In this document: one piece after another, positions 1 through 64,000 of the stretch
Position numbering within the stretch: the stretch's first letter is position 1
Layout of the letters: every line of letters begins with the position of its first letter
NCBI RefSeq assembly: GCF_003667705.1
Contig: NZ_CP033019.1
Location: forward strand, 496,001-560,000
Length of the DNA stretch: 64,000 nt
Direction: 5' to 3'
From: Janthinobacterium agaricidamnosum
GTDB lineage: Bacteria > Pseudomonadota > Gammaproteobacteria > Burkholderiales > Burkholderiaceae_D
Translations under genes and position numbers: made by a program
Notes under the pieces: model-generated
The model's database searches: none
What the model was told of the DNA's origin: nothing
The model's input: only the letters and a program-made list of their open reading frames with translations

Positions 1-1161
1 GGGACGGCACAGCACGGGAATGGCAAAGGCCGAGGTGCGCTTGCTCTTGACGAATTTCTGGCTCAGGTCGCCAAAGTTTTCATGCGTGATGGTATCGAAG
101 CGGGCTTGCCCAAAGCCCATCTTGACGAGGTTTTCCTTGCGCTGGCGTGAAAACAGGGCATCGACGGCATCGTAGATATTCTTGTTGAAGATGCGGTCCA
201 GCGGCTGGCGCTCGTCCGACATCTTTTCGAAGACGGCGCTGGAATTGGGCGCGTTGGCGTCGATGGAAATGAGGATGAAGGGCTTGCTGTTCAGGCGCGG
301 CGGCACGACGGCCATGTCGTTGCCGTAGAGTTGCGTCAGGGCCACGTCCCACAGGGTTTCCACGCCCAGATTGTCGGCCGCGCCGCCGTCGAACAGGTGG
401 ACATACGACGGCGATTCGCGCGACTCGGAACCGAGTTCCGGCACGAACGTATTTTTCGGACGGAAACGCTCGAAGGTGACGGAATCGAACACGCCGGGAA
501 AGGCGGCCGAGGTGGCCACGGCCGTGGCCAGGCGGATATCCTGGATCGGCGAATGCAGGGTGCCGTAAAAATACTCATAAGAAAACACCACGCGCTTGCC
601 GCCATCGGTGGCATCCGTCGCGTTGGCCAGGAAGATGGGGCCGTCGTGCGGCAAGTCCTCGTAGGTTTTCTTGTCGTACAGCACATCGTCGAACACGTCG
701 GACAGGAAGGACGTGCGCGTCTTGTTCGTCAACAACATCGTCGTCAGGTTGGCCGGTTTCAAAATGGTCTGGCCGAAGAAATCCGTTTTCAGCTTGCTGC
801 GCAGCAAAGGCCAATCCGTCTGCTTGCCATGCAAGGCATAGTAGCCGCCCGCGATGGCGCCGCCGGACACGCCGGAGATGGCCGAGGCGCCGCTGACGAG
901 ACCGAACTGCTCCAGCTGCTCCAGCGAGGCGGCCGAGAAATTGGCTGCGCGGCTGCCTCCGCCGGACAGGGCGATGCCGATGAAGTGGTCGTTGGGCATC
1001 GGGTTCTGGATGCGCGCCTTGGGCGCGTCGATGCGCAGGCGCGGGGCTTCCTGCACGGTGAACGTGCGGTTTTCCACGCCGCTGTTGGGGCGTAGGGCGA
1101 GTACCGTGCAGCCGCTCAGCAGCGCGGCGAGGATAAATGGTGCGAACAAGCGTGGCTTCAT
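1..1161 (-). CDS. Patatin-like phospholipase lipoprotein (3' end beyond window)
   Basis: Reading leftward from ATG 1161 the frame stays open to the window edge, so the C-terminus is missing. The N-terminus is a lipoprotein signal (hydrophobic run ending in lipobox LSGC, Cys18). A glycine-rich oxyanion loop (SGGGSRAANF, about residues 67-76) and the nucleophile elbow GVSGG (Ser about 99) follow; the second catalytic residue is in the DGG motif of the segment HLFDGGAADNLG. This is the Ser-Asp dyad of patatin-family acyl hydrolases, so a membrane-anchored phospholipase or lipase is likely; the substrate is unknown. An in-frame ATG at 1182 would add seven residues; neither start has a good ribosome binding site. 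Confidence 0.85.
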   Translation of the reverse strand, partial: MKPRLFAPFILAALLSGCTVLALRPNSGVENRTFTVQEAPRLRIDAPKARIQNPMPNDHFIGIALSGGGSRAANFSAASLEQLEQFGLVSGASAISGVSGGAIAGGYYALHGKQTDWPLLRSKLKTDFFGQTILKPANLTTMLLTNKTRTSFLSDVFDDVLYDKKTYEDLPHDGPIFLANATDATDGGKRVVFSYEYFYGTLHSPIQDIRLATAVATSAAFPGVFDSVTFERFRPKNTFVPELGSESRESPSYVHLFDGGAADNLGVETLWDVALTQLYGNDMAVVPPRLNSKPFILISIDANAPNSSAVFEKMSDERQPLDRIFNKNIYDAVDALFSRQRKENLVKMGFGQARFDTITHENFGDLSQKFVKSKRTSAFAIPVLCRP

Positions 1162-1233
1162 GCGTGATCTGTGCGTAGTCATTGGTTGGGATACGGACGG
1201 AAACGTGTGCGATTCTAGCAAACTTGCCGGTGA

Positions 1234-3516
1234 TTAAGCATGCAGCTGATATGCGAGGAGGGCGGCGTTGTAGCCCGCGTGTACCAGCATGGGCGCCAGC
1301 AGCGCGCCGCTGCGTTCGTACGCGAGGCCCGCGCACAGGCCCAGCACGAAGGCAGGCAGCATGGCGGAGGGCGGATGCATCATGGCAAACAGCGCGGCGC
1401 CGGTGCCGATGGCCTGCCAGGCCGGCAGCGAACGGCGCAAGCCGCCCTGCAGCAAGCCGCGGAAAATGAATTCCTCGCACAGGGGCGCGGCCAGCACGCC
1501 CAGGGCCAGCAGCCACAGGCTGTCCCACGAACTGCCGCCCGCTGCCGCCGCAGGTGCTTGCAACACGAGCGTGCAGGCGATGCCGCAGAGAGCCGATACG
1601 GCCGCGCCTGCCGTACCCCAGCGCCAGGGGTGCCGGCCTCGTGCCATGCGCGGCACGCCGGCCGTCTTGCTGCGCCAGTAGACCAGGCGCAGCAGCACAT
1701 ACGTGAGCACGCCAGCCACCTTGTCCTTGAGCAGGATCAACAGCAGGATTTGCAGAATAAAAAACAGCATGGCGGCGATCAGGCCGTCGGCCGCCGTCAC
1801 CCTGGCCGGCGGCGAGGCGGACGGGTCGAGCAGGTAGGGCAGCGCATCGCGTGCTTTTTGCCACAGGGCCACGGCCAGCGCCGCCGTCAGCACGACAAAC
1901 ACCAGTTGCTGCGCCAGGCTGCCGGCCGCCAGCGCGGCGATGTACAGGCCGGTCAGCAGCAGGTATAGATACGTGTAGGCGGGCCGTATCTTTACCGCCG
2001 CCTCGGTGGCCAGCGGATCGCTGGCAAACACGCCCAGCGCCACGGCGATCGCCGAGTACAGGGGGATGCCGGCCAGGGCCAGCAGCATCAAACCCGCCAT
2101 GTCCCACCGCCAGGCGTCTTGCCAGGCCAGCGCCGCGCCGAACAGGATCAAGGGGTAGAGCAGGGCCAGCGCGGCCCACAGCTGGGCTTTTTGCCGCAGC
2201 GCCTGGTCGACGGCGACGGGAAACGTGTACAGCAGCCACAGCGCGCCGCCTTCCTTGTTGAGGGTCTGGAAGGCCGACATCATCAGCACATAAGTGCCGA
2301 GGAAAAAGCCGGTAGAGGCCAGCAAGACGGGGCTGGAAAGCAGCTCGTGCAGGTCGCGCGCCTGGCCCGAGAACAGGGCCTGGCCACCGAGGATCAGTAA
2401 AGGCAGCAACAGGGTTTGCACGAGAAAATTGCGGTCGCGCAGCAGCAAGGTCAGCTCGCGGCGCTGGATCACCGTGCCGGGGCGGGCGCGCCACTTGCCA
2501 GCGGACTGGTTCGCAGGGGAGCGCTTGCGGCCGGCCTCGCGCTGGCCCGCGCCCACCACGCCGTGGCGCAGCTGGCGGCGCAGCAGGGCCATGCCCAGCA
2601 GCATCAAGCACAGGCATTGCGCCAGCAGCAGCACGGCCGGCAAGGCCGCTGCCGCACCTCGGGCATTGAGCAAACTCACCAGCAGGCCCGGCGCCGTCCA
2701 GCCGGTCCAGGCCGGCATGGCCGCCGCCCACGCGTGGGCAAAGCCGCCCGTGCCCATGCCGAACGACATGCCCATATACATGGGAAACAGGCCGGCCACC
2801 GACAGCAGGGCCTGCAAGTTGCGCAGCTGCGCAGGACTGAGCGACAGGCGCAAGCCCGTGTCGATCAGGGTACGCAACATGGCTGCCAGGGCCAGCAGGA
2901 GCAGGCAGGCAAACAGCCCCGACAGCGGCGAAAACCAGCCCTGGCCCGAATACCAGGCGATCATGGTGGTGCCGGGCCACAGCACCAGCAGGCCGAGCGG
3001 GTTGACCAGCGTGCGTTCGAGCACGCGCGCCCACAGCAGGGTGCCCTTGTCGACGGGCAGGGTGACCAGCCATTCCAGGTCCCAGTCCGGCTTCGACAGT
3101 TCTCCCATGCCCAGCGGCAGCAGCAGGCTCACCAGCCACAGCAGCGCCAATTGCAAGGTCAGGGCGCCCGCCAGTGCCGCACTGAACGGTTGCTCGATCA
3201 AGTGGGCGATGACGGGCGCCATCACGCGCTCGCCTGCCTGCAGGCTGCCCTTGGCCTGGCAAACGGCCACCTGGTCGAGCAGGCAATGCATGTTCAGCAG
3301 GTTGTGGCGGGCGATATTGCCGGAGGCAAATAGCATGGGCAAGACCAGCAGCGCGCCCAGCAGCCAGCGTCCTCGTTTCTTTCCTGGCGTGGCGGGCCGG
3401 CTCTTGCCTCCCCGATGGAACGCCAAGCCCTTGCCGCTGACGTTGAGCAGGCGCTGCAGGCGCAATCGGGTCAGCAGCCAGACGGCGCGCCAGGCGGTGG
3501 GTGGCGCCGGTGTCAT
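1234..3516 (-). CDS. ABC-2 type permease fused to CPBP intramembrane protease
   Basis: 760-residue polytopic membrane protein. The first roughly 560 residues look like an ABC-2/NatB-type permease with many membrane segments and a large extracytoplasmic stretch. The last 90 residues carry all three CPBP (Abi/Rce1) motifs: EEFIFR (E681, E682, R686), FAMMH (H714) and HAGYN (H746, N750), the expected glutamyl metalloprotease site. It starts at ATG 3516, overlapping the stop of the ATPase gene by 4 bp, so the two products probably form one transporter. The fusion architecture exists in other genomes; the substrate, perhaps a peptide processed and exported, is not known. Confidence 0.85.
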   Translation of the reverse strand: MTPAPPTAWRAVWLLTRLRLQRLLNVSGKGLAFHRGGKSRPATPGKKRGRWLLGALLVLPMLFASGNIARHNLLNMHCLLDQVAVCQAKGSLQAGERVMAPVIAHLIEQPFSAALAGALTLQLALLWLVSLLLPLGMGELSKPDWDLEWLVTLPVDKGTLLWARVLERTLVNPLGLLVLWPGTTMIAWYSGQGWFSPLSGLFACLLLLALAAMLRTLIDTGLRLSLSPAQLRNLQALLSVAGLFPMYMGMSFGMGTGGFAHAWAAAMPAWTGWTAPGLLVSLLNARGAAAALPAVLLLAQCLCLMLLGMALLRRQLRHGVVGAGQREAGRKRSPANQSAGKWRARPGTVIQRRELTLLLRDRNFLVQTLLLPLLILGGQALFSGQARDLHELLSSPVLLASTGFFLGTYVLMMSAFQTLNKEGGALWLLYTFPVAVDQALRQKAQLWAALALLYPLILFGAALAWQDAWRWDMAGLMLLALAGIPLYSAIAVALGVFASDPLATEAAVKIRPAYTYLYLLLTGLYIAALAAGSLAQQLVFVVLTAALAVALWQKARDALPYLLDPSASPPARVTAADGLIAAMLFFILQILLLILLKDKVAGVLTYVLLRLVYWRSKTAGVPRMARGRHPWRWGTAGAAVSALCGIACTLVLQAPAAAAGGSSWDSLWLLALGVLAAPLCEEFIFRGLLQGGLRRSLPAWQAIGTGAALFAMMHPPSAMLPAFVLGLCAGLAYERSGALLAPMLVHAGYNAALLAYQLHA

Positions 3517-4238
3517 GCGGTGTCGTCGGTGAGTTGTAAAAAGAGGTCTTCCAGGCTGCCGTCGCTGGACAGCTGCTGGCGGATCTCGTCCAGGCTGCCC
3601 GTGGCGACCAGGGCGCCACGGTGGATGATGGCAACCCGGCTGCACAGTTTTTGCGCCATGTCGAGCAAATGCGTGGACACAAAAATGGTGGTGCCGGCCG
3701 CGGCGATGCGCAGCAGGCGTTCCTGCACGTCGCGCGACGCACGCGGGTCGAGGCCGTTGATCGGTTCATCGAGGATCAGCACGGCGGGATCGTGGATCAG
3801 CGCGCACGCCAGGCCCAGCTTTTTCTTCATGCCCAGCGAATAATTGACGGCGAAATCCTCGCTCGCCTCGTCCAGGCCGAATTCCGTCAGCAGACGCGCC
3901 GTGCGCGTGGCCGCCTCGGCACGTGGATAGCCATGCATTTCGGCCACGAATTGCAGGATTTCACGTCCCCGCAAATAATCGTAGAAGATGGGATTGTCGG
4001 GCAGGTAGCCCACCTTGCGCTTGACGGCGGCGCCATCGCGGTGGCAATCGAGGCCATCGATCAGCACGCGCCCGCTGCTGGGCACGAGGATGCCCATCAG
4101 CATGCGGATGGTGGTGGTTTTACCGGCCCCATTCGGGCCCAGGAAGCCGAAGACCTCTCCTTTGCCCACTTGTAAGGTCAGCGGCTTGACGGCCTCGAAG
4201 GTGCCGTAGTGTTTGGACAAACCTTCGAAGCTGATCAT
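3513..4238 (-). CDS. ABC transporter ATP-binding protein
   Basis: 241 residues. Walker A GPNGAGKTTT lies near residue 35, followed by a Q-loop, a signature region YSLGMKKK in place of canonical LSGGQ, Walker B and the D-loop (LILDEPINGLD), and the switch His in STHLLD. This is the ABC-2 drug/Na+ exporter type (CcmA/NatA-like). ATG 4238 is chosen because it overlaps the regulator stop by 4 bp (ATGA) and gives the normal N-terminus; an in-frame ORF extends upstream but lies inside the regulator. It energises the permease-protease fusion encoded immediately downstream. Confidence 0.92.
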   Translation of the reverse strand: MISFEGLSKHYGTFEAVKPLTLQVGKGEVFGFLGPNGAGKTTTIRMLMGILVPSSGRVLIDGLDCHRDGAAVKRKVGYLPDNPIFYDYLRGREILQFVAEMHGYPRAEAATRTARLLTEFGLDEASEDFAVNYSLGMKKKLGLACALIHDPAVLILDEPINGLDPRASRDVQERLLRIAAAGTTIFVSTHLLDMAQKLCSRVAIIHRGALVATGSLDEIRQQLSSDGSLEDLFLQLTDDTA

Positions 4239-4933
4239 GGCGCACCCAGCGCGGCCAGCAGGCGCCGCTCGCCATCGGGCGTGAGGCGCAGGGCACGGCT
4301 GTCGAGTTCGCGCTCGGCCCAGCGCCGGCGCAGGGCCAGCTGCAGCAGGGCCGCCCCCAGCGCCCCGCCCAAATGGGCGCGCCGTTCGCTCCAGTCCAGG
4401 CAGGCACAGGCGAAGCGGCGGCGCTGGCGCTGCAATTGCGGCACGTCGATGCCCAGCGCCGCCATGCCGGCCGCGCCCGCTTCCGACAGGCAATATTCGC
4501 CTTCGCCGCCATCGTCGAGCAGCCAGCCTTGCGCGTGCAACTGGTCGTGCATGGCGACGGCGACCGTGCCGGCCATGTGGTCGTAGCAGGTGCGCGCATG
4601 GCGCAAGCGGTCCGGCGTGGAGGGTGTAAACGGCGTTGCGGGCACGCCGGCCACCACCAGCAGCGCTTCCAGCGCCCGCGCCACCTCCGTACTGGCCAGA
4701 CGGTAGTAGCGGTGCTTGCCCTGCGCCAGCATCGACAGCAAACCGTCGTCGCGCAAGCGCGCCAGATGGGCGCTGGCCGTCGAGGCGCCTACCTCGGCCA
4801 AGGTGGACAATTCCGTGGCCGTGCGCGCATGGCCATCGAGCAGGCTGCACAGCATGCGCGCGCGGGCCGGTTCGGCGATGGCGCCGGCCAGTTGCGCCAG
4901 GCCCATGTCGGCCGAGGGAAGTTTGTCATCCAT
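4235..4933 (-). CDS. ArsR-like winged-helix transcriptional regulator
   Basis: 232 residues. Residues 10-80 form an ArsR-type winged helix (AEPARARMLCSLLDG; recognition-helix region STASAHLARL; wing QGKHRYYRL). A C-terminal domain of about 140 residues of unknown ligand follows, with several Cys and His residues. It heads the operon regulator-ATPase-permease/protease, with ATGA overlaps at both joints, and presumably autoregulates from the 70-bp divergent space shared with the P450 gene. ATG 4933 (MDDKLPS) has a GGACGA Shine-Dalgarno-like sequence; an in-frame ATG at 4975 is possible. Confidence 0.85.
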   Translation of the reverse strand: MDDKLPSADMGLAQLAGAIAEPARARMLCSLLDGHARTATELSTLAEVGASTASAHLARLRDDGLLSMLAQGKHRYYRLASTEVARALEALLVVAGVPATPFTPSTPDRLRHARTCYDHMAGTVAVAMHDQLHAQGWLLDDGGEGEYCLSEAGAAGMAALGIDVPQLQRQRRRFACACLDWSERRAHLGGALGAALLQLALRRRWAERELDSRALRLTPDGERRLLAALGAP

Positions 4934-5003
4934 GATTCGTCCGTGGGCGAAGTGTTGTGGTGGAAGGGGCAGCATACTCGTGTCCCCACCTCACTGCAAT
5001 GGA

Positions 5004-6116
5004 ATGCGCATGCCGCTCGCCGACCCTTTTTCCGCCGTCACCCACGCGGCGCCGTATGACTACTATCGCCGCCTGGCGGACGGCCCGCCGCTGCGTTTCG
5101 AGACGTCGCTCGATTGCTGGCTGGCAACGGGAGCCGTTGGCGTACAGGCCGTCCTCGAGCATCCCGCCTGCCGCGTGCGCCCGGCAGGCCAGCCGGTACC
5201 GGATACGCTGGCAGGCACGCCGTGCGGCGCCATCTTTGCCGAACTGGTGCGCATGAACGACGGCGAGCGGCATGCCGTGCCGAAACAGGTGCTGGCGCGC
5301 GCGCTGGGCCAGGTGGACCTGGCGCGCCTGCACGGACGGGTGATGCAGTTTGCCGGCGACCGCGTTCCCGGCAGCGCCGCGCAGCTGAACGAGGCGATTG
5401 TTGAGCTGCCCCTGTTCGCCATGGCGGACTTGCTGGGCTTTGCGCCAGCGCAATGGCCGGCGCTGGCCGCCTGGACGCGCGACTTTGTCGCCTGTTTGTC
5501 GCCGCTGAGCAATGGAGAACAACTGGCCGGCGCGCAGCAAGCGGCCAATGCCTTGCTGCACGGTTTTACCGTATTGCTGCGCGAGGCGGATGCCTTGCCC
5601 GGCAGCTTGCTGCACGACATCGTGACCGGGGCGTATGCCGTCGGCTGGCAGGCGTCTGGCGGCGTGCTGGCCAACCTCGTGGGCTTGCTGTCGCAGACGT
5701 GTGACGCCACGGCAGGTCTGCTGGGCAATGCCACGGTCGCTTTGTGCACGCAGCCGCAGTTGTTCGCGCAACTGCGCGCCGCACCCCAGCGATGGCCGGC
5801 TTTGCTGCGCGAGGTCAGCCGGCATGACCCCGCCATCCATAACACGCGCCGCTACACGGCCGATGCCGTGGAATTGCCCGGCGTGTGCATACCGGCCGGG
5901 CAGACGATCGTCGTCGTGCTGGCCAGCGCCGGCCAGGCGGAGTCGGGTTTTGGCCATGGCCGCCACGCCTGTCCGGGCCAGTCCATCGCACAGACGATTG
6001 CCACGGCATGCCTGCAGGCATGGGCCGACGGGCTGGAAGACATGCCGCTGGCCTGGTCGTACCGGCCTTCGCTGAACGCCCGCATCCCCGTTTTCAACAC
6101 TGGAGAAAGAGCATGA
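5004..6116 (+). CDS. Compact cytochrome P450
   Basis: 370 residues, shorter than the usual bacterial class I P450 of about 400. The Cys-ligand loop FGHGRHACPG is present (Cys323), as is a K-helix ExxR (E270, R273, in REVSR). The I-helix reads QTCDAT where AGHETT is usual, keeping the acid and the last Thr. Between the strand after PAGQTIVVVLA and the heme loop only about eight residues remain: the usual segment with the NRDP and PDxFDxxR motifs is absent. Starts are ATG 5004 or 5010, with a weak ribosome site. The stop overlaps the start of the ABM gene (ATGA), so the two are translationally coupled. Substrate unknown. Confidence 0.85.
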   Translation: MRMPLADPFSAVTHAAPYDYYRRLADGPPLRFETSLDCWLATGAVGVQAVLEHPACRVRPAGQPVPDTLAGTPCGAIFAELVRMNDGERHAVPKQVLARALGQVDLARLHGRVMQFAGDRVPGSAAQLNEAIVELPLFAMADLLGFAPAQWPALAAWTRDFVACLSPLSNGEQLAGAQQAANALLHGFTVLLREADALPGSLLHDIVTGAYAVGWQASGGVLANLVGLLSQTCDATAGLLGNATVALCTQPQLFAQLRAAPQRWPALLREVSRHDPAIHNTRRYTADAVELPGVCIPAGQTIVVVLASAGQAESGFGHGRHACPGQSIAQTIATACLQAWADGLEDMPLAWSYRPSLNARIPVFNTGERA

Positions 6117-6460
6117 TTGCCGTGATTTTCGAAGTCTGGCCCAGCGCCGAAGGACGCCAGCAGTATCTGGACCTGGCCGCCGCGCTGCGTCCCTTGCTCG
6201 CTGAAGTCGATGGATTCATTTCCATCGAGCGCTTCAGCAGCCTGAGCGAGCCTGGCAAACTGCTGTCGCTGTCTTTCTTTCGCGACGAAGCGGCACTGGC
6301 GCAGTGGCGGCAGCTGGAAGCGCACCGCGCGGCGCAATCGGCGGGCAGGCACGGTGTGTTCGACGACTACCGGTTGCGCATCGCCGGCGTGGTGCGCGAT
6401 TACGGCATGCTGGAGCGCCAGCAGGCGCCTGCCGACAGCCAGCGCCGCCACGGTATTTAG
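6113..6460 (+). CDS. ABM-superfamily (antibiotic biosynthesis monooxygenase-like) protein
   Basis: 115 residues. The N-terminal strand IAVIFEVWPSAEG, the central FISIERFSSL and the pattern LSLSFFRDEAALAQWR match the dimeric alpha-beta barrel ABM fold found in small heme-free monooxygenases. It overlaps the P450 stop by 4 bp, which suggests the two act together, for example in turning over one substrate or reactive product; that is inference. Its stop codon also overlaps the stop of the convergent lipoprotein gene by 3 bp. Confidence 0.8.
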   Translation: MIAVIFEVWPSAEGRQQYLDLAAALRPLLAEVDGFISIERFSSLSEPGKLLSLSFFRDEAALAQWRQLEAHRAAQSAGRHGVFDDYRLRIAGVVRDYGMLERQQAPADSQRRHGI

Positions 6461-6909
6461 CGGGGCAGCGCGCCCTGCGTAATCTTGACCTTGACCCGGT
6501 AGGTGGGCGCGGCCGCGTCCAGGGCGGGCGGCGTGGCCGGGTCGACGTCGAGCAGGGTGAACGTCAGGTGGTTGACGGTCACGGAGCTGGCGGCGCCGGG
6601 CATGGACTCGGACAAGACGATATCGGTGGCGCCCGCGCTGTTGAGCAAACTGAAACTGTAGCTGACGTAGCCTTTCCACACGCACACGGCGCCCTTGCGG
6701 CAGCGGCTGTCGTTGACGCGCTCGAGTTTCAGGGTATCGGTGGCCGTGATGGCGACCTGTTCGCCCGGCGAGAGCACGTGGGTGACGCTGCGCGGCGTGT
6801 TTTCCGCGTCGCCGGCGCTGCCAGCCGCGCCGCAGCCCGCCAGCACGGCCAGGCAGGCGATGAACAGGGGTAACAACCACGTTCGGTACGATTGATGTAG
6901 ATAGTGCAT
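6457..6909 (-). CDS. Small lipoprotein with a Cys-pair CVW motif
   Basis: 150 residues. A positively charged N-terminus and hydrophobic segment end in lipobox LAGC (Cys26), so an outer-membrane or periplasmic lipoprotein is predicted. Two further cysteines sit in DSRCRKGAVCVWKG, a pattern seen in a widespread group of small secreted proteins of unknown function. The rest is predicted beta-rich. ATG 6909 has a good AAAGGA ribosome site. A Fur-like sequence lies 54 bp upstream, so iron control is possible. I do not recognise a function. Confidence 0.75.
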   Translation of the reverse strand: MHYLHQSYRTWLLPLFIACLAVLAGCGAAGSAGDAENTPRSVTHVLSPGEQVAITATDTLKLERVNDSRCRKGAVCVWKGYVSYSFSLLNSAGATDIVLSESMPGAASSVTVNHLTFTLLDVDPATPPALDAAAPTYRVKVKITQGALPR

Positions 6910-6962
6910 GTTTTTCCTTTCAGGTGGAGCGTCCCGGCCGGCGTGGCGTCCACGCGTGGGAT

Positions 6963-6981
6963 GAAAATGATAATAACAAAA
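6963..6981. promoter_or_regulatory. Fur-box-like sequence
   Basis: The 19-mer beginning GAAAATGATAAT matches 13 of 19 positions of the Fur consensus GATAATGATAATCATTATC, 11 of the first 12. It lies in an AT-rich patch of an otherwise GC-rich intergenic region, 54-72 bp upstream of the lipoprotein start on the minus strand and about 110 bp upstream of the small RHH gene. The second half of the palindrome is poor, so this is a candidate only. Confidence 0.35.
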
Positions 6982-7090
6982 TGATATTTTTCTGGCGCAC
7001 TATTGGCGCGCTGCCGATGAATTGACGCGTCGGCCACGCGGCGCGCCGATTACTGCGTAGAATGGCTGTTTTGAAAATCAGGAAACAACC

Positions 7091-7357
7091 ATGAAAAAAA
7101 CCGACCTGGCCAAAAGCGATGCCAAGAAACTGATGGGAAAGATGAATGTTCCCGGCGCCGGTGCATTCGGTAAGGAAGCGGTGGTCGTCGACCGCCGCGA
7201 GCAGCGCAAGCGCGATCAGGCGCTGGGCCTGGTGCCGTTCGCCGTCAAGCTGAACAGCGATCTGGTGTTGCAATTGCAGACCCTGGCCAAGGAGCGCGGC
7301 GCGGATCTGAATGAATTGGTCGCCGAGCTGATCACCAAGGGCTTGGCTGCAGCATAA
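7091..7357 (+). CDS. Small ribbon-helix-helix-like protein
   Basis: 88 residues. The first 40 are basic and probably flexible (KKTDLAKSDAKKLMGKM). Residues 48-88 read as a strand (VPFAVKLNSDLVLQLQ) followed by two helices ending in NELVAELITKGLA, as in CopG/Arc ribbon-helix-helix DNA-binding proteins. There is no toxin gene next to it, so it is more likely a free-standing regulator or nucleoid protein than an antitoxin. It is monocistronic and ends at the bidirectional terminator shared with rpoH. The RHH assignment is from pattern only. Confidence 0.7.
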   Translation: MKKTDLAKSDAKKLMGKMNVPGAGAFGKEAVVVDRREQRKRDQALGLVPFAVKLNSDLVLQLQTLAKERGADLNELVAELITKGLAAA

Positions 7358-7401
7358 GGGCTGACAATGTTTATCTGTTGATAAATATCATTTATAAAAC
7401 T

Positions 7402-7425
7402 AAAAGGCGCCTTGCGGCGCCTTTT
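7402..7425. terminator. Bidirectional rho-independent terminator (RHH gene / rpoH)
   Basis: A perfect 10-bp stem, AAAAGGCGCC with loop TTGC, ends in TTTT on the plus strand and, because the left arm begins AAAA, in a U-run on the minus strand too. It lies between two convergent genes. Confidence 0.9.
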
Positions 7426-7446
7426 GCATTGCGGCATTGCTTTCGA

Positions 7447-8346
7447 TTACACGTAGGCCGCCAGGGCGCCCTTCATTTTCTTCAGCGCCGCCACTTCGAT
7501 CTGGCGGATGCGCTCGGCCGATACGCCGAACTCTTCCGCCAGCGCGTGCAAGGTGGCACCGGAGCCGTCGTCGTTGGCCAGCCAGCGCGCTTCGATGATG
7601 CGGCGCGAACGGGCGTCCAGCTTCGACAATGCCGTTTCCAGGCCTTCCGATTGCAGGCGCGTCACTTGTTCCGCTTCCAGCACCTTGGTCGGCTCGCTTT
7701 GCTCCGACGACAGATAGGCGATCGGCGAAAACTTGTCGTCTTCATCGTCGGTCGGCGACTCCAGCGCGATGTCGCGGCCGCTCAAGCGCGTTTCCATTTC
7801 GATCACTTCTTCGCGCTTCACGTCGAGCAGCTTGGCCAGCGCATCGATCTGCTTCGGCGTCATCGCATCGAGGCCCGTCTTGTGGCTGCGCAGATTGAAG
7901 AACAGCTTGCGCTGTGCCTTCGTCGTCGCGACCTTGACCAGGCGCCAGTTTTTCAGGATGTACTCATGCATCTCGGCTTTCACCCAGTGCATGGCGTACG
8001 ACACCAGGCGCACGCCCTGGTCCGGATCGAAACGTTTCACGGCTTTCATCAAGCCGATATTGCCTTCCTGAATCAGGTCGGCGTGCGGCAAGCCATAGCC
8101 CAGATAGCCGCGGGCAATCGAGACCACCAGGCGCAGGTGCGACAGCACCAGCTCTTGCGCGGCGGCCAGGTCATTTTTTTCGCGCAGGCGTTTCGCCAGC
8201 GAAATTTCTTCGTCGTGGGTCAACATGGGCAGACGGTTCACGGCCGAGATATAGGCGTCGATATTGCCCAGATTGCCAGTGAACCCGAGGCCCAGCGCAT
8301 TACTTTTGGTCGGAACCAATGCGGATGTTGCGGACATCATAGTCAT
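7447..8346 (-). CDS. rpoH: RNA polymerase sigma-32 factor RpoH
   Basis: 299 residues. Region 2 (LIQEGNIGLMKAVKRFDP, residues 91-108), the RpoH box QRKLFFNLR (145-153), which separates sigma-32 from sigma-70 and sigma-S, and a region 4.2 helix-turn-helix (ALAEEFGVSAERIRQIE) are all present. It directs RNA polymerase to heat-shock promoters. ATG 8346 has the ribosome site GAGGGAG at good spacing; the ORF upstream of it is leader. The gene order ftsY-ftsE-ftsX-rpoH is the same as in E. coli. A leader of about 150 nt separates it from a promoter covered by a CIRCE element, so HrcA control is likely. Confidence 0.97.
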   Translation of the reverse strand: MTMMSATSALVPTKSNALGLGFTGNLGNIDAYISAVNRLPMLTHDEEISLAKRLREKNDLAAAQELVLSHLRLVVSIARGYLGYGLPHADLIQEGNIGLMKAVKRFDPDQGVRLVSYAMHWVKAEMHEYILKNWRLVKVATTKAQRKLFFNLRSHKTGLDAMTPKQIDALAKLLDVKREEVIEMETRLSGRDIALESPTDDEDDKFSPIAYLSSEQSEPTKVLEAEQVTRLQSEGLETALSKLDARSRRIIEARWLANDDGSGATLHALAEEFGVSAERIRQIEVAALKKMKGALAAYV

Positions 8347-8501
8347 GTTTTCTCCCTCGTAGTCTTGCTTTGTTCCAGTTGGCCACATCACACGATGTGG
8401 CCCGATTGTCTGTTCTGTTTTGCGTATTCGGTCTTGCACTTTGCAGATCGCGGCACCATCTTCATCTGGCGTCCATGGCGGTTCTGCTGTTGGTATGTCC
8501 C

Positions 8502-8532
8502 TATATTAGCACTCTCTGCCTGAGAGTGCCAA
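8502..8532 (-). promoter_or_regulatory. CIRCE element (HrcA operator) overlapping the rpoH promoter
   Basis: Plus-strand TTAGCACTC (8506-8514), nine bases, then GAGTGCCAA (8524-8532): one mismatch from the CIRCE consensus TTAGCACTC-N9-GAGTGCTAA. On the minus strand the element contains a -35-like TTGGCA (8527-8532) and abuts a -10 TAATAT (8502-8507) 18 bp away, so bound HrcA would block RNA polymerase directly. This would make sigma-32 synthesis answer to GroEL-dependent HrcA. Confidence 0.88.
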
Positions 8533-8713
8533 TCAGCACATTTAATCGTCCTGATAGCCTAAATACTATGGTGATTTAATGCTTGATATATATCTCTGAA
8601 CAGCGCGAGATAGCGCTTTACGACAACATGGCCAGTCTACGGCCTCTGGCTGAAGCGAGCCTTAAGAATACTTGCTAAATATCAAGATAACAGCAGATGG
8701 GGATGGCGAGGCG

Positions 8714-8740
8714 CATGGCGGCACCGCAGGTGCCGCCATG
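8714..8740 (-). terminator. Strong hairpin after ftsX
   Basis: A perfect 12-bp inverted repeat, CATGGCGGCACC, with a GCA loop, begins 10 bp beyond the ftsX stop. There is no U-run, so it may act as a 3' end stabiliser or a weak terminator. Confidence 0.5.
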
Positions 8741-8750
8741 GAAAGGAAGG

Positions 8751-9671
8751 TCAGTTCAGGCGCGCCAGGTGGCGCTGTACGCAGAGGAAGGCGCCGATCA
8801 GGCCGAGGCCGGCGCTGACGGCCAGCAAGCCTGCCATCGGCAGCGGCGCCAGCGGCACCAGCTGGAATTCGGACGCATACAGGCGTGCAAACTCGGCAAT
8901 CGCGGTATTGAGCGGCTGCAAGGCCAGCGCCACGGCGCCCAGCGCCAGCGCACCGGCGCACAGGCCCAGCAGGGCGCCCGTGTAATAGAAGGGGCGGTGG
9001 ATGAAAGTGTCGGTGGCGCCGATCAGTTTCGAGATGCTGATTTCATCGCGCTGCTGCATCACTTGCAGGCGGATGGTATTGAAGACCACGGCGATGACGG
9101 CCACGCCCAGGGTGATGGCCAGCAGCAGCAGCACCAGGCGCAGCACGCCCAGCAGGGCCGCCAGACGCTTGACCCAGGCCGAATCGACTTGCGCCGATTC
9201 CACGCCGGGCAGGTGGCGCAACTGTTCCGCCACGGCATCGACGTCCTGCGCTTCGCTGGCGCTGCTGAAGGCGTCGAGTTTCAGCACATAGCTGTCGGGC
9301 AGGGGATTGTCGCCCAGGGTGCTCAGTACGTCGGCCAGGCCGTTCTTGTTCTTCAGCGTATCGAGCGCCTGTTCGCGCGGGATGAAGACGATCTTTGCCT
9401 TTTGCTCGCCGACGATCTTGCGCATGGCGCTGGCCAGGGCCACGGCTTGCTCGCGCGGCGTGTCGATCTTCAGGAAGACGCTGATTTCCGGGTCGACCGA
9501 CATCTGTTCCGACATGGGGCGCACATTGTCGAGCATGGTCAAGCCGGCGAACGGCAGCGACAGGGCGATGGCGACGACGAGCACGTTCAGTAAAAAGCCG
9601 CCTGGCGACTTGCGCAAATGAATCAGCGCCGAGCCGAGCGCGAAGCGGTGTTGACGGAACCAGCCTCTCAT
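8751..9671 (-). CDS. ftsX: Cell division protein FtsX
   Basis: 306 residues. The membrane partner of FtsE: one membrane helix near residues 28-48, a periplasmic domain to about residue 165, then three more helices (about 172-195, 225-250, 275-297), the standard FtsX topology. FtsEX couples ATP hydrolysis at the Z ring to activation of periplasmic amidase regulators. The start overlaps the ftsE stop by 4 bp. The gene is followed by a strong hairpin and then rpoH. Confidence 0.96.
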   Translation of the reverse strand: MRGWFRQHRFALGSALIHLRKSPGGFLLNVLVVAIALSLPFAGLTMLDNVRPMSEQMSVDPEISVFLKIDTPREQAVALASAMRKIVGEQKAKIVFIPREQALDTLKNKNGLADVLSTLGDNPLPDSYVLKLDAFSSASEAQDVDAVAEQLRHLPGVESAQVDSAWVKRLAALLGVLRLVLLLLAITLGVAVIAVVFNTIRLQVMQQRDEISISKLIGATDTFIHRPFYYTGALLGLCAGALALGAVALALQPLNTAIAEFARLYASEFQLVPLAPLPMAGLLAVSAGLGLIGAFLCVQRHLARLN

Positions 9672-10411
9672 GCCTGTTCTCCCTGCGCGTCGTCCGCATC
9701 GGGGGAGGGGGCGAAATCGGGATCGGGCGGCGCGAAGACGGGCGCTTGCGTGGCCTTGTCGATGGCGACCAGCTGGCCGTTCTTCAGGTGGATCACGCGG
9801 GCGGCGGCGTCGAGCATCTGTTCGTCATGGCTGGAAATGAGGCAAGTTACGCCCACCGAGTGGAATGCTTTGAGGGCGTCGAGCACCTTGTTGGCGCTGG
9901 CGCGGTCCAGGTTGGCCGTCGGTTCGTCGGCCAGGATGATCTGCGGCCGGTTGACGATGGCGCGCGCGATCGATACGCGCTGCTGCTCGCCGCCCGACAG
10001 CGACAGCGGACGCGCCATGGCGCGGTCCAGCAATCCCACCTTGTCGAGCGCGGCGCGCGCGCGCTGCTCGGCGGCAACTTTATGCGCGCCGACGACGAGC
10101 AGCGGCAGCATGACGTTGGCCAGGATGGAGCGGTCGTTCAGCAGTTTTTGTTGCTGGAAGATCAGGCCCATGTTCCGGCGCAAAAACGGCACGCCGGCCG
10201 GCTTGATCTTCGCCATGTCTTGGCCATTGACGATCAGCTTGCCCGACGTGGGGCGTTCCATGGCGGCGATCATTTTCAGCAAGGTGGACTTGCCGGCGCC
10301 GGACGGGCCGGCCAGGAAGACCAGCTCGCCCTTGGCAATACTGAGCGAAATGTCGCTGAGCGCCACGGCGTCGGGGGAGTATTGCTTGGAGACGTGCTGA
10401 AATTCAATCAT
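9668..10411 (-). CDS. ftsE: Cell division ATP-binding protein FtsE
   Basis: 247 residues. Walker A GPSGAGKS (35-42), signature LSGGEQQR, Walker B and D-loop ADEPTANLD, and switch SSHDEQM are present. The C-terminal 25 residues, rich in Asp, Pro and Ala, extend beyond the usual FtsE length of about 220. It forms the cytoplasmic half of FtsEX, which binds FtsZ/FtsA. It lies 8 bp after ftsY and overlaps ftsX by 4 bp, so the three are cotranscribed. Confidence 0.96.
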   Translation of the reverse strand: MIEFQHVSKQYSPDAVALSDISLSIAKGELVFLAGPSGAGKSTLLKMIAAMERPTSGKLIVNGQDMAKIKPAGVPFLRRNMGLIFQQQKLLNDRSILANVMLPLLVVGAHKVAAEQRARAALDKVGLLDRAMARPLSLSGGEQQRVSIARAIVNRPQIILADEPTANLDRASANKVLDALKAFHSVGVTCLISSHDEQMLDAAARVIHLKNGQLVAIDKATQAPVFAPPDPDFAPSPDADDAQGEQA

Positions 10412-10419
10412 GTATAGGC

Positions 10420-11475
10420 TTATCCGAGCAGCGCTTCGACAAATTCGGCAGCCACGAAGGGCTGCAAGTCTTCAATTTTCTCACCGATGCCGATGAAATA
10501 CACGGGCACGGGGCGCACGCGGGCAATCGCCGCCAGAACCCCGCCCTTGGCGGTACCGTCCAGCTTGGTGATCACCAGGCCGCTCAACTGCAGGGCATCG
10601 TCGAAGGCCTTCACTTGCGTGAGGGCGTTCTGACCCGTGTTGCCGTCGATGACGAGCAGGGTTTCATGCGGCGCGCCCTCCATGCCCTTGCCGATCACGC
10701 GCTTGATTTTCTTCAATTCTTCCATCAAGTGCAACTGGGTCGGCAGGCGGCCGGCCGTGTCGACCATGACCACGTCGATGCCGCGCGCCTTCGCCGATTG
10801 CACGGAGTCGTAGGCCACGGCGGCCGGGTCGCCCGATTCTTGCGAAATCACGGTAACGTTGTTGCGCTCGCCCCAGACCATCAACTGCTCGCGCGCGGCG
10901 GCGCGGAAGGTGTCGCCCGCGGCCAGCAGCACGGACTGGTTGTTCGACTGCATGTGCTTGGCCAGCTTGCCGATGGTGGTGGTCTTGCCGGCGCCATTGA
11001 CGCCGGAAATCATCATCACCAGCGGCTTGTGGCGGCCCAGCTCGAAGCGCTTTTCCAGCGGGCTCAGGAGCTCGATCAGCAGCACTTTCAGCGCGGCCTT
11101 GACGGCGGCTGCGTCGAGCAGCTTGTCTTCCTTGACCTTTTTCTTCAATTCCGTGAGCAGGAATTCGGTGGCGTCGATGCCGGCGTCGGACATCAGCAGC
11201 GCCGCTTCCAGCTCTTCGTACAGGGCGTCGTCGATCTTCGCGCCGACGAACAGCACGGACAAGGTGTTCGAGGTTTTCGACAGGCCCGCCTTCAGGCGCG
11301 TCATCCACGATTTTTTCTCGGGTTCGGCGGCCACGACCACGGGCACGAGCTCGGCCGGCGCGCCGCTCAGGGGCGTAGCGGCTGGCTGCGGTGCGGGCGG
11401 CGTGGCGGGAAGGACGAGGGGCTCGGCTGGTGTGGCCTCGGGAGCGATGGGTTTTTTCTTGAAGAAACTAAACAT
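10420..11475 (-). CDS. ftsY: Signal recognition particle receptor FtsY
   Basis: 351 residues. A Pro/Ala-rich linker of about 55 residues replaces the long acidic A domain of E. coli FtsY. The N domain follows (about 60-145), then the GTPase G domain with G1 GVNGAGKTTT (158-167), the DTAGR motif (VDTAGRLPTQ), TKLDGTAKGG and the closing PFVAAEFVEALL. It receives SRP-ribosome complexes at the membrane. First gene of the ftsY-ftsE-ftsX operon; its promoter must lie in the 164 bp before the start, where I see no clear -35/-10. Confidence 0.97.
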   Translation of the reverse strand: MFSFFKKKPIAPEATPAEPLVLPATPPAPQPAATPLSGAPAELVPVVVAAEPEKKSWMTRLKAGLSKTSNTLSVLFVGAKIDDALYEELEAALLMSDAGIDATEFLLTELKKKVKEDKLLDAAAVKAALKVLLIELLSPLEKRFELGRHKPLVMMISGVNGAGKTTTIGKLAKHMQSNNQSVLLAAGDTFRAAAREQLMVWGERNNVTVISQESGDPAAVAYDSVQSAKARGIDVVMVDTAGRLPTQLHLMEELKKIKRVIGKGMEGAPHETLLVIDGNTGQNALTQVKAFDDALQLSGLVITKLDGTAKGGVLAAIARVRPVPVYFIGIGEKIEDLQPFVAAEFVEALLG

Positions 11476-11639
11476 GGATGTGTGGTGGCGGGTGCTGACC
11501 TAAGGCCCGGCGGCGCCGGACACTGTGTTACGGGCTATTCTACCAGAGCGCGCCCGGCCCTTCATGCTTTACTGTTCGATTGGCAACATTGCGTGCCTAT
11601 CCACGGAGATCGCCGCAGTTGCCGCGCTTTTCAACGGGT

Positions 11640-12623
11640 TCAATGCATTTGCAGGGCCAGCGCCTGGTGGCGGCGGCGCCAGTCGGCGATGCTTTCGTCG
11701 ACTTGCCGCAAGTCCAGCACATGCAGGAAAGAAGGGGGCTGCTTGTACAGCACGGGACTGCGTCCCCCTGCCCACAATTCCATGCTTGGCGGCAAGTTCG
11801 CATGCAGTTGCTGCAGGCTGTCGCGCGTCTGCCGCTGCTTGCTGGCGCTGGAAAACGACAGCGCCACGATATCGGCCCGCTGCGCGCGCGCGGCCGCGAC
11901 GATGTCCGTCAGCGGCGTTTCCACTCCCAGCGACATGCAATGGGCGCCCGCCGCCGCGCACAGCGCCTCGGCCATCAGCAGCCCCAGGCCATGACGCTCC
12001 TGCGGCAAGGTACTGAGCACGATGCGTGGCGTGCGCGTCGATGGGCTGCTTGCCTGCGGCAGGGAAAAGATGGCGTGGCGCATCACCGTTTGCAAGGTTT
12101 CGCTATACAGATGCTCTTCATACACGGCCAGGTCGCCGCAAGCCCACGCCTCGCCCACCATGCCCGTCAGGGGGGCGATCACGTCGATGGTGAACGCTTT
12201 CAAGCCCAGCACGGCCAGCGCCTGGCGCAGGGCGTCCCCCAGTTCCGCCATCTGGTGGCCGTGGCACAGCGACAGGTAGTGTTCGAGCTGCGGAGGCGGC
12301 GTTGACGGCGCCGCACTGCCGGCGCTGGCCAGCTGCTGCAGTTGCACGGTGCTGTGCTGCATGATTTTTCCCGGACGAAAGCCGAGGTCCAGCAGGCGCT
12401 TGACCATGCGCAACTTCTGCACTTGCTCGGCCGGGTAGCTGCGCTCGCCAAAGGCGTCGCGCTGAGGCTGGGGAAAAGCGTAGCGGCGCTCCCAGACACG
12501 CAAGGTTTCCTTGGCCAGCCCGGTATCGCGCTCGACATCGCTGATGCTGAAGGCGGAAGTAGGTTGCAGGTCAGTATCCATACCAGGGGCTTGCTCGCAT
12601 GCCAAAAAGAACGTGGAGTGCAT
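11640..12623 (-). CDS. CarH/LitR-type cobalamin-binding MerR regulator
   Basis: 327 residues. An N-terminal MerR winged helix (about 26-70: SISDVERDTGLAKETLRVWERRY) is followed by a helical bundle with the Wx9EH motif (W160, E170, H171) that caps the upper face of adenosylcobalamin, and a B12-binding Rossmann domain with ExHxxG (ERHGLG, 209-214) giving the lower His ligand. These define CarH/LitR photoreceptors, which hold DNA as dark-state tetramers and release it when light breaks the Co-C bond. Divergent from the eight-gene membrane-lipid cluster it should control. ATG 12623 has a GGAAGG ribosome site; ATG 12581 is the alternative. Confidence 0.9.
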   Translation of the reverse strand: MHSTFFLACEQAPGMDTDLQPTSAFSISDVERDTGLAKETLRVWERRYAFPQPQRDAFGERSYPAEQVQKLRMVKRLLDLGFRPGKIMQHSTVQLQQLASAGSAAPSTPPPQLEHYLSLCHGHQMAELGDALRQALAVLGLKAFTIDVIAPLTGMVGEAWACGDLAVYEEHLYSETLQTVMRHAIFSLPQASSPSTRTPRIVLSTLPQERHGLGLLMAEALCAAAGAHCMSLGVETPLTDIVAAARAQRADIVALSFSSASKQRQTRDSLQQLHANLPPSMELWAGGRSPVLYKQPPSFLHVLDLRQVDESIADWRRRHQALALQMH

Positions 12624-12710
12624 TTTACGCCTTCCGCCGCCCCGGACCAAATAGCTGAATCCGATTGGAAATTGCCGACGTATAAGTTGTGGAACGGCCG
12701 AGGGCGCTCA

Positions 12711-12739
12711 TTGACATAAATCAATATTTCATCGATTAT
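12711..12739 (+). promoter_or_regulatory. Promoter of the light/lipid cluster
   Basis: TTGACA (12711-12716) and GATTAT (12734-12739) are separated by 17 bp, giving a start near 12746 and a leader of about 40 nt. The -35 overlaps TTGACATAAATCAA (12711-12724), which also fits an FNR/Dnr-type box TTGAY-N4-RTCAA. The two readings cannot be separated by eye. Confidence 0.6.
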
Positions 12740-12752
12740 CCATGAGGCTCGT

Positions 12753-12767
12753 TTTGTCCAGGACAAA
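12753..12767. promoter_or_regulatory. Perfect palindrome TTTGTCC-A-GGACAAA, candidate operator
   Basis: Seven-bp perfect arms around one A, placed just downstream of the predicted start site and 19 bp before the oxidoreductase ATG. Its position between the divergent MerR regulator and its presumed target operon makes it the best operator candidate for that regulator, although CarH-type proteins often use several repeated half-sites. Confidence 0.45.
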
Positions 12768-12785
12768 CTTAATACAGGTGTACTC

Positions 12786-14099
12786 ATGAAAATTGCCGTC
12801 GTCGGAGCAGGAATTGCAGGTTTGTCGTGTGCCTATCGCCTGGCGCAGGCGGGCCAGGACGTGACCTTGTACGAGGCGGGCGACTATTTTGGCGGCCACA
12901 GCCATACGGTCGATGTCACGCTCGATGGCGTCACGCATGGCGTCGACACGGGTTTCCTCGTGTTTAACCACGCCACCTATCCGAACCTGGTGCAACTGTT
13001 TGACGAACTCGGTGTCGAGGCGGCCGACAGCGACATGTCGTTTTCCGTGAAGATGCCGCTGGGCACCTCGTCCGATGCCCGCGTGCTGGAATGGGCGGGC
13101 GCCAATTTCGATACCGTGTTCACGCAGCGCAGCAATCTGTTGCGCCCCGCCTTCCTGCGCATGCTGCGCGATATCGTGCGCTTCAACCGCCAGGCCAGCG
13201 CCCTGGCCATGGCCAGCGTGCCGGCGCCGGCCATGTCGCTCGGCGAGTTCCTTGATCTGCACAATTATGGCGACGAGTTCCGTCACTGGTATCTGTTGCC
13301 CATGGCCGCCTGCATCTGGTCGTGCCCGGCGCGCCAGATGCTGGCCTTTCCCTTGGCCACCTTCATCCGTTTCTGCCACAACCACGGCTTGCTGCAAGTG
13401 AGCAACCGGCCGCAATGGCGTACGGTGCGCGGCGGTGCGCGCGTGTACGTGGAAAAACTGCTGGCAGGCATTGCGCAGCAGCGCCTGGCGTGTCCCGTGC
13501 TGGCCGTGCGGCGCCAGGGGCACAACGGCGCACGCATGGTCGAGCTGCATACGGCGGCCGGCGTCGAGCATGCCGATCACGTGGTACTCGCTTGCCACAG
13601 CGACCAGTCGCTGGCCCTGCTGGCGGACATCCGTGACGACGAGCGCTCCGTGCTTGAAGCCGTGCGCTACCAGCCGAACCGGGCCGTGCTGCATACGGAT
13701 GCGTCTTGCCTGCCGCAGCGCCGCCGCGCCTGGTCGGCCTGGAATTACCAGGGCCGGCCGGCCGCGCAGGAGGGCGAATCGCCGCAGGTATGCGTGCACT
13801 ATTTGCTGAACCAGCTGCAGCCGCTGCCGTTTACGACGCCCGTCATCGTCTCGCTCAATCCGCTCGACGAGCCGGACCCGGCCAAGGTCATCGACGCGTT
13901 TTCGTATGCCCACCCCGTGTTCGATGGCGCGGCCATTGCGGCCCAGGCGCGCCTGGCCGGTTTCCAGGGCGCGCAGCACACGTGGTTTGCGGGCGCCTGG
14001 ACGGGCTATGGTTTCCATGAAGACGGTTTGAAGTCGGGCCTTGCCGTGGCGCAAATACTCAATGGCATGGCGGCGGCGGAGCTCGGCCATGCCGCGTAA
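12786..14099 (+). CDS. FAD-dependent amine oxidase-family oxidoreductase
   Basis: 437 residues. The N-terminal dinucleotide-binding motif VVGAGIAGLSCAYRL is followed by an acidic strand end (LYEAG) and the GGHSHTVDV flavin segment typical of the protoporphyrinogen-oxidase/phytoene-desaturase group. The C-terminus has the FAD-closing pattern WFAGAWTGYGFHEDGLKSG. Close homologues head CFA-synthase clusters in many proteobacteria and are thought to modify unsaturated fatty acyl chains; the exact reaction is not established. First gene of the operon controlled by the divergent MerR regulator. Confidence 0.9.
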   Translation: MKIAVVGAGIAGLSCAYRLAQAGQDVTLYEAGDYFGGHSHTVDVTLDGVTHGVDTGFLVFNHATYPNLVQLFDELGVEAADSDMSFSVKMPLGTSSDARVLEWAGANFDTVFTQRSNLLRPAFLRMLRDIVRFNRQASALAMASVPAPAMSLGEFLDLHNYGDEFRHWYLLPMAACIWSCPARQMLAFPLATFIRFCHNHGLLQVSNRPQWRTVRGGARVYVEKLLAGIAQQRLACPVLAVRRQGHNGARMVELHTAAGVEHADHVVLACHSDQSLALLADIRDDERSVLEAVRYQPNRAVLHTDASCLPQRRRAWSAWNYQGRPAAQEGESPQVCVHYLLNQLQPLPFTTPVIVSLNPLDEPDPAKVIDAFSYAHPVFDGAAIAAQARLAGFQGAQHTWFAGAWTGYGFHEDGLKSGLAVAQILNGMAAAELGHAA

Positions 14100-14886
14100 T
14101 TCATCGCCGTCCGTGCCGCCGCAGCCCCAGCTGTGTCTAGGGCGGGTGCGGCATGCGCGGCTGCGTCCGCGCGCGCATGCTTTCAGTTACGGCATGTTTT
14201 ATCTGCGCCTGCCCTTGCGCAGCCTGGGCGCGCACGATTTTCCTGCCCGCTTGATCTCGCGCAACGGCGCCAATGTGCTGTCCTTCCGCGACAGCGACCA
14301 TGGCGATGGCACGACGCCGCTGCTGGAGTGGATCGATGGCTTGCTGCGCCAGCAAGGCGTGCTCGACGCGGGCGGCGAAATCTGGCTGCAAACCATGCCG
14401 CGCATGTTCGGCTATGTGTTCAATCCCGTCAGCTTCTGGTTTTGCCACCGCCCGGATGGCGCGCTGCGCGCCGTGGTCTGCGACGTGCGCAATACCTTCG
14501 GCGAGCGCCACCTGTACCTGCTCGAACAGGGCGGGCCCATCGCTTATGGCAGCGAATTGCAGGCCAGAAAAATTTTCCACGTGTCGCCATTTTGCAAGGT
14601 GGAAGGGCATTACCGCTTCCGTTTCCTGCGCAACAGTGAAGAGGATGGCGAGCGCCACCTGGCCCGGGTCGATTACGACGACCTCGACGGTCCTGTTTTG
14701 CAGACGAGCTTGTCCGGTACGGCGCGGCCGCTGCGCGATGGCGCCATCGCCTGGGCTCTGCTGCGCTACCCGCTGATGACGTTTGGCGTGATGGCGCGCA
14801 TCCATTGGCAAGCCTTGCGCCTGTGGCTGCGCCGCGTGCCGTTTTTCAGCAAACCCCACCCTCCACAAGAAAAGGTGTCCCGATGA
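14089..14886 (+). CDS. DUF1365 family protein
   Basis: 265 residues. Conserved blocks of DUF1365 are visible: RVRHARLRPRAHAFSYGMF near the N-terminus, QTMPRMFGYVFNPVSFWFC mid-protein and KIFHVSPFCKVEGHYRF. Its function is unproven, but it is nearly always found between an FAD oxidoreductase and a CFA-synthase-like methyltransferase, as here. ATG 14089 overlaps the previous gene by 11 bp; the stop overlaps the next start by 4 bp. A long ORF upstream in the same frame lies within the oxidoreductase gene and is ignored. Confidence 0.88.
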   Translation: MPRNSSPSVPPQPQLCLGRVRHARLRPRAHAFSYGMFYLRLPLRSLGAHDFPARLISRNGANVLSFRDSDHGDGTTPLLEWIDGLLRQQGVLDAGGEIWLQTMPRMFGYVFNPVSFWFCHRPDGALRAVVCDVRNTFGERHLYLLEQGGPIAYGSELQARKIFHVSPFCKVEGHYRFRFLRNSEEDGERHLARVDYDDLDGPVLQTSLSGTARPLRDGAIAWALLRYPLMTFGVMARIHWQALRLWLRRVPFFSKPHPPQEKVSR

Positions 14887-16130
14887 GCTCCGACTCCCTG
14901 CCGACCGGCCTGCATGCGCGCAGCAGCGCGTGTCCCGCGCACTTGCCCGACCACACGCACCTGGACATGCCCGCTTCCGGGCGCATGATCGTGCGCCTGC
15001 TGCAAAAATTACAATATGGCGCCCTGCGCCTGCGCACGCCGGATGGCAGTATCTTGCTGTACGGCGACGGCAGCCAGCCCGTCACCCTGGACTTGTACAA
15101 CTGGCGCCTGTGTGCGGCCGTGTTGCGCTCGGGTGACATCGGCTTTGCGGAAACGTTTATCGCCGGCGACTGGCGCACGGACAATTTGCCGGGTTTGATC
15201 GAGCTGATGATACGCAACCGCGCACAGATCGAGTCCTTGATCTATGGCAACTGGTGGGGCAACCTGGTCTACAAGCTGCGGCATTTGCTCAACCGCAATT
15301 CGCGCGCTGGCAGCAAGAAGAATATCCACGCCCATTACGATATCGGCAACGCCTTTTATCAGTTGTGGCTGGATCCGTCGATGACGTATTCGAGTGCGCT
15401 GTTTGCCGAAGGCGCCAGCCTGGAGCAGGCGCAATGGGCGAAATACCGGCGCATTGCCGATCAGCTTCAACTGCGGCCAGGCGCCAAGGTGCTGGAAATC
15501 GGCTGCGGCTGGGGCGGTTTTGCGGAAACGGCGGCGCGCAGCTACGGCGCCCACGTGACGGGCCTGACCTTGTCGACCGAACAGCTGGCGTATGCGCGCC
15601 AGCGCCTGCAGGACGCGGGGCTGGCGGCGCAGGCCGACCTGCAGCTGTGCGATTACCGCGACAGCGCCGGCCAGTACGACGCCATCGCCTCGATCGAGAT
15701 GTTCGAAGCCGTAGGGCAAAGCTACTGGCCCGGCTATTTCGCCTGTGTGGCGCGCAACCTGAAGCCGGGCGGCCGCGCCTGCATCCAGACCATCGTCATC
15801 GCCGACGACTTGTTCGAGCGCTACAGCAAGAGCACGGATTTCATTCAACAGTATATTTTTCCGGGCGGCATGCTGCCGTCGCCGGCCGAGTTCCGCCGCG
15901 CCGCCGAGGCGCAGGGCTTGCGCGTGGAAGACGCCTTCCGCTTTGGCCTCGATTACGCGCAAACCCTGCGCCAGTGGCGCGCCAGCTTCCTGGCCCAGCG
16001 CACGGCGCTGGAAAAGCAGGATTTCGATGGCCGTTTCCTGCTGACCTGGGAGTTTTACCTCGCGTATTGCGAGGCCGCCTTCCAGGCGCACAACACGGAT
16101 GTGATGCAATTTACTCTGGTGAAGGACTGA
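14883..16130 (+). CDS. Cyclopropane-fatty-acyl-phospholipid synthase family methyltransferase
   Basis: 415 residues. A CFA N-terminal domain (to about residue 130) precedes the SAM-binding motif VLEIGCGWGGFAE and downstream features of the family: HYDIGNAFYQLWLD, MTYSSALF, and IEMFEAVGQSYWPGYF. CFA synthases add a methylene bridge to cis double bonds in membrane phospholipids, protecting against acid and singlet oxygen. In this cluster it likely uses lipids prepared by the oxidoreductase and DUF1365 protein. Start set by the ATGA overlap. No second cfa gene is visible in the window. Confidence 0.92.
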   Translation: MSSDSLPTGLHARSSACPAHLPDHTHLDMPASGRMIVRLLQKLQYGALRLRTPDGSILLYGDGSQPVTLDLYNWRLCAAVLRSGDIGFAETFIAGDWRTDNLPGLIELMIRNRAQIESLIYGNWWGNLVYKLRHLLNRNSRAGSKKNIHAHYDIGNAFYQLWLDPSMTYSSALFAEGASLEQAQWAKYRRIADQLQLRPGAKVLEIGCGWGGFAETAARSYGAHVTGLTLSTEQLAYARQRLQDAGLAAQADLQLCDYRDSAGQYDAIASIEMFEAVGQSYWPGYFACVARNLKPGGRACIQTIVIADDLFERYSKSTDFIQQYIFPGGMLPSPAEFRRAAEAQGLRVEDAFRFGLDYAQTLRQWRASFLAQRTALEKQDFDGRFLLTWEFYLAYCEAAFQAHNTDVMQFTLVKD

Positions 16131-16132
16131 CC

Positions 16133-16681
16133 ATGCGCCGCTTGCTTGCCACTGTTGTGCTGTCATTGACCATGTTGGGTGCCGCGGCCGCGCCGCCTGC
16201 CTTTGTCGCCGCCGACGTGCCCGAAGCCCGGCTGGCGGGCGAGGGCGAATACACGTGGTTCGGCATGCGTATTTATCGGGCACAACTGTGGGTGGGACCG
16301 CAGGGCTACCAGGGCGCGGCGTCGGCAACGGCGCCGTTTGTGCTGGAATTGCGCTATGCGCGCTCGCTCGACGGCAAGAAGATCGCCGAAGCCAGTTATG
16401 AACAGATGCAGAAAATCGGCGCCGGCACGCCGGAGCAGCGCCTGGCCTGGCTGTCCACCATGCAGCGCATCTTTCCTGACGTCAAAGAGGAGCAGCGTAT
16501 CGCGGGCGTCTACCGGGCCGGCATCGCGCCCGGCGTGCGCTTTTATCTCGATGGCAAGGTGCTGGCCGACGTGAGCGATGGCGATTTCGCGCGCGCGTTT
16601 TTTGCCATCTGGCTCTCGCCGTCGACCACGGCGCCCAAGCTGCGCGCGGCCTTGCTGCAGAATGCGGCGGCGCTGCCATGA
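16133..16681 (+). CDS. Chalcone isomerase-like periplasmic protein
   Basis: 182 residues. A cleavable signal peptide (RRLLATVVLSLTMLGAAAA) is followed by a chalcone-isomerase-like domain with GEGEYTWFGMRIYRAQLWV, LELRYARSLDGKKIAEAS and a C-terminal FFAIWLSPST. Bacterial members lack proof of isomerase activity and probably bind fatty acids. It starts 2 bp after the CFA synthase stop and overlaps the MFS gene by 4 bp. Confidence 0.85.
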   Translation: MRRLLATVVLSLTMLGAAAAPPAFVAADVPEARLAGEGEYTWFGMRIYRAQLWVGPQGYQGAASATAPFVLELRYARSLDGKKIAEASYEQMQKIGAGTPEQRLAWLSTMQRIFPDVKEEQRIAGVYRAGIAPGVRFYLDGKVLADVSDGDFARAFFAIWLSPSTTAPKLRAALLQNAAALP

Positions 16682-17958
16682 ACGCCGGGGCCAGCGCGTT
16701 GAGCTTGCCGGCCCTGTTCAGCTACGGCCTGTTCGGCTTGCCGCTTGCCATGCTGGCGCTGCCCATCTATATCTATGTGGCGCCGTTTTATGCGCAGCGC
16801 AGCAACCTTGACCTGGCGCAGATCGGCGCCGTGCTGCTCGCGGCGCGCATCGCCGCCGCCTTCATCGATCCGGCCCTGGGCGCCTGGATGGCGCGTGGCG
16901 GGCGCAGTTATGCCATGCTTGTCGGCGCCGCGTTGCCCTTGCTGCTGCTGGGCTTTGGCGCGCTGTTCCATCCGCCCTCGATGCCGCAAGCGGCGACGCT
17001 GGCCTGGTTCCTGGCCGCCTTGCTGCTCGTCTACACGGCCTATGGCCTGGCCGGCATCGCGCACCAGAGCTGGGGCGCGGCGCTCACCCAGGCGTCCACG
17101 CAGCGGGCGCGGGTGGCGGCCGTGCGCGAAGGCTGCGGCTTGCTGGGCGTGATCCTGGCGGCCGGGCTGACTTCCGTGCTCGGCTATGACGGCTTGTCGC
17201 TGGCCTTTGCCGTCTGCTTGCTGGCGGCGGGGGCGCTGCTGCTGGCGCACGCCCCGCGTCCGGCCTTGCGCAGCGCCGGGGAAACGTTACCCGGCAATGG
17301 CTGGAAGCTGCCGTTTCGCCAGCGCGCGTTTCGCTGGCTGTTTGCCGTCCTGCTCGTCAATGGCGTGGCGGCCGCCATCCCCGCCACCCTGTTCCTGTTC
17401 TTTGCCGGCGACTATTTGCGCCTGGGGCATTACGCGGGACCGTTCCTGATCGTCTACTTTTGCGCGGCGGCCGCCTCGATGCCCGTGTGGGTGGCCCTGG
17501 CGCGCCGGTTTGGCGAAGCGCGCGCCTGGGGCGGCGCCATGCTGCTGGCCGCGACCGTGTTTGTCTGGACATATGGCCTGGGCGCGGGCGCCACCTGGGG
17601 CTTTGCCGCGATTTGCCTGCTCTCGGGCCTGGCGCTGGGCGCCGACCTGGCCTTGCCGCCGGCCCTGCTGGCAGGGCTGATCGGCGCGGCCGGCCATGCC
17701 GGGCGGCACGAAGCGGCATATTTCGGCTGGTGGAACTGGGGCGTGCAAATGAGCCTGGCGCTGGCGGCCGGCATCGCCTTGCCCCTGCTGGCCTGGCTCG
17801 GCTATGTGCCTGGCAACAGCAGCGGCGGTTTGCCGGCCCTGGCTGCCGCCTACGCCTTGCTGCCCTGCGCCTTGAAACTGCTGGCGGCGCTGCTGCTGTG
17901 GCGCGCGCCGCTACAACATATATATAGTGAACCCGGGGAGTACCGACCATGTACCTGA
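16678..17958 (+). CDS. MFS / GPH-type transporter
   Basis: 426 residues with about 12 hydrophobic helices. The start FSYGLFGLPLAMLALPIYIY and the pattern DPALGAWMARGG resemble GPH (MelB-like) sugar and lipid transporters such as MFSD2-type carriers. Within this cluster a lysophospholipid or fatty-acid-related substrate is plausible but not shown. It overlaps the genes on both sides by 4 and 10 bp. A tyrosine/arginine-rich tail follows the last helix. Confidence 0.85.
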   Translation: MNAGASALSLPALFSYGLFGLPLAMLALPIYIYVAPFYAQRSNLDLAQIGAVLLAARIAAAFIDPALGAWMARGGRSYAMLVGAALPLLLLGFGALFHPPSMPQAATLAWFLAALLLVYTAYGLAGIAHQSWGAALTQASTQRARVAAVREGCGLLGVILAAGLTSVLGYDGLSLAFAVCLLAAGALLLAHAPRPALRSAGETLPGNGWKLPFRQRAFRWLFAVLLVNGVAAAIPATLFLFFAGDYLRLGHYAGPFLIVYFCAAAASMPVWVALARRFGEARAWGGAMLLAATVFVWTYGLGAGATWGFAAICLLSGLALGADLALPPALLAGLIGAAGHAGRHEAAYFGWWNWGVQMSLALAAGIALPLLAWLGYVPGNSSGGLPALAAAYALLPCALKLLAALLLWRAPLQHIYSEPGEYRPCT

Positions 17959-18509
17959 TGAAATGCTGCCGGCGCGGCATGACGGCCGCCGCCTTGCTGC
18001 TGGCGCTGGCCGCCTGTTCCACGCCGCCCACGCCCGCCACTTACGCGCATGAAACACCCAAGCTGGACCTGCAACAGTACTTCAACGGCACGCTCGACGC
18101 CCACGGCATCTTCCAGGACCGCTCCGGCAAGGTCGTGAAACGCTTCACCGTCGTGATGCGGGCCAGCTGGGCGGGCGAGACGGGTACCCTGGACGAGGAT
18201 TTCACGTATTCGGACGGCAGCCGCCAACGGCGCATATGGACCTTGCGCAAGACGGCGCCCGGGCGCTTCATCGGCACGGCGCCCGACGTGATCGGCGAGG
18301 CCGTCGGCGAAGTGGCCGGCAATGCCTTGCGCTGGCAATACGTGCTGGCGCTGCCCGTCGATGGCACGGTCTACCACGTCGACTTCGAGGATTGGATGTT
18401 CCTGATGGATGACAAGGTCATGCTGAACCGCGCCGCCATGAGCAAGTTCGGTTTCAGCCTGGGCGCCGTCACTTTATCGTTCAGCAAACGTCCGCAGGCG
18501 GCCCCATGA
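17949..18509 (+). CDS. DUF3833 lipoprotein
   Basis: 186 residues. Signal peptide with lipobox LAAC (about Cys24). The body matches DUF3833: LDLQQYFNGTLDAHGIFQDRSG, then VRM-type strands, TLDEDFTYSDGSRQRR and a C-terminal VMLNRAAMSKFGF. Lipocalin-like and of unknown function, it is a regular member of LitR-type clusters. Its ATG lies 10 bp before the end of the transporter gene, and its stop overlaps the SDR start. Confidence 0.87.
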   Translation: MYLMKCCRRGMTAAALLLALAACSTPPTPATYAHETPKLDLQQYFNGTLDAHGIFQDRSGKVVKRFTVVMRASWAGETGTLDEDFTYSDGSRQRRIWTLRKTAPGRFIGTAPDVIGEAVGEVAGNALRWQYVLALPVDGTVYHVDFEDWMFLMDDKVMLNRAAMSKFGFSLGAVTLSFSKRPQAAP

Positions 18510-19273
18510 ATCGCAAGATCACCAGCTGGGCCGGCAAGCACGTGTGGATCATCGGCGCTTCCAGCGGCATCGGCGCCGCCTGCGCCACCCTGCTGCTGGA
18601 GCAGGGCGCCAGCGTGGCCTTGTCGGCGCGTCACCGCGCCAGCCTCGAGCAGTTGTGCGAGGGGCAGCCGCTGGCGCAGGCATTGCCGCTCGATGTCACC
18701 CAGCACGCGCAGCTGCGGGCCGTCTGCGTGGAGTTGCAGCGGCAGTGGACGCATATCGACCTGATACTGGTGGTCGCTGGTGGTTATCAGGCCATGCGCG
18801 CCGATAGCTTCGACCTTGAGGCGGCGCAGGGCTTGCTGGCCCTGAATGTGGGCGGCGTCTTCAATTGCCTGGAGCAGGCCTTGCCGTGGCTGTTGCGCCA
18901 GGGCAGCGGCGGCATCGGCATCGTCGCCTCGGTGGCCGGCTATGGCGGCTTGCCCAAGGCGCTCGCATATGGCGCCAGCAAGGCTGCGCTGATCAATCTG
19001 ACGGAGTCGCTGTATCTGGACCTGCATCCACGCGGGATTGATGTATATCAAATCAACCCCGGTTTTGTCGCCACGCCTTTGACGGCGGACAACGATTTCA
19101 CCATGCCGGCCCTGATGACGGCGCAGGACGCGGCCGCCGCCATGCTCGATGGCATCGAGCGGGGGCAGTTTCACATCCACTTTCCCAAACGCTTTACCAA
19201 TACCCTGCGCCTGGCGCGGCTGTTGCCGTACCGCGCCTATTTCTGGCTGATCCGCAAGATGACGGGCGTATGA
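18506..19273 (+). CDS. Short-chain dehydrogenase/reductase
   Basis: 255 residues. Cofactor motif GASSGIG near residue 18, DVTQ, the NVGG strand motif, catalytic Ser in IVASVAGYGG and the YxxxK pair in YGASKAAL. This is a classical SDR, acting on an unknown alcohol or ketone, probably acyl-chain related given its neighbours. It ends with a basic hydrophobic tail (RAYFWLIRKMTGV). Overlaps both neighbours by 4 bp. Confidence 0.92.
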   Translation: MNRKITSWAGKHVWIIGASSGIGAACATLLLEQGASVALSARHRASLEQLCEGQPLAQALPLDVTQHAQLRAVCVELQRQWTHIDLILVVAGGYQAMRADSFDLEAAQGLLALNVGGVFNCLEQALPWLLRQGSGGIGIVASVAGYGGLPKALAYGASKAALINLTESLYLDLHPRGIDVYQINPGFVATPLTADNDFTMPALMTAQDAAAAMLDGIERGQFHIHFPKRFTNTLRLARLLPYRAYFWLIRKMTGV

Positions 19274-19725
19274 GCACAAGCATGCTGGACACGGAAGGCG
19301 TGGAACAGGCGCTGGCGCGTCTGGTGGCATTTTACGAGCACCTGAGCCTGGAACGCCTGGCCCAGCTGGGGGCCGTGTACGCGCCGGACGCCCATTTCAA
19401 GGACCCGTTCAACGAGGTGAAGGGGCATGCCGCCATTCTGGCCATCTTCGAGCACATGTTCGTGCAGGTTGATGCGCCCCGGTTTGTCGTGCTGGAAAGC
19501 CTGGGGCAGGGGCAACAAGCCTTTCTGACCTGGGAGTTTCGCTTCCGCATGAAACGACTGGTATCTGGCGAACAATGCATACGCGGCGCCACACATGTGC
19601 GCTTCGATGCGCAGGGACGGGTGCTCGTGCACCGCGATTATTGGGATGCGGCGGAAGAGTTGTATGAAAAACTGCCGTTGCTGGGCTCTTTCATGCGCCT
19701 GCTCCGGCGCGCAAGCCAGCGTTAA
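19270..19725 (+). CDS. SnoaL-like / nuclear transport factor 2 family protein
   Basis: 151 residues. An NTF2-like cone fold is suggested by LARLVAFYEHLSLERLAQLGAVYAPDAHFKDPFNEVKG and the later strands FLTWEFRFRMKR and RVLVHRDYWDAAEELYEKLP. It is probably a small enzyme or binding protein. Last gene of the operon; no clear terminator follows, only an imperfect A/T-rich inverted repeat at 19730-19770. Confidence 0.87.
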   Translation: MSTSMLDTEGVEQALARLVAFYEHLSLERLAQLGAVYAPDAHFKDPFNEVKGHAAILAIFEHMFVQVDAPRFVVLESLGQGQQAFLTWEFRFRMKRLVSGEQCIRGATHVRFDAQGRVLVHRDYWDAAEELYEKLPLLGSFMRLLRRASQR

Positions 19726-19801
19726 AGCTTGTTTCTCTATGCTTTTAAGAAAAAAATGCAAAAAAGAGAAAGTAAAGATGTGAAATGGGGCCGCTGAAAA
19801 C

Positions 19802-19815
19802 TTGATTTCGGTCAA
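19802..19815. promoter_or_regulatory. FNR/Anr-type box TTGAT-TTCG-GTCAA
   Basis: Matches the Crp/FNR-family half-site arrangement TTGAY-N4-RTCAA exactly. It lies 76 bp past the light/lipid operon and nearly 900 bp before the porin, so its target is unclear. Confidence 0.4.
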
Positions 19816-20239
19816 AGTGTCGTTTTTTAGACACAAAAATATCAAAATATTGAGAAGGCAACATTGTAAGAAATTGTTTCAAGTGATGCGCAATTTGCAA
19901 GCAAGAGTCGTACTCATCCGTTCCAATCGGATGGTGGAAGCGTGGTCTGAAAAACATGGAAAACATTTCTATGTGAGCAATTTAAATTACCGGAAAGTCA
20001 GTAATTGTGTTGATACTCTGCCTATTTTTTTGACGCGTGCGCCGACGTCGAAAATAGCGCCTACGCCCCTGAATAATGCGGCAACGCACCAAAAATGGGC
20101 GCATGCATTCCCGTTTTTGGGCATTCGGCAGCAAACATTGCCGATGCCGTGTATGCTTCGTCCCGTTTATCCATTATCGCCTGACAAATTGTGCGCTTTG
20201 TCGCGTAAATCTTGGAGGGCAAATGAGGGGTAAAGCATG

Positions 20240-20267
20240 TTGACGTTTTAATCACTCGCCTGATACT
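20240..20267 (+). promoter_or_regulatory. Candidate distal porin promoter
   Basis: TTGACG (20240-20245), 16 bp, GATACT (20262-20267). If used, the porin mRNA has a 5' leader of about 430 nt, long enough for small-RNA or attenuation control. A closer promoter cannot be excluded. Confidence 0.35.
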
Positions 20268-20450
20268 GTTGCACTAATACAACGGGTGTGGACTAGGCAT
20301 GCGCTATGATGGAATGGTCAATCAGGCCAATGCATTGGTTGGCAAGGGGCACTGGCTCTGTCGCGTAGTACGGTTGGCGATGGTCGGGATGCCTGAAAAA
20401 GCCCCCGGCCTGGTACCGGAAGTAACATGTTGGAACTTGATGGAATGTGA

Positions 20451-20519
20451 AACGGTCGTTATAGTGCCGCTTCCGGTGCCGTTTGAGCACCGAACCGGCG
20501 CACGAATAACGGTCGTTAT
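20451..20519. repeat. Pair of 12-bp direct repeats in the porin leader
   Basis: AACGGTCGTTAT occurs at 20451-20462 and again at 20508-20519, 57 bp apart, flanking a small CGGTGC/GCACCG stem. Possible sites for a regulator binding on successive helical turns. Confidence 0.5.
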
Positions 20520-20626
20520 GCAGCCTTCAAGCTTATCGGTGCAATAGCGTGCCGATACCGATATGAATGTTCCTCTGACCGGAACAGCAATGTGGCAGGT
20601 GGAGACCTTGCCCTCACTCATAAAAA

Positions 20627-20643
20627 GCGCTCTGCTAGAGCGC
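20627..20643 (+). other. Hairpin in proximal porin leader
   Basis: Perfect 7-bp stem GCGCTCT/AGAGCGC with loop GCT, 57 nt before the start codon and without a following U-run. Likely an mRNA structure rather than a terminator. Confidence 0.45.
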
Positions 20644-20699
20644 AGCTCGAGATGCATAGGCTGTATTACTTTTTGCTTCAAAAATTAAAGGAAATCGCA

Positions 20700-21764
20700 A
20701 TGAAAAAAACTCTGATCACCCTGGCAGTTCTGGCAGCAGCCACTGGCGTAGCCCAAGCTCAATCGAGCGTTGTTATCTACGGTACCGTTGACGCTGGTTT
20801 CGTCAGCGAGCGCGGCGGTGTTAACGGCAACGTTAACAAACTGGACAGCGGCATTGCTTCGGCTTCCCGTATCGGCTTCAAAGGCACCGAAGATCTGGGC
20901 AGCGGCCTGTCGGCACTGTTCGTTCTGGAATCGGGCTTCGGCGTTGACAACGGTCAACAAGACGTTGCAGGCAGCTTGTTCAACCGTCAAGCTTACGTTG
21001 GTCTGAGCAGCAAAACGACCGGTACCCTGACCCTGGGTCGTCAATACACCCCTTGGTACAACACCCTGTCGAAAGTTGCTGATCCATTCGCAGCTGGCTA
21101 CGCTGGTTCCGCTAAGAACCTGTTCCCATCGAACACCCGCACCAGCAACACCGTGCTGTACACCTCGCCAAACTTCAACGGCTTTGACGCTGACGTGGCT
21201 TACACCTTCGGCGAGCAAGCTGAGTCGAACAAAATCGGCCGCAAAATCGGCGCGTCGGCTGGCTACTCGAACGGTCCTTTGAACGCTCGTATCGCTTACA
21301 ACAACACCAGCAACGACACCGCAACGACCGAAACCGGTAGCGGCCGTAACTGGTTGGCTGCAGCTAACTACGACTTCGCAGTTGCTAAAGCTTACATCGC
21401 ATACGGCGCAAACAAAGGCCAAAACAGCGCCATCCGCAACAACGGCAATGTTAACGCGTTTAACTACACTTCGGCTGGCTACAGCACCGACAGCAACAAC
21501 ATCCTGGTCGGCGCAACCGTACCTGTTGGCCCAGCTGGCACCGTAATGGCTTCGTTCATCCGCACGAACGACAAAACCGCTGCTAACGCTGATGCTGATC
21601 AATGGGCACTGGGCTACTCGTACGCTCTGTCGAAGCGCACCAGCACCTACGCTTCGTACGCTAAAATCAAGAACAAAAACAACGCTGGCTACACCGTTGG
21701 TAACAACAGCAATGTTGGTACGGGCGACAAAGCCTTCAACGTTGGCGTTCGTCACTCGTTCTAA
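20700..21764 (+). CDS. General (Gram-negative beta) porin
   Basis: 354 residues. A signal peptide (KKTLITLAVLAAATGVAQA) is followed by QSSVVIYGTVDAGF, the first strand of the 16-strand trimeric porins of Burkholderiales, and the chain ends in the assembly signal VGVRHSF with terminal Phe. ATG 20700 has an AAGGAAA ribosome site. Codon choice (AAC, CGT, GTT, GCT, CTG) differs from the GC-rich third positions of its neighbours, as expected for a very abundant protein. It forms a diffusion channel in the outer membrane. Confidence 0.95.
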   Translation: MKKTLITLAVLAAATGVAQAQSSVVIYGTVDAGFVSERGGVNGNVNKLDSGIASASRIGFKGTEDLGSGLSALFVLESGFGVDNGQQDVAGSLFNRQAYVGLSSKTTGTLTLGRQYTPWYNTLSKVADPFAAGYAGSAKNLFPSNTRTSNTVLYTSPNFNGFDADVAYTFGEQAESNKIGRKIGASAGYSNGPLNARIAYNNTSNDTATTETGSGRNWLAAANYDFAVAKAYIAYGANKGQNSAIRNNGNVNAFNYTSAGYSTDSNNILVGATVPVGPAGTVMASFIRTNDKTAANADADQWALGYSYALSKRTSTYASYAKIKNKNNAGYTVGNNSNVGTGDKAFNVGVRHSF

Positions 21765-21795
21765 TATTCGCGCAAGCGAAGCTTAGTACCGCTGC

Positions 21796-21817
21796 CAGCA
21801 TCCCTTCGGGGATGCTG
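21796..21817 (+). terminator. UUCG-tetraloop hairpin after the porin
   Basis: Perfect 9-bp stem CAGCATCCC/GGGATGCTG closed by TTCG. There is no U-run, so it probably protects the porin mRNA 3' end, with termination at the following hairpin. Confidence 0.6.
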
Positions 21818-21827
21818 ATAAGCAAGG

Positions 21828-21865
21828 AAACGCGCTGTCTGGCTTCGGCCTGGCGGCGCGTTTTT
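21828..21865 (+). terminator. Rho-independent terminator of the porin
   Basis: Arms AAACGCGC and GCGCGTTT enclose a second small stem-loop; the right arm runs into TTTTT. Confidence 0.75.
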
Positions 21866-21916
21866 GCATTGGCGGCGCCAGTTATAATGGCGCCGTTACC
21901 CAAGTAAAGGAATGCC

Positions 21917-22459
21917 ATGTATTCATTCACCTCGCCGCGCCTGGCCGCCATGCTGGCCGCGCTGCTGCTCGCCGGCGCCACGGGCGCCGCTGTTGCCGCC
22001 GTCAAGGGCAAGAAGCCGGCCGGACTGGAGCGCTATGGCGTGGCCGTCTATTCGGACCTGTGCCTGCAAAAGGATAGCGGCGAAATCGGCGGCCAGCGCG
22101 TCACCCTGCACCGCTTTGCCGAGGCCGATTCCGTCATCTATGAATTCACGGCAGGCGCCCTGAGCTGGCCTATCGTGGCCAACGACGTCAACCTGGACGC
22201 CGCCACGGGCGCCTTCGACTTCACCATCGCCGGCGCCGACAGCGAGGAACGCACCATCGTCGGCAAGTTTTCCAAAGACGGGCAGACCCTGACCCTGGAA
22301 GGTGATTATTGCGGCGGCAACGTGCGCATGCCGATGAAGCTGAGCCGCGTGCGCGATTTCGGCCGTCCCCTGAAAAATTGCACGCCATGCCCGTCGGTGC
22401 CGGAAGCGCCGGCCGAGGCGGCGCCGGCCCAGGAAAGCGCGCCAGCGCCTGCCGCCTGA
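21917..22459 (+). CDS. Secreted protein of unknown function
   Basis: 180 residues. A signal peptide (about 1-28, ending GAAVAAV) is followed by a beta-rich domain of about 115 residues with cysteines in LYSDLCLQKD-like, GDYCGGN and NCTPCPS contexts that could form disulfides. The tail is Ala/Pro/Glu-rich and low complexity. ATG 21917 has an AAAGGAA ribosome site. It is monocistronic, between the porin terminator and a terminator shared with the convergent ThDP enzyme. I do not recognise the family. Confidence 0.75.
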   Translation: MYSFTSPRLAAMLAALLLAGATGAAVAAVKGKKPAGLERYGVAVYSDLCLQKDSGEIGGQRVTLHRFAEADSVIYEFTAGALSWPIVANDVNLDAATGAFDFTIAGADSEERTIVGKFSKDGQTLTLEGDYCGGNVRMPMKLSRVRDFGRPLKNCTPCPSVPEAPAEAAPAQESAPAPAA

Positions 22460-22481
22460 GTTATTGTGACTTGCGCATGAA

Positions 22482-22507
22482 AAAGGCCCGGTATCGACCG
22501 GGCCTTT
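22482..22507. terminator. Bidirectional rho-independent terminator
   Basis: Perfect 10-bp stem AAAGGCCCGG/CCGGGCCTTT with loop TATCGA, between convergent genes; U-runs on both strands. Confidence 0.88.
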
Positions 22508-22531
22508 GTTATTTCTCGCCTTGCAAGGGGC

Positions 22532-24235
22532 TTATTTGGCCGCCTGCGCCTTTTCCGCATTCGCGCGGATGGTGGCCAGTGTCGCGTTTGGCGTGATCAG
22601 GTTGCCGTCGTAGCGCAGTTCGATCAGGGCCGGCAAGTTGTGCGCCCTGGCATGCGCCAGCGCCCGCTGCAGGGCAGGGGCGAACTCTTCCGTCGTATTC
22701 ACCGCTTCGCCATGCGCGCCATACGCCTGCGCCAGCGCCGCAAAATCGGGGTTGTGCAGGGTCGTGCCCGACACGCGGCCAGGGTAGTCGCGTTCCTGGT
22801 GCATGCGGATGGTGCCGAACATCTGGTTGTTGAAGACGATGATGACCACGCCCGCCTGGTATTGGACGGCCGTGGCCAGTTCCTGGCCATTCATCATGTA
22901 TTCGCCGTCGCCGGCGAAGGTGATGACGGTGCGCTCCGGGTGCACGATCTTCGCCGCCACGCCCGACGGCACGCCGTAGCCCATGGCGCCGTTCGTCGGC
23001 GCCAGCTGGGTGCGCATGCCGCCGTAGCGATAAAAACGGTGCGCCCACGAGGCGTAGTTGCCGGCGCCGTTCGTCACGATGGTGTCGGCCGGCACCTGCG
23101 CCATGATTTCCTGCGTCACCTGCCACAGGTCCAGCGGCGCCTGGCCATCGCGGAAGATGGGCGGCTGCTCCTGGTAGGCGGCCAGCTCGGCCTTCGCTTC
23201 CGCCGGCGTATGTTTCCAGGCGGAAGCATCGACGGGGGCCATGGCGGCCAGCATGGCGCACACTTGCGGCATGCCGCTGTTGATCATCAGCTCGGCCTGG
23301 TAGACGCTGCCCAGCTCCTCGGCGTCCGTATGGATGTGCACCAGGCGCTGGCGCGGCACGGGCGAGTCGAACAGGGTGTAGCCGCCCGTCGTCATTTCGC
23401 CCAGGCGCGGGCCGATGGCGATGACCAGGTCGGCATTTTTTACGCGCGCGGCCAGTTTCGGGTTGATGCCGATGCCGACGTCGCCGATGTAGTTCGGGTG
23501 TGCATTGTCGAGCAAGTCCTGGAAGCGGAAGGCGCAGGCGACGGGCAGGTGGTTGCTTTCCGCGAACTGCTGCAGGTCGGCGCACGCTTGCGGCGTCCAG
23601 GTGGTGCCGCCGAGCAAGACCAGCGGCTGCTTCGCCGCCGCCAGCATGGCGCGCAGCTGCTGCAGCTGGGCGTCGGACGGCGCCGCCTGCACGCTCCGGT
23701 AGGCGCGCGTGTCGGCGACAGTCGCCATGGAAATGAGCATGTCTTCCGGCAGGGCCAGCACGACGGGGCCGGGACGCCCGCTGGTGGCGACCTGGAAGGC
23801 GCGCGCCAGGTATTCGGGGATGCGCTCGGCGCGGTCGATCTGCGCCACCCACTTGGCCATCTGGCCGTACATGCGGCGGTAGTCGATTTCCTGGAACGCT
23901 TCGCGGTCGACGAAATCGTTGCCCACCTGGCCGATGAACAGGATCATCGGGGTGGAGTCCTGGTAAGCCGTGTGCACGCCGATCGAGGCGTTGGTGGCGC
24001 CCGGACCGCGCGTGACGAAACAGATGCCCGGCTTGCCCGTCAGCTTGCCGTAGGCTTCGGCCATGAAGGCGGCGCCGCCTTCCTGGCGGTTGATGATGAA
24101 GCGGATGCCCGAGTCGTGCAGGGCGTCGAGCACGTCGAGGTAGCTTTCGCCAGGCACGCCAAAAGCGGTGTCGACACCGTGGATCTGCAGGGCATCGACC
24201 AGGATCTGGCCGCCGGTACGGGGTTGTTGCGTCAT
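22532..24235 (-). CDS. Thiamine diphosphate-dependent enzyme, acetolactate synthase-like
   Basis: 567 residues. Three-domain ThDP enzyme: the Pyr domain has the cofactor-activating Glu in NRQEGGAAFMAEAYG, a central FAD/regulatory-type domain follows, and the PP domain has the metal motif GDGEYMMNGQ ending in FNN. It is the large-subunit type of acetolactate synthase, oxalyl-CoA decarboxylase or benzoylformate decarboxylase. No ilvN-like small subunit or ilvC is adjacent, so it is probably not the biosynthetic IlvB. Start ATG 24235 gives the normal N-terminus with an AAAGAG site; the upstream extension falls in a palindrome. Specific reaction unassigned. Confidence 0.88.
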   Translation of the reverse strand: MTQQPRTGGQILVDALQIHGVDTAFGVPGESYLDVLDALHDSGIRFIINRQEGGAAFMAEAYGKLTGKPGICFVTRGPGATNASIGVHTAYQDSTPMILFIGQVGNDFVDREAFQEIDYRRMYGQMAKWVAQIDRAERIPEYLARAFQVATSGRPGPVVLALPEDMLISMATVADTRAYRSVQAAPSDAQLQQLRAMLAAAKQPLVLLGGTTWTPQACADLQQFAESNHLPVACAFRFQDLLDNAHPNYIGDVGIGINPKLAARVKNADLVIAIGPRLGEMTTGGYTLFDSPVPRQRLVHIHTDAEELGSVYQAELMINSGMPQVCAMLAAMAPVDASAWKHTPAEAKAELAAYQEQPPIFRDGQAPLDLWQVTQEIMAQVPADTIVTNGAGNYASWAHRFYRYGGMRTQLAPTNGAMGYGVPSGVAAKIVHPERTVITFAGDGEYMMNGQELATAVQYQAGVVIIVFNNQMFGTIRMHQERDYPGRVSGTTLHNPDFAALAQAYGAHGEAVNTTEEFAPALQRALAHARAHNLPALIELRYDGNLITPNATLATIRANAEKAQAAK

Positions 24236-24270
24236 GTTCGGCTCTTTATATTCTAGTTGGGTGGCAAAGA

Positions 24271-24320
24271 AATGGGGCAAGCGGTGTGCATGCGCCTGCA
24301 TGCAGGCGGCTTGCCCCATT
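24271..24320. repeat. Nested palindrome (cruciform) upstream of the ThDP enzyme
   Basis: Outer arms AATGGGGCAAGC (24271-24282) and GCTTGCCCCATT (24309-24320) are perfect over 12 bp and enclose a second perfect palindrome, GCCTGCATGCAGGC (24294-24307). It lies 36 bp upstream of the ThDP enzyme ATG in its leader. Confidence 0.7.
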
Positions 24321-24438
24321 CATTCTATGTGAGCCGATTTGGCCCGGCTTTTGAAATGGCGACACCGAATTACACAATCCCCCGGGCCGGAGCCCGACGC
24401 GGGGCCCGGCGAGCGGTGTCGTTCCCGCACAGGCCTTT

Positions 24439-24468
24439 TTGCAGAAACATGCTGCGGCGCGGTACAAT
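24439..24468 (+). promoter_or_regulatory. rnpB promoter
   Basis: TTGCAG (24439-24444), 18 bp, TACAAT (24463-24468). The implied start is within a few bases of the 5' end of the RNase P RNA deduced from its P1 helix. Confidence 0.7.
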
Positions 24469-24473
24469 GGCGG

Positions 24474-24815
24474 GTGAAGCAGGCCAGACAGTCGCTGGCC
24501 GGCGCAGCAATGCGCTGGCGGGAGGAAGGTCCGGACTCCATAGAGCGGGGTGACGGTTAACGGCCGTCCGTCGAAAGCCGCAAGGTATAAGGCGAGGAAT
24601 AGGGCCACAGAGACGAGCGTATTAAGTTACGGTGAAACGCGGTAACCTCCACCTGGTGCAATTTCAAATAGGCACGCGATGATGCTGCTCGCGGAGCGTG
24701 CGGGTAGAAAGCTTGAGCGCCCGAGTAATCTGGCGCCTAGAGGAATGACTGTCATAGCGCCGACCTGCAAGGGAAGGCGCCGTAACAAAATCCGGCCTAT
24801 CGGCCTGCTTCACTT
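24474..24815 (+). ncRNA. rnpB: RNase P RNA (type A)
   Basis: About 342 nt. The ends pair perfectly as helix P1: GTGAAGCAGGCC (24474-24485) with GGCCTGCTTCAC (24802-24813). Conserved core elements in order: GGAGGAAGGTCCGGACTCC (CR-I region), AGGGCCACAGAGACGAG, the GGTGAAACGCGGTAACC segment, AGAGGAATGACTGTCATA, and ACAAAATCCGGCCTATCGG before P1. This is the catalytic RNA that matures tRNA 5' ends. It has its own promoter and a strong terminator. Precise processed ends are estimated from P1. Confidence 0.96.
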
Positions 24816-24882
24816 GAATTCCTGCTCCCTGGCTTGCCGGGGAGTATCTTGGTCACCGCAGTTTGCATGCTGCGCACCAAGC

Positions 24883-24908
24883 AAAAGCCCCGCAACGGGG
24901 CTTTTTTT
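24883..24908 (+). terminator. rnpB terminator
   Basis: Stem AAAAGCCCCG/CGGGGCTTTT with loop CAA and a run of seven T, about 70 bp after the mature RNA. Confidence 0.9.
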
Positions 24909-25476
24909 GTTTCTAAAAATAGTGCAGCGAAGATAAAGTTGTATAGACAACTAAAGATGGACAATTGGTTAAAGTTTCTTGGTTCTAATTAATTGCTGCA
25001 GTGCAAAAATATTTTTCCTGCGTCAGGCCAGGCCCGGAAAACAGGGCAGGTATGCGCCATGGGCAAGGGTTTTATGCTTTAAACCAAGTCTTTCTCTGCC
25101 GCTGCTGGCCGTTGTGCCTGCATGACGAAAGTATTGTCATGTGTCAACTAACTGTAAAAAATTCAATTTTTTGATTTCGTTTTTTTCGATGTTTACGGTA
25201 GGAAAACACATGTGTGCAGATGAGGTAGCACATTCACTATCTTTCATAAGTATCTAATTTATCGATATATTTTTATTTGAGACTCCTTCAACGATCTGCG
25301 CTAAGTCCTTAATTTCATTAATAAAATTCCTGTTTTGCCAATCGGAAACCGCTTGACCACTATCTTTGCTTCCTCTAAAGTGGGCAACTGTGTGAAAAAG
25401 TGTGTTTTTGTGGGAAATTTTCCCTTTCCATCGCGATGCGCAAGCGTTGCAAGCCAAGCTCAAAAAAAGGTATTCC
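24909..25476. other. AT-rich leader region upstream of the dcw cluster
   Basis: 568 bp without a gene, strikingly AT-rich compared with its surroundings. It includes an inverted repeat CATGAC/GTCATG (25121-25141), A/T tracts at 25155-25185 and 25255-25280, and the dcw promoter with MraZ boxes (25353-25415). The A/T tracts may bind nucleoid proteins. Nothing coding is supported before mraZ. Confidence 0.75.
25353..25415 (+). promoter_or_regulatory. dcw (mra) promoter with four MraZ boxes
   Basis: TTGACC (25353-25358), exactly 17 bp, TAAAGT (25376-25381). Four direct repeats GTGGGC, GTGTGA, GTGTGT and GTGGGA begin at 25380, 25390, 25400 and 25410, that is, every 10 bp with 4-bp spacers. This is the known arrangement of MraZ operators (phased TGGGN repeats) and it covers the predicted start site, so MraZ should repress its own operon. 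The two inner repeats are degenerate. Confidence 0.85.
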
Positions 25477-25905
25477 GTGTTTCAAGGCGCGTCCGCAATC
25501 AATCTCGATGCCAAAGGCAGGATGTCTATCCCTGCCAAGCACCGTGACGCGCTGGCGATTCAATGCGAAGGCCGTCTGACGCTGACCAAACACCCCGATG
25601 GCTGCCTGCTGTTTTTCCCCCGTCCCGTGTGGGAAAGCCACCGCCAGCAAATCGCCGCCTGGCCCATGTCGGCGCGCGCCTGGCAGCGCATCTTCCTCGG
25701 CAACGCCGTCGACGTCGAGCTGGACTCGGCGGGCCGCGTGCTGATCTCGCCTGAATTGCGCAATGCCGTCGGGCTGGCGCGCGAAGTGATGATGATCGGT
25801 ATGGGCAGTCACTTTGAAATATGGGATGCCGCCAAATTGGCCGACAAAGAACAGCAGGCGATCGATGCCGGCACCCCCGATGTACTTTCCAATTTTTCTT
25901 TCTAA
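25477..25905 (+). CDS. mraZ: Transcriptional regulator MraZ
   Basis: 142 residues with two AbrB-like MraZ half-domains: the first with [19 protein letters not shown], the second with [21 protein letters not shown], each with the DxxGR signature. It forms a ring-shaped oligomer that binds the phased repeats in its own promoter and represses the dcw cluster. The start is GTG 25477, preceded by AAGG at good spacing; this gives the family length. A longer in-frame reading from GTG 25402 would run through the operator and is rejected. First gene of the 15-gene cluster. Confidence 0.95.
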
Positions 25906-25914
25906 GGCTCCGTA

Positions 25915-26886
25915 ATGACACAACTCACGGTGCCGGAATTTCAGCATCGCACGGTGCTGCTCGATGAAGCGGTCGATGCGCTCGACCTGTCGGGCGACCG
26001 CGCGCACGGCATTTACGTCGATGGCACGTTTGGCCGCGGCGGCCATAGCCGCCTGATCCTGTCGCGCCTGGCCGATGACGCGCGCCTGATCGGCTTCGAC
26101 AAGGATTTGCAAGCCATCGCCACGGCCGAACAGATTGCCGACCCCCGTTTTCAGATCGTCCATGACAGCTTTGCCACCATGACGGCCAGCCTGGCCGAAC
26201 GCGGCGTGCAGCAGGTGGACGGCATTTTGCTCGACCTGGGCATCTCGTCGCCGCAGGTCGACGACGCGGCGCGCGGTTTCAGCTTCCGCAACGACGGACC
26301 GCTGGACATGCGCATGGATACCACGCGCGGCGTCTCCGCGGCCGAGTGGCTGGCGGTGGAAACCGAGCAGAATTTAGAGAAAGTGATACGCGATTATGGG
26401 GAAGAACGGTTTGCTTTTCAGATTGCAAAGGCGATTGTTGCTGGCCGGGCAGTCCAGCCAATTTCAAGCACACGACAGCTTGCCGGCATCGTGGCAGGCG
26501 CCGTCAAGACCCGCGAGAAGGGTAAGGACCCCGCTACCCGCACCTTTCAGGCAATCCGCATTTTCATTAACAAAGAGCTCGAGGATCTCGAGATCGGTCT
26601 GAACCAGGCATATGCCTGCCTGGCGCCCGGCGCGCGCATGGCCGTGATCAGTTTTCATTCGCTCGAAGACCGCATGGTCAAGCGCTTCTTCGCCTCGAAG
26701 GCGAACGTGGAGCAGCCTGACCGCCGTCTGCCGATCCGCGCGGTCGACTTGCCGCAGCCGGAAATGAAGCTGATTTCGAAAATGAAGCCGTCCGACGCCG
26801 AGATCGAGGGCAATCCCCGTTCGCGTTCGGCCGTCATGCGCGTGGCGCAGCGTTTGCCCATTCCAGTTAGTGGCGGCGCCCGATGA
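25915..26886 (+). CDS. rsmH: 16S rRNA m4C1402 methyltransferase RsmH (MraW)
   Basis: 323 residues. SAM-binding region [16 protein letters not shown] (about residues 37-52), GFDKDLQAI, and the motif [16 protein letters not shown]; the C-terminal half has [14 protein letters not shown] and [13 protein letters not shown], diagnostic of MraW. It N4-methylates C1402 of 16S rRNA in the ribosomal P site. It lies 9 bp after mraZ and overlaps ftsL by 4 bp. Confidence 0.97.
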
Positions 26887-27152
26887 CTGGCAAGCTGTGT
26901 GTCGTGCTGTCGGCCCTGCTGGTGTGCTGCGGTCTGTCGCTGGTGAACGCGCAGTACCAGTCGCGCCACCTGCTGATCGACCTGGAACGCGCGCAAGCGC
27001 TGTCGCGCCAGCTCGACATCGACTGGGCGCAACTGCAGCTGGACCAGTCCACTTTGGGCAAGCATGAACGCATTGAATCGATCGCACGGCGCGACCTGAG
27101 CATGACGCCGTTGACGGCGGCGCGTACGCAATACCTGACGGAGGGCGAATAA
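26883..27152 (+). CDS. ftsL: Cell division protein FtsL
   Basis: 89 residues. An N-terminal membrane helix (about 4-21) with almost no cytoplasmic tail is followed by a periplasmic coiled-coil ([24 protein letters not shown]), the standard bitopic layout of FtsL, which complexes with FtsB and FtsQ and activates FtsWI. Overlaps rsmH by 4 bp and ftsI by 1 bp (TAATG). Identification rests on topology and position because FtsL sequences are poorly conserved. Confidence 0.93.
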
Positions 27153-28930
27153 TGAAGTTGGGCGGTAATAGTAACGGCCGGGTGGCGGCATCGAAAGGCG
27201 TGCCATTCTCGAAGAACCCCGTACTGGCGGTGCGTCTGCCCGTCTGGCGTTCGCGCGTCGTGCTGTTCCTGCTGTTCTTCGCTTTCGCCGGCCTGGGCGC
27301 GCGCGCCCTGTGGCTGCAGGGCGTGTCGACGCAGTTCCTGCAAAAGCAGGGCAAGGCGCGCTATGAGCGCACGCTGGAACTGCCGGCCACGCGCGGCAAG
27401 ATCACCGACCGCAACGGCCAGGTGCTGGCGTCGTCCGTCCCCGTGAAAGCCATCTGGGCCATTCCCGACGACGTGCTGCAGGCGTCGCCCGAAAAAATCA
27501 ATGCGCTGGCCGGTCTGCTGGAAATGAACGTCAACGAATTGCGCAAGAAGCTCGATTCGGACCGCAGCTTCGTTTACCTGAAACGCCAGGTCGAGATGGA
27601 CGTGGCCGACAAGATTTCCAAGCTCGGCATCGACGGCATCGACGAGCGCAAGGAATACAAGCGCTTCTATCCACAGGGCGAAGTGATGACCCACGTGGTG
27701 GGCTTTACCAACGTGGAAGACGTGGGCCAGGAAAGCATGGAACTGGCGCAGCAGAAAACCCTCGTCGGCACCACCGGCAGCCGCCGCGTGATCAAGGACC
27801 GTCTGGGCCACATCGTCGAAGACATCGGCTTCATCCACGAACCGCATGACGGCAAGGACCTGACCCTGTCCGTCGACAGCAAGATCCAGTACATCGCCTT
27901 CACGCAGCTGAAGGAAGCGGTGGAGAAATTCAACGCCAAGGCCGGCGGCGCCGTGGTGCTCGACGTGCACACGGGCGAAGTGCTGGCCCTGGCCAATTAC
28001 CCGAGCTACGACCCGAACGACCGCCGCAAGCTCACGGGCCAGCAGCTGCGCAACCGCGTCATGACCGATACTTTTGAGCCCGGTTCGACCCTGAAACCGA
28101 TCACCGTGTCGCTGGCGCTCGACACGGGCCGGGTCAAGCCGACCACCCTGATCGACACGGGCCCGGGCCGCTACACGATCGCCGACCGCACGATTACCGA
28201 CACCAAGCCGCACGGCGTGATCAACGTCTCCGAAATTATCGAGATGTCGTCGAACATCGGCACCTCGAAGATCGCGCTGGGCATGCCGTCGCAGGAAATG
28301 TGGGAAATGTTTACCAAGGTCGGCTTCGGCCAGCAGCCGAAATGGGGCTTCCCCGGCGCCGTGGCCGGCCGCGTGCGTCCGTATAAATCGTGGCGCCCGG
28401 TGGAACAGGCGACCATGAGCTACGGTAACGGCATTTCCGTGTCGCTGATCCAGCTGGCGCGTTCTTATATGATGTTCGCCCGCGACGGCGACACGATTCC
28501 CCTGTCGTTCCAGAAGGTCAATGAACTGCCCGTGGGCCAGCAAGTGATCAAGCCGAAGACGGCCGCCGACATGCGCGCCATGCTGGAACTGGTGGTCTCC
28601 GGCGCGCACGGCTCGGCCAAGCGTGCCCAGGTCGCCGGCTACCGCGTGGGCGGCAAGACGGGTACCGCCTATAAGGTGGAAAACGGCCGCTATGCGATGC
28701 CGCGCAAATACATCGGCTCTTTCGTGGGCATGGTGCCGATGTCGGCGCCGCGCTTCATCATCGCCGTGATGATCGATGAACCGACCGGCCCCGCCCACTA
28801 TGGCGGCCAGGTCGCCGCTCCCGCTTTCGCGGCGATTGCGACCAACGCGCTGCGCGCGATGAACGTGCCGCCCGATTCCTCCGTTACCGAAATCGTGGTC
28901 CCGGCCAATGCCGGCCCGGAGGCCATGTGA
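27152..28930 (+). CDS. ftsI: Septal peptidoglycan transpeptidase FtsI (PBP3)
   Basis: 592 residues. Single membrane helix (about 32-52), then the pedestal domain with ATRGKITDRNGQVLA, and the transpeptidase domain with the SxxK active site in FEPGSTLKPI, SxN in SSNIGTS and KTG in VGGKTGTAYKV. It crosslinks septal peptidoglycan together with FtsW. Length and order of motifs are normal for class B PBPs. Starts on the last base of the ftsL stop. Confidence 0.97.
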   Translation: MKLGGNSNGRVAASKGVPFSKNPVLAVRLPVWRSRVVLFLLFFAFAGLGARALWLQGVSTQFLQKQGKARYERTLELPATRGKITDRNGQVLASSVPVKAIWAIPDDVLQASPEKINALAGLLEMNVNELRKKLDSDRSFVYLKRQVEMDVADKISKLGIDGIDERKEYKRFYPQGEVMTHVVGFTNVEDVGQESMELAQQKTLVGTTGSRRVIKDRLGHIVEDIGFIHEPHDGKDLTLSVDSKIQYIAFTQLKEAVEKFNAKAGGAVVLDVHTGEVLALANYPSYDPNDRRKLTGQQLRNRVMTDTFEPGSTLKPITVSLALDTGRVKPTTLIDTGPGRYTIADRTITDTKPHGVINVSEIIEMSSNIGTSKIALGMPSQEMWEMFTKVGFGQQPKWGFPGAVAGRVRPYKSWRPVEQATMSYGNGISVSLIQLARSYMMFARDGDTIPLSFQKVNELPVGQQVIKPKTAADMRAMLELVVSGAHGSAKRAQVAGYRVGGKTGTAYKVENGRYAMPRKYIGSFVGMVPMSAPRFIIAVMIDEPTGPAHYGGQVAAPAFAAIATNALRAMNVPPDSSVTEIVVPANAGPEAM

Positions 28931-30447
28931 AGTCACTCATGACCATACAAGACATCAGTTTGTGGATCAAAACGGCTGCCCCGTCCGGGCAGCTGACGTC
29001 CGATTCGCGCCGCGTGCAGCGCGGCGACGTGTTTTTCGCCTATGCGGGCGCCACCGATTTCATCGCCGCCGCCATCGCGCAGGGCGCCGCCGCCATCGTG
29101 CATGACGCCGTGGAATGGAACGCCGCATGGAGCGTGCCGCACCTGCTGGTCAGCGACCTGAAACGCCTGGTCGGCCCCGTGGCGCATGCTTTCTACGACA
29201 TGCCCGACAGCGCCATGTTCAGCGCCGGCGTAACGGGCACGAATGGCAAGACCTCGTGCGCCTTGTGGCTGGCGCAAGCCCTGGCGCGCCTGGGCGAGCC
29301 ATCGTCCGTCATCGGGACGTTGGGCGTGGGCCTGTGCAAGCCGCGCGGCGCCATCGAATTTGACGTCACCGGCTACACGACGCCCGACGCCGTGCTGCTG
29401 GCGCGCAAGCTGGCCGCCATGCGCGACGCTGGCGCCAAGGCCGTCGCCATCGAAGTGTCGTCGATCGGCCTGGACCAGGACCGCGCGGCCGGCATGCATT
29501 TTGACGTCGCCATGTTTACCAATCTGACGCGCGACCACCTCGACTACCATGGCGACATGGCGGCCTACGAGGCGGCCAAGGTCAAGCTGTTCGACTGGCC
29601 CGGCCTGAAAACGGCCGTCATCAACCTGGACGACCCCATGGGTTTGCGCCTGGCGGCGCACGTGGATGGCAAGCTGGCCGGCGAATATCCCGTCATCGGC
29701 TACACCCTGCAGGATGCGGCCGCCTTGCCCGACCTGCCGGGCATGCTGATGCTGCGCGCCAGCCAGTTCCGCAGCCGCAATGCCGGCACTGACTTCCACC
29801 TCGAATGCGCGCTGGGCGTGGCGCTGGTCAAGACGCAGCTGGTGGGCCACTTCAATATCAGCAACGCGCTGGCCGTGCTGGGCGCCTTGCTGGCGCACGG
29901 CACCGGCCTGCGCGCCGCCATCGACGGCATCGAATCCTTGCAGCCGGCCCCGGGCCGCATGCAGCAGGTGGGCGGCCAGGAAGCGCCGATGGTCGTCATC
30001 GATTACGCGCATACGCCGGACGCGCTGGAAAAAACCCTGGCCGCCTTGCGCCAGGTGGCGCAGGAGCGGGGCGGCCAGCTGTGGTGCGTGTTCGGCTGCG
30101 GCGGCGACCGCGATCCGGGCAAGCGTCCGCAGATGGGCGCCATCGCGCAGCTGGCCGATCACGTGCTCGTCACCAGCGACAATCCGCGCAGCGAAGACCC
30201 GCACGCCATCATCGCGCAGATCGTCGCCGGCATGCACGCAGACGGCCCGCAGCCGCAAGCCATCGAAGACCGCGCCGCCGCCATCCTGTCGGCCATCAAG
30301 CACGCCGCCAAGCCGGACGTGATCCTGTTGGCGGGCAAGGGCCATGAACCGTACCAGGAAATCAAGGGCAAGAAACTGCCGTTCTCCGATGCCGACCATG
30401 CGCAGCTGGCCCTGTCCGCGCGCCTGACCATGATGAGGACGAACTGA
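28927..30447 (+). CDS. murE: UDP-MurNAc-L-Ala-D-Glu:meso-DAP ligase MurE
   Basis: 506 residues. The Mur ligase P-loop GTNGKTS (about 101-107), the VEVSSIGLDQDR segment, the DNPR motif in TSDNPRSEDPHAI that selects meso-diaminopimelate, and GKGHEPYQE near the end are present. It adds meso-DAP to the cytoplasmic UDP-MurNAc peptide. GTG 28927 is preferred because GGAGG lies 4 bp before it and it overlaps the ftsI stop; ATG 28939 is the alternative. Confidence 0.96.
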   Translation: MKSLMTIQDISLWIKTAAPSGQLTSDSRRVQRGDVFFAYAGATDFIAAAIAQGAAAIVHDAVEWNAAWSVPHLLVSDLKRLVGPVAHAFYDMPDSAMFSAGVTGTNGKTSCALWLAQALARLGEPSSVIGTLGVGLCKPRGAIEFDVTGYTTPDAVLLARKLAAMRDAGAKAVAIEVSSIGLDQDRAAGMHFDVAMFTNLTRDHLDYHGDMAAYEAAKVKLFDWPGLKTAVINLDDPMGLRLAAHVDGKLAGEYPVIGYTLQDAAALPDLPGMLMLRASQFRSRNAGTDFHLECALGVALVKTQLVGHFNISNALAVLGALLAHGTGLRAAIDGIESLQPAPGRMQQVGGQEAPMVVIDYAHTPDALEKTLAALRQVAQERGGQLWCVFGCGGDRDPGKRPQMGAIAQLADHVLVTSDNPRSEDPHAIIAQIVAGMHADGPQPQAIEDRAAAILSAIKHAAKPDVILLAGKGHEPYQEIKGKKLPFSDADHAQLALSARLTMMRTN

Positions 30448-31877
30448 TGCGCGGCACCCTGACAGAACTGATGCCGTCGCTGGACGGCGCGCAGCTGAAG
30501 GGCGACGCCGTTTTTGACGGTGTCTCCACCGACAGCCGCAGCGCCCAGGCCGGTTCGCTCTTCGTCGCCCTGCGCGGCGAGAGTTTCGACGCCCACGACT
30601 TCCTCGAGCAGGTGGCCGCGCGCGGCGTCGCCGCCGTGGTGGTCGAGCGCCTGCCCGCAGGCTGGGACAGCGGCAAGGTAGCGGCCATCGTGGTGCCCGA
30701 TACCCTGGCCGCGCTGGGCCGCATCGCCAACCACTGGCGCGGCCGTTTCAATGTGCCCGTCATCGGCGTCACCGGCAGCAATGGCAAGACCACCGTCAAG
30801 GAGATGATTGCATCGATCCTGGCGGCGGCCTTTGGCGAAGAAGCGCGCCTGGCCACGCGCGGCAACCTGAATAACGAGATCGGCGTGCCATTGACCCTGT
30901 TCCGTCTGAGCGAGCAGCACAAGGCGGCCGTCATCGAGATGGGCATGAACCATCCGGGAGAAATCGCGCGTCTGGCCGCGATTGCCGCGCCGACCCTGGC
31001 GATGGTCAACAATGCGCAGCGCGAGCATCAGGAATTCATGCATACGGTCGAAGCGGTGGCGCGCGAAAACGGCGCCGCGCTGGCGGCATTGGCCGGCGAC
31101 GGCGTGGCCGTCTTCCCGCATGGCGACGAATTCACGCCCTTGTGGCGCGAGCTGGCCGGCGCGCGCGCCGCCATCACCTTCGGCCTGTCGAAAGAGGCGG
31201 ACGTGAGCTGCACGCACCGCACGGCCGAGGATTTTGGCAGTGACCTGTTCGTCAGCGTGCGCGCGCAGGACGGCGCCTTGCGCCAGTTCTTCGTGGGCTT
31301 GCAGGCGGCGGGCGAACACAATGTGCGTAATGCGCTGGCCGCGGCGGCATGCGCCTTGGGCGCCGGCATCGCCATCGAACATATCAAGCAGGGCCTGGAG
31401 GCGTTCGCGCCCGTGAACGGCCGCCTGCAGAAAAAACGTGCCGCCAACGGCGCCACCATCATTGACGACACGTATAACGCCAATCCGGATTCGGCGCGCG
31501 CGGCCATCGATGTACTGGCGCAGGCCGCGGCACCACGCATCCTGGTGCTGGGCGAGATGGGCGAAGTCGGCATGCAGGGGCAGCAGTTCCACGAAGAGAT
31601 CGGCGCCTACGCCGCCGCCAAAGGCATCGAACACGTGCTGGCGACGGGCGGCCTGGCGCGCCATCTGGTGAGTGCGGCGCAGGCAGCCGCCAGCCAGGAA
31701 TCGGGCACGGTCGTGGAGTATTTCGAACAGTTCGACGGTTTGCTGGCGGCGCTCGATGCGCATTTGTCCGGCCGTTCGGATGCAACAGTATTAATCAAGG
31801 GCTCCCGCTTCATGAAGATGGAACGGGCCGTGCAGCATTTGATTGGTTCAAACAACAATAACAAGGAAGCTCACTAA
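30447..31877 (+). CDS. murF: UDP-MurNAc-tripeptide:D-Ala-D-Ala ligase MurF
   Basis: 476 residues. P-loop [33 protein letters not shown], and the late [16 protein letters not shown] and VLGEMGEVG segments are characteristic of MurF. It completes the pentapeptide side chain. It shares one base with the murE stop (TGATG). The C-terminus ends in an Asn/Lys-rich tail. Confidence 0.97.
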
Positions 31878-31879
31878 TC

Positions 31880-33055
31880 ATGCTGCTCTGGCTCGCTCAT
31901 TATTTCCAGGACGACATTGGCCCATTGCGGGTCTTTAACTTCATCACTTTCCGCGCCGTCTTCGCCACCTTGACGGCGATTTTGATCGGCCTGTGCGCCG
32001 GCCCCGCCGTGATCCGCATGCTCACGCGCATGAAGGTCGGCCAGGCCGTGCGTACGGACGGCCCGCAAACGCATCTGAAAAAACACGGCACGCCTACCAT
32101 GGGCGGTGTGCTGATCCTCATCGCCATCGGCATTTCCACCTTGCTGTGGGCCGACCTGTCGAACCGCTTCATCTGGCCGGTCCTGATCGTCACCCTGGGC
32201 TTTGGCGCCGTCGGCTGGGCCGACGATTACCGCAAGGTGGTGCACCAGGACCCGGAAGGCATGCGCTCGCGCGAAAAATACTTCTGGCAGTCGCTGATCG
32301 GCATCGTCGCCGCGTTTTACCTGGCGTTTTCCGTCTCCGTGTCGGAACCTGACGCGGGCCACGTGTGGAACCTGATCTACGCCTGGGTACAGTCGGGCTT
32401 CGCCATGGACCTGCCGCCGAAGGCCGATTTGATCGTCCCGTTCTTCAAGACCATCAGCTATCCGCTGGGCGTGTGGGGCTTCATCGCGCTGACCTATTGC
32501 GTCATCGTCGGCACCAGCAACGCCGTCAACTTCACGGACGGTCTCGATGGCCTGGCCATCATGCCGACCGTGATGGTGGGCACGGCCCTGGGCCTGTTCG
32601 CCTACCTGACGGGCAACGCCACGTATGCGCGCTACCTGTTCATCCCGCACATTCCGGGCGCCGGCGAACTGGTGATCTTCTGCGGCGCGCTGGCAGGTTC
32701 CGGCCTGGCCTTCCTTTGGTATAACACGCACCCCGCGAAAGTGTTCATGGGCGATGTGGGCGCGCTGGCACTGGGCGGCGCACTGGGCACCGTCGCCGTC
32801 ATCGTGCGCCAGGAAATCGTGCTGTTCATCATGGGCGGCATCTTCGTCGTCGAAACGCTGTCCGTGATCATCCAGGTCGTCTGGTTCAAGTACACCAAGA
32901 AGCGCTTTGGCGCGGGCCGCCGCGTCTTCCTGATGGCGCCATTGCATCACCATTTTGAACAAAAAGGCTGGAAGGAGACGCAGGTTGTCGTGCGTTTCTG
33001 GATCATCACCATGATGCTGGTGCTGCTCGGCCTGACCACCTTGAAGCTGCGCTGA
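31880..33055 (+). CDS. mraY: Phospho-MurNAc-pentapeptide transferase MraY
   Basis: 391 residues, about ten membrane helices. The cytoplasmic loops carry the catalytic and Mg motifs [18 protein letters not shown] and [11 protein letters not shown], and the conserved [14 protein letters not shown]. It transfers phospho-MurNAc-pentapeptide to undecaprenyl phosphate, making lipid I. Two bases separate it from murF, and its stop shares a base with the murD start. Confidence 0.98.
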
Positions 33056-34611
33056 TGATGTACGACGCTAAAACCGCACTGGTACTGGGCCTCGGCGAAT
33101 CGGGGCTGGCCATGGCCCTGTGGCTGGCCCGCAGCGGTGCCTGCGTGCGCGTGGCCGATACGCGCGAAGCGCCAGAGCGCCTGGCCGCGTTGCAGGCTGC
33201 CGTGCCGCAGGCGCAGTTCATCGCCGGCGCCTTCTCGGCCGAGCTGCTCGATGGCGTCGACTTCGTTGCCGTCAGCCCCGGCCTGGCGCCGGGCCGCGAA
33301 CTGGCTGGAATCGCCCCGGCCGCGCAGGAAAAAAATATCCCCGTGTGGGGCGAGATCGAACTGTTCGCGCAGGCCCTGGCGGCGCTCAAGGCGGAACGCG
33401 GCTATGCGCCGAAAGTCATCGCCATCACGGGCACGAATGGCAAGACGACCGTCACCAGTCTGGTAGGCCTGCTGTGCGAGCGCGCCGGATTGGTCACGCG
33501 CGTGGCCGGCAATATCAGCCCCGCCGCGCTGGACGTGCTGCGCGAAGTGCTCGATGCCGAGCCCGCGCCGCAGCCGGTGGAGACGGACGCTGAAGCGGCG
33601 GAACCCGTCGCCGGCACCTTGCCGCAGGCGTGGATACTCGAGTTGTCCAGCTTCCAGCTGCACACCACGTTCAGCCTGCAGGCCGATGCGGCCACGGTCC
33701 TGAATCTGTCGCAGGATCACCTGGACTGGCATGGCGACATGGCCGCGTATGCCAAGGACAAGGCGCGCATCTTCGGCGAGCAGACCGTGCGCATCCTGAA
33801 CCGCGACGATGCCTTGGTCATGCACATGGCCGATCCGCTGGCCGAGACGGTCACCTTCGGCACGGGCGAGCCGGCGGAAGTGGACAGCTTTGGCCTGGTC
33901 AATGAACGCGGCATCTTCTGGCTGGCGCAAGCCGTGCCCAGCGAAGAAGTGATCGAGAAAAAACGCAGGAAGAACGATCCGGCGCCGGAACCGGTGCCGA
34001 CGATGGCCAAGAAACTGATGCCGGCCGACGCGCTGAAAATCCGCGGCCAGCATAACGCCTCGAATGCGCTGGCGGCGCTGGCCCTGTGCCGCGCCATCGG
34101 CTTGCCGTTCGCGCCGCTGCTGCATGGCTTGCGCGAGTACCAGGGCGAACCGCACCGCGTGGAGCTGATCACGGCCGTGGGCGAGGTCGAATATTACGAC
34201 GACAGCAAGGGCACCAACGTGGGCGCGACAGTGGCCGCGTTGTCCGGCCTGGGCAAGGCGTTTGGCGGCGCGGAACAGCGCCTGGTGCTGATCGCCGGCG
34301 GCGACGGCAAGGGGCAGGATTTCTCGCCGCTGGCCGAACCGGTCTCGCGCTACGTGCGCGCCGTGGTGCTGATCGGCCGTGATGCGCCAGCCTTGCGCGC
34401 GGCGCTCGAGCCGGCCGGCGTGGACATCATCGATTGCGCCACCTTGCCGGAAGCCGTCAAGCGCGCCAGCAGCCTGGCGCTGGCCGGCGACGCCGTGCTG
34501 CTGTCGCCCGCATGCGCCAGCCTGGACATGTTCAAGAACTATGCGCACCGCGCGCAGGTGTTTGTCGACGCCGTGCGCGACATCGCCCTGGAAAACGGAC
34601 AGGATATCTGA
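33055..34611 (+). CDS. murD: UDP-MurNAc-L-Ala:D-Glu ligase MurD, with two inserts
   Basis: 518 residues, longer than the usual 440-500. Rossmann start [14 protein letters not shown]-loop GTNGKTTV (126-133), ELSSFQL, DHLDWHG and the late [11 protein letters not shown] are all intact. The extra length lies in two low-complexity inserts: about 168-188 (Pro/Glu/Ala, before AWILELSSF) and about 297-323 (Lys/Pro, before ALKIRGQHN). They look like surface loops. Tandem ATGs at 33055 and 33058. It adds D-Glu to UDP-MurNAc-Ala. Confidence 0.96.
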
Positions 34612-35822
34612 TGGCCTTCCAACTGCCTTTCCGCTTTGGTTCCGGCTCGGCTGCCAAGCCGCTGGATAGCCGCGCGCGGCAGTCGAAAATGATGGATTAC
34701 GACAAGCCGCTGGTGTGGGTTGTCCTGCTGCTCATGTTGCTGGGCATGGTGATGGTGTATTCGGCGTCGATCTCGCTGTCGGACGCGCGCAAGTTCGCCG
34801 CCTACACGAACAATTATTTCGTCGTGCGCCAGGCGCTGTTCATCGGCGTGTCGGTGATCGCGGGCGCGCTGGTGTTCCGCATTCCCATCGCGACCTGGCA
34901 AAAAATCGCGCCGTGGCTGTTCATCGGCACCCTGGTGCTGCTGGTGATGGTCCTGATACCGGGCCTGGGCGTGTCGGTCAACGGCGGTCGCCGCTGGCTG
35001 AATCTGCCGGGCCTGCGGCCGCAGCCGTCCGAGCTGATGAAGGTGGTGATGGTGCTGTACGCGGCCGACTACACGGTGCGCAAGCAGGAATACATGCACA
35101 AGCTGACCAAGGGCTTCATGCCGATGGCGCTGGCCGTCAGCTTCGTCGGTTTGCTGCTGCTGATGGAACCCGATCTGGGCGCCTTCGGCGTGATCGTCTG
35201 CATCGCCATGGGCATCCTGTTCCTGGGCGGCGTCAACGCCATCTGGTTCGGCGGCATCGGCGCCATGCTGACGGCGATCTTCGTCACCATCATCGCCCTG
35301 TCGAAATTCCGCCGCGAGCGGTTTTTTGCGTATCTCGATCCGTGGCAGGAAGACAATGCGCTGAACAAGGCGTATCAGCTGACGCACTCCTTGATCGCCT
35401 TCGGGCGCGGCGAGCTGTTTGGCGTGGGCCTGGGCGGCAGCGTGGAAAAACTGCATTACCTGCCCGAAGCGCATACGGACTTTTTGCTGGCCGTGATCGG
35501 CGAGGAACTGGGCCTGGTTGGCGTGCTGGTCGTGATCGGCATGTTCTACTGGATTATCAAGCGCGCCTTCGACATCGGCCGCCAGGCGATCGCCATCGAC
35601 CAGACCTTTGCCGGCCTGACGGCGAAAGGCATCGCCATCTGGATCGGCGTGCAGACCTTCATCAACATGGGCGTGAACCTGGGCCTGCTGCCGACCAAGG
35701 GCCTGACCTTGCCCTTGATGAGTTATGGCGGCACGGGCGTACTGATTAACTGTATCGGCCTGGCGATTTTGCTGCGCATCGATTACGAAAACCGGATCCT
35801 GATGCGCGGAGGCCGGCTATGA
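34611..35822 (+). CDS. ftsW: Septal peptidoglycan glycosyltransferase FtsW
   Basis: 403 residues. SEDS family: a cytoplasmic N-tail of about 35 residues with DYDKPL, ten membrane helices, NGGRRWLNL and the extracytoplasmic catalytic region, [15 protein letters not shown], and [11 protein letters not shown] near the C-terminus. It polymerises lipid II with FtsI. The start ATG overlaps the murD TGA by one base; upstream in-frame codons belong to murD. Confidence 0.97.
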
Positions 35823-36913
35823 ACAACGTGACGAATTTGAAAACGACGAAAAGACTGATGATCATGGCGGCCGGCACCGGCGGCCATATCTTCCCGGGCC
35901 TGGCGATTGCGCAGACGATGCGCGCGCGCGGCTGGGAAGTGAGCTGGCTGGGCACGACCCATGGCATGGAGCAGGAACTGGTGCCGAAAAGCGGCATTCC
36001 CATGGATGCCATCGAATTTTCCGGCATGCGCGGCAAGGGCCTGGCGCACACGGTCAAAGGCGGCTTCAGGATGCTGGCCAGCTTCTTTGCCATCCGCCGT
36101 TTCATCGCCAGCCGCAAGCCGGACGTGGTGATGGGCATGGGCGGCTACGTCACCGTGCCGGGCGGCCTGATGGCGCGCCTGAAGGGGGTGCCGCTGGTGC
36201 TGGTCAATGCCGACGCGGCGCTGCTGCTGTCGAACAAGACGCTGGTACCGCTGGCGCAGCAGGTGTGCTTCGGGTTCCCCGCCGATTTCGGCAGCGCCGC
36301 CGGCAAGGCCGTCGTCACGGGCAATCCCGTGCGTGCCGAGATCCTCGCCATGGCACCGCCAGCCTCGCGTTTCGCGGGACGCAGCGGACAGCTGCGCATC
36401 CTGGTGGTGGGCGGCAGTCTGGGCGCGAAAGCGCTGAACGACAATCTGCCCGCCGCGCTGGCCCTGATGCCGGAGGGCGAACGCCCGCTGGTGACGCACC
36501 AGTCGGGCAAGAAGAATATCGACGCCCTGCATGCCGCGTATGCGCAGGCGGGCGTGCAAGCGAACGTGGTCGACTTCATCGACGACATGGCCAGGGCGTA
36601 TACCGAGGCCGACCTGGTGATTTGCCGCGCGGGCGCCATCACCTTGTCGGAATTGACGGCGGCCGGCGTGGCCAGCGTGCTCGTGCCGCTGGTGGCGTCG
36701 ACCACCAGCCACCAGCGCGACAACGCGCAATGGATGGCGAAGCAAGGCGCGGCGATTCATCTGCCGCAGACGGAAATGAGTGCGGTGTCGCTGAGCACTC
36801 TGCTGGCGTCCTTGACGCGCGAGACCTGCCAGCAGATGGCGCAGGCGGCACTGGCAGCAGGCAAGCGCGACGCCAATGAGGCGATCGCACACGTATTGGA
36901 AAAATTGGCATGA
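35819..36913 (+). CDS. murG: Lipid I N-acetylglucosaminyltransferase MurG
   Basis: 364 residues. GT28 fold with the first G-loop [21 protein letters not shown], the second-domain loop [13 protein letters not shown] and the acceptor/UDP-GlcNAc segment [11 protein letters not shown]. It converts lipid I to lipid II at the inner face of the membrane. It overlaps ftsW by 4 bp. The N-terminal 12 residues before the first strand are basic, and the start is fixed by the ATGA overlap. Confidence 0.97.
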
Positions 36914-36923
36914 GGTTAGCTCT

Positions 36924-38327
36924 GTGAAGCATAAAGTAAACAATATCCACTTTGTCGGCATTGGCGGCAGCGGCATGAGCGGCATCGCCGAAGTGCTGGT
37001 CAACCTCGGCTACAAGGTGTCGGGCTCCGACCTGGGCAGCAATGCGGCGACGCAGCGCCTGGCGAGCCTGGGCGCGACCGTCATGCTCGGCCACGCGGCC
37101 GAGAACATCGGCGACGCCGATGCGGTGGTGACGTCGGGCGCCGTCCCGCAAGACAATCCGGAAGTGGCGGCCGCGCGCGCGCGCAAGATCCCGCTGGTGC
37201 CGCGCGCCGTGATGCTCGGTGAATTGATGCGCCTGAAACGCGGCATCGCCATCGCCGGCACGCACGGCAAAACCACCACCACCAGCCTGGTCGCTTCCGT
37301 GCTGGCGCAGGGCGGTCTCGATCCCACCTTCGTCATCGGCGGCCGCCTGACCAGTGCCGGCGCGAACGCCAAGCTGGGCTCGGGCGACTACCTGGTGGCC
37401 GAAGCCGATGAATCGGACGCCTCGTTCCTGAACCTGACGCCGATGATCGAAGTGATCACGAATATCGACGCCGATCACATGGACACCTACGAGCACGATT
37501 TCGAAAAGCTCAAGCAGGCCTTCGTGCAGTTCACGCACCGCTTGCCGTTCTATGGCCGCGCCATGCTGTGCATCGACGATCCGCACGTGCGCGCCATCAT
37601 CCCGTCCGTCACCAAGCCCGTCACCACCTACGGTTTCGCGGAAGACGCGCAAGTGCGCGCCATCAACGCGCGCGCCGTGGGCCTGGAAATGCATTTCACC
37701 GTGCTGCAGGAAGGTTATCCGGACCTCGACGTGGTGCTGAACCAGCCCGGCATGCACAATGTGCAGAATGCCTGCTCGGCGATCGCCATCGCGCGCGAAA
37801 TCGGCATCGCCGACAGCGCCACGCAGCAGGGCCTGGCCGAGTTTTCCGGCGTGGGCCGGCGTTTTACGCGCTATGGCGACGTGGCGCTGCCGAACGGCGG
37901 CACTTTCGCGCTGGTCGACGATTTCGGCCACCATCCGGTGGAAACGGAAGTGACCCTGGCCGCCGCGCGCGCCGCCTATCCGGGGCGCCGCCTGGTGCTG
38001 GCTTTCCAGCCGCACCGCTACAGCCGCACGCGCGACCTGTTCGAGGATTTCGTCAAGGTGCTCGGTGCGCCCGACGTGCTGCTCTTGTCCGAAGTGTATG
38101 CGGCGGGCGAGGCGCCTATCGTCGCCGCCGACGGCCGCGCCCTGGCGCATGCGCTGCGCGCGCGCGGCAAGATCGAGCCGATTTTCGTCGAGTCCATGAC
38201 GGACATGGCCGACACCATCATGAGCGTGGCGCGCGACGGCGACGTCGTGCTGACCATGGGCGCCGGTTCCATCAGCGGCATCCCGAATCAACTGACAACG
38301 TATCAATCTCACACTGTAAAGGCCTGA
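36924..38327 (+). CDS. murC: UDP-MurNAc:L-Ala ligase MurC
   Basis: 467 residues. Begins with [19 protein letters not shown], then the ATP loop [28 protein letters not shown], and a C-terminal domain with DDFGHHPVE and the FQPHRYSRT motif. It adds the first amino acid to UDP-MurNAc. The start is GTG 36924, with GAGGT seven bases before it; the longer in-frame reading overlaps murG and lacks such a site. Confidence 0.97.
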
Positions 38328-38328
38328 C

Positions 38329-39297
38329 GTGAACCAAGCTTCAGCTATCGACGTTAAACAATTGGGCAAGGTCGGCGTCCTGTTCGGCGGCCGCTCGGCC
38401 GAGCGCGAAGTGTCGCTGATGTCCGGCGCGGGCGTGCTGGCCGCTTTGAAAAGCCATGGCGTGGATGCGCATGGCTTCGACACGGGCGAACGCAGCCTGG
38501 CCGAACTGGCCGCTGAGAAGTTTGACCGCGTCTTCATCGCGCTGCACGGCCGCTTCGGCGAAGACGGCAGCCTGCAGGGCGCGCTGGAACAGCTGGGCAT
38601 CCCGTACACCGGCAGCGGCGTGATGGCTTGCTCGGTGGGCATGGACAAGGTCTATACCAAGATGATCTGGCTGATGCACGAGCTGCCGACGCCGAAGTAC
38701 GCGGTGCTGGACGACAGCTCCGACCTGGCCAAGGTCGCCGCGGAACTGGGCTTGCCGCTGATCGTCAAGCCGCCGCATGAAGGCTCGAGCATCGGCATCA
38801 CGACGGTCAACGAGGCCTCGGCCTTCCAGGCGGCCTACGACATCGCCGCCGGCCTCGATGATTCGGTGCTGGCCGAGGAATTCATCAAGGGCCGCGAATT
38901 CACCGTGGCGATCCTGGGCAAGGGCGCCGCGGCGCGCGCGCTGCCGCCGATCGAAATCGTCGCGCCGCAAGGCAATTACGATTACCAGAACAAGTACTTC
39001 ACGGACGATACGCAGTATTTCTGCCCGCCGCAGCTGGACCCGGCGATCATCGCCGAGATGGAACGCATCGCCCTGGCGGCCTACCGCGCCCTCGGCTGCG
39101 AAGGCTGGGGACGGGTCGATGTGCTGATGCGCGCGGCCGATAGCAAGCTGTTTTTGCTGGAAGTGAATACCTCGCCAGGCATGACGGGCCACTCGCTCGT
39201 GCCGATGGCGGCGCGCGCGGAAGGCACCAGCTATGAAGACCTGTGCCTGGAAATCGTTTCCGGCGCAAGCCTGAAAATGCACAAGGGACAGCGCTGA
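38329..39297 (+). CDS. ddlB: D-alanine:D-alanine ligase DdlB
   Basis: 322 residues. ATP-grasp enzyme: [58 protein letters not shown] and the metal-binding end [15 protein letters not shown]. It supplies D-Ala-D-Ala to MurF. GTG start 38329, 1 bp after the murC stop. The extra N-terminal 12 residues before the first strand are usual for this lineage. Confidence 0.96.
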
Positions 39298-39298
39298 T

Positions 39299-40117
39299 AT
39301 GTGGCATGACGCTAAAAGCCTCAATACGACTGCCAACGGCTTGCTGGCCGCGGTTCTGGTCGTGTGCGTGGCCGCCGGCGTCTGGTGGGTGTCGCAGCGT
39401 CCCATGTTCGACCTGCGCACGATCAAGGTGGAAAGCGCGGACGACAAGGGCCTGCGCCACGTGAATTACCTGACCCTGCGCAGCGGCACTTTGGGCCGTA
39501 TCAAGGGCAATTTTTTCACGACCAACCTGGAAAGCGTGCGCGGCGTGTTTGAATCGGTGCCCTGGGTGCGCCGCGCCAGCGTGCGGCGCGAGTGGCCGAA
39601 CCAGTTGATCGTGGCGCTGGAAGAACACGAGGCGCTGGGCACTTGGGGCGAAGATGGACGCCTGCTGTCGGTCAAGGGCGATGTGTTTACAGCCAATGTG
39701 GCCGAAGCCGAAGACGACCATGAGTTGCCTGCGTTTGCCGGCCCCGATGGCAGCGAGAAGGAAGTGCTGGCCACCTACGTGCAGCTGGCAAAGTGGTTTG
39801 CGCCGTTGAAGATGGTGCCGGAAACCCTGTCGCTGTCGAGCCGCTATGCGTGGACGGTGAAACTGAATAACGGCATGAGCGTGGCGCTGGGGCGCGAGCA
39901 GAATCATACAACCCTGAAAGCGCGGGTCGACCGGCTGGTGGGTATCTACCCGCAGCTGGCAAGCCGGCTGGAAAATATCGACACGATCGATATGCGCTAC
40001 CAGAATGGCCTGGCGCTCAGTTCAGCCGGCCTCGTGATACCGGCCGAAGGCAAGGATGGCAGGCCGGCGCCGGCGATCAAGAAGAAAAATGGCAGTCCGA
40101 TTAAAAAACCGGCTTAA
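39299..40117 (+). CDS. ftsQ: Cell division protein FtsQ
   Basis: 272 residues. Short cytoplasmic tail, one membrane helix (about 14-33), a POTRA-like domain beginning FDLRTIKVES and a beta domain with the PWVRRASVRREWPNQLIVALEEHEALGTW block typical of FtsQ. It recruits FtsB/FtsL and regulates FtsWI. The C-terminal 30 residues are Lys/Pro-rich. It starts 1 bp after ddlB and is followed by a 49-bp gap to ftsA. Confidence 0.95.
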   Translation: MWHDAKSLNTTANGLLAAVLVVCVAAGVWWVSQRPMFDLRTIKVESADDKGLRHVNYLTLRSGTLGRIKGNFFTTNLESVRGVFESVPWVRRASVRREWPNQLIVALEEHEALGTWGEDGRLLSVKGDVFTANVAEAEDDHELPAFAGPDGSEKEVLATYVQLAKWFAPLKMVPETLSLSSRYAWTVKLNNGMSVALGREQNHTTLKARVDRLVGIYPQLASRLENIDTIDMRYQNGLALSSAGLVIPAEGKDGRPAPAIKKKNGSPIKKPA

Positions 40118-40166
40118 CCGAATACTCAATTAATCAATTAATAGCCCAAAAAACTAGGCGAAAGAA

Positions 40167-41399
40167 ATGACAAAAGACGCGAAAAACCTGATCGTCGGCC
40201 TCGACATCGGCACCTCGAAAGTGGTGGCGGTGGTAGCCGAAGTGATGTCCGATGGGCGCCACGAAGTGATCGGGCTGGGCCAGCACGAATCGAAGGGCCT
40301 GAAAAAAGGCGTAGTGGTCAATATCGAGGCCACGGTGGAGTCCATCCAGCGCGCGCTGGAAGAGGCCGAGCTGATGGCCGACTGCAAGATCCGCAATGTG
40401 TACGCGGGCATTGCGGGCAGCCATATCCGCAGCTTCAATTCCAGCGGCATGGTGGCCATCAAGGACAAGGAAGTGACGGCGACCGACGTGGCGCGCGTCA
40501 TCGAGACGGCAAAAGCGGTTAACATTCCGACCGATCAGCAATTGCTGCACACGGTGCCGCAAGAGTTCATCGTCGACAGCCAGGAAGATGTGCGCGAGCC
40601 TATCGGCATGAGCGGCATCCGCCTGGAGGTGAAGGTGCATATCGTCACCGGCGCCGTGTCGGCGGTGCAGAACATCGTCAAGTGCGTGCGCCGCTGCGGG
40701 CTGGAAGTGTCGGACCTGATCCTGCAGCCGATGGCGTCCGCCGATGCGGTGCTCACGCCCGACGAGAAGGAACTGGGCGTGGTGCTGATCGACATCGGCG
40801 GCGGCACGACCGATGTGGCGGTATTTTCCGATGGCGCGATCCGCCATACGGCAGTCATTCCCATCGCCGGTGACCAGATCACCAACGACATTGCCATGGC
40901 CTTGCGTACCCCGACCGCGGAAGCGGAAGAAATCAAGATCCGCTATGGCGTGGCCAAGCAGGTCCTGGCCGACCCCGGCGAATCGCTGGAAGTGCCGGGC
41001 CTGGGCGACCGCGGCCCGCGCAACCTGTCGCGCCAGGCGCTGGCGGCAGTGATCGAGCCGAGGGTCGAGGAGCTGTTCGCGATGGTGCACCAGGTGGTGC
41101 GCGAATCCGGCTACGAAGGCGTGCTGTCGTCGGGCATCGTGCTCACGGGCGGCACGTCCATCATGCCCGGCATGGTGGAAATGGCGGAAGACATCTTCCT
41201 GAAACCGGCGCGCCTGGGCACGCCCGAGTATCGGGGCCAGCTGGCCGACGTGGTGCGCAGTCCGCGCTATGCCACGGTATTGGGCCTGCTGCTGGAAGCG
41301 AAGAAGCAATACCTGCGCGGCCACATCGTGACGCGTCAGGACGGCTCGGTGAAGGCAGTCTGGCAACGCATGAAGGAATGGTTTTTAGGGAATTTTTAA
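40167..41399 (+). CDS. ftsA: Cell division protein FtsA
   Basis: 410 residues. Actin-like: phosphate 1 GLDIGTSKVVAVV, the SHUTDOWN-type 1C domain (about 85-165), phosphate 2 IDIGGGTTDVAVF, adenosine motif GIVLTGGTSIMPG, and a C-terminal amphipathic helix WQRMKEWFLGNF that anchors it to the membrane. It tethers FtsZ filaments. A GGCGAAAGAA-like sequence precedes the ATG. Confidence 0.97.
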   Translation: MTKDAKNLIVGLDIGTSKVVAVVAEVMSDGRHEVIGLGQHESKGLKKGVVVNIEATVESIQRALEEAELMADCKIRNVYAGIAGSHIRSFNSSGMVAIKDKEVTATDVARVIETAKAVNIPTDQQLLHTVPQEFIVDSQEDVREPIGMSGIRLEVKVHIVTGAVSAVQNIVKCVRRCGLEVSDLILQPMASADAVLTPDEKELGVVLIDIGGGTTDVAVFSDGAIRHTAVIPIAGDQITNDIAMALRTPTAEAEEIKIRYGVAKQVLADPGESLEVPGLGDRGPRNLSRQALAAVIEPRVEELFAMVHQVVRESGYEGVLSSGIVLTGGTSIMPGMVEMAEDIFLKPARLGTPEYRGQLADVVRSPRYATVLGLLLEAKKQYLRGHIVTRQDGSVKAVWQRMKEWFLGNF

Positions 41400-41553
41400 G
41401 GGCATGATTTACGCCCGGCAGTACAGGTTTTTTGGCAGCATCGCAGGTACACACACATAACTTTATTTTATATTTAACCGCAGTTTTCAATCTCCAGTTC
41501 TCCTACCAATATGAGGCCTGGCGCTTGGAAACCGCATCTGATAGGAGCACATC

Positions 41554-42762
41554 ATGGAGTTCGATATGGTCGATAACACAGCTTTAGGTACCGTCATCAA
41601 GGTCGTCGGCGTCGGCGGTGCGGGTGGCAATGCAGTCCAACACATGATCAACAAAGGCATGTCGGGCGTGGAGTTCATTGCCGCCAACACCGACGCACAG
41701 GCCCTGTCGACATCGAAGGCCCACAACATCATCCAGATCGGCGATACCGGTCTGGGCGCCGGCATGAAGCCTGCCGTCGGCCGCCAGCTGGCCGAAGAAT
41801 CGCGCGCACGCATCGCCGATTCGCTGCGCGGCGCGCACATGGTCTTCATCGCCGCCGGCATGGGCGGCGGCACGGGCACGGGCGCCGCTCCTATCGTGGC
41901 CGAAGTGGCCAAGGAACTGGGCGCCCTGACGGTGGCCGTGGTCTCCAAGCCATTCTCGTACGAAGGCCAGAAGTGCATGGACATCGCCGACGAAGGCCTG
42001 GAGCAGCTGTCCCTGCACGTCGACTCGCTGATCATTATCCTCAATGAAAAACTGGAAGAGATCTACGAAGACGAAAGCATGCTGGAATGGATGCAGCACG
42101 CCGATGATGTGCTCAACAACGCGGTGGCCGGCATTGCCGAAATCATCAACGTGCCTGGCCATATCAACGTCGACTTCAACGACGTGAAAACCATCATGGG
42201 CGAGCAGGGCAAGGCCATGATGGGCACGGCGACGGCGTCCGGCGTCGACCGCGCGCGCATCGCCGCCGAACAGGCTGTCGCTTCGCCGCTGCTGGACGGC
42301 ATTGATCTGTCTGGCGCGCGCGGCGTGCTGGTCAACGTCACGGCCAGCCGTGGCCTGAAAGGCAAGGAGATCAAGGAAGTCATGGCTGCCGTGCGCGCGT
42401 TTGCCGCGCCGGACGCGTCGATCGCGCAAGGTATCGCCTACGACGACGCCATGGGCGACGATATCCGCGTTACCGTGGTGGCCACGGGCCTGGGCCGCGC
42501 GAAGAAAAACATCCAGCTGGTACCGCAGCAAGTGCTGCGCACCGGCACCCACAACAGCCCGCTGACCCCATCGGCTGCCATGGGTAGCGCGCAAGCGGCG
42601 ACGACGACGGTTGGCGTAGCCACGCCGGCAGCCGGTTTCGACGGCATGAAGGCACCGGCAGTATGGCGCCGCGAATCGGCTTCCGAGCAAGTGCGCGCGA
42701 TGGAAAAGAATGGCATGGAAACCTACGACATTCCAGCGTTCCTGCGTAAGCAAGCAGATTAA
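41554..42762 (+). CDS. ftsZ: Cell division GTPase FtsZ
   Basis: 402 residues. GTP-binding GVGGAGGNAV and tubulin signature GGGTGTGAAP, T7 loop NVDFNDVKT, a flexible linker (about 320-385) and the conserved C-terminal peptide DIPAFLRKQAD that binds FtsA and ZapD. It polymerises into the Z ring. It is preceded by a 154-bp gap rich in A/T at 41455-41475 that may hold an internal promoter, as ftsZ often has, and is followed by the cluster terminator. Confidence 0.98.
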   Translation: MEFDMVDNTALGTVIKVVGVGGAGGNAVQHMINKGMSGVEFIAANTDAQALSTSKAHNIIQIGDTGLGAGMKPAVGRQLAEESRARIADSLRGAHMVFIAAGMGGGTGTGAAPIVAEVAKELGALTVAVVSKPFSYEGQKCMDIADEGLEQLSLHVDSLIIILNEKLEEIYEDESMLEWMQHADDVLNNAVAGIAEIINVPGHINVDFNDVKTIMGEQGKAMMGTATASGVDRARIAAEQAVASPLLDGIDLSGARGVLVNVTASRGLKGKEIKEVMAAVRAFAAPDASIAQGIAYDDAMGDDIRVTVVATGLGRAKKNIQLVPQQVLRTGTHNSPLTPSAAMGSAQAATTTVGVATPAAGFDGMKAPAVWRRESASEQVRAMEKNGMETYDIPAFLRKQAD

Positions 42763-42786
42763 GGTGATCTGATGTCAGTAACGATG

Positions 42787-42815
42787 ACGGCGGCCTGAGG
42801 GCCGCCGTTTTTTTT
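42787..42815 (+). terminator. Terminator of the dcw cluster
   Basis: Nine-bp stem ACGGCGGCC/GGCCGCCGT, loop TGAG, followed by eight T. It lies 25 bp after ftsZ. Confidence 0.92.
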
Positions 42816-42945
42816 GCCGTTTTTTGATTTTTGGCTTTGCCTTTCCGGCCGCTTTCTGCACAAATGCGGCAAGTCAGGCATACTATCGCGCAGTGTCGGC
42901 ATCACGCCGGCAGCATCCTCAACCGACAGCACACAAGGAGTCAAC

Positions 42946-43452
42946 ATGACCATCAAGATCGGCGACACCCTGCCAGAAGGCACCCTGGCCGAATTCATCG
43001 AAAGCGAAACCGAAGGTTGCGCACTGGGTCCGAACACGTTCAACGTGCAAGACCTGGTCAAGGGCAAGAAGATCGCCATCTTCGGCCTGCCAGGCGCCTA
43101 CACCCCGACCTGCTCCGCACAGCACGTGCCAGGCTACGTCAAGCACGCTGCCGACCTGAAAGCCAAGGGCGTCGATGAAATCTGGTGCATCTCCGTCAAC
43201 GACGCGTTCGTGATGGGCGCCTGGGGCCGCGACCAGAAAGCCACCGGCGTCGTACGCATGATGGCTGACGGCAATGCCGCCTACAGCAAGGCCCTGGGCC
43301 TGGACGCCGATTTCTCCAAGCACGGCATGGGCACGCGCTCGCAGCGCTACTCGATGCTGGTCGACAATGGCGTCGTGACGCAATTGAACATCGAGCAGGG
43401 CGGCAAGTTTGAAGTGTCGAATGCCGAGACTTTGCTGAGCCAGCTGGCCTAA
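42946..43452 (+). CDS. Peroxiredoxin (Prx5 type)
   Basis: 168 residues. The peroxidatic Cys is in GAYTPTCSAQHVPGY (about Cys52), a second Cys is in EIWCISVND, and the Prx5-specific VNDAFVMGAWG and late MGTRSQRYSMLVDNG blocks are present. It reduces hydrogen peroxide and alkyl hydroperoxides in the cytoplasm. AAGGAG precedes ATG 42946. The last codons are copied in the tandem duplication that follows, but the gene itself is intact. ftsZ-peroxiredoxin-lpxC order is common in Burkholderiales. Confidence 0.93.
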   Translation: MTIKIGDTLPEGTLAEFIESETEGCALGPNTFNVQDLVKGKKIAIFGLPGAYTPTCSAQHVPGYVKHAADLKAKGVDEIWCISVNDAFVMGAWGRDQKATGVVRMMADGNAAYSKALGLDADFSKHGMGTRSQRYSMLVDNGVVTQLNIEQGGKFEVSNAETLLSQLA

Positions 43453-43469
43453 GCAGATCGCAGGTCGGC

Positions 43470-43566
43470 GTAGGTCGGCTTAGCGCAGCGTAAGCCGACG
43501 AGCGGAATTGGCATCACGTTTGCTCTGGCATTGTTGGATTACGCGCTGCGCGCTAATCCAACCTAC
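43470..43566. repeat. REPIN-like element, copy 1
   Basis: Two inverted REP-type hairpins headed by GTAG: GTAG then GTCGGCTTA...TAAGCCGAC at the left, GTTGGATTA...TAATCCAAC then CTAC at the right, separated by about 33 bp. This is the layout of REP doublets mobilised by RAYT tyrosine transposases. No RAYT gene is in the window. Confidence 0.8.
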
Positions 43567-43572
43567 GCAATA

Positions 43573-43599
43573 AAAAACGGCGCCATCGGCGCCGTTTTT
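43573..43599. terminator. Bidirectional terminator, duplicated copy
   Basis: Perfect 12-bp stem AAAAACGGCGCC/GGCGCCGTTTTT with loop ATC in unit 1 of the duplication; functional for the peroxiredoxin gene. Confidence 0.88.
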
Positions 43600-43603
43600 A
43601 CGT

Positions 43604-43672
43604 TTACTGTACCGATGGCTTGGTGGCTTCGAACATGTCCGCGTCGATGCTGAACGAATAGTCGTCCTGCAG
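43604..43672 (-). pseudogene. 3' fragment of the methyltransferase gene
   Basis: Encodes the last 22 residues of the neighbouring methyltransferase (LQDDYSFSIDA...TKPSVQ and stop) with one residue changed (Asp for Ala). It is a by-product of the tandem duplication and has no start. Confidence 0.9.
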
Positions 43673-43739
43673 CTGAGCCAGCTGGCCTAAGCAGATCGCA
43701 GGTTGACGTAGGCCAGGCGTAGGCCAGGCGCAGGTCGGC

Positions 43740-43836
43740 GTAGGTCGGCTTAGCGCAGCGTAAGCCGACGAGCGGAATTGGCATCACGTTTGCTCTGGCA
43801 TTGTTGGATTACGCGCTGCGCGCTAATCCAACCTAC
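43740..43836. repeat. REPIN-like element, copy 2
   Basis: Identical to copy 1 and brought here by the tandem duplication. It is preceded by the 32-bp insertion containing partial GTAGGCCAGGC repeats, possibly a decayed REP. Confidence 0.8.
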
Positions 43837-43842
43837 GCAATA

Positions 43843-43869
43843 AAAAACGGCGCCATCGGCGCCGTTTTT
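43843..43869. terminator. Bidirectional terminator after the methyltransferase
   Basis: Same 12-bp stem and ATC loop as the copy at 43573; serves the minus-strand methyltransferase. Confidence 0.88.
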
Positions 43870-43873
43870 ACGT

Positions 43874-44641
43874 TTACTGTACCGATGGCTTGGTCGCTTC
43901 GAACATGGCCGCGTCGATGCTGAACGAATAGTCGTCCTGCAGCGCGAAATACCGGCGCGCTTCCTCGGGCGCGCCATCGAACAGGTTGCGGATGGCCGCC
44001 ACGCGCTCGTCCGGCGTGCGCATGCGCGCCACCCACTCGTCGAACTGCATCGTCAGTTTCCACACGCTGCGCAAGCTGTGCGTAAAGCCCGCGTTGTCGA
44101 ACTTGGCGCCCCATTCGCACGTGCGGTAGTCGCGCACGTGCGAGGCGTCGCGCAGCATTTCCACCGCCTGCAAGGTGCTGTCGTACAGGGCCGTCTTGGG
44201 CGCCACGATATCGACCACCAATAACGTGCCGTTCGGGCGCAGCACGCGCCACGCTTCGGCCAGGGCTCCGGCCACGTCGTTCCAGTGGTGCGCGGAAAAG
44301 CGCGTGACCACCATGTCGAAGCTGGCATCGGCAAACGGCAGACGCGCGACGTCGCCCTGTTGCGTGCGGATATTGTGCAAGCCGCGCTGCGCCTTGGCGT
44401 GGTCCACCACGTCGAGCATGGGCTGCGCCAGGTCGTAGGCGACGACGGATGCCGCCACGGGGGCGACGGCAAAGCTGGCGTGGCCGGCGCCGCAGCCCAG
44501 GTCCAGCACGGCCGGCCGGCCGTGGCGGCGTGCGCATTCCTGCATCAGCACCAGGTCGGCGCCTTGCGCATGGATCGCGCTGCTCAGGTAGGCATTGGCC
44601 GTCTTGCCAAACTGTTCGGTAACGACATCGTGCTGCTGCAT
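43874..44641 (-). CDS. Class I SAM-dependent methyltransferase
   Basis: 255 residues. Motif I VLDLGCGAGHASFAVAP (about 47-63), acidic loop YDLAQPMLD, motif around QQGDVARLPFADASFDMVV and LRPNGTLLVVDIV: the UbiE/COQ5-like group acting on small molecules. The substrate is unknown. ATG 44641 follows AGGAG. It is divergent from an XRE-MmyB-type regulator, a pairing that suggests the regulator controls it. The last 22 codons are copied in the tandem duplication. Confidence 0.88.
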   Translation of the reverse strand: MQQHDVVTEQFGKTANAYLSSAIHAQGADLVLMQECARRHGRPAVLDLGCGAGHASFAVAPVAASVVAYDLAQPMLDVVDHAKAQRGLHNIRTQQGDVARLPFADASFDMVVTRFSAHHWNDVAGALAEAWRVLRPNGTLLVVDIVAPKTALYDSTLQAVEMLRDASHVRDYRTCEWGAKFDNAGFTHSLRSVWKLTMQFDEWVARMRTPDERVAAIRNLFDGAPEEARRYFALQDDYSFSIDAAMFEATKPSVQ

Positions 44642-44679
44642 GGTTTTCTCCTGTTGATGGGTGAGTTCCTGCAGAATAG

Positions 44680-44693
44680 GGATAAAATTATCC
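44680..44693. promoter_or_regulatory. Palindrome GGATAA-AA-TTATCC in divergent promoter region
   Basis: Six-bp perfect arms in the 104-bp space between the methyltransferase and the XRE regulator, close to a TATACT -10-like sequence (44712). Candidate operator of the regulator. Confidence 0.4.
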
Positions 44694-44745
44694 TGTAACA
44701 AGACCATAACTTATACTGGTATATCCACTACCATGCACCGCCATC

Positions 44746-45519
44746 ATGTCGAACAAGCTCGCTGAATTCATCCGCGCCCGGCGCGAAGCCGTCACCCCCG
44801 CCATGGCTGGCTTGCCCGGTGGAGGACGCCGGCGCACGCCCGGCTTGCGGCGCGAGGAACTGGCGCAGCTGTGCGACGTCAGTCCCACCTGGCTGACGTG
44901 GCTGGAGCAGGGGCGGCCCGTGTCGGCGTCGGCCAAGATGCTTTCTCGCCTGGCGCAGGTACTGCAGCTGAGCGCGGCCGAGCGCGCCTATCTGTTCGAG
45001 GTGGCCGACAAGCATGACCCTAGCCATGGCACAGGCGAGGGCGGCGGGCCTGCCAGCACCGAGCTGGCCGCCATCGTCGCCGCCATCGACGCGCCCGCCT
45101 ACATCCTCGACCGCGAATGGAGTGCCGTGGCGTGGAACGGAGCGGCGTCCGCCTTGTTCACGGGCTGGCTGCATGGCGACGGGGACGCGCCGAACCAGCT
45201 GCGCTTCATGTTCCTGGAGCCTGGCGCGCGCGACCTGATCGTCGGCTGGCCCGAGCGGGCGCGGCGGCTGGTGGCGGAGTTTCGTGCCGATATCGGACGC
45301 CAGGCGGACCAGGCGCCGCTGGCTGGCCTGATCGCGGAGCTGGCCGATGCCAGCCCTGAATTTCGCCTGTGGTGGGGCGCGCAGCAGGTGCAGGGCCGCG
45401 ATGGCGGCTTGCGCCGCTTCCAGCATGCGCAACAGGGGGCGCTCAGCTTCAACCAGGTCACCTTGCACCTGGCGCGCCAGCATGAGCTGAAACTGGTGAT
45501 GCTGTTGCCTGTGTCATAA
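44746..45519 (+). CDS. XRE-family regulator with MmyB-like ligand domain
   Basis: 257 residues. N-terminal helix-turn-helix with the family hallmark RRRTPGLRREELAQLCDVSPTWLTWLEQGR (about 28-57) and LSAAERAYLF, then a PAS-like MmyB domain (about 105-250) with AYILDREWSAVAWNGAASALF, thought to bind fatty acids or other hydrophobic ligands. Such regulators usually control an adjacent divergent gene, here the methyltransferase. Confidence 0.9.
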   Translation: MSNKLAEFIRARREAVTPAMAGLPGGGRRRTPGLRREELAQLCDVSPTWLTWLEQGRPVSASAKMLSRLAQVLQLSAAERAYLFEVADKHDPSHGTGEGGGPASTELAAIVAAIDAPAYILDREWSAVAWNGAASALFTGWLHGDGDAPNQLRFMFLEPGARDLIVGWPERARRLVAEFRADIGRQADQAPLAGLIAELADASPEFRLWWGAQQVQGRDGGLRRFQHAQQGALSFNQVTLHLARQHELKLVMLLPVS

Positions 45520-45604
45520 GGCAAAACGGCCCCGCTTGCTATAATCGGGCGGACCGCCTGGCCCTGCCTTTCCAGACCATGCTGTCCTGGCTCCGGCCGT
45601 CGCC

Positions 45605-46522
45605 ATGATGACGGTCCCGTTCTTTTGCCAGGAGTCTGTCCTGTTACCCCGCAATCCCAACCTGCGCAGCATCTATGTGATGCTGATCGCCGTCGCCATG
45701 TTTTCCCTGATGGACACGGCCATGAAGCTGTTGTCCGCCCACTATCCGCCCATGCAGGTGACGGCCTTGCGCGCCCTGTCGTCATTGCCGCTCGTTTGCC
45801 TGTACCTGCTGTACCGGGGCGCGTTCAAGAATGTGCTGCAGGTGCGCTGGCCGCTGCACTTGCTGCGCGGCGCGCTGGGCGTGCTGATGATTACCCTGTT
45901 CGCGTATGGCTTGAAGCGCATGTCGCTGGCCGAGACGTATGCGCTGTTTTTTGTTGCGCCCTTGCTGATCACGGTACTGTCGGTTTTTATCTTGAAGGAA
46001 AAAGTCGACGTCGCGCGCTGGTGCGCCATCGCCGTGGGTCTGCTGGGCGTGCTGGTGGCGCTGCGTCCCGACGGTTCGGGCTTCTTTTCGCTGGCCGGGC
46101 TGGCCGTGCTGGGCTCGGCTGCCTGTTACGCCATTTCCGCCGTCACGGGCCGCATCCTGAGCCGCACGGATGCCAGCGAAAGCATGGTCTTCTGGCTGAT
46201 GGTGATGATGGCCGGCGGCGGCGTGGCCTTGTCGGCGCACGAATGGGTGAGCATCCGCCGCGAAGACTGGTGGCTGCTGGCCGGCTTGTCGCTGAGCGGC
46301 TTCCTGGGCCAGCTGGCCATCACGGAAGCTTTTCGTTTTGGCAAGGCATCGAGCGTGGCGCCATTCGAATACTCGGCCCTGGCCTGGGGCATGGCCCTGG
46401 ACTGGATGCTGTGGCGCGCCTTGCCCGACGAATACACGCTGATCGGCGCGGCCATCATCATCGGCAGCGGCATTTATCTCGTGCGGCGCGAAGCCGTGCA
46501 TGCGGAAAGCGAACATCCGTGA
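45605..46522 (+). CDS. EamA-family (DMT) transporter
   Basis: 305 residues, ten predicted helices in two EamA repeats; first repeat MLIAVAMFSLMDTAMKLLSAHYPPMQVTALRAL, with LAETYALFFVAPLLITVLSVFILKEK typical of RhtA/YdcZ-like exporters. Probably a metabolite exporter of unknown substrate. It begins at ATG 45605 (ATGATG), and an alternative internal start would drop the first 20 residues. It stands alone between the XRE regulator and lpxC. Confidence 0.87.
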   Translation: MMTVPFFCQESVLLPRNPNLRSIYVMLIAVAMFSLMDTAMKLLSAHYPPMQVTALRALSSLPLVCLYLLYRGAFKNVLQVRWPLHLLRGALGVLMITLFAYGLKRMSLAETYALFFVAPLLITVLSVFILKEKVDVARWCAIAVGLLGVLVALRPDGSGFFSLAGLAVLGSAACYAISAVTGRILSRTDASESMVFWLMVMMAGGGVALSAHEWVSIRREDWWLLAGLSLSGFLGQLAITEAFRFGKASSVAPFEYSALAWGMALDWMLWRALPDEYTLIGAAIIIGSGIYLVRREAVHAESEHP

Positions 46523-46585
46523 GGAACGGTTGTGGTATTTCTGGCGTGAGCCATGCCGCACCGCAACGAAAATCCGGCAAATAGA

Positions 46586-46591
46586 TATAAT
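46586..46591 (+). promoter_or_regulatory. Perfect -10 box immediately before lpxC
   Basis: TATAAT ends only six bases before the lpxC ATG, with no Shine-Dalgarno between. If used, transcription would begin at or next to the start codon (leaderless mRNA). The -35 position is poor. Confidence 0.5.
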
Positions 46592-46597
46592 CGACAG

Positions 46598-47533
46598 ATG
46601 TTAAAACAACGCACCATCAAACAACAGGTCCGCACCATCGGTGTCGGTTTGCACTCCGGCACCAAGGTCGAGCTGATTCTGCGTCCCGCCGCGATCGACA
46701 CGGGCATCGTGTTTCGCCGCATCGACCTCGATCCCATCGTCGAGTTTCCCGCCAGCGCCATGGCCGTGGGCGATACGCGCATGGCGTCCGTACTGATCAA
46801 GGACGGCGCCAGGGTTTCCACGGTGGAACACCTGATGTCGGCCGCAGCGGGCCTGGGCATCGACAATATGGTGATCGACGTGAATGCGGAAGAAATTCCC
46901 ATCATGGACGGTTCCGCCTCGTCCTTCGTCTACCTGCTGCAGCAAGCCGGCGTGGAAGAGCAGCAGGCGCCGAAGAAATTCATCAAGGTCATCAAGCCCG
47001 TGGAAGTGCGTCAAGGCAAGGGCGACGCGGAAAAATGGGCCCGCCTGTCGCCGTACGACGGCTTCAAGCTCGATTTCTTCATCGAATTCAACCATCCTGC
47101 CGTCGATGGCACGATGCAGCGCGCTTCCGTCGATTTCGGCGACGTGTCCTACGTGCACGATGTGGCGCGCGCGCGTACCTTCGGTTTCATGCAGGACGTG
47201 GAAAGCTTGCGCGGCATGGGCCTGGCCCGTGGCGGTTCGCTGGAAAACGCCATCGTGATGGACGAGTACCGCATCCTCAACGCCGATGGCCTGCGCTATG
47301 AAGACGAGTTCGTGCGTCATAAAATCCTCGACGCCATCGGCGACCTGTACCTCGTGGGCCACCCGTTGCTCGCGTATTACACGGCGCACAAGTCCGGCCA
47401 CGCGCTGAACAACCAGCTGCTGCTGGCGCTGCTGGAACAGCCGGAATCGTATGAAATCGTCTCGTTCGATACCAACGAGGCGGCGCCGCAGTCGTATTTG
47501 CGGCAGATGGAGCGCGAGTGGTCGTTGACGTAG
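46598..47533 (+). CDS. lpxC: UDP-3-O-acyl-GlcNAc deacetylase LpxC
   Basis: 311 residues. Begins [20 protein letters not shown]; zinc ligands in STVEHLMSA (His) and [10 protein letters not shown] (His and Asp), with the catalytic [15 protein letters not shown] region. It performs the committed step of lipid A synthesis. The stop codon TAG is formed by the GTAG head of a REPIN element, so the element inserted, or grew, exactly at the 3' end of the gene. Confidence 0.97.
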
Positions 47534-47623
47534 GTCGGATTAGGCCGCAGGCCGTAATCCGACAATCCCGCAGGCGCCAACAATGTTGTTGGATTACGGC
47601 CCGAAGGGCCTAATCCGACCTAC
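47530..47623. repeat. REPIN-like element, copy 3
   Basis: Same family as the copies at 43470 and 43740 but with different loop sequence: GTAG, then GTCGGATTA...TAATCCGAC, about 24 bp, then GTTGGATTA...TAATCCGAC and CTAC. It fills the space between convergent lpxC and dciA and may end transcription from both sides. Confidence 0.82.
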
Positions 47624-47642
47624 GTGCTGCCGCCTGGCGTTG

Positions 47643-48152
47643 CTAATCTTTAGGTTCGCGGTGGTGGCGCACCATATTGCGCAGCGCCGCGATCAACTGC
47701 TCGTTCTGCTTCGATGGCGGCAATGCCGTGCTCAGCTCTTCCAGGGCCGACATGGCTTTTTCCGGCAAGACCAGTGCCCGCGTATGCACGATGGGCGCAA
47801 TGCTCTTGATGACTTGCACTTTCAGCTTGATGCCTGAAATCTGCCAGCCCTTTCTTTCCAGTTCCCCTTGCAGTTTCGGCAATTGCTGCTTGAGCTTGGC
47901 CGCCAGCGCCGCGTTCGGCGTGGCCAGCACCAGCTGCCCGCCTTCGAATTGCAGGATGTCGCAATGCTCGAACATCGCCGGCAAGGCCTTGGCGCAATCT
48001 TTCTGCAGGGCGGCCAGGCGCGTGACGGTGGGCATCAGGGAAGCCATCGTCGCGTTGCCGCGCAGAAAATCGGTTGCCCCCGTCGCGGCCGGGCCGGAAC
48101 GGGCGAAGCCATAGCCGCGACGCGGCGCCGGAGAATAAGTGGGAGTTCGCAT
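47643..48152 (-). CDS. DciA/DUF721-like protein
   Basis: 169 residues. The central KH-like DUF721 domain (about 60-125) contains LPAMFEHCDILQFEGGQLVLATPNAALAAKLKQQLPKLQ. DUF721 includes DciA, the ancestral loader of the DnaB helicase; whether this member does that is inference, and it is convergent with lpxC next to secA as in other Burkholderiales. ATG 48152 is chosen to match the conserved start; an in-frame extension to 48263 is possible. The N-terminal 30 residues are Pro/Arg/Gly-rich and probably disordered. Confidence 0.8.
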   Translation of the reverse strand: MRTPTYSPAPRRGYGFARSGPAATGATDFLRGNATMASLMPTVTRLAALQKDCAKALPAMFEHCDILQFEGGQLVLATPNAALAAKLKQQLPKLQGELERKGWQISGIKLKVQVIKSIAPIVHTRALVLPEKAMSALEELSTALPPSKQNEQLIAALRNMVRHHREPKD

Positions 48153-48431
48153 GGCCGAAACATAGCACACTCGCCCGCGCATGACGAGTGCGGCGGCGAG
48201 TGCGGCGCAGGCGGGCAGGTCGTATTGCCTTACAGTATGGGAAATGTCCGCAATTTCTGCCATTTGTTTGTCATTAAGCTATTGTTATATGGTGCATTAC
48301 CCCAACCTTGGCGGGAACGCATGATAAAATCATCGTCTTTTGCCATAGTCGAACTCCGTGCGGTGACGCGATTACTACCTCGTTGTTCCCTACCGAGCTT
48401 TTTTTAACGGCGTTTTTTCAAGAATTCAAGC

Positions 48432-51203
<2,772 letters not shown>

Positions 51204-51228
51204 GCGCGGTTTGTCAGTGTGAACAAAA

Positions 51229-51255
51229 AACGGAGACTGCGGTCTCCGTTTTTTT
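51229..51255. terminator. secA terminator, bidirectional
   Basis: Nine-bp stem AACGGAGAC/GTCTCCGTT, loop TGCG, seven T following; A-run on the left side also gives a U-run for the minus-strand gene. Confidence 0.92.
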
Positions 51256-51287
51256 ATGCTTGCTTTTCTGTCGCAGTCAATGCCAGC

Positions 51288-52544
51288 TCAAGGAAATTCC
51301 CAATACCGCGGCACGGGTAATGGCCTGCCCCGCAACCCGCCACGATCTTTTGCCCGCAGACCCGCCTTGATCATGGTGGCAACATCGGTCAGTACGACAC
51401 GATTGCTGACAAGATAGTCGTGGCCGATAAAGTTCATTGTCACGTTCGAGGCATCGATAAAATCAAGGCCGGGAATGTTGACGATGGGGCCGCGGATGTC
51501 GCCAATTTTGTCCCAACCGGAATACCTGTAGGACAAACGCATAGCCATGTCATTCTTCGATGCATACAGCGTGACTGGCAAGCCCAGACTGGCAAGGCGA
51601 GGTGCGATCTGCTCGCGGAATACATCGGCGTTGATGTCCGGCGCCGCCAGCACCACTTGCTTGAAACGCGGCAGCAGTTCCGGGCGTTTTTCCAGCAAGT
51701 TGGCCAGGGCCATCGTCGTCGGGCGGTTACCCATGCTGTGCGCAATGATGTAAATATCGGTGGCATCGGAGCGGTCGGCGAAATCAGCGAGGAAGTTTTG
51801 CAGATGTGCCTGCGTCCATTGAGCAGAGTTGTCATCAAAACGATAGCCGGTAAATTCTCCCTTCGATGGCCAGCTGTAAAACACGGGCATGGCGTTGACA
51901 TTAAGATCGACAGCCATCTGCGCAGTGCGCAAGGCGGCATCGTCAAACGCATTGTAGTATCCATGGATATAAATGAAGGCGGCCCGCCTCTCCGGGGGGA
52001 GAGAGGCTGCCAGCCGCGTTTTGACTGTGGCAAAAAACCTGGCGGCCGACCAGCGCTCCAGGTCCATGATGAGCATGTATTTTCGGGCGTCGCCGCCTTG
52101 ACCTAAAATCCACCACGGCGTTTTTGTTACGGTGCCGATTTTCCTATCCTCGGGAACACTGACCAATACGCTGCCGTAACTTAAATGAGGCGCTTTGCGG
52201 TTTGGTTGCCAGCTATAGTTTTTCTTGTCAGCTTGAAATTGCCGGTCGGTGGCGTAATAAACCCTGACCAGCGTGCTGCCCGCTTGCGCCGCTACCTCTG
52301 CCGGCAGTCCGCCCGATACCGGCGGCGGGGCCGGAGCAGACCGTGGCGGCGGGGGAGGCGGAGGCGGAGGCGGCAGCGAAGCCGTTGCAGGCGCTTCCGG
52401 GGCGGGCTCGATCGTGCTGATCGATGCTGGTGGCGTCAGGGATGCGCATGCGCTCAGCACACTGCACAATAGGGCCAGGGACAAAGGCCCGGCTGTCACA
52501 CGATATGATTTGATCAGGCAAACGCATTTCTGTTGATTCAGCAT
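51288..52544 (-). CDS. DUF900 alpha/beta-hydrolase lipoprotein with polyproline linker
   Basis: 418 residues. Signal peptide with lipobox LSAC (about Cys33), a linker with ten consecutive prolines (about 60-69), a strand region [10 protein letters not shown], then a DUF900 hydrolase fold: [15 protein letters not shown] (oxyanion side), catalytic Ser in IIAHSMGN, Asp in [11 protein letters not shown]. Predicted outer-membrane lipoprotein with the hydrolase held away from the membrane by the rigid linker. Substrate unknown. ATG 52544 has an AGAGAG site. Confidence 0.85.
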
Positions 52545-52698
52545 GGCATTCTCTCTTCTGTTGGTGCCGCATTGGAAGGTCGCACGCGAAGTACCGTGCA
52601 CTCTCACCTTAGGCACGCATGTCTCTGCCATCATGACAAATCGCAAGCTTGCGAGCCGGGGCAGGAGCGAATGTTCGTCGAGTATAAGGGCGCCCGCA

Positions 52699-52728
52699 TG
52701 GTCAATGCCGCCGCGAAGGCGCTACAAT
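52699..52728 (+). promoter_or_regulatory. argJ promoter candidate with palindrome over the -10
   Basis: TGGTCA (52699-52704), 18 bp, TACAAT (52723-52728). The -10 sits inside GCGCTA-CAA-TAGCGC (52719-52733), a perfect 6-3-6 inverted repeat that could be an operator or chance. Confidence 0.5.
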
Positions 52729-52761
52729 AGCGCTTCCCTTTTCCCTCGCAGAAGAACTCAT

Positions 52762-54000
52762 ATGGCCGTCAATTCTCCCAAGCCCGTCGCCGCCGACTTG
52801 AAAGCCGTCGCCGGCATTGAAATCGGTGTTGCCGAAGCCGGCATCAAGAAACCCAACCGCAAGGATTTGCTGGTATTGAAACTGGCGCCGACGGCCACCG
52901 TGGCCGGCGTGTTTACCCTGAACCGCTTCTGCGCCGCGCCCGTGCAAATCTCGAAGGCCAACCTGGCGGCAGTGACGGCCGGCGCCGCGCCGATCCGCGC
53001 GCTGCTGGTCAACACGGGCAACGCGAATGCGGGCACGGGCGAATCGGGACTGGCCGACGCGCAGGCCAGCTGCGCCGCGCTGGCCGAACTGCTGGGCTGC
53101 ACGCCGCAGCAAATCCTGCCGTTTTCCACCGGCGTGATCCTCGAGCCGCTGCCCGTGCAGCGTCTGGTCGCCGGCTTGCCGCAAGCTGTGGCCGCGCTGA
53201 CTTCGGATAACTGGTTCTCGGCCGCCGAAGCCATCATGACCACCGACACGCAGCCGAAAGCCGGTTCGCGCACGGTCACCATCGGTGGCCACACGGTGAC
53301 CCTGACGGGCATCAGCAAGGGCGCCGGCATGATCAAGCCGAACATGGCCACCATGCTGGGCTTCCTCGCGTTCGACGCCACCGTGGCCCAGCCCGTGCTG
53401 GACCAGCTGGTGAAACAGGCGGCCGACAAGTCGTTCAACTGCATCACCATCGACGGCGATACGTCCACGAATGACTCGTTCATGCTGGTCGCCACGGGCG
53501 CCGGCAGCCTGGTCATCGATTCCATCGATTCGCCGCACTATGCAGAACTGGCGGCCGCCGTCACCGAACTGTCGACTTTCCTGGCGCAAGCCATCGTGCG
53601 CGACGGCGAAGGCGCCACCAAATTCATGACGGTGACCGTGGAAGACGGCCGCAACGTGGAAGAATGCCGCAAGATCGCCTATTCCATCGCCCATTCGCCG
53701 CTGGTGAAAACCGCGTTCTTTGCCTCCGACCCGAACCTGGGCCGCATCCTGGCCGCCATCGGCTACGCGGGCGTGGACGACCTGGACGTGGGTCAATTGA
53801 ACCTGTACCTGGACGACGTGTGGGTGGCCAAGAACGGCGGCCGCAACCCCGATTACCAGGAGCAGGATGGCCAGCGCGTGATGCAGCAAAGCGAAATCAC
53901 CATCCGCGTCAAGCTGGCGCGCGGCGATGCCACGGCCACCCTGTGGACATGCGATCTGTCGCATGACTACGTGTCGATCAACGCCGACTACCGCTCATGA
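52762..54000 (+). CDS. argJ: Bifunctional ornithine acetyltransferase / N-acetylglutamate synthase ArgJ
   Basis: 412 residues. Contains the self-cleavage site in [17 protein letters not shown], where the Thr of ATM becomes the N-terminal nucleophile of the beta subunit (about residue 194). The alpha part has [11 protein letters not shown], the beta part [11 protein letters not shown] and the C-terminal SADY-like end. It transfers the acetyl group from acetylornithine to glutamate in arginine synthesis. Upstream in-frame sequence is non-homologous and rejected as start. It overlaps the DUF815 gene by 4 bp. Confidence 0.97.
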
Positions 54001-54878
54001 CCGCCCTCGATCAATTCCTGATCCGCGCCGAGCGGGTACTGGCGCGCCTGGAGTCGATCTTGCCGCCGGCCTTGCCGGCGACCGACTGGAACAGCTTTGC
54101 CTTCCGCTGGCGCCGGCGCCAGGGCGCCGCCAGCCATCTGCAGGCGGTGGCGCACGTGTCGTCCATCGCCCTGGATGACTTGCATAACATCGGCACGCAA
54201 AAAGCGCAGATCGAGCAGAATACGCGCCAGTTCGTTGCCAGTCGCCCCGCCAACAACGTGCTGCTGACGGGCGCGCGCGGTACGGGCAAGTCGTCGCTGA
54301 TCAAGGCATGCCTGAACCAGTTCGCCGGCCAGGGCCTGCGTCTGATCGAAGTGGACAAGGCGGACCTGGCCGACTTGCCCGACATCGTCGACCTGGTGGC
54401 GGCGCGTCCCGAGCGCTTCATCATCTTTTGCGACGACCTGTCGTTCGAAGAGGGCGAAAGCGGCTACAAGGCGCTGAAAGTGGCGCTCGACGGCAGCATC
54501 GCCGCGCAATCGGACAATGTGCTGATCTACGCCACCTCGAACCGCCGTCACCTGATGCCCGAGCGCATGTCGGACAACAGCAGCTACAAGACGGACGACG
54601 ATGGCGATTTGCACCCGGGCGAGACGGTGGAAGAGAAAATCTCGCTGTCCGAGCGCTTCGGCCTGTGGCTGTCGTTCTACCCGTTCAAGCAGGACGATTA
54701 TCTCGACATCGCGGCGCACTGGCTCGCCTCGTTCGGCTGCACGCCGGAACAGATCGCGCAAGCGCGCGGCGATGCCCTGCGCTGGGCCTTGCAGCGCGGC
54801 TCGCGTTCGGGCCGTGTCGCCTGGCAATTTGCGCGCGATTATGCTGGGAAACTACCTGCGGGAAAGCTGCCGCAATGA
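53997..54878 (+). CDS. DUF815 AAA+ ATPase
   Basis: 293 residues. Walker [10 protein letters not shown] (about 92-100), Walker [14 protein letters not shown], sensor 1 [11 protein letters not shown], and the family block [35 protein letters not shown]. This ATPase is common in proteobacteria but has no established job; its position between argJ and a NUDIX hydrolase is conserved in Burkholderiales. Both ends overlap their neighbours by 4 bp, so the three genes are translationally coupled. Confidence 0.92.
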
Positions 54879-55297
54879 GCGAGATGAAAGTGAAACCGGT
54901 CGATGTGGCCGTTGGCATCCTGATGAAACCGAATGGCGACGTGCTGCTGGGCCAGCGCCCGGCCGGCAAGCCGTATGATGGCTATTGGGAATTTCCTGGC
55001 GGTAAAGTCGAACCGGGCGAAGCCATTTTGGACGCCTTGAAGCGCGAGTTTGTCGAGGAGCTGGGTTTATACATCGACAGCGCCGAAGCCTGGTGCGGCG
55101 TCGAATATGTGTATCCGCACGCCCATGTGCGCCTGCATTTCTATATCAGCCGCGACTGGCGCGGCGAGCCGCAAAGCCTGGAAGGGCAGGCGTTCGCCTG
55201 GCAGGGCACGGTCGGCGTGGAACCCTTGCTGCCGGCCACCATTCCCCTGCTGGAATGGCTCGACGCGGTACGCCGGGAATCCCTGATACCTGCCTGA
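54875..55297 (+). CDS. NUDIX hydrolase, MutT-like
   Basis: 140 residues. Complete Nudix box beginning at GKVEPGEAILDALKREFVEELG (about 41-62) after the GYWEFPGG strand. The rest, VAVGILMKPNGDVLLGQRP and VRLHFYISR, matches MutT, which removes 8-oxo-dGTP from the nucleotide pool. No thiamine-phosphate synthase fusion is present, unlike many larger MutT-type proteins. Start set by ATGA overlap with DUF815. Confidence 0.92.
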   Translation: MSEMKVKPVDVAVGILMKPNGDVLLGQRPAGKPYDGYWEFPGGKVEPGEAILDALKREFVEELGLYIDSAEAWCGVEYVYPHAHVRLHFYISRDWRGEPQSLEGQAFAWQGTVGVEPLLPATIPLLEWLDAVRRESLIPA

Positions 55298-55361
55298 TCT
55301 CCACTTGTGCCGGCGGGCAGCACCATGCTGCGTGCTGGCGCAAGCTTTGCTGTGACTTTCC

Positions 55362-55389
55362 TTGTATCGTGCGCGCTTTGCGCTACAGT
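55362..55389 (+). promoter_or_regulatory. Toxin-antitoxin promoter candidate
   Basis: TTGTAT (55362-55367), 16 bp, TACAGT (55384-55389), about 30 bp before the antitoxin ATG, which has a GGGGGAG ribosome site. Confidence 0.45.
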
Positions 55390-55418
55390 GCTTTCATCAA
55401 GCACCGGGGGAGTCTCGC

Positions 55419-55628
55419 ATGCCGCTGACACTGACCTTTACCGATACCGATGAATTGCTGATTGCCGCCTTGCACAAGCGTGCCCGCGCGCATGGGCGCA
55501 GCATCGAAGACGAGCACCGCGACATCCTGCGCAGCGCCTTGCGGCCCTTGCCGAAGCGCCCGCTCGACGATATTTTGCGCGGCATGCCCGACGTGGGCCT
55601 GGACGCGGATTTCGAGCGCCGCCCCTGA
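55419..55628 (+). CDS. FitA-like ribbon-helix-helix antitoxin
   Basis: 69 residues. Strand LTLTFTDTDELLIAALHKRARAHGRSIEDEHRDILRSAL is the FitA-type RHH DNA-binding domain; the tail DDILRGMPDVGLDADFERR is the toxin-binding part expected to occupy the PIN active site. It lies 6 bp before the PIN gene. Strong GGGGGAG ribosome site. It probably represses the operon as a complex with the toxin. Confidence 0.88.
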   Translation: MPLTLTFTDTDELLIAALHKRARAHGRSIEDEHRDILRSALRPLPKRPLDDILRGMPDVGLDADFERRP

Positions 55629-55634
55629 TGCGCC

Positions 55635-56057
55635 ATGCCTATGCCCGCCTATCTGGTCGATACGGATGTGATCGTTGCTGCGCGCAAGGGCAGTGCTGCG
55701 CCGGCGGGCGTGGCCGATTTTTTCGAGCGGGTAGCGCCGGAGTTGCGTTATGTGCCGGTGCAGGTGATCGCGCAATTGCGCGCAGGCATACAGTGCAGCT
55801 GGCGGCGCGAAGCGGCGCTGGAAGCACTGGCGCTGGAGGGCTGGCTGGAAGCCGTGCTGGCGGAATATGCGCCGCGGCTGCTGGAATTCGACCTCGATTG
55901 CGCGCTCGTGTGCGCGCGTCTGCATGGCCGTAGTCACGCGCATGGCGTCGATGGGCAGATCGCGGCGATGGGCATTGCCTATGGCTTGACGGTGGTCAGC
56001 GGCAGGCTCGACAGTTTCGCGGCGCAGGGGCTGCGCCTGGAAAATCCATTCAAATGA
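55635..56057 (+). CDS. PIN-domain toxin, FitB/VapC-like, with altered active site
   Basis: 140 residues. The PIN acidic positions read D9 (YLVDTDV), Q47 where the family has Glu (ELRxG becomes QLRAG), D106 (VDGQIAA) and D126 (SGRLDSF). The rest, including the C-terminal LRLENPF, is canonical. VapC/FitB toxins are Mg-dependent RNases cutting tRNA or rRNA; loss of the Glu ligand may weaken or abolish activity, so this may be a decaying toxin kept for regulation. An in-frame ATG at 55641 is an alternative start. Confidence 0.88.
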   Translation: MPMPAYLVDTDVIVAARKGSAAPAGVADFFERVAPELRYVPVQVIAQLRAGIQCSWRREAALEALALEGWLEAVLAEYAPRLLEFDLDCALVCARLHGRSHAHGVDGQIAAMGIAYGLTVVSGRLDSFAAQGLRLENPFK

Positions 56058-56060
56058 AGC

Positions 56061-56249
56061 TTACTGGGGCTTGTTGTCTTCGTCCGCCAGGGGATCTTCG
56101 AACGGATCGGCGGCAGGGATCGTGTATTTCTCTTCGGCCCAGGCACCCAGGTCGATCTGCTTGCAGCGTTCCGAGCAGAAGGGGCGGTATTTATTGGCTT
56201 CAGTCCATTCGACTTTGGCGGCACAGGTAGGGCAGTTAACGACGGTCAT
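56061..56249 (-). CDS. yacG: DNA gyrase inhibitor YacG
   Basis: 62 residues. Zinc site Cys6, Cys9, Cys25, Cys29 (NCPTCAAK ... RPFCSERCK) followed by [14 protein letters not shown] and an acidic tail ([12 protein letters not shown]), as in YacG. It binds GyrB and inhibits gyrase. Last gene of pilD-coaE-zapD-yacG, 21 bp after zapD; its 3' end is 3 bp from the convergent toxin stop. Confidence 0.95.
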
Positions 56250-56270
56250 GATGGGGCAAATAAGTAACAG

Positions 56271-57026
56271 TTAAAAATTACAGAGCGTGAGCTCGAATGG
56301 TACATCTTCTTCCAACGGCTTGGGTTTCAAGTCGCCGCCCTGGGTAGTGAAGCGTACCCACAGCATGTATTTGTTGGCGGAAATTTCCGGGATGGCGCCG
56401 CTGTTTTCATCGAGGCTCAGGCGCAGCATCTGATACACCTTGCCTTGCAGCATTTGCTGGTAGCTGCCGCCATTGGCGATCAGCTTGACGGGACCGCCGG
56501 AATCGCGCAGCAGGCGCAAGACCAGGGCCAGCGCGTCGAACAGGGGCGCCAGCGGGGCGAACCACGCGTGGATATCGGTCAGGCGCTGCTCGCAGCTGCG
56601 TTTTTGCCAGGCAAAGTACGAGGGCAAGTCGAATTCGCAGGCGCCACCCGGGATGATGGTGCGGCCGCGGATGCTCATCAGCCATTCATTGTCGCGGATA
56701 TTCTGGCCCGTCTTGCCTTGCGCCGCCACGAGGGCGCCGCTGACACTGTCGAGTTCGCCGAGGATGGCGTCCAGGGTTTCCGGCTCCACGTTCGGATTGC
56801 TGCGGTAGCCCAGCAGGCTCTGGCGCTGGCGCTCGAGTTCCTGCAGCAGGTCGGACTTCAGGTCGGCGCGGCCGGCCACTTCAAGCATATCGAAAATAGT
56901 TGCCAAAGCAACATGATGCTGCATTGCATGCTCTTGCTGGATGAAGAACTTGAATTTGTCGTACAGGTCTTCCAGCCGCAACAAGGTACGTATGCGTTCG
57001 TTGAAAGGGTATTCGTAGACAATCAA
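56271..57026 (-). CDS. zapD: Cell division protein ZapD
   Basis: 251 residues. Starts IVYEYPFNERIRTLLRLEDLYDKF and includes the basic face and C-terminal region (ISANKYMLWVRF) of ZapD, which crosslinks FtsZ filaments through the FtsZ C-terminal peptide. The start is TTG 57026: AAGGGAA lies 6 bp upstream, the length matches the family and no ATG or GTG fits in frame. Lies 62 bp after coaE. Confidence 0.94.
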   Translation of the reverse strand: MIVYEYPFNERIRTLLRLEDLYDKFKFFIQQEHAMQHHVALATIFDMLEVAGRADLKSDLLQELERQRQSLLGYRSNPNVEPETLDAILGELDSVSGALVAAQGKTGQNIRDNEWLMSIRGRTIIPGGACEFDLPSYFAWQKRSCEQRLTDIHAWFAPLAPLFDALALVLRLLRDSGGPVKLIANGGSYQQMLQGKVYQMLRLSLDENSGAIPEISANKYMLWVRFTTQGGDLKPKPLEEDVPFELTLCNF

Positions 57027-57088
57027 AATAATTCCCTTAAGTAAGGACCTGCAAACAATCCCGTGATTTTGAACCAAGCGTCGACAAA

Positions 57089-57748
57089 TTACAAACGTTG
57101 CGGCCCGATTCCAGCCATTCTTTTTGAAAATGCCAGATATAAATCGTGCAACTGGGCAATCTGCGGCGCCAGGGCCGCCAAATCGCCATTATTGTCGATC
57201 ACATCGTCCGCCGCCGCCAGGCGCATGGCACGCGTGGCCTGCGTGGCCATGATGGCTTTGACTTGTTCTTCCGATAAGCCATTGCGCGCCATCACGCGCG
57301 ACACTTGCAGGCTTTCCAGGCAATCGATGACCAGTACGCGGTTGACCCGCTCCACCCAGCCGCCGGACTCGACCAGCAGGGGCACGGCAAAGATCACGTA
57401 GCTGCCCGTTGCTGCGGCGGCCGCTTCCAGGGTGGCCTGGCGGATGCGTGGGTGCAGGATGGCTTCCAGTTTCGCCTTGGCGGCGGCGTCGGAAAACACG
57501 AGGTTGCGCATTTTTGTACGGTCGAGGGCGCCGCGCGCATCGGCGTAGCCGGGGCCAAATTCCGCCACCAGAGCTGGCATGGCCGCGCCATTGGGCGCCG
57601 TCAGGCTGTGTGCGATCTGGTCGGTGTCGACGATGGAGGCGCCGCGCGCGGCGAACAGGTCGGCCACCGTGCTCTTGCCGCAACCGATGCCGCCGGTGAG
57701 TCCGACGCTGAAATAGGGGGCGTTTTGTAATTGCATGTGTGTATCCAT
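57089..57748 (-). CDS. coaE: Dephospho-CoA kinase CoaE
   Basis: 219 residues. P-loop [30 protein letters not shown] (lid side), [12 protein letters not shown], and the late [17 protein letters not shown]. It phosphorylates dephospho-CoA, the last step of coenzyme A synthesis. ATG 57748 lies 10 bp after the pilD stop; ATG 57736 is an alternative. Confidence 0.96.
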
Positions 57749-57758
57749 AAGGGGCCGG

Positions 57759-58628
57759 TCAGCCGGTCAGGCCCAGCGTGAGCCGCGACAGGGGCGTGCC
57801 GTACAGCAGCGCGATCAGGCCTGCCGCCGCCAGGTAGGGGCCGAAGGGAATCGGTTTGTCGCGTCCCCGCTTGGCAAACACGATCAGGCCGATGCCGACC
57901 ACGGCGCCGACCACCGACGACAACAATATGATCGTCGGCAACATGGTCCAGCCCAGCCACGCACCGAGCGCCGCCAGCAATTTGAAGTCACCATAGCCCA
58001 TTCCCTCCTTGCCTGTCGCCAGCTTGAAGGCCCAGTACACGGCCCACAGGGCCAGATAACCGGCGGCCGCGCCGATGACGGCGTCCTGCAGCGGCACGAA
58101 AGTTCCGTTGATGTTGACCAGCAAGCCGGCCCACAGCAGGGGGAAGGTCAGGTCGTCGGGCAGCATTTGCGTGTCGGCGTCGATGAAGGTCATGGCGATC
58201 AGCAGCCAGGCAAACACGAGCGTGGCCAGGCCCGTCCAGCCGCTGCCGAAATGCCAGATCAACAGGGCCGACAGCGCGCCCGTCAGCAGCTCCACCAGCG
58301 GATAGCGCACGGAGATGGGCGCCTTGCAGGCGCTGCATTTGCCGCGCAGCAGCAGGTAGCTGATGACGGGGATGTTTTCCTTGGCCGTGATGCGGTGGCC
58401 GCAAGCGGTGCAGTTTGAGTGCGGCAGCATCAGGTTGTAGCGGTCCGTGTGCGGCAAGGGCAAGCCGCTTTCTTCCGCCACGTAATTAGCGGAGTCGCGC
58501 TCCATCATTTTCGGCACGCGGTGGATCACCACGTTGAGGAAGCTGCCGACGATCAGGCCGAACAGGGCGGCGACGAGGGCGACGGGCAAATTGCCGGGCG
58601 CGGCGAACAGCAGGGTATCTTGCAGCAT
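57759..58628 (-). CDS. pilD: Prepilin peptidase/methyltransferase PilD
   Basis: 289 residues, about eight helices. Cytoplasmic loop with four zinc-binding cysteines (CTACGH ... CSACKAP) and two catalytic aspartates, in [15 protein letters not shown] and [12 protein letters not shown]. It cleaves and N-methylates type IV prepilins and type II pseudopilins. Normally it follows pilC directly; here 4.4 kb of foreign-looking DNA lies between, so it needs its own promoter. Starts at ATG 58628. Confidence 0.96.
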
Positions 58629-58689
58629 GGTGGAGTTGTCTGAGGTGATGATGTTGCCGGGCAAACATTGCTTGGCACTGCCGCAGTGT

Positions 58690-58719
58690 AAAACATCTGC
58701 CGGCGCATGGGGATGTTTT
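58690..58719. other. Hairpin at the pilD side of the insertion
   Basis: Inverted repeat AAAACATC/GATGTTTT with a 14-nt spacer, 62 bp upstream of pilD. Possibly a terminator for transcripts from the inserted region or a boundary relic. Confidence 0.35.
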
Positions 58720-58913
58720 GCGCAGGGTTCTGGTCGAGGGATGACGTCGGGCCAGCATGGCGGCGGTAGTTTTCGCGTGGATCGAATTCTTCCAGTCGCT
58801 CACCGATGTGTGGGTTTGTCACCCGGCTTGCGGAGGCTGTCCCGCAAACCGGACGCTGGAAACTCCTGCGCTGCCTTTAGATGGTCAATATTCGGTTGGC
58901 GGCAACAATGAGG

Positions 58914-59441
58914 TCACCTTTCTGGCTTACGGTGCACCTTGTCGCGCCGGTTGACCGCGCGCGCCAACAGCGAGCGAGTCAGGAGCTTATGAAACGGCAT
59001 GATGATAAACAAATAAACTCGTCCCAAGAGATTGTTTATTTTAACCAAGGTTGAAATCGTCACTTCCGATCCTTTCAGACTCGGTTGAATGCTTATCCAG
59101 ATCCGAAAATCCAGATGCTTGTCGTCACCACCGACGACGACTTCAGTGCCCGTACTTGAAATAATCGGAAACATGCCAATCTTGCCCAGCCCGCGATCGC
59201 TAAAGCTAATACTTTTCTTTAGTCCCAACGGTGCGACGATTCCGTTGCGCAGAATAATGAGCCAGGTGAGCATGCGATGCGGTTCAGCGAACACGGCGCG
59301 CCCCGCTTGTTCGGCGTCCACGTAGGTTCGATCCCCCTGACCGGAATAGCCGTCGGAGAAATCAATGCGCGTCAATCCTGACGCCGACATGGCTGCTGCC
59401 GGTGCGGCAATGAGGAAGACTTTGTTTGCTTCGTTTGTCAT
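58914..59441 (-). CDS. DUF2867 family protein
   Basis: 175 residues. The C-terminal DUF2867 signature is seen in GKIGMFPIISSTGTEVVVGGDDKHLDFRIWI and in the final VYLFIIMPFHKLLTRSLLARAV, an amphipathic or membrane-associated helix. Often fused to SDR domains; here alone. Function unknown. Third positions are less GC-rich than in the core genes, in line with a transferred segment. ATG 59441 lacks a good ribosome site. Confidence 0.78.
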   Translation of the reverse strand: MTNEANKVFLIAAPAAAMSASGLTRIDFSDGYSGQGDRTYVDAEQAGRAVFAEPHRMLTWLIILRNGIVAPLGLKKSISFSDRGLGKIGMFPIISSTGTEVVVGGDDKHLDFRIWISIQPSLKGSEVTISTLVKINNLLGRVYLFIIMPFHKLLTRSLLARAVNRRDKVHRKPER

Positions 59442-59690
59442 GAATAAAACGCTCTCTGTAAAGTGAGTGACGGTCGGACTGCGGTTGTTTTGATTGGCGC
59501 GCATTCCAAGTTTGCAAACGTGCACTGGCGAACGGAGTGCTTGCATAGTGGTCACATGGGCCGGAATGCTCCATCTGATATTGCGCCAAATAGACCACGG
59601 ACGAGTACCGCATTTTTTGAGTCCGCAGTTGTGAATAAGTCCGTCAAATATCTGTTCTCTGAAGCACGTCTTTTTCTGATTGGACGGGCT

Positions 59691-60080
59691 TCAGTGCTGG
59701 CCTGCCAGGACAGTTCTTGCCGACTGCGCGTCGGCTTTCAGTGCGAAGTAGGTCCACATTCCTCCAAGCAGATCTGCGACGCCGAAAAAAACGATCATTG
59801 GGCTGGCAAGGCCTATGGCAGCGAAGGTCGTGAAGGCCGCGAACACGAAGAGGCGCGTGTATACCGACGCTACCAGAAACGGCTTGTTTTCGTGCTTGGC
59901 TGCGACCCACGCATAGACGCCAATCATGGATACGACAACGCCAAGCAAATGAATCCAGACCTCGGAGGTTGGCGGCATTTGTAAGATCGACAGCAAGAAG
60001 TTCGGCGCGACGACTAACACGGGCCCAACGACGAACAAGTAGATGGCGAATACTTTGGCGCTATACGCAGACTTGGACAT
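59691..60080 (-). CDS. Small four-helix membrane protein
   Basis: 129 residues. Four hydrophobic helices (about 9-28, 42-62, 70-90, 97-118) with the conserved VVGPVLVVAPNFLLSI beginning. I do not recognise a characterised family; hypothetical relatives with the same start are common in proteobacteria. Ribosome site AAGGAA before ATG 60080. Part of the inserted block between pilC and pilD. Confidence 0.75.
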   Translation of the reverse strand: MSKSAYSAKVFAIYLFVVGPVLVVAPNFLLSILQMPPTSEVWIHLLGVVVSMIGVYAWVAAKHENKPFLVASVYTRLFVFAAFTTFAAIGLASPMIVFFGVADLLGGMWTYFALKADAQSARTVLAGQH

Positions 60081-60228
60081 GTTTTTCCTTTTCGAGAGCG
60101 TTGCCGATAGGCTTGGTGGTTTCACGGCGGGTGATTGAACTGTGGTGGCGATACTGCGCAAGCGCGGCACGGCTGCTGCCAGGCATGATGAAGACCGCGC
60201 ATCGCGGAGGCGGAAACGTGGTATGCAT

Positions 60229-61572
60229 TTAACGAATCCAGGCGTTGGCGGTGCGCACACGTGCACCGAGGGTTTTGAGAAGCTGGATCAGACCTAAATA
60301 GGCCCGGTCTACGTAGGGCAGTTCCTCCGGCAAGGACTGCAGGTGCTGAAGTGCCTGGCGCTGATGCTCGGCTGATGGACGTGGGTATGGCGGGTGTTGC
60401 GCAAAGTCATACACCGCCACGGTAAACGGCAACTTCTGCCAGGCATGCCGCTCGGCCATTGCCGGCAGCAGTTGCTGGCAAAAGTCCTGCTCATTCAGAT
60501 TCGGCCCAATCAGGCCCAAGTCCCGATAGGCCTGATGCATGGCACTGTGGTCCGCCGGGGTGCGCAACTGTGCCGACCAAAGCGCGCTGAGCGCTTGGCA
60601 AAAGTCAGCGGCCAGCGTGCGGGTGCAGCCAAAGTCCAGCAGGCCCAGTCGGCCGTCCGGCATGAACAGATAGTTGCCCGGATGCGGGTCGGCTTGCAAG
60701 CGGTGCAGCACAAAGGTGCAATGAAAGAAGGCGTCAAACAGCAACTGACCAGCCTGATCACGTGCGGCTTGATCGGGTTCGGTCAGCAACCATTCGTTGA
60801 GATGCAGTCCCGGCAGGCGTTGCATGGTCAGCACGCGGCGTGTGGTGCGGTCCATTACCGGCTGGGGGATCACCAGGCCCGGCAGCGTGAGATGCTGTGC
60901 AAACCATTGCATGGTCTGTGCCTCGTGCAAATAGTCCAGTTCCTCGGCCAGTTTCTGTTCGATGTCATCCATCATGCGCGCGATGATATCGGCTTTGGGC
61001 ATCATCTCCGAGCGTTCCCCCCAGGCTTGCAGCAGGCTGCGCAGCATACGCATGTCGCTGCCAATGGAGTCCGCCATTCCGGGGTATTGTAGTTTGACGG
61101 CCACTGCCAGACCGTCGCTCATGATGGCAGCGTGGACCTGACCCAGACTGGCGGCAGCAAAGGCGATCGGATCGAATTGCTGGAACAGGGCTTGCGGATC
61201 CTGGCCAAACTCCTGGCGCATCACTTTGATCACCAACGCGCGGTTCAGCGGCGTAACCTGGTAGTGGGCGCGGGCCAGTTCCTGGCGCATGCCCTCGGGT
61301 AGAAAGCCTAGTTCCATGCTGAGCAGCTGCGAGGCTTTGAGTGCCGTGCCCTTGAGCTGGTTCAACGCGGCAAACAGGATGCGCCCGAGTTCCGCCTCAT
61401 GTGCCACGCGGGCCTGTTCCGTTTTCGCATCGTCGCGCGTCATCGACTTGGCCTTATGGCCCAGGTGGGTCAGCCCGGCCCGCGCCACTGCCATGCCGAC
61501 AATCGCGCCACGCGAAAGACGTCCGGTGCGCGGCAACTGCGAAACCTTGTTCGTCCTGGTCGTGGGCTTCAT
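60229..61572 (-). CDS. ABC1/UbiB-family atypical kinase
   Basis: 447 residues. Family motifs: the KxGQ position reads KASQ (in TALKASQLLSM), A-rich loop AAASLGQVHAA, catalytic Lys in VAVKLQYPG, Glu region EELDYLHEA, HRLQADPHPGNYL and metal-binding LLDFGCT. UbiB-like kinases support quinone and isoprenoid lipid metabolism through ATPase activity. The Gly-to-Ser change in KxGQ is unusual. It overlaps the TetR stop by 4 bp, so TetR likely controls it. Confidence 0.9.
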   Translation of the reverse strand: MKPTTRTNKVSQLPRTGRLSRGAIVGMAVARAGLTHLGHKAKSMTRDDAKTEQARVAHEAELGRILFAALNQLKGTALKASQLLSMELGFLPEGMRQELARAHYQVTPLNRALVIKVMRQEFGQDPQALFQQFDPIAFAAASLGQVHAAIMSDGLAVAVKLQYPGMADSIGSDMRMLRSLLQAWGERSEMMPKADIIARMMDDIEQKLAEELDYLHEAQTMQWFAQHLTLPGLVIPQPVMDRTTRRVLTMQRLPGLHLNEWLLTEPDQAARDQAGQLLFDAFFHCTFVLHRLQADPHPGNYLFMPDGRLGLLDFGCTRTLAADFCQALSALWSAQLRTPADHSAMHQAYRDLGLIGPNLNEQDFCQQLLPAMAERHAWQKLPFTVAVYDFAQHPPYPRPSAEHQRQALQHLQSLPEELPYVDRAYLGLIQLLKTLGARVRTANAWIR

Positions 61573-62303
61573 GAGCGTACCCCGCCCAAGCCGCGGCGGG
61601 CCAATTGCAGCAGATCCAGCAAGCCATTGCCGTCTTGCATCAGGCGCGCCAGCTGGCTGCGCACCATGAAACCGCCCAGCTCCAGCAGCTTGTCCACCAG
61701 GCCGCTGCGCAAGGCTAACACCAGCACGCTCAAACTTAAATCGACCATTTGTGTGGTGTTGGAAAACTGCTCGGAGGTGTCGCGCAGCCAGTACGCAATG
61801 ACGCCGTACACATAGTCGGCCAACAGTCCGGCCAGGCTGGGCTTGAAGCCGCAAGGCACGATTTCACCGGTCGTCTCGGCCTGCTCCAGCATCTGGAGGA
61901 AGGTTTGCTGGAGCAAAGGCTTGCCGGGTAGTTGCTCGCCCAACAGCAGCGTGGGCGCGCGCTCCACCATGCCACGCGCCAGACCCACAAATTCGCGGTC
62001 GGCCAGCAAACCTTCCAGCAGACTCTCGATCACCAGTTGCAGGCGCTCCTGCAGCGAAAATTCGTTCTGTCCCTGCGTCTTGTCGGCCTGCGCCACTGCG
62101 TCTGCAATTGCTTGCTGAAAGTAGGCGGTTACCAGTTTCTCCTTGGTAGGGAAGTATTTGTAGATGGTGGCATCACCGACGTCGGCGGCACGTGCGATCT
62201 GCTTCATCGTGGTGCCCTCAAACCCATGCTGGGTCATCAGGTCCACTGCGGTCTGAATGATCAGCCGATGGTTTTTGGCTTGTTGGGCTTTGGAAGTACG
62301 CAT
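61569..62303 (-). CDS. TetR/AcrR family regulator
   Basis: 244 residues. N-terminal HTH IIQTAVDLMTQHGFEGTTMKQIARAADVGDATIYKYFPTKEKLV (about 15-58) is a textbook TetR domain; the ligand domain is Leu-rich. It is the first gene of a two-gene unit with the ABC1 kinase (ATGA overlap). Repression of its own operon is expected. The AT-rich stretch upstream (62560-62665) may hold the promoter. Confidence 0.92.
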   Translation of the reverse strand: MRTSKAQQAKNHRLIIQTAVDLMTQHGFEGTTMKQIARAADVGDATIYKYFPTKEKLVTAYFQQAIADAVAQADKTQGQNEFSLQERLQLVIESLLEGLLADREFVGLARGMVERAPTLLLGEQLPGKPLLQQTFLQMLEQAETTGEIVPCGFKPSLAGLLADYVYGVIAYWLRDTSEQFSNTTQMVDLSLSVLVLALRSGLVDKLLELGGFMVRSQLARLMQDGNGLLDLLQLARRGLGGVRS

Positions 62304-63086
62304 GATCGAAATTTGAAAAAGAGTGGAATGTCGGGGCGGGGCGAAACAATCAAGTCTGGCCCTACCATGTAAGCAGTGCGACGGCGAGCAGGCATATCGT
62401 TGCCCCCGCAGCTACAAAATATCCATTCATAGAATGGCTGGCGAGAAAGTTGCGGCCACGTGCCTCTTGAACTTGACGACGCCACAGACGACGCGTGCAA
62501 GCCCCGACCAGTACGTGAACCAGACCACTGTATTTGCCATATCCATTCTCGAGATTACCTCATGCCCTACATTGCGATATGAATATACGATACTTACTAT
62601 CTATTCATTTAATATATTTCACATCTATTGCATAGTCAATGACTATTATTTGATAAAGAGGTCGATGTATTCCAAGCATGGCTTCATGCCGGGTGTCGGT
62701 GGCAATCCACGGAACTTGGCAGCGCCGCGCCTCGGCACGGCTTCTGACTCATGGATTTGTGCGATTCAGGACGTGGAGCCCGAGGCTGCGATTTGATGAT
62801 GCCAGGGCGGTGCCAGTAGGCGAGCGGCAACGCGCCATGTGGGCCTAAGTAGTACCGGGCGACGGCATGGCCCTGCTCAGTAGCTCGTAAGAACCATATT
62901 CTTGCGGCTACGTAGTCGATTCGGACACCGTCCCTGGAGATGCATGAGGACTGGCGACATTGATTTGGGCATCGGCACGTCTAAGCCCGGCTTCGAATGC
63001 CCATCGTGATACGGCATGTTGCACCGAGTCCTGACTCATCGAACGCTTCCATCATGTCTCATCACTAAGAACCTACAGGCGCGCAG
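62304..63086. other. Non-coding, partly AT-rich DNA at the pilC junction
   Basis: 783 bp. 62570-62665 is markedly AT-rich; the rest has mixed composition unlike the core genes. Reading frames here have no recognisable products. It may be the relic of the element that brought in the TetR/ABC1 block, but no transposase remnant, tRNA or clear terminal repeat could be found by eye. Confidence 0.6.
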
Positions 63087-64000
63087 TCAAATCACGGCCC
63101 CCAGCTTGAAAATCGGCAAATACAGGGCAATCACGAGGGAGCCGACGAGCACACCCAGCACCACCATCAGCGCCGGTTCCAGCAGGGCCGACAGGGTGGC
63201 GACGGTGGCGTCGATGTCCGCCTCGATGATCTCGGCCGCCCGCGACAGCATGGCGTCGAGCGCGCCCGATTCCTCGCCGATCAGGGCCAGTTGCGTCAGC
63301 AGCGGGGGAAACACGCCGCTGTGCTCCATGGCCAGGGCCAGGCTGCCGCCGGCGCGGATTTCACGCTCGATGCGCGCTGTCGCTTCCTGGTATAGCGCGT
63401 GGCCGGAGGCGGCGCCCACGAGGCCCAGCGAGTCGAGCAGCGGCACGCCGGCGGCGAACATGGCGGCCAGGGTGCGCGTCCAGCGGGCGATTGCCGCCTT
63501 GCGCAGGAGCGGGCCGAACACGGGCAGGCGCAGTGCCCGCAGTTGCGTGTTGCGTCTTAAGGCGGGCCAGCAGCGCCAGGCCAGGTGCAGCAGCACGCAA
63601 GCGAGCACGAGCGCTGCCAGCAAGACCAGCCAGTAGCGGACCAGAAAGGCGGACACGCCCATGACGGCCAGGGTGGGCAACGGCAAGGGCGCGCCGAAGC
63701 TGTCGAAGACCTGGCGGAAGGCGGGCACGACCACGCTCATGATGATGGCCGTGACAACGATGGCGACGAGTACGATGACCAGCGGATACATCAGCGCGCC
63801 GCGCACCTGCCGCCGCAAGGCGATGGCTTTTTCCTGATGCGTGGCCAGGCGCGCCAGCAAGTCCTGCACGATGCCGGCCTGTTCGCCCGCCGCCAGCAGG
63901 TTGCAATACAGCTCGTCAAACAGCAGGGGAAACTGGCGGAACGCTTGCTGCAGGCTGCTGCCCGCTTCGATGTCGTGGCGCAGGTCGCGCATCAGCTCGG
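63087..64000 (-). CDS. pilC: Type IV pilus assembly protein PilC (5' end beyond window)
   Basis: The last about 304 residues; the frame is open to the right edge (ELMRDLRHDIEAG), so the N-terminal part of roughly 100 residues is outside. Two T2SF/GspF repeats are recognisable: SLQQAFRQFPLLFDELYCNLLAAGEQAG and the second LAMEHSGVFPPLLTQLALIGEESGALDAML, each followed by membrane helices, ending GSLVIALYLPIFKLGAVI. PilC is the inner-membrane platform of the pilus machine, working with PilB and PilD. Confidence 0.95.
   Translation of the reverse strand, partial: ELMRDLRHDIEAGSSLQQAFRQFPLLFDELYCNLLAAGEQAGIVQDLLARLATHQEKAIALRRQVRGALMYPLVIVLVAIVVTAIIMSVVVPAFRQVFDSFGAPLPLPTLAVMGVSAFLVRYWLVLLAALVLACVLLHLAWRCWPALRRNTQLRALRLPVFGPLLRKAAIARWTRTLAAMFAAGVPLLDSLGLVGAASGHALYQEATARIEREIRAGGSLALAMEHSGVFPPLLTQLALIGEESGALDAMLSRAAEIIEADIDATVATLSALLEPALMVVLGVLVGSLVIALYLPIFKLGAVI

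Follow-up and report, generated by a model that had tools for sequence, protein, structure and literature searches.

The question raised by this locus is whether rpoH, the gene for the heat-shock sigma factor sigma32, is itself placed under HrcA, the repressor that acts at CIRCE operators. Heat-shock control by repressor (HrcA/CIRCE) and by sigma factor (sigma32) is usually presented as two parallel circuits, and a sequence-only reading of the 64,000-nucleotide stretch analysed here (the window) had proposed that an HrcA site lies within the rpoH promoter and links the two circuits. As far as sequence can tell, that reading is supported by the overlap of the operator with the -35 and -10 elements, by its conservation and by its tracking of hrcA. 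We put the probability at about 0.85 that an HrcA operator is superimposed on the rpoH core promoter, such that a shortage of GroEL would derepress groESL and rpoH together. The relevant features are the following.

8506 to 8532, minus strand: CIRCE operator (predicted HrcA site), TTGGCACTC-TCAGGCAGA-GAGTGCTAA on the rpoH strand; one mismatch, conserved before rpoH in relatives.
8527 to 8532 (read 8532 to 8527), minus strand: -35 hexamer TTGGCA, formed by CIRCE positions 1-6, with G in place of A at position 3 bringing it nearer to TTGACA.
8503 to 8511, minus strand: extended -10, made up of TG at 8511-8510 and TAATAT at 8508-8503, sharing CIRCE positions 22-27.
8521 to 8525, minus strand: TCTCA, CIRCE positions 8-12, the site of a sigmaE-type -10 in many relatives; the matching -35 is absent here.
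8347 to 8496, minus strand: predicted rpoH mRNA leader, which ends at the ATG and whose start is placed about 7 nt past the -10; ribosome site GAGGGAG.
7447 to 8346, minus strand: rpoH, heat-shock sigma factor sigma32, 299 aa; TIGR02392 (rpoH_proteo) at 408 bits with a cut-off of 323.1, the profile having been run on 7447-8349.
8751 to 9671, minus strand: ftsX, the upstream neighbour, on the same strand as rpoH; TIGR00439 over its cut-off.

On the plus strand, positions 8506-8532 read TTAGCACTC-TCTGCCTGA-GAGTGCCAA, with one mismatch to the consensus TTAGCACTC-N9-GAGTGCTAA; the rpoH strand, carried on to the end of the -10, reads TTGGCACTC-TCAGGCAGA-GAGTGCTAA-TAT. The CIRCE one base off its consensus and, on the rpoH strand, the TTGGCA -35-like hexamer 18 bp from a TAATAT -10 were both found as the sequence-only reading had described them. 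No other sequence in the 64-kb window comes within 3 mismatches of the CIRCE consensus (dinucleotide shuffles give 0.01 on average), and the whole 6.36-Mb genome holds two matches this close, one before rpoH and one before groES, with none for a reversed-pattern control. The sigma70-type promoter TTGGCA-18 bp-TAATAT, with a TG one base before the -10, is directed into rpoH. It is the sole sigma70-type match in 8340-8760, where 0.7 would be expected by chance, so the promoter call rests on conservation. The predicted operator spans the predicted promoter from -35 to -10, a position able to block the start of transcription.

Sigma70 regions 1.2, 2 and 4 were recognised in RpoH, and its start codon is best placed at the ATG at 8346, about 150 nt past the predicted transcription start. 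The gene order is ftsY-ftsE-ftsX-CIRCE-rpoH (the ftsE match falls just below its curated cut-off), and ftsX lies upstream of rpoH in E. coli too. The possibility that the CIRCE serves another gene was rejected, the nearest recognised gene besides rpoH being ftsX, which is upstream and on the same strand. A sigma32 promoter before rpoH in this genome was also rejected; the best match has 5 mismatches, and shuffles mostly reach 4. The rpoH leader contains a perfect 9-bp hairpin, GGCCACATC-GTGT-GATGTGGCC, at 8381-8402, which was not seen in the leader of L336, the closest named relative.

The repressor gene on which the proposed link depends, and whose absence would by the sequence-only reading have refuted it, is present. 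The genome has a single copy of hrcA, recognised by its C-terminal domain (5e-63) and its winged-helix DNA-binding domain (2e-5). Upstream of hrcA itself neither a CIRCE (up to 3 mismatches) nor a clear sigma32 site was found; a sigma32 promoter there was rejected, the best match having 5 mismatches. The second genomic CIRCE is perfect and stands before groES (Cpn10 domain), which is followed by a GroEL-like frame recognised by eye; in this genome it adjoins a sigma32-type promoter, CTTGAAT-N14-CCCTAT.

A motif scan upstream of rpoH in related genomes, which the sequence-only reading had proposed as a check, found the CIRCE conserved through the order and the class. The order was represented by 250 genomes, of which 224 contain a CIRCE at up to 3 mismatches, 220 an HrcA match and 243 an RpoH match. 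By hand tally, 215 genomes have hrcA and CIRCE, 5 hrcA only, 9 CIRCE only and 21 neither, where, as in the samples of the class and of the phylum outside it, the hrcA-less status of a genome not named in the HrcA lists means absence among the matches listed. The DNA upstream of rpoH was read in 119 of the 243 RpoH genomes: the 30 closest, 29 with an absent or uncertain hrcA or CIRCE, and 60 for family coverage, 7 of which (G093, G234, G204, G171, G207, G134 and G205) were chosen after a CIRCE was already known there. Of these 119, 92 have hrcA (91 readable, G161 being left out since a contig end truncates its rpoH) and 27 do not. A CIRCE precedes rpoH in 86 of the 91 at up to 3 mismatches and in 89 at up to 4. 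At up to 3 mismatches it precedes rpoH in 3 of the 27 hrcA-less genomes, all three being assemblies 84-86% complete. At up to 4 mismatches it was found before rpoH in 41 of the 42 families having an hrcA-bearing member among the genomes read. Some hrcA-less genomes, for example G034, G194 and G172, keep a decayed CIRCE with promoter-like ends.

A few genomes of the order have unusual sets of CIRCE-like sites (up to 3 mismatches). Three from one family (f41: G127, G165 and G199) have two each and no HrcA match; in G165 and G199 these lie elsewhere than before rpoH, and in G127 RpoH was not found (E <= 1e-60). G146 has six, compared with exactly two CIRCEs in about 170 of the 250 genomes (counted by eye).

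The class, here GTDB Gammaproteobacteria, which includes the beta group, was sampled with 151 genomes, one per family. CIRCE at up to 2 mismatches was found in 115 of them, RpoH in 139 and HrcA in 108. A script read 134 of the 139; G000 had been read with the order genomes, G049 was judged from coordinates, and G308, G378 and G282, which have partial RpoH matches, lie outside the reading. At up to 3 mismatches, 90 of 97 hrcA-bearing genomes have a CIRCE before rpoH, versus 9 of 37 hrcA-less genomes, counts that omit G000 and G049 (Fisher p ~8e-15, ignoring relatedness). Among the seven hrcA-bearing genomes without a match, G361 has the arms with an 8-base spacer and G286 the right arm only. 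Four of the nine hrcA-less genomes that keep the site are assemblies 62-85% complete, and five (G383, G343, G376, G265 and G324, the last with 3 mismatches) are 97-99% complete.

Outside the class, 29 of 83 sampled genomes of the phylum, the 83 being probably mostly alphaproteobacteria, were read (22 with hrcA), and none of the rpoH copies read has a CIRCE with up to 3 mismatches before it. A wider presence across the phylum was therefore rejected, and the linkage is a class feature within our sample, apart from a prediction in print for Geobacter. One locus outside the class (L439, from G399) has a CIRCE-like sequence, with 4 mismatches and lacking the TAANAT completion, 83 nt ahead of rpoH.

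A CIRCE with up to 3 mismatches also precedes rpoH in 41 of 80 named loci, including Janthinobacterium, Rugamonas, Pandoraea, Trinickia, Diaphorobacter, Curvibacter, Acidovorax, Nitrosomonas, Polynucleobacter, Dyella, Methylocaldum and Pseudoalteromonas. The loci without it include those of Serratia, Dickeya, Kluyvera, Lelliottia, Photobacterium, Haemophilus, Shewanella, Aeromonas and Idiomarina, and HrcA was not found in these nine genera (one genome each searched). Fifty of the 80 named genomes were searched for HrcA, and the rpoH CIRCE is present in 23 of 30 with hrcA and 2 of 20 without, the two (L376 and L379) being metagenome assemblies. Of the seven hrcA-bearing genomes without a match, L362 (Xanthomonas) and L369 carry altered versions, L398, L400 and L403 belong outside the class, and the remaining two are L374 and L392.

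Several of the named loci carry variant sites. L363 (Luteimonas), L367 (a Lysobacteraceae genome) and L313 (G485) have an rpoH CIRCE with C-to-G at position 7, which in L367 and L313 is mirrored, TTAGCAGTC-N9-GACTGCTAA; in Xanthomonas L362 and the metagenome-assembled L369 the CIRCE is more changed than in these three. The position-7 variants may mark a co-varied HrcA specificity. Pseudoalteromonas L384 has a perfect rpoH CIRCE, yet just a divergent HrcA match (E 1e-11).

The joint history of repressor and operator was followed on a tree (FastTree, midpoint-rooted) of 153 RpoH sequences that were selected and not sampled at random, with CIRCE scored at up to 4 mismatches. Both are present in 83 cases and absent in 59, with hrcA only in 5 and CIRCE only in 6. 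The tree has 21 maximal hrcA-less clades; CIRCE is absent throughout 15, and in the other 6 the CIRCE-bearing members come from metagenome or incomplete assemblies. Within one genus (g284), G481 has neither hrcA nor CIRCE and G485 has hrcA and a CIRCE variant with 2 mismatches. Thus the CIRCE is conserved with rpoH and tracks the presence of hrcA, with exceptions in both directions. For the direction of evolution we infer from the sequences that a CIRCE before rpoH was probably ancestral in the beta and gamma class; where hrcA was lost the CIRCE usually decayed, and some such lineages, E. coli among them, probably retain the sigmaE promoter (P3). The contrast with E. coli drawn in the sequence-only reading holds as to the lack of a CIRCE there, the best match in the K-12 ftsX-rpoH gap having 8 mismatches, and needs correction in that the arrangement occurs widely, with the state of E. 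coli apparently a derived one. The distribution suggests that E. coli and its kin lost the operator together with HrcA.

Operator and promoter were compared base by base across 191 rpoH CIRCE sites, 92 from the order and 99 from the class, of which 12 are from genomes in which hrcA was not found. The comparison set was 30 groES sites, those of 59 CIRCE loci examined that have groES behind a CIRCE with up to 2 mismatches. Positions 5-9 and 22-23 are identical in at least 190 of the 191 sites, although the sites were picked by mismatch count, so that arm conservation is partly built in. T at position 30, which completes the -10, is present at 179 of the 191 rpoH sites versus 3% of the groES sites. 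A at position 29 (155 of 191) is equally common at groES sites (80%), so T30 is the telling base. The exact TAANAT occurs at 127 rpoH sites. At the other end, G at position 3, giving TTG or CTG, occurs at 69 sites and its mirror change, C at position 25, at 4 (binomial p 2e-16). In the 30 groES sites a CCCTATNA-like sigma32-type -10 immediately precedes the CIRCE. The bases that complete the -10 and -35 thus point to an operator fused with the core promoter at rpoH, whereas at groES the operator sits at the start.

A further correction to the sequence-only reading is that in many relatives a second promoter is interlaced with the operator or adjoins it. The form GGAACTT-N16-TCNNA is that of a sigmaE-type promoter, and GGAACTT about 15-16 bases before the CIRCE (up to 2 mismatches, five-base window) was found at 125 of the 191 sites versus 11-18 at four control offsets. 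Sites with this -35 tend to have A at position 12 (112 of 123 versus 19 of 65, p 2.5e-18), and no such tendency was found for T at position 10 (p 0.4). A free search around the operator for GGAACTT-N15-17-TCNNA gave 103 of 188 sites at up to 1 mismatch versus 0.5 expected from shuffles, with a spacing of 16 in 80 of the 103; motif and offset had first been noticed in a base-composition table of these sites, so that, the named loci of the free search excepted, these tests reuse the data that suggested them. The promoter has shifted as a unit in some groups, its -35 lying at -11 in family f49, Diaphorobacter, Curvibacter and Acidovorax and at about -27 to -32 in families f4, f19 and f31, Pandoraea and Trinickia, and it is still overlapped or abutted by the CIRCE. 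In the window's own family, none of 8 genomes has a sigmaE-type promoter at up to 1 mismatch, and the 405-nt gap upstream of the window's rpoH contains no GGAACTT-N15-17-TCTNA, the best match having 3 mismatches, the same as shuffles.

Ten of 11 Enterobacterales loci have GGAACTT-N16-TCNNA (up to 1 mismatch) in the 350 nt before rpoH. Not every hrcA-less clade has such a promoter; f41 and f44 are examples that gave no good sigmaE-type match. The E. coli K-12 ftsX-rpoH gap contains TGAACTT-N16-TCTGA, which we take to be P3, the sigmaE-dependent promoter. The sigmaE-type promoter interlaced with the CIRCE in relatives has the same spacing, so P3 looks like the same promoter after loss of the CIRCE. 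We rate at somewhat better than even the chance that the ancestral beta and gamma rpoH promoter was a three-way integrator within about 45 bp, in which a sigma70-type and a sigmaE-type promoter were interlaced under one HrcA operator and cytoplasmic GroEL capacity gated the supply of sigma32 from housekeeping and from envelope stress alike. P3, the textbook connection of sigmaE to heat shock, would then be the remnant left after loss of hrcA and the operator, and in some families the sigmaE promoter would have been rebuilt at other registers (-35 at -11 or about -27 to -32), yet kept where the CIRCE covers its -10 or start.

HrcA binding, exclusion of polymerase and GroEL sensing at this locus we infer from HrcA biology elsewhere; GroEL sensing by HrcA is known in other systems. 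With ample free GroEL, HrcA would be active and on the CIRCE, and RNA polymerase would be kept off the sigma70-type promoter. Once misfolded protein tied up GroEL, HrcA activity would be lost and groESL and rpoH released at once; the released rpoH would give more sigma32, driving groESL and other heat-shock genes, and restored GroEL would re-arm HrcA. The whole would form a coherent feed-forward loop closed by GroEL feedback. Because the same operator also covers the sigmaE-type promoter in many relatives, HrcA there could set the limit to which envelope stress raises sigma32.

It is possible, though we think it unlikely, that HrcA binds here and does no more than fine-tune, with sigma32 set mainly by translation and protein stability and rpoH mRNA little changed. 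HrcA-less lineages still have rpoH, E. coli-type control of sigma32 acts after transcription, and post-transcriptional control could make transcriptional derepression a minor input. However, the full operator has long been conserved at rpoH and is usually lost along with hrcA, which argues that this control contributes to fitness. No support was found for a leader RNA element as the principal control, or for a stable structure masking the start as in the E. coli thermosensor: the rpoH leader has no Rfam match, and unaligned folds of 11 rpoH leaders (that of the window taken from an upstream in-frame ATG) gave no consistent structure, with z-scores of -2.3 to +2.5 against base shuffles. According to the parts of the report consulted, in nitrogen-starved Xylella hrcA was up four-fold after 2 h, and rpoH two-fold after 8 and 12 h (PMC3224663), a timing that does not favour simple HrcA repression of rpoH there.

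We consider it very improbable that the palindrome acts in mRNA or as a DNA structure and not as an HrcA operator. The CIRCE is an inverted repeat, and at groES, just downstream of the -10, it would be transcribed, but at rpoH it lies on and between the -35 and -10, upstream of the predicted start. Moreover, its base identity is kept beyond what symmetry demands (positions 5-9 and 22-23, partly through site choice), and its presence follows hrcA. Chance, or a relic with no present role, can be given almost no weight: the motif is short and has one mismatch, but it has two matches genome-wide and is conserved across order and class, and only 2 of 4940 base-shuffled rpoH upstream regions from the order and class genomes contain a CIRCE with up to 3 mismatches.

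If HrcA does act on the rpoH core promoter, the sigma factor would be subordinate to a repressor in much of a large bacterial class, with E. coli as a derived, simplified case. Loss of HrcA or an altered GroEL supply would then shift the whole sigma32 regulon, beyond groESL, in many beta- and gammaproteobacteria, and where a sigmaE-type promoter is interlaced, envelope stress would raise sigma32 much more with HrcA off.

In the parts of the literature consulted, PMC545781 predicts a CIRCE before rpoH in one genome of its Table 8, Geobacter sulfurreducens, and cites Permina and Gelfand 2003 on the beta, gamma and epsilon groups, a survey that may already hold the beta and gamma linkage. PMC3135505 gives, in the portion seen, one HrcA each for Laribacter and Chromobacterium and none for two Neisseria. 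The consulted sections of PMC11764788, PMC4167512 and PMC10490939 do not mention a linkage of rpoH with CIRCE, and no report of a composite sigma70/sigmaE/HrcA promoter was found in the open full-text literature as far as it was seen, a scope that most subscription papers lie outside.

Compared with known systems, Geobacter sulfurreducens likewise is predicted to have a CIRCE before rpoH in a genome with hrcA, and lies outside the class; the promoter anatomy is not given in the part of the source seen (PMC545781). A few other delta-type loci (Anaeromyxobacter, Syntrophaceae and Desulfonauticus) have no CIRCE before rpoH. The E. coli K-12 ftsX-rpoH gap has P3 and no CIRCE, whereas the window genome has the CIRCE but no sigmaE-type promoter. 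With the HrcA/CIRCE regulon (groESL, hrcA-grpE-dnaKJ) the system shares the operator consensus and the repressor family, and groESL is the second target here. It differs in that the predicted target is a sigma factor gene, with the operator fused with a sigma70-type -35 and -10.
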